DNA of 64,000 nucleotides from the NCBI GenBank assembly GCA_963971425.1, contig OZ020517.1, positions 11,534,501-11,598,500 of the forward strand, read 5' to 3'. How positions within the stretch are numbered: position 1 is the stretch's first letter; the number at the start of each line of letters is the position of its first letter. Shown one piece after another: positions 1 to 64,000 of the stretch. The DNA comes from Bryoerythrophyllum caledonicum (taxonomy: Eukaryota > Streptophyta > Bryopsida > Pottiales > Pottiaceae). The position numbers were made by a program, and so were the translations under genes. Under the pieces are notes generated by a model. The model had not been told where the DNA came from. It saw nothing but the letters and a program-made list of their open reading frames with translations, and searched no databases.

Positions 1-1043
1 CCAGGACGTTCTCACTAAACAACTGACTAACCTCGCAGTAGTTAGCGAGGAGTGGACCGCACCAAGTCACTAAACCGTCTCACGAGTTGACTAACCAAGG
101 AATTAGCGAAACCCAAGTGGACCCCACCAAAGTTGGCCATAACGAACTCGGTCGCCCTTCAATCATGGACCCTCACCCGCATCCCCCGCCCACAATCTTC
201 ACCCCCCGTTCATCCACCCCCGCCCCCACCCAAACCCGTCGCGGAACCCAACCCCGCTCCTGCTCTACGTGCTGACTTCCGGGGAACGCACCCAACTCCG
301 TCACGGAACGCAATCCGCCACTTCCATCCATCTCTCCGTCCAAGGCCACCCCAATATCTACGCCCGCGGTACATGCACGGACGAACGAGGACGGAGCTCG
401 TCCGCTCGCGAGCGCATGTGTGTGCACAAGTTGGTTGTCGTCGTCGCCTACTGCGATGAATTGGGTTCGGCATTTGCACTGTGAAAACACCGCAGCGGAG
501 CTTGGACCTCGCCGCTCCATCTCCTTGCTTGCTTCCGTCGCGGGCACGAGTGGGAGCAGCTCCGCATTTCGGTCTTCGGTGGAGCACAGGTTTAGATCTG
601 GGGAGTTGCGGGGATTGGGTGGGTGAGGTTCGCGGCGTCAATTTTGGCAGCGGGATGGGGGATCTGTTGTAGCGAACGGGGGAGGGAGGGAGGGATTGCG
701 AGGAGCGGTGGTGGTGGTGGTGGTGGTGGAGAGGTGAGTGGGGGTTGGTTCGTGACGATGTCAGAGAGGGTGGAGTGATGGATGCGTTCGCTTGTTTCGC
801 TTCGCGTCGCGTTTGCCGAATCGCCGGACACTGGGGGCGCTCGTTCCCATTGGCCTTCCAGCGTCTCTGTAACGGCTGCCGCGTCAATCCGGACTAGGGG
901 ATGGCAGGTTGGCCGTCGCCGGAAGGTGGGTTTTCGCTCTAGGGTCCGATCTGCCGCATGGTCGTTCGCGCGGCCCATGGATTGAGCCGGGGTTTCATGC
1001 GCGCAATTGGCCATGAGGGGCGTGTTGTAGGAGCGTTCCAAGC
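1..1043. promoter_or_regulatory. GC-rich upstream/5' leader region of the WDR44-like gene
   Basis: No gene is recognised here. Positions 1-130 hold an imperfect duplication of a roughly 65-bp unit (shared words such as CACTAAAC, GACTAACC, TTAGCGA and AAGT-GGACC). Positions about 709-729 are a GGT/GTG trinucleotide run. The stretch is far more GC-rich than the intergenic DNA downstream, as expected for a promoter and 5' UTR of the gene starting at 1044. Open frames here are proline/arginine-rich and look like by-products of base composition. No TATA box or transcription start could be fixed. Confidence 0.4.
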
Positions 1044-4000
1044 ATGGGCGAGGAGTTTGTGTCGGAGGATGAGTTTCACGAAACGTTCGAGGACATCGCA
1101 TCCGCATCGGGCTCAGACGAAGGGAGCGACGGCCATGGGAATCGCGTGGGGGCCGTGGTGAATCGGCCGCCGGTGTGGTCGCCGTCCGCGTTCGAATCCA
1201 AGTTTTCGATCTGGAAGGACGACCCCAGGAGCATCAACGAGCGCAGGCAGCGCTTCTTTAAGGAGAAAGGGCTGAAGAGCTCCCGAGACGAGCATGGCTT
1301 TGCTCATGTTGCGGCCCTGTCCGCGGGCGAGACGGCGAGTAAGAGGTCGCGCAATTCAGTCGACGCAGAAGAAGAAGAGAAATCATCATCTCGGGACCAC
1401 GATGATGAGCATGTGAGTCACCATCTTCTCCAGTTTTGTTGCCACATTGCCCCCTCTCACCATCAAATTCAATGGAGGTTTGTGGGATTTCTCTTGCAGT
1501 AGTTTAAACGATTGCCACATTGCTTCTCACCTTCAAATCATGGAAGTTGGTGATATCTCTGGTTTGTTGCCACATTTGGTTTTCTCACCATCTTATCCAT
1601 GTCAGTCATATGTTAAGTTCGGATACTTTGTGGCAGTAGGTGATTGACGATGATTCTGTGTCTGTGCAGGTGAAGCCGACATGCGACAAGTGTGGGGGCG
1701 AGCGGAAGGGCGGATCGCCGCAGCTCTACGCGCATGTGGAAAGTGTACAGGTAGAGAAGAATAACCGCGAGTTGGATTCAGATCATGGCCTCAACAACCA
1801 TGAGGAGAATTTTGCCGAGAACAATGTAGACAGTAGAGTGGAAGCAGACACAACCGAGTCACCTCTGAAATCGTCCTCAGGTGCGAAAGTCTGCGACTGC
1901 GTGGACTTCCGCTTTACCTACGAGGAGAGAACCGCGAGGTACCTAGCGAAGCCGGACAGCGAGAGCTTGTCGTCGTTGGAGGACGCGTACCGAGCGTCCA
2001 GCTCCCAGGAGACGCTCTCCAGCCCGGAGAGCTTCCTGGAGGAGGAGCGTCTGAAGATCCGCGACCTGGACAGCGGGAAGGAGTTTCTGATGAAGCGCTT
2101 TAACCGAGACGGCTCGTTGAACATGCTCCGGGAGGTCGCAACAGGGAAGGACCTCACATTGGCCGAGTTTGATAAGACGCTCGGTCTGTTTTCGCCCGTG
2201 ACACAAGAGCTTCACCGACGAGAAAGATATGGTGACAAGCCTGAGGCTAAAACCACTGACAGTAGCAAACCTGCGCACGTCACGAAACGGAAGAGCTGGA
2301 TGAAGCGCCTCCGAGGCGCCTTGAAGACGACGAGCTCTAAGGCGCTTGACGGTGGAAGCACACGCAGCGTTGTTGCTGCTACCGACGACAGCAGCCTTGA
2401 CGACACAGATGCGTCCTCCGTTGTGGGCTCTCTTGAATCCTCGCCCAAGAGAGACAGCTCGTTTGCAGGATTGGATCGGAACGAGTTCATCAAGCGTGGC
2501 TTGCTGCCCGGTATGCCGACTGACGGCCTTGATTCTTCGTTCTGGAGGAAGCCGCAGAAGGTGAAGGTAAAGCTGAGGCAGAAAAGCTCCAGGGATCTCC
2601 CGGATCTGCACTTGAGCCAGGAGATTGTGGCGCACCAGGGCGCCATTTGGACCATGAAGTTCAGTCCGGACGGCCGCTACCTTGCAAGCGCTGGACAGGA
2701 CCGCGTCGTCCATGTCTGGGAAGTTGTTGACCATCCATTGATGGCAGACTCAGGTAAGCTTGTTGGATCTCACTTCCTCTTTAGACTACGCTTTCCTCTT
2801 TCTAAAATCGTTAGAAGAGCTTGGTGGTGTTCGGTCCATGGAAGAGCTTGAAGAAAGTGTTTGCATGAACATTAACCACCTTTCTAGAAGATACGGGAAT
2901 AATACCAGGATGTTATTGATGAGAGTTATATGTGGTTTGGTTGTCAGATCATTGGGGTGGCTTGGAGAAGGGTGACGGGGAGTTGGAGCGGAGAGAGTTT
3001 AGTCCCAAAGTGGACAACGATGGGAGCATCAAGGGAGGGCAGGACCGAAGTATGGCGAAGGTGGAGAAAGAAGGAAGCACCAGGAGTGGAAAAGGGGCAC
3101 CTCGGAAGGGACACAAGCCTAGCAGCCGGAGCAAAGGGCCGGTTCCCAAGCTCTTCTGGCTCTCTGAGAAGCCCGTGTGCTCTTTCCGTGGCCACACGGA
3201 TGACATTCTGGACTTGTCATGGTCTCGAAGTCAGGTATGGACTGGATTTGCCGTGATTGAAACGTCGCCCACAGTTTCAATCAGATACATCTCTTTAGAA
3301 TTGCAATACTATTATTTCCTCACTTGTCATAGCTAAGAGCTTGGTGGTAGAATCCGTCAATGGAAGAGCTTCAACGTTGTGTAAACTTTTCGAGCTTTAA
3401 CGGGCGCTTTGTGTGGGTGTGTTTGTGTGCCAGTTTCTTTTGTCTTCATCAATGGACAAGACAGTACGATTGTGGCACATTTCATATGACGAATGTCTGC
3501 GGATATTCCCACACAATGATTATGGCAAGTCGATTGATTCACTCTCGAGGAGATTCGTGTTGTTTTTCCTGTAATGGATATTTATAAAGGTTGTTTGTTT
3601 CGAACTTTTTTGATGACATTTGTTGTGGTGGATGGCAGTTACTTGTGCACAGTTCAATCCTCTTGACGACCGCTACTTTCTCAGCGGGTCACTTGATGAC
3701 AAAGTGCGGATCTGGAGCATTCCTGATCACCATGTCGTCGATTGGAGTGACCTGCAAGAGATGGTCACAGCGGTATCCTACAGTCCGGACGGAAAGGTGC
3801 TTGTTTTGACACAATGGATACTCGTTGTGATGAAAAATACTTCATGCGCTCAATGTGCCGAGACTAACAGATTCTTAATGGTGTTCGGTTTCAGAAAGCG
3901 CTTGTTGGCTCTTACAAAGGAACGTGTCGCTTCTACAATGCTTCAGGTCAGTGCACAACCTTAGTCATTAAATTTTTTTGGTAGTATATCTCTTGTGATA

Positions 4001-5180
4001 TAATTCCTTTGCTTCCCCTTTTTAACTTGAAGTGTATTTTCCAGAAAACAAGCTGCAGCTGGAAGCTCACATAGACGTTCGTGAAGAGAATAAAAAGGCA
4101 CGAGGCAAGAAGATCACTGGATTACATGTGAGCATATGTGATAAGACATCTTATTTTTTGTACACATTGTTTTAATGCTGTTATTGTGTCAGGTATAGTG
4201 TCATATAAGATAGACGTGCACACATTAGATCATTGCTGTTCTCTACCTCATTAATCTTGTCAATGGCGATTGACACTCTGTTGTTAACAACAACTGCTTG
4301 GTATGCAGTGTATGCCCGGGGACCCACAGAAAGTCCTGGTCACATCCAACGACTCCCGTGTTCGTGTCTATGACGGCCTGAACCTCGTTGCCAAATACAA
4401 AGGTACGTCGCCTATCTGTCTCATTTCCTAACCTCTTCTCGCTACTTGAGGATTCACAGTAGAGATATCCACAAAGTGGCTGTGAGTTGGATTAGGCAGT
4501 AATGATCAAGCTCTTACGGGTGGAGATGGAAACAATGACTTGATATCGTTCTTTTCTACTCAGGTTTACGCAACGTGAAGAGCCAGATCTCGTCGTCCTT
4601 CTCGCCAACGGGCGACTTCATCATCAGCGCGAGCGAGGACTCGCGCGTGCTGCTCTGGAACGCCGCCAACCGCGACGTCTCCAACAAGACGTCCCTCTAC
4701 CGCCGCGACAAGCAGCTGTCCTGCGAGGAGTTCACGTCCAAGCACGTCTCCGTGGCCATCGCCTGGCCGGACTCCTCCTCAACCTCAACCTCCTCCTCCT
4801 CCCTAACCTCCACCTCAACCTTCCCATCCCTACCCGAAGAGAAAGACCACAAGTGCCCCACCTCCTCCTACTGCTTAGGCAGATCCCCTCTCGGGATCTT
4901 CGGCTCCGGCAGAAAAAACAGCGTGGCAGTGGCAGATGAACTCACATCAGCTTCCGCTCCTGATGCCTCTCCTCCTCGCGTGTTGCAGCGGTTCTTCCCC
5001 GAGTGTGGGCCCAAGGGAAGCGCTACTACTTGGCCTGAGGAGAAGCTTGGGGATGCCGAGGGGAGCGGTGGGGGCGAGGCCGTTGCTGCTTCCCCTGCTT
5101 GGGGACTAGTTATTGTTACTGCAGGCTTGGGCGGCGAAATCACCACTTTCCAAAATTATGGCTTCCCTGTTCGACTCTGA
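1044..5180 (+). CDS. WDR44-like WD40-repeat protein, nine exons
   Basis: Predicted exons are 1044-1412, 1670-2753, 2948-3234, 3434-3524, 3639-3796, 3895-3946, 4045-4127, 4309-4402 and 4564-5180. Phases agree throughout and give 944 codons plus TGA. The N-terminal third is acidic and serine-rich, with the plant-family motif [18 protein letters not shown] near residues 70-87. WD40 units begin near residue 438 ([19 protein letters not shown]...VHVWEV) and continue as [44 protein letters not shown] and [12 protein letters not shown]. This order and wording match the plant proteins related to WDR44 (a Rab11-binding protein in animals). The molecular role in plants is not settled, so trafficking is only an inference from the animal homologue. 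Intron 4 starts with GC (ATG/GCAAGT at 3525). The C-terminal 170 residues are low-complexity S/T and G/A-rich. The start ATG is the first in frame after the GC-rich leader. Confidence 0.93.
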
Positions 5181-6299
5181 ATACATAACCAAAAGAAAAA
5201 ACCGGCGCTTGATTCAGCGCCTCACTCATTTTTCTCGTTCAGTGTTTTCTTCTGTGATCTTTTCAGTTTTCTCTTGCGATGTCTTTCACCTTTCTCTGAT
5301 GATTATTTCGATCCTCTCTTGTGATTTTTTCTGGTGATTTTTTTGGTTTTTCCTGGTGATTTTTTTGGTTTTCCTCTCTTGTGATCTCTTCAGATTGTTC
5401 TCTTGTGATCTCTTCAGTCTATTGTGTTCTGGTTATGGCTATGGTACCAGAGTTAGCTGTTGAGAGTTAAGCCTTAACCCTTTAGTGTCCATGTTTCACC
5501 GAAACAAAAGTATGTGCTGATTTTTTTTTAAACTAACTTTGATGGAAATAGAATGCCTAGTTTTAGTATCCAACCTTACAAATTTGAACTCAGGGCATGA
5601 CATATGCACAACATCCAAGGGTTGATGGATTAGATTACAGTGTCCAGAGTTACCGTATATTGGTAATGAAAATTGTGGACTTTGGAGGGTATACTACTTT
5701 ATCCATCAATAGATTCTTGCAAGAATTATTGTAATTTGAGTTACTGTGGTTCACATGTGCACTAAGTCAATAGCTTCACATTGACATGTTATATGTGGAG
5801 AAAACATTTATACATAATTATTGATGATTTTTTTACTTTTGTCTGCAAAGAAGAAAGGTGGCAACACTTACTTTACATGTTACCAAGTGTTGTGCACCGT
5901 GTTACAAGATTTGTTTGCAAGATGTTACAATTTGTGGGAGAAATTCAGCTTTCTATAATTTCTCTTGATCTAGTTGATGGTCAATTCACATGCTTTGATT
6001 GAAAAAGTGAAGCTCAGAGCTTTTTTACAATCTCTCTGTATGTAAAAGTATTTGTGAAAAAAGTATCGGTGAAGTCGTAACCTTGGTAAGACCAGAGTGC
6101 ACCATTTGGCATCACCTCATGGTTGGTTGGTTTATAAAAGGTTATGAAAGTGTGCAAAAGGGCGTGTGGGTAGGGCACCCAAGCACGCCTTCAAATCTTG
6201 ATACCCGCTACATCCATGTTTTGGAATATGTTACAGTAACTCGACATGGAGAACTTGAGGGAAGTGGGGACTTGGGGAATTCAGTAGCTATTAAGGTGA
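5181..6299. other. 3' flank of the WDR44-like gene, no gene seen
   Basis: Positions 5270-5420 are a T-rich tract with short tandem repeats of the type GTGATTTTTTTGGTTTTTCC and TCTTGTGATCTCTTCAG, probably 3' UTR. At 5474 a TTAA followed by CCCTTTAGTGTCC resembles the end of the piggyBac-like MITEs found elsewhere in the window, but no matching second end was found nearby. The remainder is AT-rich with no supportable coding sequence. Confidence 0.4.
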
Positions 6300-6610
6300 G
6301 CCCCCCTAAAACCGACAAGTTAAGGAATGTGCATATATGGAGAGAGGAGATAAGTAAACTATCATTTTTCAGTGATAGCCAATAGAATTACAATTCCAAC
6401 CCAAGTGATTTCATATTTTTCGATGAAAACTGAATTAGTTATGAATTTTCAAATTGTGCAGCCATGTTTAGTGGGTGGCCAGCAGTAGGTACCCCCATAA
6501 CCAACGACCAAAAGTAAGGGTCTTGACTAATAGCAAACCTCCATTTGGAGGTGAGTTGGTGGTAATGGGATGGAGGGTTGGATATACCCCAATTTTATAG
6601 GCGTTGGCTA
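6300..6610 (+). repeat. Dispersed repeat shared with 55375-55661 (opposite strand)
   Basis: The segment and the reverse complement of 55375-55661 share long stretches, for example GTGATTTCATATTTTTC, AACATGG/CCATGTT with the flanking GGGTGGCC, GGTTGGATATACCCCAATTT and TATGGAGAGAGG. The copies are diverged but colinear. No coding content or clear terminal repeats were found, so the class is unassigned. Confidence 0.6.
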
Positions 6611-6639
6611 TGGGTTTTTGTTGGTTATGGGGAGGCTTA

Positions 6640-6765
6640 CCTTAGATCAATGGAAGAGTTTGGTCCTTTGTCAGCTAGGAAGTGTAGAAGAGCTTGGTGG
6701 TCTCTCAACTCTAGTTAGAGGTAGTTTTCAGCTGCCTTTGAGAAAGGAGAGGTCATGTTGTACCT
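6640..6765 (+). repeat. Partial copy of the intron MITE family (TTTGTAAAG ends)
   Basis: The stretch matches the 5' half of the family found in the DUS3 introns: AGCTTGGTGGTCTCTCAACT, then CTGCCTTTGAGAA and GAGGTCATGTTGTACC. The 3' half is missing. Confidence 0.55.
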
Positions 6766-7551
6766 AGTGAAGTTGTTTTGTGCGAATTTTTGTTTTTTTG
6801 CTACACGGACGATACCCCTGCGAATTGATACACAGGGATTGTAAAAAATCAAATATCAATATCACCTCATACCCGCGGGTATAGATAGGACCTGAGCCTC
6901 AACCAACGTGAAAAGACCTGTGATGAGCCGAGGTGGGACGTGTGATGCGATTAAGTGTACTGAATGTAGCCAGATCTAATTGAGAGGACTCCTGAGGGAG
7001 ACAGAGTGGCGCGGAGCGGAGCACCTACGGTGCCACAACTTGTCCACTTCCAGATTGGAAAATTGTAGGGTTGTCGCAGAAGTTGCCCCTCCAAATTCAC
7101 TCTCGTAGCTGTTTTTGCGCCATGTTCCTCTTGTTCCTCGTTTTCCTCCGCGACTTCGATGCTTTTGAGTGCTCGCGAGTCGCACCAATGTGCTCCAGGG
7201 CCCAGCCGCTCAGTGTTTTTTTAGTGATCGGCCTATAGTGTAACGTGTTTCGTGTAGTGAATCAGGAGTTTGGACCTTCAACCTTGCTTGATTGGACCGG
7301 CGGTTTAGCGAGCGTCTGCGACTCTGCAGACTGCGTGATACACGGTGTGACAGTGCAGCGCGCAACTTCGCTGGAGCCTGGCGGCATGGCAGAAATTGGA
7401 CTCTAGAGTCTGGATCTAATTGTTCGTTCAACGAGCCAACGATGAGGTGGCGCAGAGCATCAGTCTGCGAGAAATTCACAGAGGTACGTTCCCGCAGCTC
7501 ACCTTTAAATTTGCAGCCGCCCTCCGTCTCTGTCATTCATTTCTTTACTTT

Positions 7552-7574
7552 GGGTTTAGGGTTTAGGGTTTAGG
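7552..7574 (+). repeat. Three plant telomere-type TTTAGGG units (telo-box)
   Basis: GGGTTTAGGGTTTAGGGTTTAGG lies 18 bases before the first ATG of the hAT-type gene. In plants such AAACCCTA boxes are known promoter elements of growth-related genes and are also found as interstitial telomere repeats. Which applies here is unknown. Confidence 0.7.
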
Positions 7575-7591
7575 CGTAAATTCTCAGTCCA

Positions 7592-10500
7592 ATGTCTAGG
7601 AGTAATTCGGTGTCTCCATTGCTTGCCGAGGTGGGAGCGATGGCTTCTCAAGTCAGGTTTCGAGGAAAGAAACATGTGCAGGGCAGGCTCCCCACGTCGT
7701 ATCGTGCGAAGGTTTTTGAATCTAGGAGGGGGATGCTTGCTTCATTGAAGCCGTGTCAATCTTTGCTTGGTTTGTCTCTTGAGTCTGATAGCCTGAACCA
7801 GATGCATCTTGCTGAGATTGTCTAGTCTCAGGGTGTTTCGGGAGATTATAGACAGGAAGGGAGTGACGGAAGCACTGCCTTCAAGCCTTGCAAGGTGGTC
7901 CACCTCTTAGACTCAGAGCCAATGCCGATGAGGTCCGAGGTTGGGAAGGTCATTTGTCGTCCCCTATTTTCTGACTTGGTTTTGTTGTCCTTTAACTCGG
8001 AGGTTAAGGGTGAGAGCTCCTCCCAAGGGGGCTCCAGAGGCTATGTGCGAAAGTTCCAACCCTCTTGGGCAGCCTCCTTTTCTTCGGCCGAGCCTGTCTA
8101 CAACGATGCCGGAGTTGCGCACATGGTGAAGTGTACAATCTGTACAAGGATTGAGAAGCGCATTACAACCATTTGCATGAAGAAGGACAATCTCAACAAA
8201 CATGTTGGTTGGAAGTATGCAACCAGAAGTATGCCGAAGGCGGGAGTCTTGAAAGGAGAATGGTACCGTGACCGCCAGAACAAGCACTTCAAGAACGAGA
8301 GGTTGTTTGCGGCCTTGGGGCGTGACACTGTTCTGGACATCCTCGAGAAGGACAATCCAGCAGCCGGACACAAGAAAATTGAGCAATTCGTGCTGATTTT
8401 TTGGCTCTTGAGTAATGGCCGACCGTTGAGGGACTACCCTGTTGCACTGGAGCTCTTCAATTTCCTCAATGTTTCCTGTTCCAAGAAACACTGGTGCTTG
8501 TCATCGGCGTGGGGCATGGCAGAGGCGTTGCATCATGTCTTCCGCATGAAAGTGAAGTCCCTCTTACTTTCTGCTCGTTTCATTGCAATGTCAGCCGATG
8601 AGGTTACTTCAATTGATAATGCTTCCTGGATCTCTATTCATGCGTATGTAGTTGTGGACAATGTGAGAGTGCCCTTACAGTTGGCATTGGAGAGAGTTGT
8701 TGCCACTGGCAGGGCAGGAAGCGACCACATTACAAAGGTCGTCATGGCAGCCCTTTTGAGGCCTGGTGGTCTTACGTACGAGCAAATCATGGAGAGGCAA
8801 GTCTCATTCGGTGCTGACGGACACAGTGTGTTCCAAGGCTGTAGAAACGACGTTACAGTTCAGATTAGAGACAAATATGCCCCGCACCTGATAGGTGTTC
8901 ATTGCATAGCTCATCGGACGAACTTGGTTGTCCAGGCCATGTCCGGTACTTACCTTGTAGCCCGTACCGAAGTCCTCTTACAGAAAGTCTACGAGTATTT
9001 CTCGAAGAGTTCTAAGAGGCATTTGGAGTTCACAAAACTAGCTGACATTATGGAAACAAAGGGGAGAAAGATCTTGAAGCATGTCAAAACCCGTTGGTTG
9101 AGCTTGCTTCTACTCTCTCAACGCGTACTTAGTGAGTACCGCACCCTGGTGATGAAGATGGAGTTAGATGATTCGAAGGATACTAACTCGAAGAATCTGT
9201 TGGCTTCTCTCACGGACATTGAGACCCTGCTCGGGCTTGCATGCCTGATTCCGCTCATGGAGGTCATTGACTGCATGATGCAGTTCGTGCAAGTGAGGGA
9301 TGTGTATGTGTGTGATTTCGAAGCCGCCCTTAGGGAGTGCCAATTGCAAATTGGCACAATGTTCTTGGATCCTGAATCGGCCTTCAAGTCAGATAATTTT
9401 GATTTGTTGCATGGGCTGGAGGAGACGTGCTCTCCAGCCATTCGTTTGAAGTGGGTCAATGACCTCAACTAGAACGATGTAGAGCACCTTGCCTTCGCAG
9501 GCTCAGAGGTCTCAAACAACGTCTGGCTTTATGAAACTAACTTTGTGACTCGTGCAAAAACAATGGTTACTCGACACGTTTGGGCCGCTGCCATTGCGAG
9601 GACGAAGGACGTAGTCACAGGTAAGATCCCGCCCCTCTTACAAATTCCTATCCATGTGATTGAAGGTCGGACAATCTCCATTGTTCTCTTTCGTTGTTGT
9701 CCCTCTTCTATATGTTGCACTATTTGGGCCGAGTTAGGCCTTCTTCTCACTGCTTTGACTGCTCGTTTCAATGCGTTGTTCACGTTTTTGACTTGCTCTC
9801 TGCTCGTTGTGTTGTTCTCGTCGTTTTCCTATTCACCATGGTTGTTGTGTTGTTCATTTGTGTTGTTCACGTCGTTTTCCTGTTCTCTTTCGTCGTTGTG
9901 ATGCGTCTTTGTGTTGTTCATGTCGTTCCTATTCACCATGGTCGTTGTGTTCACGTCACATTCCAGTTCACCATGTTCGTTGTGTAGTTCATTTGTGTTG
10001 TTCTGGTCTCGTTCATGTTCACCATGGTCGTTGTGTAGTTCATTTGTGTTGTTCACACCGTTCCTGTTCACAATGCAAATAGTGTTGTTCACGTCGTTTT
10101 CCTGTTCACCATGGTTGTTGTATTGTTAATTTGTGTTGTTCACTACATGCCGTTGTTCAGGTCGTTGTCACAGCCTGGCGTTGTTGCGTTGCAGTGAAGT
10201 GTACTCTGTGTCGCTCGTTGCATTGTTCTTACTCCGCTTGACTTCAGTCGATGTGTGTATTGTGCAGGGGTTGCCCGCTCCATTGCTGCGGAGCTGCATT
10301 TCCGATTCCCTTCGCAGCCGATCATAGATGCCCCGGGAGTAGTGTTCCCGCAGTTCTGGAGGGATGAGTATGTTGACGAGTCATTTTTCAAGCACCTTGC
10401 GGTGCTGAAGTAGCATTTCTGCCAGGCGAAGAGCATTACGGGATGGCCTGACCGAAGTGATGTTAGTACCGCAGGGCTCCTATTTGCCCACGCCCTTGAT

Positions 10501-10875
10501 GCTGAAAGCGCCATGTTTCGCTTGGCGATGAAGGCAAATTGGTCCACTGCCATGGCTCGGCCCATCACCATCAATCCTTTGACGAGGGCATGGCCGCACC
10601 TTGGGGCAAATAGCATCTTGCTAGCAGGCTTACCCGAGTACTTCAAACTTGCTGAGATTGCCACTGTGCTTGTTCTTGGCAGCGTGGAAGATGAGTGAAT
10701 GTTTTCTACGTTTGGCTCTGTGAAAAGTAAAGTTCAAAATAAACTAACGGACCACATGGCTTTGTGTGTACAAATGTACACGCAGAAGTTTTGGAGCTTG
10801 GAAAGTTTCCCCTTCAATGAGGCCATAGCCGAGTGGATGGCTATCAAGCCAAGATATGTTGTAGATGGGCAGTAA
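7592..10875 (+). pseudogene. hAT transposase gene (ZNF862-like/DUF4371 type), two exons with in-frame stops
   Basis: Exon 1 is 7592-9620 and exon 2 is 10268-10875; the GT...AG intron keeps phase. The frame from the ATG at 7592 stays open except for four stops: TAG 7823, TAG 9470, TAG 10411 and TGA 10696. The final TAA is at 10873. A C-x2-C...H zinc-finger-like segment (VKCTICTRIEKR...KDNLNKHVG) precedes an RNase H-like DDE core: MSADEVTSIDNASW (first Asp), GADGHSVFQGCRND (second Asp), CIAHRTNLVVQ, KTRWLSL. Exon 2 carries the hAT dimerisation region (LVLGSVEDE, then STFGSVKSKVQNKLTDH). This organisation matches ZNF862-like hAT proteins. All four stops can be explained by C-to-T changes (CAG to TAG, CGA to TGA), as expected after cytosine methylation of a silenced element. 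Terminal inverted repeats and target duplications were not found, so element ends are unknown. A domesticated gene is less likely given the stops. Confidence 0.85.
9770..10150 (+). repeat. Imperfect ~50-bp minisatellite inside the hAT intron
   Basis: Words such as GTGTTGTTCATTTGTGTTG, GTTCACGTCGTT and TCCTGTTCACCATGGT recur six or more times. The array lies entirely within the intron (9621-10267) of the hAT gene and produces spurious Asn/His-rich open frames on the minus strand. Confidence 0.75.
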
Positions 10876-11089
10876 GTTTGAGCCTAGTTTCGACTCAGGC
10901 GAGGTGTTTTGGTGACATCAGTGAAGTTCACTGTGGCAGAATCTGAACTCGCCCTTGTTTCCATACTCGCAGTTAATTTTGTGTCTCTTGACATGGATAA
11001 CAACCACCACTATGTTATATTAATGTACTTGAATCTAAATTGTTTGTTTTGTAGACTCTTGTTTATGTATGTTTTGATCACGTATTGAC

Positions 11090-11492
11090 TAAGGTTGGAT
11101 GACCTATAACCACCAACTTAAGCTTGCTGATCTATTTATAGCGTTTGTATACGTGGTAAGACATTTTTTGGGAATTAAAAATAGGATTTCATGAATATTG
11201 CAATTGTCGTGACCATTTATTTCTTCATATTGAAATTGCTACAAATTTTCAAAGTGGATAGTAAGCCGTGACCCATTCCTCGACATACAAAACTCTCTAT
11301 TTCCACACTAAGTTGTACCAATAACCACTTCTGCATTGACTAAAAACCGGTAGCTTTGAACCAATCATGAATTGACACCCAATCACAAATGACTTCCTAA
11401 AATTTCGGAAATGGGGTGGGTCTGTGGTGGTTTTGGTACACTTTAGCGTCTCCATTATGGAGTTCGTGGTGGTTATAGGTCATCCAACCTTA
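11090..11492 (+). mobile_element. Tc1/mariner-like MITE, copy 1 (TA target duplication)
   Basis: Inverted ends AGGTTGGATGACCTATAACC (from 11092) and GGTTATAGGTCATCCAACCT (to 11490) are perfect over at least 20 bases and are flanked by TA on both sides. There is no coding capacity. A second copy lies at 43153-43556 with the same ends and TA flanks. Confidence 0.85.
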
Positions 11493-12188
11493 GGGCGTCG
11501 GAGTGTGTGTTTGTCGTGTGCAGGTTATTGAGGTGTCTGTAGTGTGAGCTGAAGAATAAGCAAAGTCTTCGTTCCACAAGTAAAGTAGTTAGCAAAATTC
11601 AATACAGTAATTAGACATTTGATAGCATGATACAGCGGGAAAATTATGCAAAGTAGCGTGCTGTAGCTACCTTGAAACTCCCCATTGAGTAAATTTTTTT
11701 CAATACAAAACTACAGTTTTAGCTACAATTTCTGAGGCTACGAATGTTTGGAAAAAGTGGCCCAAATTTTTTTCACCTGCGGCGCACCATTCAGCACACC
11801 CTATTTGTTCAACTTGCACCTCTATGCACACCAAAAAAAAACACTGGTTGTATCATGAATCTCAATGGTCTTCTTCCTCTTTGAGCTGATTATAGGGCTA
11901 TTTGAGGCAGATTTTCACAATTAAAAATGAGAAAAAGAGGTGAAAAGTTGCAGTATCTTTGCCTTACTCTGAGAAGAACATTGCAAGTAATAATAACTCT
12001 AATAATATTGCACATAAATTGACTGGCACCAACGTGTTAAGCTCGTCCAATGTACAGTATGGCCTCCGAAATTTCTCTACTGAAAAAACAACAAAACTCC
12101 CAGGAAAAGTTTAGCCCTGAGAGAATTTTCTATGCTGCTAGTGGTGCAAAGGAACCCCAATCCCATTCCTTCCTTCCTCAACAGAAAA
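11493..12188. other. Intergenic between the hAT gene and DUS3, with a partial MITE
   Basis: Positions 11850-11975 match the 3' half of the intron MITE family (CTCTTTGAGCTGATTATAG, then GCAGTATCTTTGCC). No gene is seen in the rest. Confidence 0.5.
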
Positions 12189-15100
12189 CTAACCGTTCTC
12201 GGCTTTGTCGTAAGCGTTGGACTTGTGTTTAGGGGAAAACACAAACCCTTCTGGAGGTGGGCCCAGCAACATTTCTGTCAACCGAACCTGCAAAAACATT
12301 AAAAAAAACATCATCTACTTGTTTCGTGCTAATCAGGAAACATTCACAAATCTTGCAAGGAATCAGCTTCTATCATGGAGTTTCAATAACATACTCCCTC
12401 TTTCTGTAAAGAAAATCCTTTAATTAAGTCAATGAAAGAGCTTCGTGGTCTCTAAACTCAAGTTACAACCACCTTTGAGAAGGAAGAAGCAGAGCTCATG
12501 TTGTAACCATGAATCTTAGCCGCCTTTCGCCTCTTGGATAAAGGCGAGTATAGAAATTGAGAGCTATTTAGGGTTGACTTTCATGATTAAAAAATAAGAA
12601 AAGAGATCAAGATTCATGGTATCTTTGCCTCACTTTACAAATAACTGTAATGGTTCAAAGAAAACTCACCCAGTCAGCTCCGCTGTCTGATGCCATGAGA
12701 GTTTCCAGGTCGTTCCGCCCATAATAGTTTGGGGGTCGCCAATTGAGCTTTTGGGGAATCACCTCTAGTAGACCAACAGGGATGTACCGGTGCGAATAAC
12801 TCAACCATTCCAGAAGAAAATGTCTGGTCGTCTCCACCCCTGATTGTCCAAGCAGATTAAAACTGAATCCCACAAGGAAAAACTAAAATTTCCAGCACAC
12901 TACGTAGAATGTCTGAAACTACCATAATCGCCATCAGGAAAAGATAATGGTTACTTCTAATCTAGTCACCAATTTAGTATCTCAACAGTCGTATTGACCT
13001 TGAACCCCTGTTCAAATTGCATTCTTTATCTATTAGAATTGTTCGCCTCTAAAAATAATCAGTAAGAAGTAGACATCAAGAATTGAAGCATTATTCATAG
13101 CCAACAAAAGGTTCACCAAACAAACGTCGATGAGTTTGTGTCCGGTTGTATTGTTCTTTTTCCAATCGGTGTCATGAATTTTGATGATCAATTGTAGACT
13201 TGGCGAGGGCAGAACGTACCTTTAGTATCAGAGCCCCAGTGTATCAAGCCAAATCTTACATAATCACGTAGAATATTCAGCCTTTCTTCAGCAGTAATAT
13301 CCCAGTGTCTTTGCTCCTTGATTTCGGTAAACAACCAAGGCTGTAAGCACAGCAGAAATTCATGTTAGTGCTCGCACTCAAGCGTTTTGACCTCTTTTCT
13401 CATTCGTAAACCAGCCCTACATAGCTCTAACTTTCTATAATCAGCTCAAAGAAGAGAAAGGCGGCTAAGATTCATGGAACAACATGACATCTCCTTCCTT
13501 CTCAAAGGCGGCTGAAAACTACCTCTAACTTGAGTTTATAAACCACCCAGCTCCTCCACACTTATTAAGTGTTTTAGTTGAGAGACCACCACTGATCTAA
13601 TCGAGAAGAAATAGTAGCATTATAAATCAAAAGAAGGGTATCTTAGTGAGACCTTGGGTGACATTGCAAATTCCTCACCTTAATCAAGGCGCCACGAGCA
13701 ATCATACAGGTTGCAAGCTTGGATCCTGAAGACTCGAGGTGCTGGTTGTAATCAGTGTAAGAGAAGACGTCTCCGTTTCCTATGAGTTGTACGTCAGTAG
13801 GGCCATTTGACACGCACTGGTCAATGTAGTCCCAGTCCGCCAGTTTGCTGTAGCGCTGTTGGCGCGTCCTGCCATGAATTGTCACCGCCGTCGCTCCCCA
13901 AGGTCCAAAACCTGGAAGCAAGGAATGCGCAACATTTCTACCTTCAAAGAACCCCATTCGCACCTGAAGCAAAGCCAAAACCATCAGGAGTATGCATAAT
14001 AACCAAATTGTGCGAATAGATTTCAATTTGGCACCTTACTCAAACCTTAAGTGACCTCACAACTCCGGCAAACATCAACAGGAAAGCAGTTACAAGATAG
14101 AAAAGGGTCTTACTTTGAGCGTTAGAGGCGTGTCAATTGCAGCAGCAGTGGCCCTCACAATTTCTTGTAGCCTTTGGGGCTTGGTGAGCAAAGAGGAGCC
14201 CCCGCCCTTGTTCACCACAACGTCAATAGGGCATCCCAAGTTCAGGTCAACGAAGTCAATGGTGCATTCGCGCTCTATCAGCTCCGCCGCTCGAGATACA
14301 GGGTCAGCATAGGACCCGCAAATCTGGACTCCAAAGATGTCTTCCTCCTCATGCCGCCTCAAGAGTGCCCACTCTGAAGCTTGCCCCTAAATTTCATCAA
14401 AGAAAAGGTCAAGGAATGAAGTTTTAATAAGCCTACCGCGAAGAGAAAGTTTGTTGTTAATGCACCAAGAATTTCAAGAAGATACTCCTCTTTTGATTTA
14501 CAACACTACGCTTTCCTCACTCTTATTAGCTGTTACATCAAAGGAAGAGCTTGGTGGTCTCTAAACTTAGGTTAAAACTAGTTTTAGTCGCCTTTAAGAG
14601 CGAAGAAGGAGAGGTCATGTTGTACCATGGATCTTAGCCAGCATTTTGCTCTTTGAGCTGATTATAACTATTTAGAGCTATATTCTTATTTTAACTAAAA
14701 AGAGGTCAAAACTCATTGCATCTTTGCCTCGCTTTACAAATAATCTAATGCCAATGCAGAAATCCAAAAAAGGGAAAATGGCTAAATATGATGGTCATCA
14801 AGTGTCAAGAATATGCATGGTGTTTCCCAAGAGAAAGGTGCTGCACAGAAACCACAAACCTGGAGTAAATTGGTGCACATAGCCATTTCTCCACACGTGA
14901 TGTCCGCGCCAAGTCGCTTGCAAACTCGTCGAAACGGCAGGTTCCCCACCGTTGTCAGAGGAGCCAAGTAGAGTTTCCCTCGGAAATCAACTAGTTTCTT
15001 CTCTCGCAACGGTTCTTTCACCTCATCGTTGGTGTATTGTAAGTCTTCATCGTCTGCATTGATAGCCTCAGGCGGAGCGTCCTGGACAGCCTCCCCTGCA

Positions 15101-18100
15101 TCTACAGTGATTCGAACCTTCTTATGAGGAGGGTACACCTCCGTAGGCCCTGATGGCAAGAGGCCTTCGATTCCAGTGATGGTTCCTTCATTGTTTCCTG
15201 GAAGCTCAGTCGAACCATTTTTGGTTTCTAAGGTTGCTATCACTTCCGCATCCTTTGGAGATGTTTCATCACGTTCCACTTTTGTTGCAGTGTCATTAGG
15301 TACCCCGTCCTCTCGTTTCTCTCCAGCAGACGGCTTCCTAACCACCTTCCGAGCCTTTCCCTGCGAATCAGTAATCAGTACCCGCAACATATACAAGAGA
15401 AGGATGGCCTTCATTGCTATAATACTACGAATTTTACAGTTCATTCACATGTAATGAGAAAAACAGAACCCAGGAACTATATCCTGAAAGTAGAGAGTCC
15501 TTTCTGAACTCAAAATTTGTATTACCAAATCAAGTGTGATTACAAAAAAGTGGATTAATCATGTACCTTACCCTTCTTGGTCCAGAGACAAACTCTATTT
15601 TATGACAAGGACTCTAGCAAATTTTATGATTAGGAAGAAGTTGGACTTGATTGAGTTCTCTTTGTAAGGTCACCCAAAGTCCCAAAATGATACCCCTCTT
15701 TTGATTTATAGATCTACTCTTTGGTCGCTCTAAATGGTTATTGGTCAGTAAAAGAGCTTGGCGGCCTCTAAACTCAAGTTAAAACTAGTTTTGACCGCTT
15801 TTGAAAAGGAAGAAGGAGAGGTCACGTTGTACCACGAATATAGGCCGCCTCTTTCCTTTTTAAGCTGAGTTTCTAGAGCTATTTAGAGGTAATTTTAATA
15901 ATTAAAAAAGGGGGAAGAGGTCAAAACTCATGGTATAGCTAAATAAATGACTAATCCCTCTGAAATTCCTCAATACATTGACCGCAACAGCAGCATAGTG
16001 AAGTCACATTCGTACCATGAGTCCAAGTTTTTCCAATTGGGCGTCGGCTCTTGGAAATGTCACCGCATTTTTCCATAACAACTTCTGAAAACTCTTGTTC
16101 AAACTGTTCAGCTCCCGGATGCTGGAGATGTGGTTCTTCCCATCGTAGTTTCCATCCTTCAAAACGTCGGCTACTACTTCCGCCCCTTTCACCTCAGGGT
16201 GAGAACCAGCATAACGGCACGCAAAACCGTAGGGACACACAGTAGTTACATCCGAAAAGGGGCACACGCCTTCCAAATCCTTAGGTTTCTGCACAAGTTG
16301 CAAGCCAAACAGTAAAAAACTGCTTAACGTTTACCCTTCTATTGATTTGTTATACTGCTATTTTATAACTCTAAATAGATGTAAGATCAATAGAGGATCT
16401 TATCCTTCAATTAAGTTTGCATGAGTTTGCATGAGTTTGCCTGATGAATAGTAGCCACCTCTCCTTTGAGCTGATTTTATATTAACTGGGAACTATTTAG
16501 AGCCCATTTTAAAATTTGAAAAAGAGAGGGTGGCTTCCTGAAACTTTGGATGACTTTCCAAATAACGTCATCATTGAACGTCAAAATGAACTTACTTGTT
16601 CCATAAACGCTTTCAAGTCGTGATTGAAGCGGCAGGAAGCCCCGAATTTGCATGATTTCATGTCGCCAGTTTTCGCCACCGCTCCACAAATGTTCTCCGG
16701 TGATTTGTTGGACCTTGCCTGAATTTCAAAAACCCCGTCCACCAACATTCAGACAAGTCCAAATATGAACCACAATTTCCAAAACATTAAAGTCTTACCA
16801 GGAGAGGAAAGAGAGGTTAGAAATTTGCAAAACCAGTTCAAAGGGCACTAAACCTAGTTCAATGCTATGTTTGAAACATTAATGCTCCCCAAGCCAAGAG
16901 AAACCACTACACTATTCACATGACAAACTATAAATATTAGGCCAAAAGAGAGGTTAGAATCACAGGATTGATACACTCCAATGTGAGACCAGAAAGAGAG
17001 GTTAGAGATACAGGATTGACACACTACAATATGAGCTCAAAAAGCGACCAAAAAGGGAGGTTAGGGACACAGGTTCAATATGAGGCCAAAAAGAGAGGTT
17101 AGATGCCCTATAGGGAGGCTAACTTTATGAATAAGAAGATGAGATGAGGCTGCGCACCTCTTGTCGTTCTCGTTTCAGTTGACGCTTTGATTTCCTCTCG
17201 CCTGAGGCCTTGGCAGCAACTATGGAAGTAGCCATCACACGAGGGGCCGTGTTAAATATCACATACTCTCGTTTGACTGGCGCCCGGGCCTTGGCTATGA
17301 GCTCCTCCGCTGATGGATAATTCTCCTCACTTGCAACCGGGGCTGCAACAAAAACCATGCCAAATTACTCACGGTGTAAACAGATTCCAGACAGAACAGT
17401 AGAGCTGTTTGTAAAGCCCCCCAAAGTTTCAATAAGATACCCTCTTAATGGCTATCTGATCAATGGAAGAGCTTGGTGCTCTCTCAACTAAAATCCCGTA
17501 ATCAAGTATGAAAAAGCTCGGTGGTCTCTAAACTTAGGTTAAAACTAGTCCTAGCCGCCTTTGAGAAGGAACAAGAGGTCACGTTGTACCATGAATTGAT
17601 TGTAGAAATAAAGAGCTAGTAAGCCGATTTTCATGACTAAAAATGAAAGTAAAGGTCAAAATTCTTGGTATATTTGCCTCACTTTACAAATAACTTCATT
17701 ACATACATAAAGATAAAATGATCCAGATTATAACAATGAAGGAGGGCTACAAAGAGGTTTGAAGGACGCGTTGTCTTAAGTTTCTAGCCATTTGGCAGGT
17801 TTCTAAAGCGACATCCAACCTCCAACGTAACACTTCAAACTAGATTTCTGTCTCCAGCATTCAAACAAACTATATAGATATTCAACAAATTCATCGTGTA
17901 ATGTACGAATTCCATGCATAAAGTTTAATAATCAAGAAGAAGCTCCAAAGGATGCATTTCCTGAAGTTTCCAACCGTTTGCCAAACCCTAAACCCTAAAC
18001 GTTTGAGAAAACGTGCACTGAGAGAGAGAGAGAGAGAGGAAAGGCTCAATTCAAAGAGTCGAGTCAAAAAACCAGCAAGGTTTCCAGGAAGGATTTTCTG

Positions 18101-18369
18101 CAGTTTCCAACCCTAAAACTCATTCAGGGAGAGAAAAAGGCTCAATTCAAAGATAGGAGGACTGGCTGGGAGAGGAAACAGCAGCAACACGCACCAGTGC
18201 CAACGCCGTCCGCCACACCAGCTCCACTTCCATTCTCCGAGTCCGCCACGGCTTGTGAGGTTGTCGCAGTGGCTGCCTCCTCGGCGGCGACCTCGGCAGC
18301 CATTCCGGGCGCGCTCTCGAGCATTAACTCGCCGGCGCCGGCCGCGAGGTCGTTGCCGACGTCCTCCAT
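12189..18369 (-). CDS. DUS3: tRNA-dihydrouridine(47) synthase [NAD(P)+], DUS3 type, ten exons
   Basis: Exons in transcript order are 18369-18195, 17342-17158, 16718-16596, 16288-16016, 15360-14860, 14386-14114, 13963-13679, 13340-13220, 12839-12670 and 12287-12189. All have GT-AG introns and consistent phase, giving 734 codons plus TAG. The enzyme family uses FMN and NAD(P)H to reduce uridine 47 in the tRNA variable loop. Two CCCH zinc fingers characteristic of DUS3 are present: C131-x11-C143-x5-C149-x3-H153 and C170-x8-C179-x5-C185-x5-H191. The TIM-barrel synthase domain starts around residue 355 ([17 protein letters not shown]). The catalytic Cys of NLGCP is about residue 471, followed by [19 protein letters not shown] and the FMN-region LIGNGDV. 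The helical C-terminal domain follows and ends [13 protein letters not shown]. Length fits yeast and human DUS3 (about 650-670 aa) with a longer N-terminus. The start ATG at 18369 is the only one giving a frame through exon 2. Several introns carry MITE copies. Confidence 0.95.
12401..12642 (+). repeat. Intron/3'-flank MITE family copy (TTTGTAAAG ends), DUS3 intron 9
   Basis: It contains GGTCTCTAAACTCAAGTTA, AACCATGAATCTTAGCCGCC and ends TTTGCCTCACTTTACAAA, the reverse complement of the family's start. No coding capacity. Confidence 0.7.
13380..13665 (-). repeat. Intron MITE family copy, reversed, DUS3 intron 7
   Basis: The reverse complement matches the copies at 14.5 and 15.7 kb, including ATACCCTTCTTTTGATTTAT at the 5' end and CCATGAATCTTAGCCGCC in the middle. 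It abuts exon 7 (13679) within about 15 bases. Confidence 0.65.
14450..14740 (+). repeat. Intron MITE family copy, DUS3 intron 5
   Basis: It contains ATACTCCTCTTTTGATTTAC, GAGCTTGGTGGTCTCTAAAC, GAGGTCATGTTGTACCATGG and ends CTCGCTTTACAAA. Confidence 0.7.
15661..15940 (+). repeat. Intron MITE family copy, DUS3 intron 4
   Basis: It starts TTTGTAAGGTCACCCAAAGT and contains GAGCTTGGCGGCCTCTAAAC and GAGGTCACGTTGTACCACG. It stops at CATGGTAT, before the terminal repeat. A much more decayed relative lies at 16320-16540 in intron 3. Confidence 0.7.
16925..17105 (+). repeat. Tandem repeat (~50-60 bp unit, about four units) in DUS3 intron 2
   Basis: GAGAGGTTAGA, ACAGGATTGA-ACACT and AATATGAG-CCAAAAAG recur in the same order; units differ by small indels. 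It is confined to the intron. Confidence 0.7.
17408..17690 (+). repeat. Intron MITE family copy with both ends, DUS3 intron 1
   Basis: Start TTTGTAAAG (17408) and end CTTTACAAA (17690) are inverted repeats, and the inner GATACC/GGTATA pair extends them. The 283-bp body holds GGTCTCTAAACTTAGGTTA and GAGGTCACGTTGTACCATG. Target duplication is not clear. This is the copy used to define the family ends. Confidence 0.75.
17983..18037. repeat. Telo-box (CCCTAAA)2 and GA microsatellite in DUS3 intron 1
   Basis: AAACCCTAAACCCTAAAC lies at 17983-18000 and a (GA)n run at about 18019-18037. On the transcribed strand these read TTTAGGG repeats and (TC)n. Both types occur near plant promoters and in first introns; any regulatory role is inference. 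Confidence 0.6.
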
Positions 18370-18431
18370 CGCTGCTGCAGCTTCGGCGACTCAATGCAGT
18401 GGACGCGAGCACCTCAGCTTCACCTCAACTT

Positions 18432-18580
18432 CCCCACGGTCTTAGGATGAGTAACACGGTCTTAGGGGAATATCACGGTATTAGGGGACGTAGCACGGTC
18501 TTAGGGGAAGTATCACGGTATTAGGGGAGATAGCACGGGCTTAGGGTAAATAGCACGGTCTTAGGAAGCTCACCGCGGTC
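18432..18580 (+). repeat. ~20-bp tandem repeat just upstream of DUS3
   Basis: The words CACGGTCTTAGGGGAA and ATCACGGTATTAGGGG alternate for about seven units, 65-210 bases upstream of the DUS3 start codon. Decayed relatives (GCGGTCTTA, TGGTCTTGGGAGG) continue to about 18680. The array therefore sits in the 5' leader or promoter. Confidence 0.75.
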
Positions 18581-18784
18581 TTACGAGAGATTTTCGAAGC
18601 TTTGTCGCGGTCTTAGAAGGCTTTCTGTGGTCTTGGGAGGCTTTCTACTACAATTCAGTCTTGGGAGCTTTCTACTACAATTCAGTTTTTCTTCACAACA
18701 AGTTTTTTCTTTTTTATAAATTTTTTTTATATTTTTATTTTTATTTTTAAATTGTTTTCTTTTTTAAATTAAAAAAACTTATGG

Positions 18785-18945
18785 GGGCACACAAGTTTGC
18801 TTTCTTGGCAACTTGTGGCCAAATGCCGTCAAGTGAGAGAGGATTTTATTGCAAGGTTATGAATCCGCGGAGACTTGGACCTGTAACCACATGGCATTGG
18901 GTATCTCATCCTATTGCCCGGGTAGTTTAGGGTCATCTCCGACCA
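18785..18945 (-). repeat. Possible tRNA-type SINE (weak)
   Basis: On the minus strand TAGGATGAGAT (box A-like) is followed about 32 bases later by GGTCCAAGTCTCC (box B-like). The boxes are imperfect and no second copy is in the window. Confidence 0.25.
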
Positions 18946-18990
18946 ACTACACAACAAGTTTCATTACATGATGGAGCTGGATGATCCATT

Positions 18991-19270
18991 TTAGCCCTCT
19001 AACGCCTACGTGGACCATGAGAGCCGGGGAGAATCTACCACTGTAATAGGTTAGGTTGTACATTTTAGCATGACTCCATTTCATGGAAATCACTGTAGTT
19101 TGTTGATGCTTGCATGGATTGGAGATTGAAGAGATCCGTTGGAAAGCTAACAAGGAGCTCAAAATGCATTCAGAGGAGGTGAGAGGCAATGGCTAAATTG
19201 TGGAAAGAGTTAGAAGAGCAAAAGCACCAAAGAAGACTTTGTGAGGGCCTTGTAGGCGTTCAAGGGTTAA
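18991..19270. mobile_element. piggyBac-like MITE (TTAG/TTAA flanks)
   Basis: The ends are TTAG-CCCTCTAACGCCTACG at 18991 and GTAGGCGTTCAAGGG-TTAA at 19270, an imperfect inverted pair in the CCC...GGG style of the other TTAA elements. The body has a distant match to the 32.7 and 59.1 kb family (ATCACTGTAGTTTGTTGATG, GATTGGAGAT). 280 bp, no ORF. Confidence 0.65.
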
Positions 19271-21550
19271 TCTTGTATATTGAAGATCATCTTTCACCTA
19301 AACTAGAAAACAATAAAAAGTGGTGGAGCAAAGAGAAAGGTGGTGATTTGATGAAGAGTGAGAGTTGAATGCAAGCGTATGGACATGGAGGAGTCAAGTG
19401 TTTGTTGAAAATAGTGATTGCCTTATGGTGAAATCTCAATATTCATCTAGGAAATGATGTCTCCTATTACGTGCACTCCGTGGCTTATGTTCCATATACA
19501 CAAGCATTGGCATCCCTGCCATAATGAGTACATTTTTGTTGTGATTGAAGCACCCGACCCAATGTCTACAAATACGCTTTGAAGTTTGCTTGAAAAGGCA
19601 CAATAAGGTAATTGCGTTGGTATGCTATGAGAAGGAAGGCATACTATATAGGATGGCACTTCTAATAGACATCGAGATCACCGAGTGGATGCAATGTAAA
19701 ATTGATTTGTCTTGGTTGACAAATGCCCTATGTATAAAGTTATGTGAGTTTTAGGGTTAATTGTGCTCCTTTTCTCATGTATTTTTCATAATGTGTTGTA
19801 CGAGCTGCACAAGTACTATGCTTCCAAGTTCCAATTGGGTATTAACTTATATTCAGGTCAGTGTTTATATTATGTAGTATGTAAAATTTCATTTTGATAG
19901 AGAATTATTGGAACATTGCATGGCCAGACTTGGCTTCCTGTTTCTAAAAGAGAGCATATTATTTTGGTAATCTAAGTGATCCATTCAATTAAAATGTCCA
20001 GTGATTGATTCCACATGTTATCCCAAACTAAAATACAAGCCCATAAACATGGCACATTCTTTTACCAACACCCAAAAGAAATCACCTTAGAGAATGTGCA
20101 AGAGCCCTAGATGAATAAAATGTGACCACTGTGAACTGTAATTGTGTTGTATTCCTAGCTTCTCCATGAGTTCTATAACTCCAAATCATGATCTGATTTT
20201 AGCAAAGTGTTCATGCAATGTGTGCGCAAATATGAACTTCACATTTCACAACCTAGTCCCTCATGGATGTCATGTAAATTGGGTTTTAACACCTCCACAG
20301 TCCAATTTTGGGTCATGTGGGCACTAAAGGGTTAAGCAAGATCACTCTTGATCTACTCACATGTAACTGCAGGAAGTGTAATCGTATAGATCATGGATTC
20401 ATGACAATGACTTCATCTTGTTTGGAGGTGAAAATTAATACAACAAGCATCTGGTGCAAATTAACCCAACTTGCAGATCTCTAGATTCAATAAATTTACC
20501 CGTGTATGTTAACCTGTGTTGATATACAAAACTCAACATACTTGGCTCGCTATTCAATGGAGCTCTAAAGGGTGTATTAAATATATTGGCCATAATTTTC
20601 ACATAATTACGATTTAAGCTTTCTCTCTTGATAGGACGAATCCATGTAAAAATATTTTCCTCTAACTGACATGTACATAATCCAGCATGATCTGATGCAT
20701 GGTCCACACGATACTGCAAGTTTAGATGACATAAGAAGACTTAGTCGAGTGTTTCAATTGCACTCTTAATTTGAGCATAGAAAGTTTTGAGCAAAAGTGT
20801 TGATGGTCACCACCACTACAACAATTAGAGCCATTGCCTATCACTTTTAACTAGCAGAGAACCTACACTGATTGGTTTACAAATGCAATAACTTTGAATT
20901 ACTTAAAATAGGTCAACATCTCTACCCAACGCATTTTAGAAACCTACACTCTTGCTAAAAGTATGGCATTCAATCATATGTCAAGAGTCCATTACTGTGA
21001 GTAGATACCTGGGATATGGATGACACTATTAGCCAAACGTCCTCGAAGGAGTGGAGATTGGTACATGCTTCATTAAAATATTTGGTAAAAATTTGATGTG
21101 ATAACAACCCCTAACAAATCCCTTGATAACTTCTCCTCCAAAAATGCTTCAAAGTTGCTCATTGTAGTACAAAGAGTGAGAGAGAAAAATTCATTATTTT
21201 CATCTCGGACCGTAAGATCTTAATCTATACTTATGAACCTCCATATTCACAAATTCTTGTTGAAGTCTTTGACAACACAAATTGAAAGATTTTAGTGTTT
21301 GAAATATAGAAAGAAGTTTTTTTTTCTTTCCTTCCATTCAAGGATCGACAAACTTTCACTACACTTGGTGTTGAATGTTTGCATAACAAAATTTCTGAAT
21401 TTAATACCATAATGATTTCGGTGATGTCAGTTCTTTGTACACCAATATTTAGAGGTATTGGAGAAACAAAGAATTCACTAGTACATTCCTTCTCAAAACA
21501 GCCAAAAACCAAGACTTCCCCACGCTCTAAGGGATATTGACGCAGTCTTA
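19271..21550. other. Intergenic, mostly unassigned
   Basis: No gene is supported. Positions 19440-19535 share about 90 diverged bases with 34745-34855 (ACGTGCACTCCGTGGCTT, GCATCCCTGCCAT). At 20310-20335 GGGCACTAAAGGG-TTAA looks like one end of a TTAA-type element and is the reverse of the end at 5474. The rest is AT-rich. Confidence 0.4.
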
Positions 21551-21720
21551 AGAAGAAGAAGAACACCAGACCCCTATGGGTTGGCGTGAATATAGTGTCC
21601 GTTCGACCTACCCTTGATGATATGCCCACAGGACATAACAACAGTGGTATAGGACTACTAACCCCTCTCAGGGTGGACACTGTAAAACATAAACCAAGAA
21701 CCAGTACACTGTAAAGTGAT
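21551..21720 (-). repeat. LINE 3' UTR terminal segment ('R' tail) with (TTC)n end
   Basis: In plus-strand view: AGAAGAAGAAGAAC, then GGCGTGAATATAGTGTCC, CCACAGGACAT and a CCTCTCAGGGTGGACAC block. The same ordered blocks are at 40681-40830, 41651-41785, 46430-47130 (split by an insertion), 56781-56930 and 61364-61500. Next to LINE coding remnants it lies on the 3' side in the correct orientation, so it is taken as the LINE tail. Confidence 0.75.
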
Positions 21721-21739
21721 TGTTCAGTTGTACAGAAGT

Positions 21740-21987
21740 AGAAGGTTGGTTTCATTGGTCGTCACATTGTTGACATTGCCAGGTTGTTTGGAAAAATACA
21801 TGGTTGTGTTGTAGCGGTGGTCTGGGTTCGATTCCCGTTGTTCTCGTTTGAGCATCGTTACGTTCATTCGGCGCTATCGAGCTAGAGGAACAGGAAATTT
21901 CAACACCTTGGGCCCCTATATTGTGATAAGGTTACTATTATAAATAAAGGTGGTTATATTTCATTACTTTTTTTTTTTTTTTTTTGA
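21740..21987 (+). repeat. Decayed tRNA-like segment with T run in the LINE 3' UTR
   Basis: Plus strand has GGGTTCGATTCCCG, a perfect T-arm/box B sequence, only a few bases after TGTTGTAGCGGTGG (box A-like). The spacing is too short for a tRNA, so about 25-30 bases are missing. It ends in a run of about 20 T at 21967-21986. It could be a truncated SINE on the plus strand, or the run could be a poly(A) stretch belonging to the LINE. Confidence 0.35.
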
Positions 21988-21997
21988 ATAGTTGGGT

Positions 21998-24900
21998 TTA
22001 TGGTGGTTGTACGCCTATTGGTAGTGGCTCTCCGCTTTCTATTTTTCTTTTGTGTAGTATTATGGACATGGCATGGTGTATAGCAATTGTGTTTATTTCT
22101 CTAAATGTATTTTTTATAAGTTTCTTTGATATTTTGAGTTTGGTTTTAAGGATTTTCATAGGAGGGATGTGTGTAGATGCTCTGGCACCAGCTGTAATTA
22201 CTATTAGTGGTTCAACTATCCAACCTTTGTTGATAATATCGTTGATGAAAGGTTGGTATTTTTCTATCTTTCTCTCAATGGTATCTGGTGAGAATCTGTC
22301 ATTACAGTATGTGAATTCTATAAATTGTACCTTTAAATTGATGTTGGGAGATGTAGGGGGGTTTGATTGGTAGGATAGTCCTTTTATGCATAGTAGGTCT
22401 AGTTTTAGTCGTGCATTACATTGGCATCTTTGTTGTACGCATGTACATGGTAGTAGCCATGGAGGGACTGTATTCTCTGGTGGTTTATCATTACATGTGC
22501 CGGCATTCATGAGGGTATAACATCTTGAATTTTTTGATGAGACTAGTAGTTTTTTAATTTCCCAAACTGCTTTATTGTGTCTTTTTGTTCTAAGCGCATG
22601 TATATGGTGTTGTTTGCATTTTAGGAGGCATGTTTTTTGGGAGTCTGTTATCTGTTTATTAGTCCAAAATTCATTGGATAGTTTATTGTCAATGTCAGTG
22701 TTACTTATCCATTTATTTATATTGGGAAAATTTGTTGCAATGTCTGTTAAGTTGTGTTCTTTGTCATATTTAATAATATGTTTTTCAAGGAATCTTATAG
22801 GGCCTTTATCTGGGGTTTCGTCCATAGAATGCCACCAGTCTCTCTGAAAGTAATATGGTGTAGAATGTGCAAATTCATGTGGTAGGGCTGCATTGTGGTA
22901 ATCTTTGTCTCTACCTTGTTTGGCTAGTTCGTCAGCTTTTTCGTTGCCATCTGTATTTGCGTGAGCTCGTACTTTGTACAATGATGTAGGTTGTGTTCTT
23001 TGTTGCAAAAGTGTTACTATATCTTGTAGAATGGTTTTGTCCGGATGGTTATTATGTTGGGTGGGGTGTTTGAGTTGTGTTTGGATATTGTACAGGCCAT
23101 TTGAACAGTCTGTGAAAATGTGTGCAGGTTCATTAGGGTATTTGGAGGTAATGATTTGTAGGGTTGTGTATATTGCCATTGTTTCAGCTCTAAATATGTT
23201 TTGTAAACCTGGGAGTCTTATGGCTAGTTCTATATTTTTGGATTGATTGTATATTCCATATCGTGCAGTTTCACGAGTCCAATGATCGCCCATATCTTGT
23301 GGTGGGAGAAATGAGCCATCAGTATAGTAGCAGTATTGTGGTAAGAATTTGGGTTGTTTATCATTTATGAAGTTAGGAATTGTTGTTGTATTGTAGTTTG
23401 TGACTAAGTTGTTTGTAGGATATGTGAGTGTGTTCCATTCTTTGCTTTTGTTAATTTGTGTATTTAGTTGTGTTGGCGGGACAATTTGTATGTATGGTTG
23501 AGGGATTTGGAGTTTGTTAAAAATTGTGGTTAGGGTGGTGATTTGTTCATTATTTCCAACACTGGTGTTTTTATGGTGTACACATAATATGTGAAGAGCC
23601 GAAGGTTCTATTCATTTTTTAGTAAATTCGGGTGGTTTTGTTGGTTCTTCATATGTTATTGTATCTGCTGGTATGTATGTAACAACATGTGTGTCTGGAT
23701 AGGGGCCTTTATGCGGTGTTAGATTATGGTACCAGTTGTTGTCGGGAGTAGTTATTATGGTAATGGTGTTTGGATTGTTTTCTGCTGCAAGTCTAGCCCA
23801 GTGTATAGCTTTCTGGGTATCTGTTTTGTTATGTGGGTGAGCATAGCCTATTCCTTTCCATTTGTAAGAAAATGCTTGTCCCATAGATCCAAAAACTTTG
23901 TCTCTTTTAAATGGTGAGTAAAACTTATCTATTTGAGTGGAGCAAGTTACTGGTGAGGAAAAATACGTGTGAGTTATATTGAAAGATGTTATGATGTGGT
24001 CAAGTAATATTTTTGGCAAGGAGTAATGTGCAAGTTTAAGTGGGTCGGTTTTTGGAATTCTATATTTGTATCTTTGGTATAGCCATATTATTTCTGTTTC
24101 AAATGGTTGTGTGGGAGGTGTTAGTCTGTGTGGTGAATCTTTTGCTTTGGAGTATTGGTTCCATAGCCATTTTAGTCTGGCTATAGGTATAGTCGTGAGG
24201 TGTTTGCCTGTTTCATCGTAAAGGTGTGCCGTTTCATCTTTTATTTGTATGGTGTTTTGGTTGGTGTTGATATCTTTTGAGGGATTGCATTCATTTACAT
24301 TGATATGTATAAGGGGGAGGGGCATGGTTGGAAGTATGTATCTTGTATCTCGGGTTTGATCCTCTACAAAATGGGTATTTATTAAATTTCTATAATGAGT
24401 ATGTTGTTTTGTGGTGTAATATTGAGCAAGCAAGGAGGTGTTGTGTTGTATAGTTATTGGTATGTTTAGTGGGAAGAGGCCACTTTGTGGTATCCATTTA
24501 TTATATGTAATATCGTTTGGTAATTTCCATTGGCATAGGTAGGTGTGGTATGTTTTTGGAATTTTGTATTTGTCTTTTGTTTTGTTTTCTTTGTGGTCTA
24601 ATATTGAGTGTATGGGAAATGTAGTTGGGTTATTGGTGATTTTAATTGGTGGTTTCAAATAAGGGGGATGTGGTGGTGGTAGGCGGTGTATAGGATTTGT
24701 ACCAAGGTTGGGTAAAATATGATGGTCGTGTGTTATATATTCATGTTTTAGAGTTCGTGGTGTAGGGTGCTCAGAGCATGGGTTTTGACATTGTGGGTTG
24801 CATGTAGAATAGCAGAAAAGTTGTTCAGCTATGTTAAGGGCTTGTTTGATTGCTTTAGTTGGTGTACTGTAGTATATTTTGAATTCACTATGTGACATTA

Positions 24901-26101
24901 GATTTAGACCATTTGGGAGTGTTAAATGTTTAATCTCATGTATGTTTTGAAGTAATAATTTGTTGAGGAGTTTGTGATTTTGCTTAAGGGTGAAGTGTGG
25001 TAATATTTCTGATGATAGGTTTAGCCACATTTGTTCAAGAGGTGTGGCTTCAAGTGGAAAGTTTCTTGTTGTACTTCTCAAGTGAGCGCCTCCACATCGT
25101 TTGATAAGATAGAGTGTTCTTGTTGTAGGTGATCTTAAACAATTGTATTGTTTAATTCTGGGAATCTCTTGTGCTCCGCCGTATTTAGCAAGTGTAAAAT
25201 GTGTAAGACCTCTATAGATTATTCCCAATTTTCCTCTGTCATTAAGAGCATTGCGTAGTTGTTCACCTATGCACATTAGGTATGCGTTCTTTAATGAGAA
25301 TGCTTCTATGCCAAACATATCATGTGGCAATTGGGTAATTACGTTGGGAGTGCAATTTGGTAGCCCACAAATTTTCTTTTGTATTGCTATAATTTTTTTG
25401 TCTAGTTTTTTAATGGTAGGTAGTGAGTATGGTACCGCGTAAAAATTATATGCAATGCCTGCTCTTATAACTGTGTCTACCATGCTGACTTTTTGTTTAA
25501 TAGTAGCTGGACAATTTACTAATTGGTTGCATTGTTTAATTAGTTTGGTGATTGTTGTGTGTGTCTGTATTTTCCAATTCAATGATGGAACTAGTTGTAT
25601 TCCTAGATATACATATGTCTCATTTTGATGTAGTATGGGAATCGGTTGGTTTCCGTATGATATATTTGCAGCTTGTATTAGTGCTTTGAAGACTATTTGA
25701 TTTGCTTTGGATTTGTTTGGGCATCCTGTAATTGCACATTTCGGAATTCCTAGGTCCATTCCTGCCCATTCGCAGAATTTGTCCATTTTATTTAGTTGAT
25801 TTTTTATTGAGGGAAGTTTGTTTGTTATGATTGCAAGATCATCTGCGTATGCTGCTGTATTTATTGTTGTTTTTGAAGTTCCCAAGGTATAGCCGTATTT
25901 TCCTCTTTGTAACCATCCTAAAAGTGGTTCTAGAAAAATAAGAAAGAGATATGGGCTAAGTGTATCTCCTTGTATTGTGCCTCTTTGTATGGATATTTTT
26001 TGGGTTTGGCCAAAGTATTCACCAGTAAAAATGGTGTTAGACTGTGAGTAGATATCTCCCACTAGCATTACCGCGTCCTCAGGGTATCCTAAATCTTTCA
26101 T
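21998..26101 (-). pseudogene. LINE ORF2, C-terminal part: RT palm/thumb, extra domain, RNase H
   Basis: From 26101 the frame runs to 21998 with a single in-frame TGA at 23612-23614. The RT part shows RGTIQGDTLSPYLFLIFLEP, the catalytic AYADDLAII and GIPKCAITGC. Between RT and RNase H (about 23690-23960) lies a segment with FYSPFKRDKVFGSMGQAF, KWKGIGYAHP, WARLAAENNPNTITII and DNNWYHN that is not a standard LINE domain. After the TGA, RNase H has YTDGSF, FRAETMAIYTTL, HIFTDCSNGL and DGNEKADELAK, so all four acidic positions are present. The tail contains KRHNKAVWEIKKLL and a Cys-rich WLLPCTCVQQRCQCNARLK motif. Compared with the copy at 45.1 kb, about 43 codons holding CPTC...H...C are absent near 22620. 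Confidence 0.9.
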
Positions 26102-28296
26102 ATGGCTAGTAGACGGGCGTGGTCAATCGAGCCAAATGCATTTTTGAAATCTATATAGAGTAAATATATATCTTGCGTTGTTAGTTGTGCATCTTCTAAG
26201 GCCGCTATTAGTAATTGTAATTGTCTAGATGTGCATCTTTCGGCACGGAACCCTTCTTGGCTGTCATGTAGAATTTGGTATTTTTCTCCGTATGCTGAGA
26301 GTATTGATGTTAGTGTACTTGTAAAAAATTTGTATATAGTGTTGGCTAGCGCTATAGGTTTGTGATTTGGTAGTTGGGATGGATCACCCTTTTTGTATAG
26401 TAGTATTGTGAGGCTTATTTTCCATGATGCCGGAATTTGTTTTTGTTTATAGCAATGTTTAAAGAATAGGAATAAGATGCGGTGGAAGTTTGTAGGCATG
26501 TTCTTCTGGATAGAGTTGGGTATTTTGTCCGGTCCTGGGGTTTTGTTGTTTGCAAGGTTTTTTAGGCATAAGTCAAAAGTTTCTTGATCAAAGTATGTAT
26601 GTAGCGGAGTTTGTGGATGACCTCTTTTATCTATTACAAAGCCTTCTAGGTCATGCCATGGGTATTGTCTAACTCCGCATGTGCATTCAGGAGGGTGATC
26701 TGGTAAGTAATAACATGTTGGAACAGTGGGTTTATTAATAATTGATTGTTGTATGTAAATTTCATTGGCAATGTCTTGTGGGCTCGTTAGTATGTTATTA
26801 TTACGATCTGTGATGCAATCTAATGGTGGTGTTTCTTGGTTTTTGAATATTTTAATGTTTATCTTTTTTGGGCTTATTTCGTATAATTGTCTGTATTTGG
26901 ATATAGCCTTTTTAATACATTCTTTTGTGTAATTTGACGTGATTTTTCTTGCTTTTTTGTTTGCGGTTTTGGCTAGTGTAGCTAGATCATTTATCCAAGG
27001 TTCAATAAGTAAGTCGTCATTAGGGGGTGGTGGGATCTTGACATGGGTGTGTTTGTTTAATTCATTGATAATTGGATGTGATCGCCATTGTGGTGTGTTT
27101 TTTGTGATATATATTGCTTTTCTAATTAGGTGGTATGTTGCAACATGTTTTTTCCATGTTTTTTGGGTTTTGCGTGGTAAGTATCCTCCTTGTTTTGAGA
27201 TTCTATTATTCAGTGTAGGTATGGGTGGCACGCTACACGTATTTTCTATGGCTTCTGATATTTTTTGAGTGATTTCGTCTATATTGGAGCATGCTAGTTT
27301 CCATTGATCGGAATTTAGATGTTCGTATGATAATATGGTGTCTAGGTCATTTAATTGTAAAGCGTTGTTTTCATAAAAGTTTGTGTTGAATTTATCTAAA
27401 TTATCTTGCGGTATAGGGTTGAGTATTCTAATTGGTCTCGAGGTAGGTGGTGTGGGGTGGCGTGCAATAAGTTTGTTTTGGGGTATGTGTAGTGAAATGG
27501 GTGCATGGTCAGAGTTAAGATTGGCTTCTGTGATTGTGGTACATGTGTATAGATTGTGATTTTGTGTTTTGATATAAAAGCCGTCTATTAGACTTGTATG
27601 TGTATAGTTGTATCCACCTTGTCTAGAGTAGTTTGTATTTGTTGGGACATATGTTAGTGCTAAGCTATCAATATATGTTTTCCATGCAAAATCTTCTTCT
27701 TGTGGTGGTGTGGTATTATGTTCATTTTGTCGTCCTATTAAAGCTATGTCTCTATTAAAGTCTCCACATAATATGAGAGTGTGGTTAGGATATGTGTTAA
27801 TTTGTGTTGTAATAGTTTGTTGTATTATTGGGATTAGTTCAATATCATCATGATGTGAGGGCATATATAGGTGTATTAATAGCCATGGTTGTAGTGGATG
27901 GTTTTTTATGTGTATAATTTGTAAGTAGGGTGAGATTTTTAGAGGGGTTGCTATTTTGATGATATTTCCTGGGTATGCATATTTGTGATTTATTAGTGTG
28001 AGTAGTCCTCCTCTAGCGGGTGTGTAAGGGATCCGTTGTTGAATGCATCTAGTTAGTGCGTGAGTATTGTTAAATATTAGTTTATAATCTGGGAATAGAT
28101 TTTGTATGTACTGTATTGATTTGGTGGCAGTTAGTTTAGTTTCTTGGATGGTGATAATGGCCGGGTTTGTATGTAAGGCAAGTTCTTCTAAACTAGGTAA
28201 TGCAGTATTTAGTGTAGATGCATTCCATGTAACAATGTTAGTTTGATGGCTATTGTTATGTGTATTGGATTGAAGTGGTGGTGAGATATGGGTCAA
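26098..28296 (-). pseudogene. LINE ORF2, N-terminal part: APE endonuclease and RT fingers
   Basis: This frame encodes an apurinic-type endonuclease: TNIVTWNASTLN, IQETKL, LCGDFNRDI and SDHAPISLHIP. RT blocks follow: NNKTPGPDKIPN, WKISLTILLYKKGD, HKPIALANTIYKFF, EGFRAERCTSRQL and LYIDFKNAFGSIDH. It stops at TGA 26098-26100 in the sequence CCATATGAAAG, where ATG of the next frame overlaps the stop. The protein homology continues without loss across this point, so a one-base deletion is the simplest reading. The frame has no ATG at its 5' edge; it overlaps the end of ORF1 by a few bases and its first in-frame codon after the upstream stop is GTA. Confidence 0.9.
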
Positions 28297-30344
28297 TGGA
28301 GGGGGTGTGTGTACTCATCTAGGGGTTCATAAACTCTTAGTGTTTCTTCGAGAAGATTGTTTGGTAGAAAAGGAAATTTAATTTTTAGCATTTGTATTGA
28401 TGGTGCATTTTGTGTTTGGTGTATGAAATCATATAATTCTTTGTGTATACTAGATGAGGGGTTTATTACTTTTTGATTATTTGTAATATATTGTGTATAT
28501 GGATGTTCGATGTGAATATGCCTTTCGGGTGGGTTTGGTAGTGTAGACATCTTGTTTAATAGCTTGGCGGTCCAATCCGGTTCGGGAAAATTTATTAGTT
28601 GGTGTTCACATGAGTTTATGTTAGGGCTGATGGTTGTTATTAGTGCAAATAATATTTGTGCTAAAGGGTAATTTCTTATTCGGTTGAGATATGTGTTTAA
28701 GTGTGGAAAGTCTCTAATAGTAATTTGGTGGTATTGGTGATCTTGTTTTAGGATGGGGGAGAAACTTTTTGCAAGGTGTTGATACTCAGGTTGGAGTTTG
28801 ATTGTACAAGAAATGAAGTACGTTTTGTATCTACGTTTATGAGCTGATGGGTGGGTTTCAAACACATTAGGCATAGGGCCAGGGTTGGTTTCAATATCCC
28901 CACATTTGATTAGATGATGTATATCATTATATTTGTAGTAATATGTATTGATGGTTGTCTTGGATACATATATTGAGGTAGTGTTAAAAATAGATTTTAT
29001 ATAACAATCTCTTTTGGTCAAAAAGTAAGTAGGTTGAAATAGTGAGTTTTCTAAAAGATTTGTTTCTAAAAATAGTTTGTCTAAAAATACGATTTCTAAA
29101 AACAGATTGATATTTATTTCAAAAAGATTCATATATATTCTTACTGTTATTAGAATTTCTATTTTTAGTAAGTCTATTTTTGGCGCCTTCGGCGCCAAGA
29201 CGTCCGGCGAGACAAAATTCCCACCTTGTATTTTTATTCTTCTACAAATTCCCAACAAAATCCTACTCTTTAATCGCAAACTCTTCTCATCTTTATATGT
29301 ATCAAGTTTAATTTTACTATTACCTTTCCTTTTATCTCTATAATATATATTCCAAACTCTATTATTAGTATGTACTATTTTCGCTTGCTCCGGGGTTGTA
29401 GCCATGATGAAAGCATGAGAGTCCTCCTTAGACTTGTGTACTCCCGTGACTTCGATTTCTTGCCCTCTTGTGAAGCTATTGTGTAGAATGTCCTTGAAGA
29501 GTGCTTGTGCTGAAATTCCTACAATGGAGTCACTTTTCTCTTTCACGGATAGGTTAGAACTTGCAATGTGATGGAAGCTCTTGCAAACCTTACATATGGT
29601 GTTGTGGCCATCAATTTTGAGTATAAAAGGCCTAATGCCTTTGAGCATTATAAGACCATCAATTTCTGGTTTTAATAGGTGCAGTTTAACAATACCCGCC
29701 CATACTCCTTTTTTCCCCCCTCTTTTAATACTAAGGCATTGTATGGAGATAGGATCAATGAGGTCCTCACCAAGTTCAATTTCCATAAGTTCTAGTATTT
29801 TAACAACCATGTTTTTAACTTCATCATGCATCATGGGGGAGGTAGGAGGCTCAAAATGAATAGCAACTTGGAAGTCTAATGTCAAACCTGAGGTGTTATT
29901 GACAATAATATCACAAGGAACCTGGGTTATGTTGAAATGTTAGCCCTCCACGCCGTTTCTTGTACTTGGGTATAATTGTTGGGGAATCCTTGGAAAGGCA
30001 ACTTTGGCAATGCTTGCTTCCTCTGCCTCCTCCTTCTTCAGGCCCCTAACCATAAGATCTTGAGTTGTCTCTTTTCTAGGGAGCTCCTCCATGCCCTCCT
30101 CTTGTGCAAGAGTTTCCATCACCTCAAATCCAAACCAGAAGTTAAAACCCATGTTCAAGGGTTCGAGTGTGAAGGACTTACCTCTTCCTTCTGCGGTGTT
30201 CTTGTATTTCTTGGAGCTGCCGGTCACTTCCTCCTGTTTTTTTGCAAACTTCTCCTTTAAAGATGTGGTGGAGATTGCCGCAGGGGACTCTATTTCCATG
30301 GCTTCTTCAAAGAATAAGTTTCTTTTGGGGTCCCCACTGGACAT
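28293..30344 (-). pseudogene. LINE ORF1 protein with internal 2A-like motif
   Basis: The ATG at 30344 opens a frame that runs to TGA 28293, broken once by TAA at 29940-29942. Its N-terminal 134 codons are Lys/Glu-rich (ISTTSLKEKFAKKQEE, RKETTQDLMVRGLKKEEAEE). After the stop come QVAIHFEPPTS, KGVWAGIVKLHLLKPEIDG and a small Cys/His motif TICKVCKSFHHIA, which could be a zinc knuckle and recalls ORF1 proteins of other LINEs. A low-complexity Leu/Ile/Asn stretch follows, then YNDIHHLIKCGDIETNPGP. About 190 residues follow the 2A motif, beginning PMPNVFETHP and with no domain I recognise, to the overlap with ORF2. ORF1 and ORF2 are in different frames. Confidence 0.8.
28875..28904 (-). other. 2A-like ribosome-skipping motif in LINE ORF1
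   Basis: The codons read CGDIETNPGP, a perfect match to the D-x-E-x-N-P-G-P consensus, preceded by a hydrophobic/helical stretch (IHHLIK). In known 2A peptides the ribosome fails to join the final Gly-Pro, giving two proteins from one frame. Here the break would separate the Cys/His-bearing ORF1 protein from a downstream product starting with Pro. Activity is not shown by sequence alone. Confidence 0.85.
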
Positions 30345-31600
30345 TTTTGAAAAGGAGGGATCGCAAGTGGAAGTTGGAGGGTCGCAGGGAGGGTTTGGGG
30401 GGTCTCTATGGGAAGCTAGTGGGTCGTTGAAGGAGGCTACAGGGTCGCTCTGCCGAATTGGGGGGTCGCTGCGGGGTTCTGCAGGTCGCTACAGACTTAT
30501 TTCGACAGCTGCGGGGTTTTGCGGGTCGCTGCAGGGGGTTACCAGTACTTCTCTTCCTTCTGTACCGATCTCTTGTGCGCGGGGGAGGGAGTTCAAGGTT
30601 GAGAAGGGGAGGGAGTTCAGGGTTGAGAGGTGGAGGTTTTTTCAGGGAGTCGTGAGGGAGGGTTGTGAGGAGGGGTGAGGACAGTTGGGGTTTGGGTGAG
30701 GGCGGGGAGGAGTAATCGGGGAGGAGGGGGGGTTTAGTTTGGAGCTGGGAAGGGGGCTGGGAAATGGCAGGGGGGAGTGAGGTTGAGAGGGTGGATAGTG
30801 AGGGTAGGGTTAGGGAAGGTCGGGTGGGGAGGGAGAGTAGCAGTAGTAGCAGGAGCGGGGGGAGGTGTAGTGAGGTTGATAGGAGGGAGAGTGAGGGGAG
30901 GGTCAGGGAGGAAAGGGAGGAAAGGGATGGAGGTTTTAGTGAGGGCGTGGGGAGGTGTTCAATGGGGAGGTGAGAGAAGATCAGCCGAGGATGAGGGAGG
31001 ACGACGAAGTGGTAGAGTAAGGTTGTGGGGAGGGGGGGTGAGATCTGGGGGTGGGGATTAGGAGAGATGGAGTTTGCGATCTGGGGTGTACTTGGAGGGT
31101 TCCGTCTTGCTCCCGCGTTCGCTGCTGCGTTTGCTCGGCCTCGCACCTGCTGCCGCTCGCCCCCGCGTCCTCTGCTGTGTTTGCTGCCGCGTCTGTCTCC
31201 GATCTTTGGACTTGTTGTTCGCCGAATTCGTCCTCGCGTCCGCTGCCTTGTGCCGGTCTCGCCCTAGTATTCGTGTCCACTCTGCTGCTGTCTTTCGGCA
31301 CTGAGTCCGCTGCAGCTCTTCAGTCTTCTTCGCAGGTACTGTCCGCGAGCTCTCCCCACTGTATTTCCTTCGTGGTTCGCAGATAATGTCCTCGAGTTCT
31401 CTGTTTCGCAGGGACTATCCGCGAGCTCGCCCTTGTGTCTGCTGCCGCTCTTCAACCTGCTCCGTCTTAGTTTGTTCAGGGTTTCTAACACTGCCTGTTG
31501 ATGGTTTTTTGATATTATTATTTTTTTTTCTTTGTGTCTACAGGGGAATGGACAGCCCTTCCGCACGTGATGGGACGCTCTGGGCCATAGGATGTTGGAG
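30345..31600 (-). promoter_or_regulatory. GC-rich, strand-biased stretch upstream of LINE ORF1 (probable 5' UTR)
   Basis: Plus strand is purine-rich (GGGAGG, GGTTGAGAGG, GTGAGGGGAGGGTCAGG) from 30.58 to 31.07 kb, so the LINE strand is pyrimidine-rich. Short duplications occur: GGGTCGCTGC-GGGGTT at 30460-30540, GGGAGTTCA-GGTTGAGA at 30588-30630, and TCCGCGAGCTC at 31337 and 31408. Long Pro/Ser-rich open frames here follow from composition. The boundary to host DNA was not found. Confidence 0.4.
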
Positions 31601-32680
31601 GAGGTGTGTGGGGAGGAGATAGGTCTATCACTTGAGGTATTGTGTCTATTTGTTACTGTGTGTGAGAGAGTAGTGGTGTGTTCTAGGGTTTGTCTAATTG
31701 GTATATTCTGTCTATGTGTTGTGCTTCTTGTGGTGTATCTAGATGTATAGATCGTAGTGTTAAGTGGGAGAGAGGCTGAGGTTTGTGGAGTAGGGATGAT
31801 TGTGTAAATACAACAAAGAAAAGAATGGTAGTATTGGTTATTGAGAGACGTACATGGGTCTGTTGAAGCTGATTCGTTTGGTTGTGTGCACAGATCTATC
31901 GACGGGGATGTAGTATGTGCTGCAGCTCTGTTTCGATTCAGATCCGCTATGGTGCGAGGTGTACTCCTAGTTGCTGTAGGGTTTGATGCTGCTGCTCCGG
32001 TCTGTTTGGGGACAGCTCTGCTGCGTGGGGTGCACTTCCGCGCTGTGACGATTGTTACTGTCCTGCTCCCACTACGAGCAGCCCTCCTGTTCCTATACTT
32101 ACTCCACTTAAGAATACATGTTAATGTATGTACGCGACTGCATAATGCAAAAAAAAGATCTACTTCTAACCATGAAACTTTGCAATAGATGGGAGGGTAA
32201 GGGATAGCCTGTGGTGTCGAATTGGAGCTGCGTAGCAGCAGTGTTGAGTGATGACTTCGCCCTATCTTGAGACTTGGGTTCCTGGGTTGGGGAGAGGGAG
32301 ACTTGTTGGAGAGGTTTCCAGATATGATCCCTGTGCTCCAGATCTGGGATGGGTCGTGTTCTATGTGGTCTAAGTGGTGGCAGATCTAGCCCCAACACTA
32401 AGTTCCCCGCTTCAGATCGTACTTGCACAAATCTGCACCTTCTTGAGACAACCTTCAACTCCCCTCCTCAGATCTGGTGTTGAGCCATCCAACACGTCTA
32501 CTGTATCTCAAATCTCACCAAACTACCATTGATCTGCACACTACGGGGGGCTCCCAATAGGGCCAGCTAACTCCTATTGCACGCAGTTTGCAGCTCACAA
32601 GCTAAGTCCCCCACCTCCCCTCACCAAGAAATACGGAGCTCACGCACTGGTCATCTTCTTCGGCCCGTAGGCTTGCAGTC
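31601..32680. other. Intergenic, no gene seen
   Basis: Mixed-composition DNA without convincing coding potential, RNA gene or recognised repeat. Confidence 0.35.
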
Positions 32681-32980
32681 TTAACCCTTTAACGAAGAGG
32701 CCTTGCACGGGATCCTGGAAAATCTACACGGTCAGCCGCAAAAAATATGAACAACATCTACGCGGAGGGTACATTTCACTATTGACTATTTTCACAAAAA
32801 TCATTGTAGTTAGTCAAAGCCTCAACCGATTGGAGATCGGGTAGATGGGTTTGATCGAGGAACGCAAAGCGCATTGCTACTCCGACCAGTGCAAATCAAT
32901 CCAAGAGTTCAATCAGCAGTGGTTCCCAAAAAACCATTCTCATCGACCACTTTTTGGTCCCTTCGTCATTAAAAAGTTAA
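32681..32980. mobile_element. piggyBac-like MITE family A, copy 1
   Basis: TTAA-CCCTTTAACGAAGAGG at the left and CCCTTCGTCATTAAAAAG-TTAA at the right, 300 bp overall. Body words CCGATTGGAGATCGG, AGTGCAAATCAATCCA and GTTCAATCAGC are shared with the copy at 59063-59363. No ORF. Confidence 0.75.
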
Positions 32981-34950
32981 GAGAGTTTGTCGCGGTCTTG
33001 GGAGGCGTTCTACAAACCCCGCCCCTACAATGAAAGGCCCAGCTTCCCTTGACCATGGATGAACCAAAAATCTCATCCACTCATCCATCCACAACTTCAG
33101 ATGATAGTCACCCGGAATGAAATACCGGATCATGAACTGCCTGATTTTAATGTGGATTTCTCCACAATCATGGTTCTTGCACTTGCCACCGTAAGGTCTT
33201 TATTTGCAGGCCATTGAAAGCTGGGCCTGTCCTGGCAATCACGACTTTGAGTGTGTACTTGCACTGTACAGTACATAACATTGCTCGTTGTGAGCCAGTT
33301 CATTTCATGATGATGATGATGGTGAGGTTGAATTTATTTGTCTTCAAGCTACCGTCATGCCTTGCAGCTTTTATCCCAGGCAAGTGGGGGCGAGAGATTG
33401 TGCAAAACGGGATTTGATGGAAATTCCAACAACTCTCATATGTTTTGGCATCAAAAATAGCTTTAAGTAGCATAGCTTTTTCATCTGATGTTGGATTTAG
33501 AAAAAAACAAATGTATGCTAAAGCAGCTCTTAGAAGTGCCCATCTATTCGACGTGTTCATTGTCCTGTACATAACTAATTCAAAATGAAGACGGTCCAAA
33601 CATTTTGGAAAATTCAAGGGATTTGTCTAAAGTCATACCCATGTAATGCCAAGGTCATACCCATGTAATGCCAAGGTCATACCCATGTAATATATAGGTG
33701 ATACTCATGTAATACCTAGGTAATACATGTTGTGTCCGATGCACTATGAAAAAATAATTTGTTTGGCTAGGAGTGTCCAAAGTCGACCAATGCATATGGT
33801 GTAGTAAAGAATCTCAAAGAGAATTGTTGAGAATCAACACAAAACAACTTACATACATTCTTAAATAACCTAATTTCGGGACATTTGGTCCATTTGGGGT
33901 TGATTTGGATTTTTTCAACTATCGGAAACGAGGGTTGTCTAGGAAGCTTATTTAGATAGAAAAATCATTCACATAGTTTGAAAGAGTGAAGCATTTGTTC
34001 CTTTGAATTAGTGAGAGATGAAGATTATTGCACTATAAATACATAACATAGTCTTTCAAACCACATGATAAATTTTGAAATAAATATGTATGAAGTAAAA
34101 AGAAGAAAAAGGCACCTAAGATTCATAGCATAACATGAGCTCTCCTTCCAAGCTCTCAAATGCTGCTAAAACTACTTGTAACTTGGCTTACGAGATCATC
34201 AAACTCTTCCACATATAAAAGATAGTTAAAGTAAACAAAGTGATTCATTTGAGGCGTGATGAGCGACAGCTACAACCACCTCTGTTCGCGTGAACAATCA
34301 CGGGTTAAACCTCAAGTGAATCACAAGAATTTGCACTAAATCAAAATCACATGCTAGAGAATAAAAACGCATTCACCAATGTAACATTCTGTGAAAATAT
34401 CTGATCCTAGACAAATTTCAAACGAAGAAACAAAACGAAACCCAAGAAGAAAAAGGCCACATTGGGAGTCTCAAAAAGGGCAGCAAGTGACAGACGAACT
34501 GTTCAAATAGCTGCTTCTGGGACAAATGATAGGATTGAAAAACTGCAGACCTCTGATGGCCTTCTCCAACTTGGATGCCTGGTAATAGCTTCCCAATTTA
34601 GCTGGACAACGTTTTCTGGAGGAGTTACGAATGGCCAGACAAACCTGTCATGAAAATGATGTGGGACATTTTGATTGCATAGTAAAATGATGCGGCTTAC
34701 ATACTTTGAAACTTTCGAAAGGTGACACAAACCCCACCTTGCAACTCTCAATATTCGTCTACGAAATGATGTCTCATATGTACGTGCACTCCGTGGCTTC
34801 ACACTTCGTGTAAGTCATGTCCACATGCATTCGCATTCGCATCCCTGCCATGCACAAACAACCAATTTAACATTCTTCTTCCAGGGAAACTGAAGAACTG
34901 AGGCCAAAACTTTGAGTAAAAATCTCACCTGTCAAAACTGAGAAATTTGT
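32981..34950. other. Intergenic downstream of CYP40, no gene seen
   Basis: Contains a decayed reversed copy of the intron MITE family at about 34085-34215 (CCTAAGATTCATAGCATAAC, CATGAGCTCTCCTTCC) and the repeat at 34745-34855 shared with 19440-19535. A (GAT)n-like ATGATGATGATGATGG run is at 33308. No coding support. Confidence 0.4.
33630..33728 (+). repeat. 22-bp tandem repeat, about four units
   Basis: GTCATACCCATGTAATGCCAAG repeats about three times and decays into GTGATACTCATGTAATACC. Confidence 0.8.
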
Positions 34951-37864
34951 CTATGCGAACATTCGGGCATAGGACTTCTTCTCTTTGTCATTTCGCTCTT
35001 GGATCTGGAAAGATGGAACCAAGTTAGCAAGCGAAAAGATAAATATACTCCACATTGATGAGCAAAACTCCGCCTCAAGGTAGATGATTATGCGAAAAAG
35101 AATCATTCCTTTGTACTTGACTTGGTTGAAGCATCAGATGAACCTACCTTCTTCCTGACAGCTGCAAGCTCTCTCTTGATTCCCGCTGCATACGTATGAA
35201 TCAAAAAATGTCGTCAGACATTTTCATGTTGAAAAACAAAACCCAGAGAACAGTGAATATACTTACAGTCGTTTGGTTCAATGTTTGAGGCTTTCGTTAA
35301 ACTCATCAATGCTGAATCGATATCACCCATCGCCAAATGAGCCTGCGGAATAGATAGAACTCAGTATCGCTTCAGATACTGCAAATTTTGCATACTAAAG
35401 ATATGACTTATCAGCAGAGCACTAACCTGGCCTTGACGAAAGAGAGCTTTCACGTTATCTACTCCAGTTTGCATCGCATACTCGCAATCAGTCAAGGCGC
35501 CATGAGGGTCGTCGAGCTTCAACTTGCATGCCTGTCACCACCACCACCAATCTCAACATCAATTCACATGCCCTGAAACATGGTTGTAAAACTTGCAAAA
35601 CAATTGTCATTTCCAGGTGTTCCTTCAAAAGGGAAGTCAAGAAGAGTTACTCACAGCACTATTGGTCAAAATGAGTGACTTAGTCTTCCGTAGCGAATTG
35701 CTTCTTGCTGCACGTACAACAGCCACATATCAGCCATAAAATTAAAATAAAAAACGGAAGTCCCGATATATAACTTGAAAAATTCCATTACTTACTTTCA
35801 TCAAGCTCCTCCTTCTCCCAACACACATCCAGGTAACGCAGAGCCTTCCGGTACTTCCTTAGTGCGGTCTTGTAATCCCCTTTCTGCTTGGAAACACACT
35901 AACAAGGTCACGCTATGACCACAAAAACACGCTCTACAACAGCAAAGATTCCAGAATGGAACAAAAAAGACGGAACCATTAAAGAGGGTGGTCAAAGAAA
36001 TCACCTTAAAATAATCGTTGCCATAGCTGCGTGCAGAGTCGACTGCTGCCTCCCAAAACGCTGCATCGGCTGGCTGCGAGTCCAAGTCTGAAGGCCAATC
36101 CGGATACTTATCCCCGTCTTGAGTGAACCCTGGAACATACACATTATCAAAACATGTATTAGAGACATCCTTGAAGGTTGGGAGTTAGACAGCGAGAACC
36201 AGGATTTTGGCAAATACAAGGCAACATTCCAGGACCATCAAAGCTACCATAGATATTAACAGTGGAATAAGCATCGTGCAATCTTGCCATCAATAGAGAG
36301 CAACATAAACAATTGATGCCTAATCAAACTCACACAGGCAGCATACTTTTGACATACCTACGACGCCATCATCAGCGCCTTCAGGGAGCTCTCCACAGTC
36401 CTCAATGCGCACATCAAGCAAGGGCAAGTTGGTGTCCGGGTCCACAGGCTGGTGTTCAATGGAGCGCACAACGCCCATGCCCTTGAGGATCTTCCCAAAC
36501 ACGACATGCTTCCCGTCCAGGTGCGGGGTGCGGTTAGTGGTGATAAAGAACTGGGAGCCGTTGGTGTTAGGTCCAGCGTTGGCCATGGATAGGACGCCCT
36601 TGCGCTCATGCTTCATCTGGAAGTTCTCGTCCTCAAAGTTCTTACCGTAGATGGACTCGCCGCCCGTGCCGTTGGCATTCTCGAAGTCGCCCCCTTGGAT
36701 CATGAAGCCTTTGATCACTCTATGCAGAATCGTGCCCTGGTGGAAGGACAGCATCGCCATACAGGATCACAAGCTGGTCAGTCTCACGGCCTGCAGACAA
36801 TGGAAGACTTTAACCAACCACAGCTCAACAACAGCACCAGCAACAGTCTCTCCTCTCATGGACTTGCCCCAATCATAACCAGAAAAAAGGCCCAAAAGTT
36901 TACAGTGTCTGCATTGAAATGGAGATTTTAACGATCTTCATTCAACAATATGCTCTGCTCATGGACTTGCCCCAATAACAAGAATAAAAACGGGATTCGA
37001 AACTATGTCTACGTTGTAATTCTCTTCCTTCTTAAGAAAGAGAAGTGAGGAGTTCTAAATTCTCGCTCTCTCAAACACGAGAAAATTCTCATACTAGTTT
37101 CAGAGCCTGCATACAATGGAGAACTTTTACCATGCATAAAACAACAGCACCATTCTCTCCTCATGTACTTGACGCTCGAAGGGGCTTAAAGCCGTACAGT
37201 GTCGCAAAGCAAATTCTCTTACTTCTCGAATAAAATGAGTGAAAGGCAATAACTCTCCCTCTCACAAAGCCTGCATACAACAGAAGACTCTAACCACCTA
37301 CAAACAACATCATCCCCTGCTCAATGGCACCAAAATATTAAAAAATGATAACTGCACAAAACTTCAGCATCGAAAATTCTCTTCCTTCACTAGAAGGATA
37401 AGTAAGAAGTTTCAAATTCTCACTCTCAAAGGGACCAAAACTCTCAAAACCTGCATGCCAAGGAAGACTTTAAACTTCCTCAAAAAAAAAAAACAGCAAT
37501 GTAAATTCTCTCCATTCTCGAGCAAGCAGTTTCTGAATTCTTCCTCTCTCAAAAGACACACCGAAAACTCACATATCAAGAACAAGGCAAGTGATCAATA
37601 ATCCCGGAGGTAATCGGTAATTCAAGGTAATCACAGCATCGAGAGGCGTACTTTGTAATGCAGCGGCCGCCCGGACACAGGCCCGACGCCGTTCTCTCCG
37701 GTGCACAAACAGCGGAAATTCTCCGCAGTCCGGGGCACCACGTCCGCGAACAGCTCAACCACGATCCGCCCCTCCAGGTCGCCGCCTATACTGATGTCCA
37801 AGAACACCTTCGGGTTGCTGCTGCTCTTCACGTCCATCGCAGCTCCTCCCGCCTCTCCACTCAT
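34951..37864 (-). CDS. CYP40: Cyclophilin 40 (peptidyl-prolyl isomerase with TPR domain), nine exons
   Basis: Exons in transcript order are 37864-37652, 36736-36358, 36129-36005, 35883-35796, 35707-35655, 35531-35427, 35342-35267, 35185-35148 and 35004-34951. All introns are GT-AG, phases agree, and the product is 376 codons, close to Arabidopsis CYP40 (SQUINT, about 361). The cyclophilin domain is complete: [55 protein letters not shown] and [10 protein letters not shown]. His replaces the Trp of cyclophilin A in the last motif, as is usual in CYP40 and linked to weak cyclosporin binding. The TPR part follows: [43 protein letters not shown] and [18 protein letters not shown]. The protein ends [11 protein letters not shown]. 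In this family the TPRs bind the C-terminal EEVD of Hsp90, and in plants SQUINT supports AGO1 loading; both are family knowledge. The ATG at 37864 precedes [12 protein letters not shown]; the in-frame region upstream has no other good start. Confidence 0.95.
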
Positions 37865-39444
37865 CTTCCTCCTCGTCCAGATCACACAAACTCACCTCTC
37901 CGAACTACTATTTTCCTCCAAACTCTCGAAACTGTTTTTCCTCCAACACTCTCACCTCTCCAATCCTTTTTTTTCTCCCTCAAAGGATTCCTAACAATAC
38001 TAAAACACAGCACAGGGCAAACTTAACCTAAAAGAACCTCCAGACCTAGGTTTCTCAAGAAGATCAACTCCGAAGCTGGTTTCGAAGAGAGTTCCTCCAA
38101 GTTCGAGCGAGAGACGCGTGAATCTCAAGTTGCTTGCTCTACTTGTTCATCTACTTCATCCACTACTTGTTTTTCTCTCTGGTTTTTCTCTTCTCATCAC
38201 AACATTTTCCACACTCATCTGTTATATTTTCCGCCGCCAAAACCTCTGGAACTCTCTGAACAAATCCTCACCGGTGCCTTGCAAGCCGGCAGATGATCAA
38301 GCTCTCACAACGAGCACTCCATTTCCGGAAAGCAAACAAACAAGTACAAACAAAAAACAAGCAAAAAAAATCCTCCAGAGACGCAGAATTCAGCGAAACC
38401 GTTACGAATCATGGCACCATTTCTGGTAGATTCCAGGGAGAACATGTTCGCCCCGGCGACATGCATTTAGGATTCCGTATCGCACCTTTGGGTATCCATG
38501 CGCGAATGCGGGAAGACGACGGTTCCGGCCGGAATTGGCGCGGAGCGGGACGTGGAATAGTCGTGAGCGTCGGAACCGGCAAGCAGCGTGCGTGGACGGA
38601 TGACGTTCCCGGATGGAAACGTCGTGGTACGAGTTTTGAACTAACTCGTGAAAAGCGGCGGATGGAGTACGCGGGTGAGCCTCTAAGGGAACCTCTTGAA
38701 CGGGAACTGGGAACTTGTTCGCATGTGTGGCTCTTGGGGGGGGATTTAAAATGTTTTTTTTGTCTTGGGGAGGGGGTCAATTGGATGAGGGCATGATAGG
38801 ATTGAGTGGGGAATTTTGATATGGAATCCAGGGGGCTATTCTTGTTATTCTTTTCTCTACATGCCGTCTTTGTCTTTCTCTACGGATTGAGTCGTCATGC
38901 AACCGAAAAAAAAAAAAAACGTTCCCTCAAGTGGTCGGGTTTTGGGGCTCATCATTATTTGAGGGTAAAATAGTGGATGCATGTACACAGGCATGCAGCA
39001 CACCCACCATAGTTGCATCAGCATTTGGAAGGTTGATGGCCAAGCTAACAAATTCGTAGAGAGATTTCAAGCATCTTCATCATTCCTTGCAACCATTGGT
39101 ACGGATTTTAGCATGAAATGCGCAACTGCTATTGGACATGTTGGTAAAAAGTCTACGGCTTCCCATCGTACGCCTGCGCCAAAACCATGATCGTTATTTT
39201 AATCATACGCCTGTGTCAAAACCATGATCATATTTTTTAACGCGTTAGTAGGTCCTAGCAGCAGTCAATGGACGTGAACTTTTAATGTACTGTATGTACC
39301 GGCCGCTGTGCAAAAAGCCGGATTTGGGTGTGATTTCATTGCACACCATTCACTTCCAAGTCAGGTGCATTCTCTCACTCAAAGGGGTGCAGTAATAACG
39401 TCTGCCCCACAGTTTAGGGCTGCCATAGCCTGCTTTTGTCATGA
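37865..39444. promoter_or_regulatory. Upstream region of CYP40 with a GC-rich block
   Basis: A CT-rich leader lies at 37870-38000. A clearly GC-rich, CpG-rich block at about 38420-38700 stands out from its AT-rich surroundings and may be promoter DNA or the first exon of an unrecognised plus-strand gene; I could not support coding. A 37-bp imperfect duplication (CGCCTG-G-CAAAACCATGATC) is at 39171-39232. Confidence 0.35.
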
Positions 39445-39795
39445 TTAACCCTTAAATGTCAGTTGGGAACCGTACATAGGCACATATTTTACTATGTAGA
39501 ATACCAAAACATGTATTAAAAGTAAACCAAGACTAGATTGATGATTCTCCAACTAACATCTTTCATTTGTAGGTCGTTTCAATCAATCTAAACCTTATTA
39601 TGTTCAAATATGACACCATACATGTAGAATATTGTAGCCACTACTCTTTACTTGTGTCAAAAAGTCTGCCTGGTCCCTGGTTTTGTTCTCTCCCTTCCCT
39701 TTGCAGTAAAGTTTCTCTTAACTTGTGTCAAATAAAAAAATAAAAAAATATTGTAGCCACTACAGTAGTGACACCTTCTGATTTTTAAGGGTTAA
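39445..39795. mobile_element. piggyBac-like MITE family B, copy 1
   Basis: TTAA-CCCTTAAATGTCAG at the left and GATTTTTAAGGG-TTAA at the right. The body has ACATCTTTCATTTGTAGGTC and GTAGAATATTGTAGCCACTA, shared with 43587-43802 and 57590-57824. This copy is longer through an internal duplication around ATTGTAGCCACTAC and CTTGTGTCAAA. Confidence 0.75.
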
Positions 39796-40680
39796 TTACT
39801 GACTTTATCCACCCCCAATCCCAAGAGAAAAAATTATTTTTATCACTACGATGAAAATCTCAATTTTATAACCATTCATAAATTGAGATTCTCATCATAA
39901 TAATAAAAATTATTTAAGTTAAATCAATAACCATGATGATAATAATAATAACAAAAATAACTGTTAGTTACACAAGTTGGCATGCTTGTCCTTACTCTCT
40001 GATTAGCGATTCCACCACTTTTGTACTGTGACGTCACTTTTCTTAAAGTGCCCATATGACTCAGCCGCTATAAAGTTGTCTGTATTTACAATAAGTGTAA
40101 AATTAAATAAAGCTCGGTTGCAAATTCTCTAAAATAACTTCAGATGCAGAAATAATTGCCATTTTAAACTCCAAAATGGATTGTATTCCGGCTTTACACC
40201 CAATTAAAGAGTCTTTAATATCTACACCAATGATAATTATCTGATTTTCAAGCCATTATAGTATGATCTCCTTGAACCGCAACACGCTGTATATACCATT
40301 CATGTTTATTTTAATTTAATTTTGGAATAATCCTTTTCATTAAAATTATGTTCTGCTGCCAATTTTTCCCTTAGATTATGAACATTATGACATTAACAAA
40401 TTATTTTAATTTTGAATTTAAAAGTGGGTATAATGTGTATAGGACCATTCCTTACGAGAAGGCCATTTTTTTTACCACTTCAAGCTGTGTATTTAACAAA
40501 AAAAATTGAATAATTCTTCATGCTGATAATACAATTTTACAGTATCTGGGTTACGATCCTATGGTTGGAAATGGAAATAAAACATTTTTCTTCAACCTAT
40601 TCTAAGTGTAGTTTTAATACGCTTCTGGTGAGGAATAGTTGTCAAATTTTTAGGGTTTGATATGAACAATTGTAAAGATT
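39796..40680. other. AT-rich intergenic, no gene seen
   Basis: Very AT-rich with short ATAAT and AAAAT runs; no ORF or repeat of note. Confidence 0.4.
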
Positions 40681-41650
40681 AAAAAGAAGAATTCATGTCC
40701 TTGAAGGGGGGCTGGAGTGAATAAAGTGTCTATTTGTTCCACCCCTAAACCCATGTCCACCCGACATAGTATGGAACTACTCCCTCCTCACAAGTGTAGA
40801 CACTATGTAACCAGTAATCGGGAACCAGGGACCAACCAAACCAATTCCAAGAAATGATCTCTAGGAGAGGTTGGTTATTTTTAAGTTTCCGTTTGAGTAG
40901 AAGTATGGACATTGCATGTCAGATAGCAATGGTGTTGATTTTTGTGAATGTTTAATTGGATTAATGAGGATATTGAATATTTTTTCAAAACTTTTCATAG
41001 AAGGGATAAAGGTAGTAGCTCTAGCTCCAACGGTAATGACAATAAGGGGGTCAACTTTCCATCCAAGATTTGCAATGTCATTAGTAAGTGGTTGGTATTT
41101 TTTTATTTTTTTTAATTACTTATGGGGGAAATTTGTCATTACAGTATTTGAATTCAATAAATTAAATAATAAGGTTTTTATTTTTGTGGTCTAAATGGGG
41201 GTCTTTATATGGTAGTCCTTTGATGCATAGTATGTTTGGTTTAGATCTGGCATTACAATGACATCTTTGGATTCCACATGTGCATGGAAGTAGCCATGGA
41301 CAAACCATGTTTTCTTGTTGGTTGTTGTCAAAGGTTCCGGCGTTCATAAATATGAAGCATTGGAATTTGTATGAGGATACAAGTATGTTTCCGATTTCCC
41401 ATACGGCTTTATTGTGCCTTTTGACAAATAGGGAGTGTATGTGATGGTTTTGGCATTTGAGGGGTACATTTAGCCATGTGCCTAGTTCTGTGGAGGTGCA
41501 TATTGGGCATGTTATGGTTGGAAATTGTTCTATTCCAAAGAAGAGTTGTTTGCAGGCATTCGCCAAGAAGTTCTTGTGGAGGTGCATATTGGGCATGTTA
41601 TGGTTGGAAATTGTTCTATTCCAAATAAGAGTTGTTTGCAGGCATTCGCC
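40681..41650 (-). mobile_element. 5'-truncated LINE fragment (RNase H-distal coding end and 3' UTR)
   Basis: Minus-strand translation gives KQLFFGIEQFPTITCPICTS, HIHSLFVKRHNKAVWEI, CPWLLPCTCGIQRCHCN and NILCIKGLPYKD, matching the C-terminal end of the LINE at 22 kb. The R tail follows at 40681-40830 with AAGAAGAA at its end. An 86-bp tandem duplication (units from 41491 and 41577) repeats GGAGGTGCATATTGGGCATG. Unlike the large copy, it keeps the CPIC motif. It is decayed. Confidence 0.85.
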
Positions 41651-42001
41651 AAGGAGAAGAACTATGGTTTCCGAAGGAGACCGGCGTGAATGTAGTGTTT
41701 GTTCATTCTCTTCACTAAACATATGGCCACGGGACATTGGCTAGTGCAATAGAACTACTCCTCCCTCTTGAGGGTAAACACTTTTCTACACTAAGTGCTT
41801 CCCTACACTAATTGCCTTAGAGACAACCGACATGTCATCTCCCAAAGGGCTTTGAGGGTCCCCATACAACAAGACCTTGGGACCCCCCACCATAATTGGG
41901 TGGACTATGGTGGTAGGCACCACGTCGGCAATAGGACTTGAACTCGCAACCACCTCATCAGTGTGCCATGACCCAAACCACTACACCAAGGCCGTGGTGC
42001 C
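41651..42001 (-). mobile_element. tRNA-headed SINE sharing its 3' tail with the LINE
   Basis: On the minus strand the head begins near GGCACCACGGCC. Box A TGGTGTAGTGG (41988-41978) and box B GAGTTCAAGTCC (41945-41934) are about 33 bases apart, the normal spacing for a Pol III promoter. A body of about 150 bases (ATGGGGACCCTCAAAGCCC, GATGACATGTCGGTTGTC) leads into the R tail (GTGTTTACCCTC...ACATTCACGCC) and ends GTTCTTCTCC. The same body and tail without the head are at 56781-57020. The tail equals that of the LINE, the arrangement known for SINEs mobilised by a partner LINE. Confidence 0.82.
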
Positions 42002-42367
42002 TTCAAGGCATTCCCCAAATATTGTCCAATATGAATTTTGATAAGGCATGTTTTTTGTGAATCTCTGATTGTGGGATTTTTCCAAAAGTTTGTAGAGAAT
42101 CGTAAAGATACTTATCATGTAATAGAACTTTGAGAAGCATAATTGGTATAATGGTAAATGTTGTTCAAAGCCATATAGTTTCCTCTTATATAATTTACAA
42201 TACTTTAAAATTATAAGTGTTTCCCTTTTGAACACAAGGCTTGGACTTCGCACAAATAGTAAACTCAAGGTTGTAATATTCTACTTTGTATTTTGACATA
42301 CGGTAGTCCTCTGTACGTTAGTGCGTTCAAAGTTCACATTTTAAAGAAGGCCTTTTCCCACAGCTTG

Positions 42368-42903
42368 TTAACCCTTTAAGGACGAGAGACCTTAGGTGGT
42401 CACTTTTGGAGTAATTTGCAAATTGGTGGACCGATACTTCATCTTTGTTTGATGTGCAACCTAATTTTAAGTTACTTGGATCCTTGTTAACCCTTTAAGG
42501 ACGAGAGACCATAGGTGGTCACTTTTGGAGATTTTTGCGAATTGGTGGACCAATACTTCATCTTTGTTTGATGTGCACCTAATTTTAAGTTACTTGGATC
42601 CTTGTTAACCCTTTAAGGACGAGAGACCATAGGTGGTCACTTTTGGAGATTTTTGCGAATTGGTGGACCAATACTTCATCTTTGTTTGATGTGCACCTAA
42701 TTTTAAGTTACTTGGATCCTTGTGCTGCCAACAAATGTAGTAAGGATGTGGGATGGAGTGTGATGGCTGATCTACAGTGAGGTTTGAAGTTTGGAGATGA
42801 AATGTACCCACTGTACAGATGATGTAGTGATTAGTTGTGATAAAATGTACCCACTTGTGGCATCTCTCAGGCTTGGTTGCAAGTGTTGTCCTTTAAGGGT
42901 TAA
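42368..42903. mobile_element. piggyBac-like MITE family C with triplicated left end
   Basis: TTAA-CCCTTTAAGGACGAGAG at 42368 and GTCCTTTAAGGG-TTAA at 42903. The first 118-119 bases occur three times in tandem, each unit starting at TTAA (42368, 42487, 42605) and almost identical (CATAGGTGGTCACTTTTGGA, TTACTTGGATCCTTG). A single-unit copy is at 60888-61131. Confidence 0.85.
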
Positions 42904-43152
42904 TCAACTCCAAAAAGCAAAATTAAAACTTATACTGTTGTCATGTGTTCAAACTTTTGCCATCTCAAAAATCATGGAGGTGTGGGAATATGAAAACCTA
43001 AAACACAAAACCCAAAGTCCAAGATCAAAACTTTAACCCGTGTTGGCAAACTCTACATTGATTAGGTCAAGAGAAATACCTTGAGACACATGGAATTGAC
43101 ATTCTAGCCCAATGCCTTGCAAGTTGCCAAAGCAGAAGTTATTTGCACATAC

Positions 43153-43556
43153 TAAGGTTGGATGACCTATAACCACCAACTTAAGCTTGCTGACCTATTT
43201 ATAGCATTTGTATACGTGGTAAGAATTGTTTTGGGAATTCAAAATAGGATTTCATGAATAATGCAATTGTCGTGACCATTTATTTCTTCATATTGAAATT
43301 GCTACAAGTTTTTTAAGTGGATAGTAAGTCGTGACCCATTCTCGATATACAAAACTCTCTACTTCCACAGTAAGTTGTGCTAATGACCACTTGTGCAAGA
43401 GACTAAAAACCGAGAGCTTTGAACCAATTATAATCTAACACCCAATCATAACTGACTTTCCTAACATCTCGGAAATGGGGTGGGCGGCTGGTGGTTTTGG
43501 CCCACGTAAGATTGTTGATTCTGGGGTTGGTGGTGGTGATAGGTTATCCAACCTTA
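43153..43556 (+). mobile_element. Tc1/mariner-like MITE, copy 2 (TA target duplication)
   Basis: It starts TA-AGGTTGGATGACC and ends GGTTATCCAACCT-TA. The body matches 11090-11492 in order, with the same length within one base. It has no ORF. Confidence 0.85.
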
Positions 43557-43586
43557 TTGTGCAAAAACTCTCTGCTCACTGAAGGA

Positions 43587-43802
43587 TTAATCCTTAGTCG
43601 ACAATTGGGAACAATATCTACATGCACGTATTTTTACTATGTAGGATACAAAAATGCAGTAAAGTTTAGCGAGACTTACACCTTTAGATTAAAGATTCTT
43701 CAACAAACATCTTTCATTTGTGTATGTGAACCTAATAATGTCGAAATACGACACCATAAATGTAGAATATTGTGGCCACCAGCAGCACCTAATGATGTTT
43801 AA
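43587..43802. mobile_element. piggyBac-like MITE family B, copy 2
   Basis: TTAA at 43587 and 43799, with shared body words ACATCTTTCATTTGTG, ATGTAGAATATTGTGGCCAC. Its right TTAA is also the left TTAA of the next element. Confidence 0.65.
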
Positions 43803-44639
43803 TCCCTAAAGGACCAAGGTCCCTATAAAGGGACAATCTTGATTTTGGGGAGGTTCCTAAAATTTAAAAAATAAATCTTTTAAAATAAAATTTGTAATAC
43901 TATAATTCCTTTGATAAGAGCTATGTGGAGGTTTTTTTGTTTTTGTTTTTTTTTGGATTCATGGTTTGAAAGTTAGTACCACTCAAAGTTAAAAATGGGG
44001 ACTCCGAGGAGCTACAAAATTTTGCTAGATGTTTCTATTGACATTGAGATTCTTCATACATATAGAGAATATTATCTTCTTTAAATATGTTAAGAAAATC
44101 TTGTCTTTTGTATAAAAAGAAATTTTTAGCTCAAGTCAAACATCATTACACATTTTAGGCAAGCAAGGAAAAAAACTTCATCATTTCTACATAAACCTAG
44201 AGATCTTCATATTTTTCACTTTTTGTTCTATCAACAACAATATGTGGTAAGAACCTTCTTATTGACCGTTTGGATTATCAATCTAAAACATATTAAGTTC
44301 ACAAAAAAATAAAATGTGAATATCATGCGTAACACAATGGTAAGAGATTTAGACCTTGTATAGTGCAAAAATTTGATACCAAGTGAAGTCAAAGTCTGTT
44401 GATCCACTAAATGCAAGGAAGAAAATGAACCATTTGCTTGACTTCAAACACTATAATCTTTCAATCCATGCGGTCAAAGTTTGAAATTTTGTTAGTATTA
44501 TTCTTAGTTAAGCCTAAATTGAGATCCTACGATCAAAACTATAAATGTAAGGTTTTGTTTTCTTCCTTATTCATTGCACTAGAATCGACAATTTTGAAGT
44601 GTCTTCGGTGTGAAATTGTCACGGTCCTTTACGGGTTAA
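43799..44639. mobile_element. piggyBac-like MITE family D, copy 1
   Basis: TTAA-TCCCTAAAGGACCAAGG at the left and ACGGTCCTTTACGGG-TTAA at the right, 841 bp. Similar ends bound 60024-60836; left-end relatives start at 55662 and 63773. It is AT-rich inside, with no transposase. Confidence 0.7.
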
Positions 44640-45135
44640 CCCCCAAGAAGCCCAAAATGGGACTCCGGAGGTGCTAAAACTTAATTTGCATGAAATCTGT
44701 GAGGAATTAGGCTTCAAGATACTAGGTTCACATTTGCATTTACATTACATGAACACTCTCCAACAATTAGATCATGATTTAGATTTATAGAACTCTTGGA
44801 AAAGTTAGGAATACAATACAAAGTACATCAAATACACTAGAATACAATGAATACCATGCGACATACTATGTTGTATTTCACACACATGCACATTGATTTT
44901 GGTCTTAAATTTTGATTGAACTTTGTCTTTAAGACATTCTTCATTGTTTTTTGATTGTTGATCTCTCTCCTCACATACAAAACTTCCTTTTTGATTTGTA
45001 TAAGGTTGGAACACTTTTGTATACAATCAAGTACAGAAAAAAAAATCACCAATAATTATATATAGATATTTTCTTCACATATGATATGCCAATGCAAAGC
45101 TATCAACCTATAAGAACTACGTATAAAAAAAAGAC
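44640..45135. other. AT-rich intergenic, no gene seen
   Basis: No supportable ORF, RNA gene or repeat. Confidence 0.4.
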
Positions 45136-47130
45136 AAATGACAATCCTCCACAAAGTTTGAGCCCATGCTGATATTCATGGTAACGAACAAGCGGATAAA
45201 CTAGCAAAAGACGGCCGAGAAAAATCACAAAAAAATGCCAAAGATCCACACGAATACGCCCACGCCACCCCATACTACTTCCAAAAAGAAGACTAGCCCT
45301 CCAAAGAAGATACCCCCGATAAAGGCCTGGTTAGATTCTTGAGCAAATACCTCAAAAAACAAGACCTATATAACAACCTTGACACAATCTCAGATAACTT
45401 CCCTAACATAGAAAAGTGGACTAGTAACAACAACATAGACAATGAACTCTCTACAAATTTCTGGAAAAATCCCATCATCACTAACTCACAAGCAACATGC
45501 CTTATTAAATTCCGTATCGGACAATACATGGGAAACGCCCGAAAACAACTCTTCTTTGGAATAGAAAGATTCCCATCCATAACATGCCCAACATGCACTT
45601 CCACCGATCCTGACACATGGCCACATATTTTACTTAAATGTCATAACCGCCACATACACTCCCTAATTGTCAAAAGACATAACAAAGCCGTATGGGAAAT
45701 CCGTAAATTAATCGCCTTCCATTACAAATCGAGATGTTATATCCTCATGAATGTCGGCACCTTTAATAACAACCCACAAGAAAATACAGTGCCACCATGG
45801 CTACTCCCATGTACATGTGAAACTCAACGATGCCACTGCAATGCTCGACTCAAACCGTACATACTCTGCGTTAGAGGTCTACCATACAATGACCCCCCAC
45901 CCGACCACATAAACCAAGACTACACCATTCAATTCATTGAATTTACTTACTGTAATGACAGATTCTCCCTAGAAACAATCGAAAATAAATTCAACAAATA
46001 CCAACCCTTATTGATGACATCACTACCCTCGGGTGGAAAATAGACCCCCTTATTGTAATCACAACCGGCGCACGCGTCACCACCTTTATGCCCTCTATAA
46101 AAACCCGAGAAGATACCTTCAAAATTCCCATTGATACAATTACAAACACTTTCAAAAATTTTAACATCATTGCCATACAACATGCTATGTCCATCCTTCT
46201 ACATAAACGCAAAATTGAAAACAACCAAGCCCTTCCGATACATAAGACCCCTCATAAAATTACCCCTTTGCTTTATTTTTAATCCCTGGCATTGTGAAAC
46301 ACACCCTCCTCTCCATCTTTCCTTCCTTTCCATTTTTCTCTCTTCTCTCTCTCCCCCCCCTTCCTTCCTTCCTTCCTTGTTACTCTTTTGATTGGTTGGT
46401 TTTGTGGTTTTTTGACTACTTGTTACAATAGTGTTTACCCTCGAAAGGGGGAAGTAGTTCTAGTTTACTAATTCCCTATCTAGTGGACATGGTCTTAGTA
46501 CACTAAAATTTATGTTTAGTGTAGTGGTACGAATAGTGTACTTACCCTAGTACACTATTTGTAAAGAAGTTGACAATTGGTGTTAGCTACCAATGTCATT
46601 AATGTAACCTTCATTCAAACCCCAATCAATCCCCCAATCATTCCAACCCATGCTTTTCTTCATTTGCAACTTTCAAATGGTCATAACTCATTCAAAACTT
46701 GTCCAAATTGGGGAAATGAGGTGTTTTTTTAGCTTCTACGTTTTCTGTAGATGCCAATAAACACCTCAAATGTCCAATTCGGGTTTATAATGAATGAGTC
46801 GTGGCCAATTGAAAGCTGCTGATAAGATACCATGACAGCCCTCGACTAGTGGACCTTTTATTATACTTCTACTATTGATACACTAAATGTGCACAAGTGA
46901 AAAAAATTATGTTGAAATCATTACTAAAATTGACAAATAGTGTAGTAGTTGGCATTTAGTGTAGGGTTTTGTCACTACACAAAATGCCTCGTTCGCAATT
47001 GGTGTATGAGTTCGCATTTAGTGTATACTACACTAAACATAAATTTTAATGTAGTGGAACGAATAGACACTTTATTCACGCCGACCTCCTTCGGAGACCA
47101 GTATTCTTCTTCAAGGGACTCTATTCTTGA
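45136..47130 (+). mobile_element. 5'-truncated LINE fragment with nested insertion in its 3' UTR
   Basis: Coding remnant at 45136-46282 begins in RNase H (AHADIHGNEQADKLAKDG) and continues through PDKGLVRFLSKYL, the CPTCTSTDPDTWPHILLKC motif, VKRHNKAVWEIRKL, WLLPCTCETQRCHCNARLK and FIEFTYCNDRF. It has a few breaks. A CT-rich 3' UTR with (TTCC)n at 46355-46377 leads to the R tail. The tail is split at about 46499-47053 and resumes with GACACTTTATTCACGCC, ending CAGTATTCTTCTTC at 47113. Confidence 0.88.
46499..47053. mobile_element. TIR element nested in the LINE 3' UTR
   Basis: CACTAAAATTTATGTTTAGT at the left is the near-perfect inverse of ACTAAACATAAATTTTAATG at the right; the pair extends over about 27 bases. 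An alternative boundary is offered by the 15-base direct pair TAGTGGTACGAATAG / TAGTGGAACGAATAG. Class not assigned; no ORF. Confidence 0.6.
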
Positions 47131-49278
47131 GAAAACTCCACAATATTACCACATACAACAGTGAAGGAGCACAAGTACAACATTCTCTCATCTTCACATG
47201 AATTACAGTATGTCAACACATTGAATCAACATTGGAATCAACCATTTATTTGGCGTTTGACAAGTGTGTGTGTGGATTTGGTCATAGCCATTCAATGGCT
47301 CTACCCAATCCATTGTATGGCATATGACGTGTGTGGATTTGGTCATTGCATTTTGATGGCTTCAGTAGTGACAACTTTGCACTCAAACTCTGTTGCTTTC
47401 AAATGAGGCCGCTATTTGAACTTTGACTTCTTCTTGTGTTATTCTATGCATTACACAAGGACTTGCTCATGATGTTAGGTCTTTGTATATCAATTCTTAA
47501 AGGGAGCAAAAGGATCCAGCTTTTCAAAATCAGCAGTAAAATAAATAAATAAAAATTAAAAAGGAGAGTTTGATTTATTGTAGAATGAAGATTTGAATAA
47601 ACAAAATGAGGATTTATTCTTATTTTAGTCAAGAGGTCAAAAACCAAGAATCTTTGATTTTATGTGCACATACAAAAGGTTATTCAGTACCATATCCAAG
47701 AGGATGTGATAAATTTTATTCCTATTAGAGTAAATTTTAAAACAATGTTTATCATATATATAAAAACCAAAAGCAAATGTGTTGGTCACTTAGTGGATAA
47801 ACCTCGCATATTTTTAGAAAGTATGGATTGTCTTTTAAGCTATATGTAGTCAAACAAAAGCCACTTTAGATGGCATATATATATTTATAATTGATTAGGT
47901 GGGAATCACAAAGTCGTTGCTTTCTTTTATTTGCATGGAATTCTTTTCATTCAAATTGCAATTCCAATTCATGTTTGCAATGGGGTACTTTTGAACAACA
48001 GAGCTATAAATAATTTCTTAATAATATACCCAAATACGTCAATATATCATTAATATGAACTTGCAATACAACACTAAAGTGTACATAAATGACATACATA
48101 ATATGTTGTATGGTCAATTCTAGCATAAAAAGTATAGATGTTTGTATTAACTATAAAACTATTTGGAAATTTCTTTCTGACAAATCATGAAAAACAATCA
48201 AGTTGAATTGTTGTAGAATTTGGTTTAAAATGTAGGTAGATGAATGGTTAGTTTATTTTAGTAATTACAATTTTGTTTTTTTTAAAATGTCTTTAACCAC
48301 TATAATAGTCGTGGAATCCATATCCTAGGTGATTTATTTCACATAGACACTTTCCTTCATTTAAGAATTGATTATAATAAAATATAATTTTATTGTGGAT
48401 TGGATTCCAATTCAAATATGATTTTTATGGTAATACTCTCACCTTAACCAAGATTGTCTAAAGATCTGCATATTTAAATACTACATCTAGGGTAAAACCA
48501 TCATTTATAATTACCAAATTTACATTTTAAAAAAGATTAAGGGGGAAAGAAGAGGCTATGGTCTATGAATATAAAGGACCAGGATTTATTTTTTAATATT
48601 TTTTTTGGTTTCACGGTATTAGCCAGAGTGGGGACACAAATGTTTTGGAGCCACACATGTGGGGACACAAAGTTTTTCCTATAACCATACAAAACCAAAT
48701 TTTCTCCATAAATATATTTTTTGGAGAACCCATCTCCATAAACATAGATTTGTACATCCTTTTTGGCGACATGATGGACTCCCTGCACTTCACTAGTAGC
48801 AATATGGCAATATGGAAACGGCCATCAATGAAATTTTGGCAATGTAAAATCTTAATTTTCCCACTTTTTTGGGAATATTTTTTTTGGGAAAAAAATTCGC
48901 CATTTGGCTCCAAATTGCCAAAAAAAAAAAAGCCTTGTATTGGATGATATATTCTATAAGCCATGTAATTATAGTAAGATATTCAACCATATGTTTTTGA
49001 CCATTTTAGCCACTTTTAGTATGTGCAGTGTCATGGGAGAAGGATTTTAGACACAAGTATTTGTTTGAACAAGAGCTCTTTTTATTGTCTTTCTAGAGTG
49101 TTAAACAATAAAAATAATCTTTTTGAGAGTCCAATTTTCTATATTTTGTGCCGTCTGCCATCCATGATGTATGTTATTTGGATGGATACATGAATGGTTT
49201 TTTATGAATACATTTTGGTGAAAAGAAAAGTAACCATGAAGGTGATTCCCATTAAAAGCTTCTGATGTGGTACTTTTG
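47131..49278. other. AT-rich intergenic, no gene seen
   Basis: A short direct repeat (GTGTGTGTGGATTTGGTCAT / ACGTGTGTGGATTTGGTCAT) is at about 47265-47345. Otherwise no supportable feature. Confidence 0.4.
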
Positions 49279-49556
49279 GCCCAGGGCAAACTGACCCCTC
49301 GTTGGTACTTACCCAAGGGGGCCACGAGGTGGTGGGGCCAAACCTGGCCCCTATTTTGTTTTCGGATGGGCCCTATTTATAGAAAGGGTGGGACCTCAAG
49401 GGTAAACAATGGCCGTAGGTCCCTAATTTGTCAAAAGAAATTCCAAAAAAAAGCCTCCGGACCCTAAAAATAAGAGGGCCAGAAAAATGACCCCATGCAA
49501 TTAAGATGGGGCCCACCTCTGGTAAGTACCAATGAGGGGGTCAGTTCGCCCTGGGC
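49279..49556. mobile_element. 278-bp MITE with ~35-bp inverted repeats
   Basis: Left end GCCCAGGGCAAACTGACCCC...TTGGTACTTACC and right end GGTAAGTACCAATGAGG...CAGTTCGCCCTGGGC are inverse over about 35 bases with few differences. Flanks GTACTTTTG and GTACTATTC agree at 7 of 9 bases, a possible decayed target duplication. Superfamily unresolved. Confidence 0.8.
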
Positions 49557-50423
49557 GTACTATTCAGTCTCTAAATCTTAGACATAAGTGAATTATTTTC
49601 TAGTCTATTCACTAGCGCTTTATACCTTGGATTATGGAGATTGACCATCGCCCTCTAAAATCTTTGATAAGCCAAGGAAGTCGTCCCGGTCGAAGTTTGC
49701 TTCACACTACCTTGAAAAAGGAGATTGACCACAGAGTTTGAGGTTCCTTAATATGCTATTTTCTGCCCGAGTAGATAATGTTTCTTGGTCCAACCGGTTC
49801 TTTGTCAAGTCGAGGCAAAGAGGTTGACTCAGCCGAAATCAAGGGGGCCGTTGGCCTGAAAATCAGTGACTGGCTGAAAATTGATTTTAAATATTATTTT
49901 CCCATATTTTTTTCCATATTACTATAGGATGTTGGGACACTATTTTTTGAAGTTGTTTTCTTGAGACCTTGGGAGTGTAAAAGTAGTGAATAAAGGCCAT
50001 ATGTCCCGTTTTCCTCCCTCTCTAATTTCTTGTATATGCACTGTTTTGTGTTGTTTTTTGCAAGTTTTTTTGTTGTTTTTGCCAAGATTTTTTTTCTTAT
50101 CTTTTCTTTTAATGGAGGGATATAGTGTAAACGGAGAGTGTAGAGATTTCAAAGGGCACACATGGTCGCAAAACTCCAAATAGATAAAATTTGCAATACC
50201 ATTTTCTTTGCCTCCAAGCGATGCACCATTTGGAATTGCTCAAGTGCAACTAGCATGGGCCGAATTTGCTTGATTCGCATTCTAGTGCATTTTATACGTG
50301 TGTTTGGACAAGACTCCCTTTTAGTGAAAGAGAAATAGAAGAGATTGACATCCAAATCCCTTAGAGTGAGTTCATAAGAGGAAAAGAGTTCTTGGAGGTG
50401 AAACAAGGGAAAGGTGCTCCAAA
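49557..50423. other. Intergenic left of the Harbinger element
   Basis: No gene or clear terminal inverted repeat was found here. Confidence 0.35.
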
Positions 50424-51502
50424 ATGCCTCCAAAGCAGGGAGGTTGTTCAAGAAAGGAAAAGATTGTCGTGAAGGAAAAATCAAAGAAAAAGGCGAAGGC
50501 AACCGTGATTCAACTTGAAGAATTGGATGAGGAGGACGCAACTCCTAGAAAATGGAAGGATTACAAAGTCAAAATCTTGATTGCAATAAGAGGTGAGATG
50601 GACGAGGAATTTGCAAGAACAACAAACAAACAAACAAACAAACAAACTAGGTATGAAATTTTTAATTTTTTTGTGCAAAACGTAAAATTTTTTTGTGGCA
50701 AATGGATGCGTATGTTGGCCGTATGATGAGGCCGTAAAAGGCCTTGGCCTTAGCCGCATGCCCCCCCCTCCTCCAAAACTACGTCAGCCGCTGCCGCGAG
50801 GGCTTTGCAAGTTTTGTAGCCGTACCATCTCCTCGCGTGCAAGGGGATTTGAACCCTGATCTCCGAAGAGCAAATAGATTCCTCCCATAGCCATCACTCC
50901 ACCACAAGCTTATTGATGTCCAAGATGTTTTCGAAGTGTTAATCGTACTAAAAGCTGTCCTAATTTCTTTGCTGGAATTTTCATTCAAGTTGTCTTTTCA
51001 CCCCTTTTAAGCTTGTTTTTTGCCATAATTCTTCTAAACTTTGTCATACATTGTAGGTAAGAATGCATGGGTGAAGTTACAAGTCCGAATGGTTGCAGGA
51101 ATCCGAGGATTCAACCGGACATGAAAAGAAGTACAAATGACAAGAGGGGGAATAAAATTTTAGGGACGAATAAGAAACATGAATGTTGTTGGTTTGAAAA
51201 GATGGACACATGTAATAATAAACGTGCAAGTGTTCACAACCAAATTCTGGCAAGTGCTATGGAAGAATACGACACATTTGGGAATGACTTCTTCACCACT
51301 TACGACTCCAAAATCAACAGAATTCAACACTTCTATAGCACCAAATACACAAGAGAAGAAAAAAAAGAGTCAGGACAAAATTGAAGGGCTTTTGCAGCAA
51401 GTGGTAGGCAATTCTACCATTTTGATTTCTACCTTCCAACGGTCTATAGATTTGATTAAAAATAAGGACCGTAGTTTTACAACACTTCTAGAGAGGTTTT
51501 AG
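50424..51502 (+). pseudogene. Myb/SANT-like ORF of a PIF/Harbinger element, broken
   Basis: The ATG at 50424 opens a basic N-terminus (KEKSKKKAKATVIQLEE), then WKDYKVKILIAIRGEMDEEFA, typical of the trihelix/Myb-SANT proteins that accompany Harbinger transposases. The domain seems to continue after a GT...AG gap (50651-51056) as AWVKLQVRMVAGIRGFNRT. A coiled C-terminus follows (DKIEGLLQQVVGNSTILIST, FQRSIDLIKNKDRSFTTLL) to 51502. There are several stops and frame changes. It faces the transposase that ends at 51503 on the other strand. Confidence 0.6.
50718..50930 (-). mobile_element. tRNA-type SINE inside the Myb-like ORF intron
   Basis: On the minus strand, box A TGGTGGAGTGATGG (50904-50891) is followed by box B GGGTTCAAATCC (about 50856-50845), about 36 bases apart. 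The tail is GC-rich (TGACGTAGTTTTGGAGGAGG, GCGGCTAAGGCC). No R tail is present, so it is a different SINE from the 41.7 kb one. Confidence 0.65.
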
Positions 51503-52860
51503 CTATTCTTCTGTGGAATTAGAACTACTATAAAAAACACTAGACTTGACTCCTTCCGAATTTTTGTAATGCCATAGACTTTTCGCCAAAACTTCGTCCA
51601 TTATTGTAGCTTCACGAAGCAAGTCTTTAGCCCTTTCATACTCCTTCAATAGAAACGCTTCAATGTCTTCATTGTTCACTTGATTTGTTGCCATAAAATC
51701 ATCTCTATTCAAAATTATATTATTTACTTTTTGAATTGATGCCCTTTCACAATGCAATTCTTGACCTTCTTTTAAATTGCCACAACCTATTTTTTTTGTA
51801 GTTGTTCCACGGCTTCAGTAATCCAGTCCACCTCGAATCCATTCTTCATTGTGATGCACAAATTGTGCATCACAATGTATGTTGAGACAATATCCAATAC
51901 CATCCTCAATGGTACATCACACCTCTTCATGATAATTCTCCATCTCCCTTTCAAAATTCCAAATGCCCTCTCTACACACATTCAGGTTGAAGATTGAATG
52001 AAATTCCAATTTCCATGGATTTATGACAGTGCATTTTTTCCTCCGTTGAATGGACAGTACATCCACGGTCTAACGAGATATGCTGCATCCCCTATCAACT
52101 TGTACGGATGCATTTTCCCCTCCATAGAAGCTCTTCCAATTTTTGTAACTTGAAAAACAGCCCAATCATGAAGACTACCGGCTCAACCAAACTCTTAATC
52201 CCAAAACCTGCATTTGACATCAACGATTCCTTGAAGAATAGGTGAATGGAACAACTTTCGGCAATTATAATTCTCTCCACCAACAATTGGCGCCAATACT
52301 GCGATATGCAACCCATCTATTGTGCCTATAGTGTATGGAATGCCATTTAGAGCTTCAAATTCTCCAGCGAAAATCCTAAACTGTGATTCACTAGGCATTT
52401 GAACAAATATTTGTTGCAAATATTGTCCATTGCCAGATCCTAGCCTTGTCAACAAAATTACAATTCTAGTTTCAAGAAAATCGCAATTCTAGTTTCAACA
52501 AAATTGCAATTCTAGTTTCCACTAAAATTGAATTCTTAAAAGGTGTATCTTGTTTTTGCAAAAATGGCCCTAAGTTCTCACAATGAAATATGAAAGTAGC
52601 AAGTTTAACTCAGGTTCTTACCTTGAACTGCCCTTTAGTGTATGATCCAAAAAATAACCGATCCGTAAATCCACCTTGTCTTGCAAAACTCCAAATGCTC
52701 CGTTTTCCTCATCCCATACTCTCCAAAACATGCTGAAAATTGCCAATTTCTCCCATCTCCTTGTAAAATCAGTGCTTGCATGCTCACAATGTGTAAAACA
52801 AGCATGTGCAAGCACATATACAACCCTAGCATCAACACAAGGTCCCTCCTCCCCTCCACT
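51503..52860 (-). pseudogene. PIF/Harbinger DDE transposase (HARBI1-like), broken
   Basis: Reading on the minus strand: ALNGIPYTIGTIDGLHIAVL (first Asp), GSLHDWAVFQVTKI (second Asp), KLIGDAAYLVRPWMYCPF, and MCVERAFGILKGRWRII (Glu), so the DDE triad can be followed in order. A C-terminal piece (LLKEYERAKDLLREATI) reaches 51503. The frame is interrupted several times. N-terminal remnants probably lie at 52618-52860. A 26-27 bp triplicate (AATTCTAGTTTC) at 52448-52525 lies between the two parts. Confidence 0.8.
52448..52525. repeat. ~27-bp tandem repeat, three units
   Basis: CAAAATTACAATTCTAGTTT recurs with small changes three times. Confidence 0.7.
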
Positions 52861-53937
52861 GCAACTCTAGTTGCTCAAATTTCAAGAGGAGAAGAAAAGA
52901 GAGAAGATGGAAACAAGGAGGACAAAGAAGGGGAGGGTGAGAGAGTGAATGACAAGGTAAACTCCAAATCTGCCCTTTTTAGATATCCAATATTAAAATC
53001 AGCCCATATTTGTCTCAGTCCAAATCATCACAAACAAATCATCCTTCAAATACACACACATCCTTCAAATTAAACATCATTCACGAAAGACATCCTTAAA
53101 ACATATACATCCTTCACATTCTTCAAACATATCTTCAAAAGAAAACCTAACCCGTCTCAAGAATAACATTTGAAACATAAAAAGAGAGCCATTTCAATTG
53201 CAAAATTCAACATACTTGTCTCCAAACCCCAGGAGCTGATTTTGCTTCACAGACCATGAGCGGAACCCATTGTACCTACTTACAAAAGATGTCGCATGCA
53301 CAACCCCATCAATGTAACAATAAAACTCAAATCCACATGATCTAAACATCATGAAAAGGCGCTCCAAATTGCGGCATGCATGCACACACACACCTTTGTT
53401 TATTATGCAACGAGCGCCGCAGCAATGTTTCCCACGTTGAAAATGATGGTGCAGTTAACCAGTTTCACCTCGGCTTCATGAGCGCCTCATCACTTCCTCA
53501 TCCACACCTCCGAGTTGAAACTTGATTGCCATCACAACAATCATCCTAGGGTTTAGAAACCGCACCTTGCAAATCCACCGATCGGCCGAGAAACTTTGCG
53601 GGAACTTTATAAGGAGAGAGATAAGTAGAGAGACCACATCAGCGCTAAGACGCCATATCTTTCTGCTGCATAGTCATGAGCGCTAGCAAACACAACTCAC
53701 CGCAGTCGTCGCTCCAACACCATAGCCATGCATGAACAACACTACAACGACAACAACGAATGACGACCATGAGAAGCAAAAACATCGTCTTCGCTGCAGA
53801 GGAATCTGTGGAATGCCGCCAAGTTACGGTTTCCTGTTGATACTCACTACCTGCAGCTTCAATAGCAGGATTCCCTCCTCAATTTGCACCCAACAAATCA
53901 CCATTCGGTCTCTTAAGCCAAGCATAATATTCCCATC
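52861..53937. other. Intergenic, no gene seen
   Basis: Right flank of the Harbinger remnant. No terminal inverted repeat or coding region could be supported. Confidence 0.35.
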
Positions 53938-54150
53938 AGCAAAGCATTCTCTTTCCATCAGTGAAGCATTCTACTTCCATCAGTAAAGCATCCTCTTTCC
54001 ATCAGTGAAGCATCCTCTTTCCATCAGTGAAGCATTCTCTTTCCATCAGTGAAGCATCCTCTTTCCATCAGTGAAGCATTCTCTTTCCATCAGTGAAGCA
54101 TTCTGCTTCTATCATTAAAGCATTTTATTCCTATCAGTGAAGCAAGTTTT
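53938..54150 (+). repeat. 22-bp minisatellite, about nine units
   Basis: AAGCATTCTCTTTCCATCAG-TG repeats with CATTCT/CATCCT variants and decays at the right (AAGCATTTTATTCCTATCAG). Confidence 0.9.
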
Positions 54151-54276
54151 TGCACCCGTGACGCAATCTTTCCTATATATGAACTATTCTTTGGTTTGAG
54201 CAATCCTGGACATTGGCACTAGAGTGTGATATGGAAAGAAGCGGCACATCTCGAAGTATTTGTGTTTAGTGTGGGG

Positions 54277-54465
54277 GAGATCAATAAGTAACCACACATG
54301 AGTGGGGTGGGGTGGCTTACGACCCCATGTGAGCCTGGAATTGGACCCCTTCAGTTTGTCGGGTTGAACCCATTTGGTCAACCGGGTCCCAATCCGGGAT
54401 TCTAGGGACCAGATGGGGTCTATAGCCACCCCTACCGCACTCATGTGCGTTTACTCAATGTGGGT
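54277..54465. mobile_element. Small foldback/MITE-like element
   Basis: CACATGAGTGGGGTGGGGTG at 54295 and CACCCCTACCGCACTCATGT ending near 54446 are inverse, and the pair extends inward (GACCCCAT/ATGGGGTC) and outward (AGTAACC/GTTTACT). Nearly the whole 190 bp can pair. Ends are approximate. Confidence 0.65.
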
Positions 54466-55374
54466 TGAATCCAAGTCTTCCCGTGCCCAGCCAACCTGCA
54501 ATCGTGCCTCCTACTACCATCTCCCTCTCTCCAATTTCCGCCTCCTATTCCCGGCCTCCTTCATTCCAACTTTTGTTCTGGAGCCATAACTCCCCCTCCC
54601 TTCACCTCGTCACTCCTCAACTGTGAGGTGGCACCTCCGCACAGCCATAGGGTGCCCGTCCATACTTTCTTAGAAGAGTGATAGTAGAGCCATGGATCAG
54701 TGACTATATGGAACATGAAGCTCCAGTGAACATCTGCATTACTCAGAACCATTAAATTTTGGTCAATTTCAAGGCATGCTACGCTAACTCACAACTGAAG
54801 TCATGCTACAACATACACTCTGATACCCACAATGTATCACACTCATCAAGTTGCTCTTCACAAAAAAGCTTCAGTTGACTTCACCCTTTTTCCTTGACCT
54901 TCATTGAGTTGATTCTGTTAGGACAAGCACAACCATTTTTGAGCACATTTAACCCTTGTAAAAAGCGCTACAGGCCACCTCCGAGGAAAATTTGGATCCA
55001 GAGCAAGATGAGCATCTACCAGGACCGGCCTCACCAAAATCAATGCAGACATTTGTGAACTACGATGATTTCCTATGGGGTGCGATGAAACGTTCCCTAC
55101 GTGTATTTGATGTTCAACATAATCTATCAGGATTGTAGATTCTCCTATGCAAAATTTTCTCAAATGTCTTGAATATTGTATAAAGATAAATTTATTTCCG
55201 TAGCTAGAATGAGATTATCTGGTTGGCAAACATATTCAGTGGTTTGGGGTTTAGGTTTAAGATTTAGAGTTCTTGAAGCCTCTCTAGGTTCAGGATCTAT
55301 GGTTTTTTCTTTAATCTCAAAGCTCGACAAAGAATACCTCGAGGAGTTTTGGAGTACGGTAACCCCCTCCCCCC
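54466..55374. other. Intergenic, no gene seen
   Basis: No supportable coding or repeat feature. Confidence 0.35.
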
Positions 55375-55661
55375 CATATCCAACGTCCATGAAATTGGGG
55401 TATATCCAACCCACTTCCATCTCATTACCACCCACTCAATTTGCTATTAGTCAAAACCCCTTGTTTTAGGCCATTGCTTCTAGGCTGCCTACTAGTGGTC
55501 ACCCACTAGTAAACATGGTAGCACACTTTGAAAATTCATAACTAATCCAACGGTCATTGGAAAAATATGAAATCACTTGGATTGATGTAGTTGAATTTTG
55601 TCAGCTATCATTGGAAAAAAAAAGTATTGAATTCTTCCCTCTCTCCATATTTGCACATTGC
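55375..55661 (-). repeat. Dispersed repeat, second copy of 6300-6610
   Basis: Reverse complement matches 6300-6610 in order (GGTATATCCAACC, TGAAATCACTTGGATTG, CTCTCTCCATATTTGCACAT). It ends where a TTAA-type element begins. Confidence 0.6.
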
Positions 55662-56000
55662 TTAACCCCTAAAGGACCGGGCCTTGTGCTTCACCAAAAC
55701 CACCCCAAAAGTGCCACTTTGACATGAGATATTATTAGACTTATTCAAAATAATAAAAACTCTTTTCAACCGTTGAATCTTCAAGCTAACTACTACGAGA
55801 AGACACCCTGAAATTTTTGTAAACTTTCACCACACGGATTGAAAGATATATGCATTTGAAGATAACAAAATTGTTTTTTCCTACTGTGCCGAGATAGGTT
55901 CAACGTACTTTGACTCAAGTTAATGGAAATTCTTTCCATTTCACATTGCATAAACTCAATGGATCTACGTTCTACCTTGTGTTAGGTCATCGCACGCCAA
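55662..56000. mobile_element. piggyBac-like MITE family D, left end only
   Basis: TTAA-CCCCTAAAGGACCGGG matches the left ends at 43799 and 60024. No right end GGTCCTTTAGGGG-TTAA follows, so it is truncated; the right limit given is approximate. Confidence 0.5.
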
Positions 56001-56410
56001 AAATCACAAGTAACGGAGGTGTTTACGATAGGACAAATGGACTTGCGACGATTAGGGGACCAAAAGAGTAGAGATATATATCTTGTTCAGCTACCAAAAG
56101 AGTCGAGCTTTTTATGTTTGAAACACCACAACTTTTCTCCTATAAGTCCAAAAAAAGAAAGAAAAAATTCCCCGCAAAGATAACCGTATTCCTAGTCCAA
56201 GTAAAAATTTCAAGAAAGTTATCTTCCAAAATAGATTCTTTTACTTGGTCGTGGTTTGTATAGGAAGGAGATTTCATCTTCCACGGCGGGCGTGGATGTT
56301 GCGTTTTCGCTGCCGAGGAGTTGAGAGGGAACTTCCACTTGTGTGCAATCTTTGCAGGTCGGATGATGCTGGCGACGATCGGTGGGAGATGCGATCTCAT
56401 GGAAGACGAG

Positions 56411-56781
56411 TCTACGGTGAGTAGTGTCATCTTCTGCACTGGAAAGCACATCAACTTTGTTTTGGATTGGGTGAACCACTTGCTTGTTACACGTCGTCTT
56501 GTAGAATTCATGTCAAGGTAGAGCTGCAATGAAAGCATGAATGCTTTGGACTTTTGAGTTGTTGGTAGTGCAAGTGAGATATTTCTTATCAAGAAATTCA
56601 TGCTTCTTGCTCAGAAGTTTATCTCACTTGTAGTATCAACTTGGAAGTCCGTGCTCTCATTGCAGCTCTACTTTGACGTGGTATTCTGCACAACGACGTG
56701 TGACAAGCAAGTGAACCTCCAAAACAAACAGAAAGATGCAAACTGTTATGTGCTTTCCAGGGAGCAGAATGTGACACTCAA
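56411..56781. repeat. Long imperfect inverted repeat (~180-base arms)
   Basis: The left arm 56411-56589 and right arm 56597-56781 are inverse: GGAAAGCACAT/ATGTGCTTTCC, CCACTTGCTTGTTACACGTC against GACGTGTGACAAGCAAGTGA, GTAGAGCTGCAATGAAAGCA against CTCTCATTGCAGCTCTACTT. The loop is only a few bases. A transcript would form one long hairpin. The right arm abuts a SINE tail. Confidence 0.85.
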
Positions 56782-57020
56782 GAAGAAGAAGAAATCCGGT
56801 CTGGAGATTGGCGTGAAAATAGTGTTTGTTTAATCTTTTCACTAAGCTTATGGCCATGGGACATAGGGTAGTGTAATAGAACTACTTCCCTCTTTTCTAG
56901 GGTGAATACTTTTCTACATTAAGCACTTCCTTACACTATGTGTCTTAAAGACAACCAACATGTCATCGCCCGAAGGGCTTTCTGGGTACCCATACAACGA
57001 GGTCTCAAGACCCCCCACAC
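56781..57020 (-). mobile_element. SINE copy lacking the tRNA head
   Basis: Plus-strand view begins AGAAGAAGAAGAA, then GGCGTGAAAATAGTGTTTG and body words ACAACCAACATGTCATC and CCCATACAACGAGGTC, colinear with 41651-41890. It stops at ACCCCCCACAC before the Pol III boxes. Confidence 0.8.
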
Positions 57021-57064
57021 AAAGATGACACTCACCATCATATCTCATCTTTGCGTTTCTTCAG

Positions 57065-57260
57065 CACACAACTAGTCTTTCCTAACTCTTCATAGCTATT
57101 AGGTCAATGGAAGAGCTTGGTGGTGTCGCAGCTCAAGTTAGAACTTGCTTTTAGTAGCCTTGGAGAAGGAAGAGGTTGTGATGATCTCAACCGCCTTTCT
57201 TCTCTTTGAGTTGATTATTGAAACTTGGAGCTATTTAGAGTTGATCTTGATAAATGATAT
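57065..57260 (+). repeat. Intron-type MITE family, partial copy
   Basis: AATGGAAGAGCTTGGTGGTG and GAGCTATTTAGAGTTGAT match the family seen in DUS3 introns. Terminal repeats are lost. Confidence 0.55.
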
Positions 57261-57589
57261 TTTGATAAATGATATTGTATCTTGATAAATGATACCACGA
57301 GTTCATGATATTTTGCAGTTTCATAATCATTCACGTGCATTATGTAGTCAAGTCTGCATTACGAGGTGTAATGTGTATCAAGGTTCCTCTTACAGTGGCT
57401 GATTGATTGCCTTCATGTCCTTACATACCAGAATCTGTTTGTTATAAATTCATATAGAAATCACGATTGTTGTTTCACTTTTCCACTGAATGATTTCCTA
57501 AATAGTGGTGAAAACCATCAATATAATGAATATAGCCATGAGCAAGTCACTAATTGTTCACATGTTAACTTACATTAAAAAAGATAACA

Positions 57590-57824
57590 TTAACCCTTAA
57601 TCGTCAATCGGGAACCGAGTATACAAGCATGTTTTTTTTTTTCTGTAGAATACAAAAAAAGTTCTAAAGTTTAGCAAGACTTACATCTTTGGATTGTAGA
57701 TCTTTAACTAAAATCTTTCATTTGAAGGTCATTTCAATATGTGAACCTCATCATGTTCAAATACGACACTATACACGTAGAATATTGTGGCCACTAGTAG
57801 CACCTTTTGACGTTTAAGGCTTAA
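57590..57824. mobile_element. piggyBac-like MITE family B, copy 3
   Basis: TTAA-CCCTTAATCGTCAATCGG at 57590 and TGACGTTTAAGGC-TTAA at 57824, with AATCTTTCATTTGAAGGTC and GTAGAATATTGTGGCCACTA inside. 235 bp, no ORF. Confidence 0.75.
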
Positions 57825-59062
57825 AAGATGTTATCTTCACATGTTGCAGCAAATTACTACTTTGATTGCCTTATTTGATACAAAACCAAGGTTTAGTACC
57901 AATGATCATGTGTTGATTCTCATGAAAACATGTCTCACACTTGTTCTCATTCCAAAACTATTGTGAGTTTTTGTTCTTACTAAGTCAGATATCAATTTGT
58001 ATACAGTCTTTCAATTCAATCATTCAGTAGACACATGTAATGTCTCCTTTCACTACAAGTTCTCTTGTTGCCCTTCACTCAAAAGCGCCGCCCTTCACTT
58101 ACGTAGATGGAAAAGGGTTGCTAGTAGTGTTCAGTCACTTGTCACCTCGCAAGGATGTGAATTGTACTCACCTTCGTTCACATGTTTCTTTGCATGCTTT
58201 GTTCATGGGTATCACATTCTAAACACAGACATATTCAGACAAGAAGAGATGGACATTGACTTGTTTGCCCAGACTCAAAACTAGAAAAACAAAAAAACAA
58301 AAACAAAAAAACAAAAAACAAAAAAACAAAAAACAAAAAAACAAAAACAAAACTTTTTGGATTCTCAGTGAATGAAGGGTATCACTTTTTGAATGAGAAC
58401 AACTGGGAGGTTGCAAGTAATGTGAGTTGGTGGGCAAAGCATGGACAATGGCTGAATCTATGGGTGTAATAGATTATGTAAAACATCATATAGGCAACGG
58501 ATACATCTCACTTTCCTACAATCGTTGGTCTTAGGGTGGGCCTTTGAAATGCCTGCTCCAATGCCTTTGGTGTTGGTCTTGTTCAATGACAGTTAGGAAA
58601 TCCTACAAAGTCCTAGTTTCCAATACCCGCGAAGGTTGCCTGTAGCGCCCGCACCATGCCAAAAGGTGCGGCAACGATCAGAAAATAGTCGCTCGTCCTT
58701 AAAGATCAGTGCATCGCCACAGAAGTGACGTGCACCAATTTTGAGGGAATTTTATGGAACGCAGCATTATGATGTTTTCAAACGTAGAGAGTAGGACATA
58801 TACCGAGAGTGAGTATGATGTTTCTTCTCAGCAACATTGGCATGACTTTGCATGTAGTTGTACATGGTGATGAGATGTTTCTTTCACATAAACCAAAAGC
58901 AAATTGTGTGGCCTGAGAACAATGGGCTCAAGAAGGAAGTTGATGCCTGCATTAAACGAGTCCATGTCCATTCAGATGTACACACTGATTCATACCATCA
59001 ATGACATTCACATCTGCCTCCATCGCTTAAAGAAATCCTTCACAAGAAAAAACACAACTGAC
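57825..59062. other. Intergenic, with an (AAAAACAAA)n tract
   Basis: Low-complexity A/C tract at about 58284-58352. No gene seen. Confidence 0.4.
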
Positions 59063-59363
59063 CTAACCCTTTAACAACAGAGCCTTGCCCGCCGTCCTCA
59101 AATTTCTTACGATTTAATAGATTCTGCACGACGACATAATCTACACTAGGAATTCATTGCATTGCTCACTTTTTTCATATAAATAATTGTAGTTTGTTAT
59201 TGCCTTAACCGATTGGAGATCGGAAAGATGGGTTAGATGGTGGAAAGTACAACGCACAACCACTTCGGCAAGTGCAAATCAATCCAGTGGTTCAATCAGC
59301 CGTGGCTCCCCAAAAACTGGCCTAATCGAGCACATTTGGGCTATTTCGTTGTTAAAGGGTTAA
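59063..59363. mobile_element. piggyBac-like MITE family A, copy 2
   Basis: CTAA-CCCTTTAACAACAGAGCC at the left and CGTTGTTAAAGGG-TTAA at the right; the left flank has one change from TTAA. Colinear with 32681-32980. Confidence 0.75.
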
Positions 59364-60023
59364 GCTAGGGTACTTTTAGCCATCATTGGTAGATGTCGAT
59401 AAAAACATATTTTGAATGAATGTCATATTCAGAAAAATTGGGATAATTTCAGGAATTTGGATCTACACATGCGCCCTGAAATGTAGGTATATCTTACATT
59501 CGAAAGCAAAAGAGTCTATTCAACTCAATTTGAGCTCAACGTGGGACTTCGAAAAATATGCCGTCAGAAGCATATTTTCAAGGCCTTTCCAATGGTACAA
59601 TATGAACTTGCTAATTCTCAAATAGTTGACATGCTTGCCATGTTTTGACACATAAGTGAATAATGTTTTTGAAAGTCTTGTTTTTCTTGGCTAATAATTT
59701 TGTGCAGCTTGAGACTTGTGAGGGCATAGAGGGACTGCACCTTGAAGTCTTATTCTGTCCACCACGTTAGTGAGTACATCATGCTTCAGTACATGCATTG
59801 AAATGTCATCTTGTGGCAAAAGCCACTCAGGCAATACTTAGTCTGCGTTTTCTGGGACACTATGTTGCTTGTCTGAAACTATGGTGACATTCAAGTGAGG
59901 TACATGGTGTGAAAGTTACTCAAATGGACGCCCAATTTAACCGGTCACAAATCATTTGCTTGGATGTCCCGCATTTCATGTACAAGGGTTGATTTACCCT
60001 TGCACTTAGAATCCAACACTACG

Positions 60024-60836
60024 TTAACCCCTAAAGGACCAAAGTCCCTTCGAGGGACATTTTGAGTTTGGGAAGGTACCACCTTCTCAATTCTAGGCAT
60101 TATTTTCTGAGATTTTTTATTGAATTGACAACTTTTGATTAGCTTTGCGTAGACACAAATTTTGTAGAATTCCAACTTACGGTTCAAAAGTTACAACTTA
60201 TTTTCACTTACATATACAAATAGTGCAGCGATTTAGTGTGACATATCACAAATACTGTCACTAAACTTTAATAACTTCTAAATTCAATAGAAATTCGACT
60301 TTTTGTCCATTTGAAAGAAAGAAAATTCCCTCTTGGAAAAGAAATTGAGATCTTTGCATCGACCATACGGATATGTGAATTTCAAAAATTTGAGAAGGAT
60401 ATGATATATGCAAAATATTAAGTGTATTGTTGATTCTCAGCATATAGTTGCATTGCAAAAAATTTTAGGACATCTTCTACACCTCTTCTACTTCTAAAAT
60501 TTTGTGCACATGTGCCTAACATGATCCTTTTCAAGTTAACATAATAAATTCATGTCCCATAGTGCAAAAAGTTGCCATAGAAGGTGGTCCAAGTTTGTTG
60601 AAGGTGTTTAGTATGACCTCAAAAAGAGATTATGTCTCACTTCAAAGGCTGATATCTTTCAATGTGCGGTCAAACTTACCAAAATTTTCACCACACACTC
60701 TCATACAAATCTAGTACAAGATCCTACGGTTAAATTTTGAGAAAAAATATTTTGTATCATTTCGTGTTGAATGCGTTGAAAATGGCAGTTTTGGAGTGAT
60801 TTTGACGGGGAAATGTCTTGGTCCAATAAGGATTAA
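60024..60836. mobile_element. piggyBac-like MITE family D, copy 2
   Basis: TTAA-CCCCTAAAGGACCAAAG at the left and CTTGGTCCAATAAGGA-TTAA at the right, 813 bp. It is AT-rich with no transposase. Confidence 0.7.
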
Positions 60837-60887
60837 CTATGGTATCACGTGTGGCTTGACATTTAGTGACACTTACCTCACTCTATA

Positions 60888-61131
60888 TTTACCCTTTTAA
60901 GGACAAGAAGCCCATAGGTGGCCACTTTTAGAGTAACTTGCAAATTGGTGGACCTATACTTCATCTATATTTGATTGGCGGCCTAATTTAAGTTCCTTGG
61001 ATGTGGTGAGAATGTGCGCAGCAGTGTGATTGGCGAACTATAGTGATATTTGTAGTGACTAATCACGGTGAAATGTACCCACTCGCGGCATATCCAAGGC
61101 CTCGTCGTAGGTGTCGTCTTTAATGGGTTAA
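60888..61131. mobile_element. piggyBac-like MITE family C, single-unit copy
   Basis: TTTA-CCCTTTTAAGGACAAG at the left and GTCTTTAATGGG-TTAA at the right, colinear with 42605-42903 (CATAGGTGGCCACTTTTAGA, AAATGTACCCACTCGCGGCA). Confidence 0.7.
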
Positions 61132-61363
61132 ACAAGTTGAAATTTAGACTTTGGTATACAATGAGGTAAATGGTAGTAAATGTCAAGCTAAGCTAGAAAC
61201 TAGAGGAACCTAACACTATATGTGCACACATAACTTTAGTTCTACTCAAAATTTTAGTGAAGTTGACAAATATTGTTAGATTTTCATTAATTGTTAGCCA
61301 AATTTAGGCGTCTATTGACATTTAGTATTTTTGTTTGTATTTTTGTATTGCAACACTACAGAA

Positions 61364-61870
61364 CAAGAAGAAGAACTCTAGTCTTTAAGAGGGTGCGGCA
61401 TGAATAGAGTGTATGTTTGTTCCAGCACTAAGTCTATATCCACATGACATTGGTTAGCAACATGGAACTACTCCTCCCTCATAATGGTAGACACTTTGGG
61501 ATAAGTAACCAAAAACCACAAAAATGTGACCAAGGACATGTGCCATATAACTAGCAAAGTGGCAAATGAAATTAATAAAAGTACGAGTAAGTATTGTCTA
61601 TCATTTATGACATTGTACATACTATTGTGGTATAAGATTTATTGTAGGCTTTATGGTGGATCTTTTAATTCTAGTAGAAGTTGGTTGTACTTTAGTCGTC
61701 TTTATATGAAAGTATTCACATTACGTGTTAGGTTGCTACAGTGTTGATGTTTTTGAAGGTGTTTCTAATTGAGCTAGTTGGGGTTCTGAACTTTTCTTCT
61801 AGAAATCCAATAGATGAGATGGGTGCTATTGTTTTTGCTCCTACTACAAGTTTATGGATTTTAATTTTAT
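61364..61870 (-). mobile_element. 5'-truncated LINE fragment (3' end)
   Basis: The R tail at 61364-61500 (AAGAAGAAGAAC, ACATGACATTGGTTAGCA, CTCCTCCCTCATAATGGTAG) is followed by a decayed coding end whose minus strand reads NTFKNINTVAT, like NTFREINTIAI of the 22 kb copy. Confidence 0.65.
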
Positions 61871-63014
61871 ATTAAGGTCATTAAAATATCTAAAAATCTC
61901 CCTCAAACCCTTAAATTATTGATTCCTTAAATGGAAATGTAATTAATTATTGGATAAAAGATGAGATTTTTTTCCAAAACTACATGATTTGTTGTTACAA
62001 AACATTTCACCATTTGTTTTCTTGCATATGTCACCAACATTGAAGGTGCTCATGGCGTAAGATTGAGACTCCTTAACATAAAGAGGAAATTCTTAGCATG
62101 AGTTTGAATGATTTATTGTGATACAATCGTAAGGAGGTCATGATCTTAGGTCTCATGTCCTTTTGGAAATCATGACGCATGTATGTAAATGAGCGGAGTT
62201 GGCTTGTCTTTCCATCAAAGCATGCAATCTTCACATTTGGTTCAATGGTCCTAGCCAATGATAAAGGACAATTTGGTTTAGTTATTTGTGTAATCACTCA
62301 TGGTTTAAGAAAATTATACCCTTCATATATTAATAAATGTTATTGTTGTTTGTGTCTTTTCACCTACTAATAGAAAATAAAAATTCATTCATTTTATTCA
62401 TTAAAAATGAGAAAAGAGGTCAAACTCTTGGTAGTTTTATTTGTAATTGCAAAAAACTCCAAACTCATCCAAATTTTTAATAAATAACCCCCATCAATTT
62501 AATATTTTAATGGAGGACTTGGTGGTGTCTTTCTTGGAATCCTTATTTAGTATGGAAGGGATTGGTGGTCTCTAAAATCAAACTAAAACTAATTCCAAAC
62601 ATATTTGTTGTCTTTGAATTAATTATTAAGTTTAGAGCTATTAAGACCAATTTTGTTGTTTTAAAATGAGAAAAGAGTTCAAAGCTTATGGTATCCATAC
62701 CTGGCTTCACAAAACTCTTTTCTTTACCAATAATTAAATTATATATATGTTGTATTTTTCATTTAGGAAAAGAAAGCAATAGCAAGCTTATTGGTTTCTA
62801 AATTTCAAGACTTGTGAAATGAGGGTCGCATTATACATTGGCTAGAACATCCATAGTTTTTGAAATTGCATAGTAAAGTGTACAAATTGGAAGTTTTAGG
62901 TGGTCAGAGGATGAAGTTAAAAAAGCCAAAATATCCAAAAAAAAATTTGATTAAATGTTTAAAAATTAGAAAGATGTATGAACTAACAATAAAAAAATTG
63001 ATCAATTTTGATTG
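61871..63014. other. Intergenic with decayed MITE pieces
   Basis: At 62395-62435 and 62505-62715 pieces of the intron MITE family occur (GAGAAAAGAGGTCAAACTC, GGATTGGTGGTCTCTAAAAT, TTATGGTATCCATACC). No gene seen. Confidence 0.4.
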
Positions 63015-63756
63015 ATTTTCACCTCGGGGGGTTCACTGGCGAAAATTGTAGGAACCACGTGCGATAAAAAATAGGGTCAATTATATTCACCTTCCGTAAA
63101 TTTTGGAAAAATATTATATGGAATATACACTATCATATAATTGTGAAACATCATTATAAATAATATAGCATAGCAAATAAACTGGAGTTTTAGGAAATCA
63201 GTAGATGTACAATAGTATATTAAATAAGGGGTAGAAAGGGTGATTAGTAGACTCAAGAGCTACATCCTCTTAGAAATTCCGGAATGGATGAAAAATACGA
63301 GATTGTCGTTGAAAATTCTCGGATGAATGTCTTGCGGTTAGAATGACATGGAAAAAATTTAAGTCTATTCAAGAACACGGGATAGAAGGAAAAAAATGAG
63401 ACTAAAAGAACCAAAAACAAAATGAGGTGCAAGCAAGGGAGTAGGAATCATATTAAGAGTTCAAGGAATAAAAAGGGAGAAAACATCAATAAGACAAGTT
63501 CAAGTCAAAAATGTGGTGAAACAAAATATGGGAGGTGAGCAAAAATACGTATAAATAAAATACCCCATTTTAAAATGCTCGTTTGGAAAAATTATAAATA
63601 CCAATATGGTGCTTTTAATTTCCAACACTTACCTTTACTTCAAAAAATACCATGCCTTTTAATGAACTTTCCAAGGTAAATAGCCCCCCTCCAAATAGGG
63701 CATTGTTGCACGTGTATACAAAAAATTAGAGGGAGTGAACCCCCCGAGATTTTCAC
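63015..63756. mobile_element. TIR element with perfect 15-bp ends and perfect 8-bp target duplication
   Basis: CTCGGGGGGTTCACT (63023-63037) and AGTGAACCCCCCGAG (63734-63748) are exact inverses. ATTTTCAC lies directly outside both ends (63015-63022 and 63749-63756). The 726-bp interior is AT-rich without a transposase. Eight-base duplications are typical of hAT elements, though the terminal bases are not the usual CAG/TAG. Confidence 0.88.
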
Positions 63757-63772
63757 AAAGAAAGTACCACCA

Positions 63773-64000
63773 TTAATCCTTAAAGACCAAAAGTCTCGAG
63801 GCATATCTATTGCAAATTTGAGGAATGTTTTGATGATTGCAGTTTATATTTCAAATTCTTTAAATTTAGTACAAAGATGCAAGGAGATACAATCTACTTT
63901 GAAATATAACTTTCATTCTCATCAAATCTATAGATATAAAAAAAATTGCCATCCCTAAATTTTTTTGTTGACAGCATGCATGTCAAACATATCCAATTTT
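63773..64000. mobile_element. piggyBac-like MITE family D, left end running off the window
   Basis: TTAA-TCCTTAAAGACCAAAAG resembles the left ends at 43799 and 60024. The right end lies beyond the window. Confidence 0.45.

Follow-up and report, generated by a model that had tools for sequence, protein, structure and literature searches.

Does the perfect 2A core found in the locus described here belong to a working ribosome-skipping sequence, and if so, which products of which element would it separate? LINEs bearing 2A sequences are known from trypanosomes and animals. The stretch of DNA that was analysed, hereafter the window, is 64 kb long and carries such a core, CGDIETNPGP, within a long open frame. 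We examine below the motif itself, the element that carries it, the conservation of both among relatives and the readings that could account for it.

The sequence CGDIETNPGP is encoded exactly where an earlier note on this DNA had placed it, at 28904..28875 on the minus strand, inside a stop-free frame that runs from 29939 to 28293 on the same strand. Its last eight residues, DIETNPGP, agree with the core octapeptide (D/G/C/N)(V/I)ExNPGP, and the position is internal to one open reading frame both in the window and in relatives. A degenerate DNA pattern that covers D[V/I/M]ExNPGP has a single match in the 64 kb and none in 100 dinucleotide shuffles; the pattern for NPGP alone occurs twice against 0.73 expected, so that the full octapeptide, and not NPGP alone, goes beyond chance. 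Behind the motif, the frame continues for 193 codons to its end at 28293 and shares 22 nt with the stop-free frame that comes next (28314..26098), in agreement with the roughly 190 codons counted earlier. The lead-in, which the same note had described as hydrophobic and helical, proved hydrophobic only in part, with two of five residues at p6-p10 (HLIKC); p10-p11 read CG. The final 13 residues of the window leader (LIKCGDIETNPGP) are the same in P0034.

Table 1. Positions in the window of the LINE copy, its parts and neighbouring features.
Feature	Position	Strand	Evidence
ORF1-like protein from a different family, in part; interrupted by a stop at 29940	29367..30488	-	Similarity to P0083-P0088
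Leader at the N-terminus, with the 2A as its end; the element part has its first ATG at 29132; 5' truncation probable at about 29366	28875..29366	-	
2A/StopGo core CGDIETNPGP, predicted break between G and P	28875..28904	-	Strict octapeptide in 47/64 covering homologues
Post-2A domain, beginning at the Met after NPGP, 193 aa, predicted helical	28293..28874	-	Met in 64/64; AlphaFold
APE-type endonuclease and N-terminal part of the reverse transcriptase (RT); frame broken relative to the post-2A domain	26098..28314	-	PF14529 and PF03372 above cut-off
C-terminal RT part (YADD) and PCIF1-like domain; second frame break	23612..26122	-	PF00078 1.8e-12; PF12237 7.1e-8
RNase H and C-terminal region; in-frame stop before it in the window copy	21998..23611	-	PF00075 5.9e-12
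Poly(A) tail, an 18-nt poly(T) on the plus strand; 3' end of the LINE	21968..21985	-	Follows the final stop codon after 12 nt
3' fragment of a related LINE copy	40865..41656	-	
3' fragment of a related LINE copy	45126..46224	+	

The element in which the motif lies is a decayed copy of an APE-type LINE, with two frame breaks, one in-frame stop and an intact 2A core (Table 1). Matches to PF14529, PF03372 and PF00078 together with a YADD in the translation identify an APE endonuclease and a reverse transcriptase with its catalytic motif; within the piece at 26098..28314, PF00078 reaches 28.0 bits, slightly below its cut-off of 29.6. The element has a poly(A) tail and no LTRs, no flanking long direct repeat being seen in the 20 of 27 repeat families inspected, and a comparison of the 3' flank with 28700-33500 revealed no target-site duplication. 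The order of endonuclease, RT and RNase H is one that we take to resemble the I/Ingi group. Directly behind the 2A, the post-2A domain was modelled by AlphaFold as mostly helices (pLDDT 71.5, pTM 0.46), and a comparison of this model with the PDB returned no solved fold at E<=0.001.

The overlap of the two frames behind the motif had been taken in the earlier note for the ORF1/ORF2 organisation of the element. In 14 of the 47 motif-bearing relatives, leader, 2A, helical domain and endonuclease start share one frame, the others ending earlier or lacking a landmark; the overlap in the window is therefore a frame break of this decayed copy. Of the two outcomes that had been proposed, a split of ORF1 into two products does not suit relatives that have no ORF1/ORF2 boundary after the 2A, and the release of an ORF2 polyprotein fits them. 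A programmed frameshift between ORF1 and ORF2 was also considered, and was set aside on the strength of the same 14 relatives. The complete single-frame order was pieced together from overlapping predicted proteins rather than read from one full-length copy: P0137 spans the region from the end of the helical domain (placed by eye) through the RT, the RT and PCIF1-like parts are joined in P0101 and in P0125, P0091 extends from the RT thumb as far as the C-terminus, and P0091, P0096 and P0150 each combine PF12237 with PF00075. Judged by these predicted proteins, the 2A belongs close to the N-terminus of a single long polyprotein and is preceded by a leader that evolves fast and is mostly basic.

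P0150, which comes from a 2.6-kb contig, is 93% identical to the window over 28% of the piece at 23615-26122 and continues into RNase H. It reads through where the window has a stop, and intact close relatives thus exist for this part.

The upstream end of the long frame has another origin. The frame 29939-28293 was rejected as a single ORF1, contrary to the view that it is the ORF1 of the LINE throughout, because its upstream part (29939..29367) matches another protein family, P0083-P0088, with similarity ending near 29367. The ORF at 30305-29367 (minus strand) matches all six members, none of which holds the strict 2A octapeptide. For five of the six, similarity ends at or before 29367 and the proteins then diverge beyond the junction; only in P0087 does the alignment extend further, to 29274, with an overall identity of 40%. 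The members that were scanned gave no Pfam or NCBIfam match, and no significant continuation of the ORF1-like protein past the LINE junction was found in the window. All six matches come from contigs of at most 17,285 bases and none from contigs of at least 20 kb, where 43 of the 82 motif-family proteins are located. Among proteins of about 300 aa or more, to which the comparison extends, this distribution speaks against the possibility that the upstream ORF is the motif family's own ORF1.

Conservation was assessed with the motif-bearing protein (ATG 29132 to 28296) as query, which yielded 82 homologues among 305 candidates; 64 of the 82 reach the motif position and 18 stop short. Family copies without the motif were named in the earlier note as the observation that would count against it. 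This was checked, and the strict octapeptide is intact in 47 of the 64 covering homologues. The other 17 are near misses, 16 of them altered inside NPGP. On contigs shorter than 20 kb the motif is intact in 27 of 29 cases, on contigs of at least 20 kb in 20 of 35. A tree of the 64 homologues and the window, built with the motif columns left out, requires no fewer than 11 switches between intact and damaged motifs, and the near misses are scattered over it; each larger grouping includes intact motifs, in a tree in which 35 of 62 inner branches have support below 80 and nine rows fill less than half of the columns. We read this as an ancestral motif that decays in old genomic copies.

The motif has also been kept over considerable divergence of the protein behind it. 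Mean motif identity, taken over seven fixed positions, is 0.896 at 40-50% identity of the downstream domain (465 pairs) and 0.908 at 50-60% (647 pairs). The other classes give 0.673 at 30-40% (seven pairs), 0.852 at 60-70%, 0.884 at 70-80%, 0.929 at 80-90% and 0.929 in the top class; pairs with more similar bodies do not have more similar motifs, and motif identity stays below 1 even among close relatives because damaged copies are included. Across the 64 rows the motif columns have a mean conservation of 0.94 versus 0.71 for 152 domain columns, 20% of which equal the motif mean, so that the motif is not uniquely conserved. Its retention across the whole family makes it very likely that the motif is used rather than accidental, and its assignment as a conserved 2A/StopGo-type sequence of a LINE family is supported by these comparisons. 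Searches of the viral and genome contig collections gave 35 and 221 pattern matches, none of which was confirmed as a relative, and the plasmid collection, queried with the endonuclease-RT piece, gave one weak bacterial match.

The reading that we prefer, with a probability of roughly 0.77, is that this LINE family, with its one long ORF, has in the motif a 2A (StopGo) of the working type, at which the leader would be released and the polyprotein continued. A ribosome translating leader, 2A and polyprotein would let the leader go at NPG and would resume with P-M-P..., which would give a polyprotein with the defined N-terminus Pro-Met and the order helical domain, endonuclease, reverse transcriptase, PCIF1-like domain and RNase H. 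In this manner, two products could be made from one frame without a second start codon, and the freed leader may act like an RNA-binding ORF1 protein. Skipping at the 2A is what we infer here, along with this role of the leader.

The residue that follows the motif permits a different explanation, namely that the downstream protein starts by internal or leaky initiation at the Met after NPGP, and that the 2A-like residues are kept on that account, being incidental or of use for initiation. Met stands directly behind NPGP in all 64 covering homologues, those with damaged motifs included, which makes an internal start at this place a rival or an addition to skipping; moreover, of the 18 homologues that stop short of the motif, 11 (e.g., P0019, P0023 and P0029) begin at that very Met. 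Such predicted starts are, however, the output of a gene caller and not data. Position -3 before the AUG is the C of the Pro codon, a weak context for initiation, and a start codon would leave unexplained why D-I-E-x-N-P-G-P and the preceding (S/C)G are conserved. Initiation at this Met appears unlikely as the reason for which the motif is kept.

The leader deserves separate consideration. Leaders are only 14-15% identical between relatives with 40-60% body identity (86 and 149 pairs) and 45% identical at a body identity of at least 80%. Their size ranges from 74 to 326 aa in the 33 relatives measured, and the mean composition of 33 relatives' leaders of at least 70 aa is 18% K+R versus 5% D+E. 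The window leader runs against this general pattern: counted from the ATG at 29132, it has 7 K+R and 9 D+E and is not basic. Common motifs were seen in ten leaders, of the KRARPTGLA type in seven and of the S-A-x-R/Q-P-R-H type in three. In the window, 28905-29390 is stop-free, and none of 20,000 Markov simulations with the same dinucleotide make-up stayed open over this length, the last 24 nt of which belong to the other family (P0083-P0088). Taken separately, the halves 28905-29132 and 29133-29390 were open in 29 and 4 of 20,000 simulations, respectively. As part of this open leader lies upstream of the first ATG, a 5'-truncated coding leader is suggested.

Such a junction with a foreign ORF could also mean that the main role of the 2A is one of release after in-frame read-through from any upstream ORF, by which truncated or promoterless copies would be expressed as fusions. 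The open frame of the window does pass from the ORF of the other family straight into the 2A, and leaders are hardly alignable except among close relatives. A single in-frame joining is nevertheless a one-in-three chance, and the motifs shared by ten leaders and the basic average of the 33 measured make the leaders look element-encoded, and this explanation seems distinctly improbable. That the motif arose by chance or is a fossil, and has no function, as the decayed state of the window copy (two frame breaks and a stop) might suggest, is hardly credible and appears already largely refuted by its conservation in the family, since the pattern is absent from 100 shuffles and the motif is kept though the downstream domain has diverged to 40-60% identity.

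Further observations concern the leader RNA. A GC-rich hairpin lies at 29172-29225 (minus strand) within the AT-rich leader, and the fold of 29120-29260 is more stable than all of 200 shuffles (z -2.83). An Rfam search at E<=1 gave no match at the hairpin and a single lncRNA match elsewhere (24970-25048, E 0.41). In nine relatives with intact NPGP an arginine-rich motif stands 44-137 residues upstream of NPGP, measured from its nearest copy; hairpin and arginine-rich motif perhaps reflect a shared structured RNA. In the leaders of P0012 (KDIETNQDPMPNILQ) and P0026 (ENIETL), what looks like the decayed remnant of another 2A unit lies further upstream, which hints at 5' units in tandem.

In order to place the putative 2A among known StopGo sequences, its upstream context was compared with described motif classes. 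Residues p10-p11 read [ASC]G in 39 of the 47 strict motifs, at least three of five residues at p6-p10 are hydrophobic in 32 of the 44 relatives with enough sequence (two of five in the window), and p15 is Thr in 26 of 46 relatives. The L-rich StopGo motifs 2 and 6 of RNA viruses, as excerpts of a 2026 survey describe them, have a lead-in ending in [ASC]G, Asp at p12 and a preference for Ser at p15 (PMC12846837). When compared by eye with these excerpts, the lead-ins of the relatives fit this L-rich class, as far as it is described there, through [ASC]G, Asp at p12 and, in most relatives, a leucine-rich lead-in (PMC12846837). They differ from it in the frequent Thr at p15; furthermore, the 2A described here is encoded by a retroelement and not by an RNA virus, and the window lead-in is less leucine-rich.

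Retroelements with a comparable arrangement have been described. Heras et al. reportedly found, in 2006, a 2A in the trypanosome L1Tc/ingi non-LTR elements, APE-type LINEs with RT and RNase H. In those elements, as in the window family, the 2A precedes the enzymatic polyprotein in the same frame; the window family differs in its host lineage, in its leader length (74-326 aa in the relatives measured) and in having a 193-aa helical domain and a PCIF1-like domain. Virus-like 2A sequences are also said to have been reported by Odon et al. in 2013 from APE-type LINEs of multicellular organisms, the same combination as in the window family; animal hosts are reported among them. Some context on 2A sequences in non-LTR elements is found in parts of two further articles (PMC4981915; PMC11512398). 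In the former, the passages on sea urchin NLR proteins describe N-terminal 2A-like sequences that double as signal sequences (PMC4981915). As in the window family, the 2A described in those passages stands near the N-terminus between a leader and a larger protein, whereas most of the LINE leaders measured here are basic.

One domain of the polyprotein is PCIF1-like. PF12237 (PCIF1-like) lies at window 24400-23615 (minus strand), between RT and RNase H, and the family is that of a cap-adjacent mRNA methyltransferase with the catalytic motif NPPF. The match scores 32.7 bits in the window piece against a cut-off of 31.1, is likewise above cut-off in P0089, P0091 and P0150, and falls below it in P0125; a PCIF1-like domain is present in 28 of the 106 RT homologues. 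A profile search of the PDB matched 6irx (PCIF1) at an E of 0.023 only, the window sequence alone had no PCIF1 match in the PDB, and a structural model of the domain was poor (pLDDT 52.2). The catalytic NPPF was not seen at its expected place: the position after FGSxG, chosen by eye, reads AHPH in 19 of 26 proteins and NPPF in none, and an NPPY-like string occurs elsewhere in five proteins. The domain is possibly a capped-RNA recognition module. Among the paper titles listed on PCIF1 and retrotransposons, none pointed to such a LINE.

A green-lineage host is probable for this family. That the element is a plant-lineage LINE, as the earlier note proposed, receives indirect support only: the RT homologue P0183 bears the source code Chrzof1, which we read as Chromochloris, at 34% identity over 38% of the query, and is the one eukaryote recognisable from source names in the RT homologue list; a WD40 gene at window 1640-2851 looks to be of plant type. 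Among the paper titles listed, none pointed to a green-lineage LINE with a 2A, in a coverage that leaves aside the surveys of Odon 2013 and Rao 2025, and within these bounds a green-lineage LINE family with the present 2A architecture appears to be new. According to excerpts of the 2026 survey, StopGo works in plants when engineered, these parts of the survey report no evidence of natural use by plant viruses, and plant viruses have almost no StopGo motifs, six cases being treated as misassigned hosts (PMC12846837). If the conserved 2A of a green-lineage LINE proves true, it would represent natural StopGo use in that lineage and would offer candidate 2A sequences evolved for plant ribosomes; the separation of leader and enzyme in a single-frame LINE would also become testable.

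We tentatively speculate one step further, on a picture that is possible and rather less than even in our estimate. There could be a green-lineage LINE clade without separate ORF1 and ORF2 cistrons, in which a basic, fast-evolving, ORF1-like leader is followed by a 2A and by a polyprotein composed of a new helical domain, endonuclease, RT, a PCIF1-like domain and RNase H. The PCIF1-like domain would be altered in its catalytic site and may serve to recognise the capped 5' ends of mRNA. Skipping would then set the output of leader and polyprotein, and this might be the first natural StopGo in plants or streptophyte algae.

Two minor observations may be added. The window holds at 53876-54183 a tandem array of about 308 bp with a 22-bp period. 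NCBI lists P0166, a piece of the same LINE family, as part of an archaeal MAG (Candidatus Nitrosocosmicus), most likely through eukaryotic contamination.
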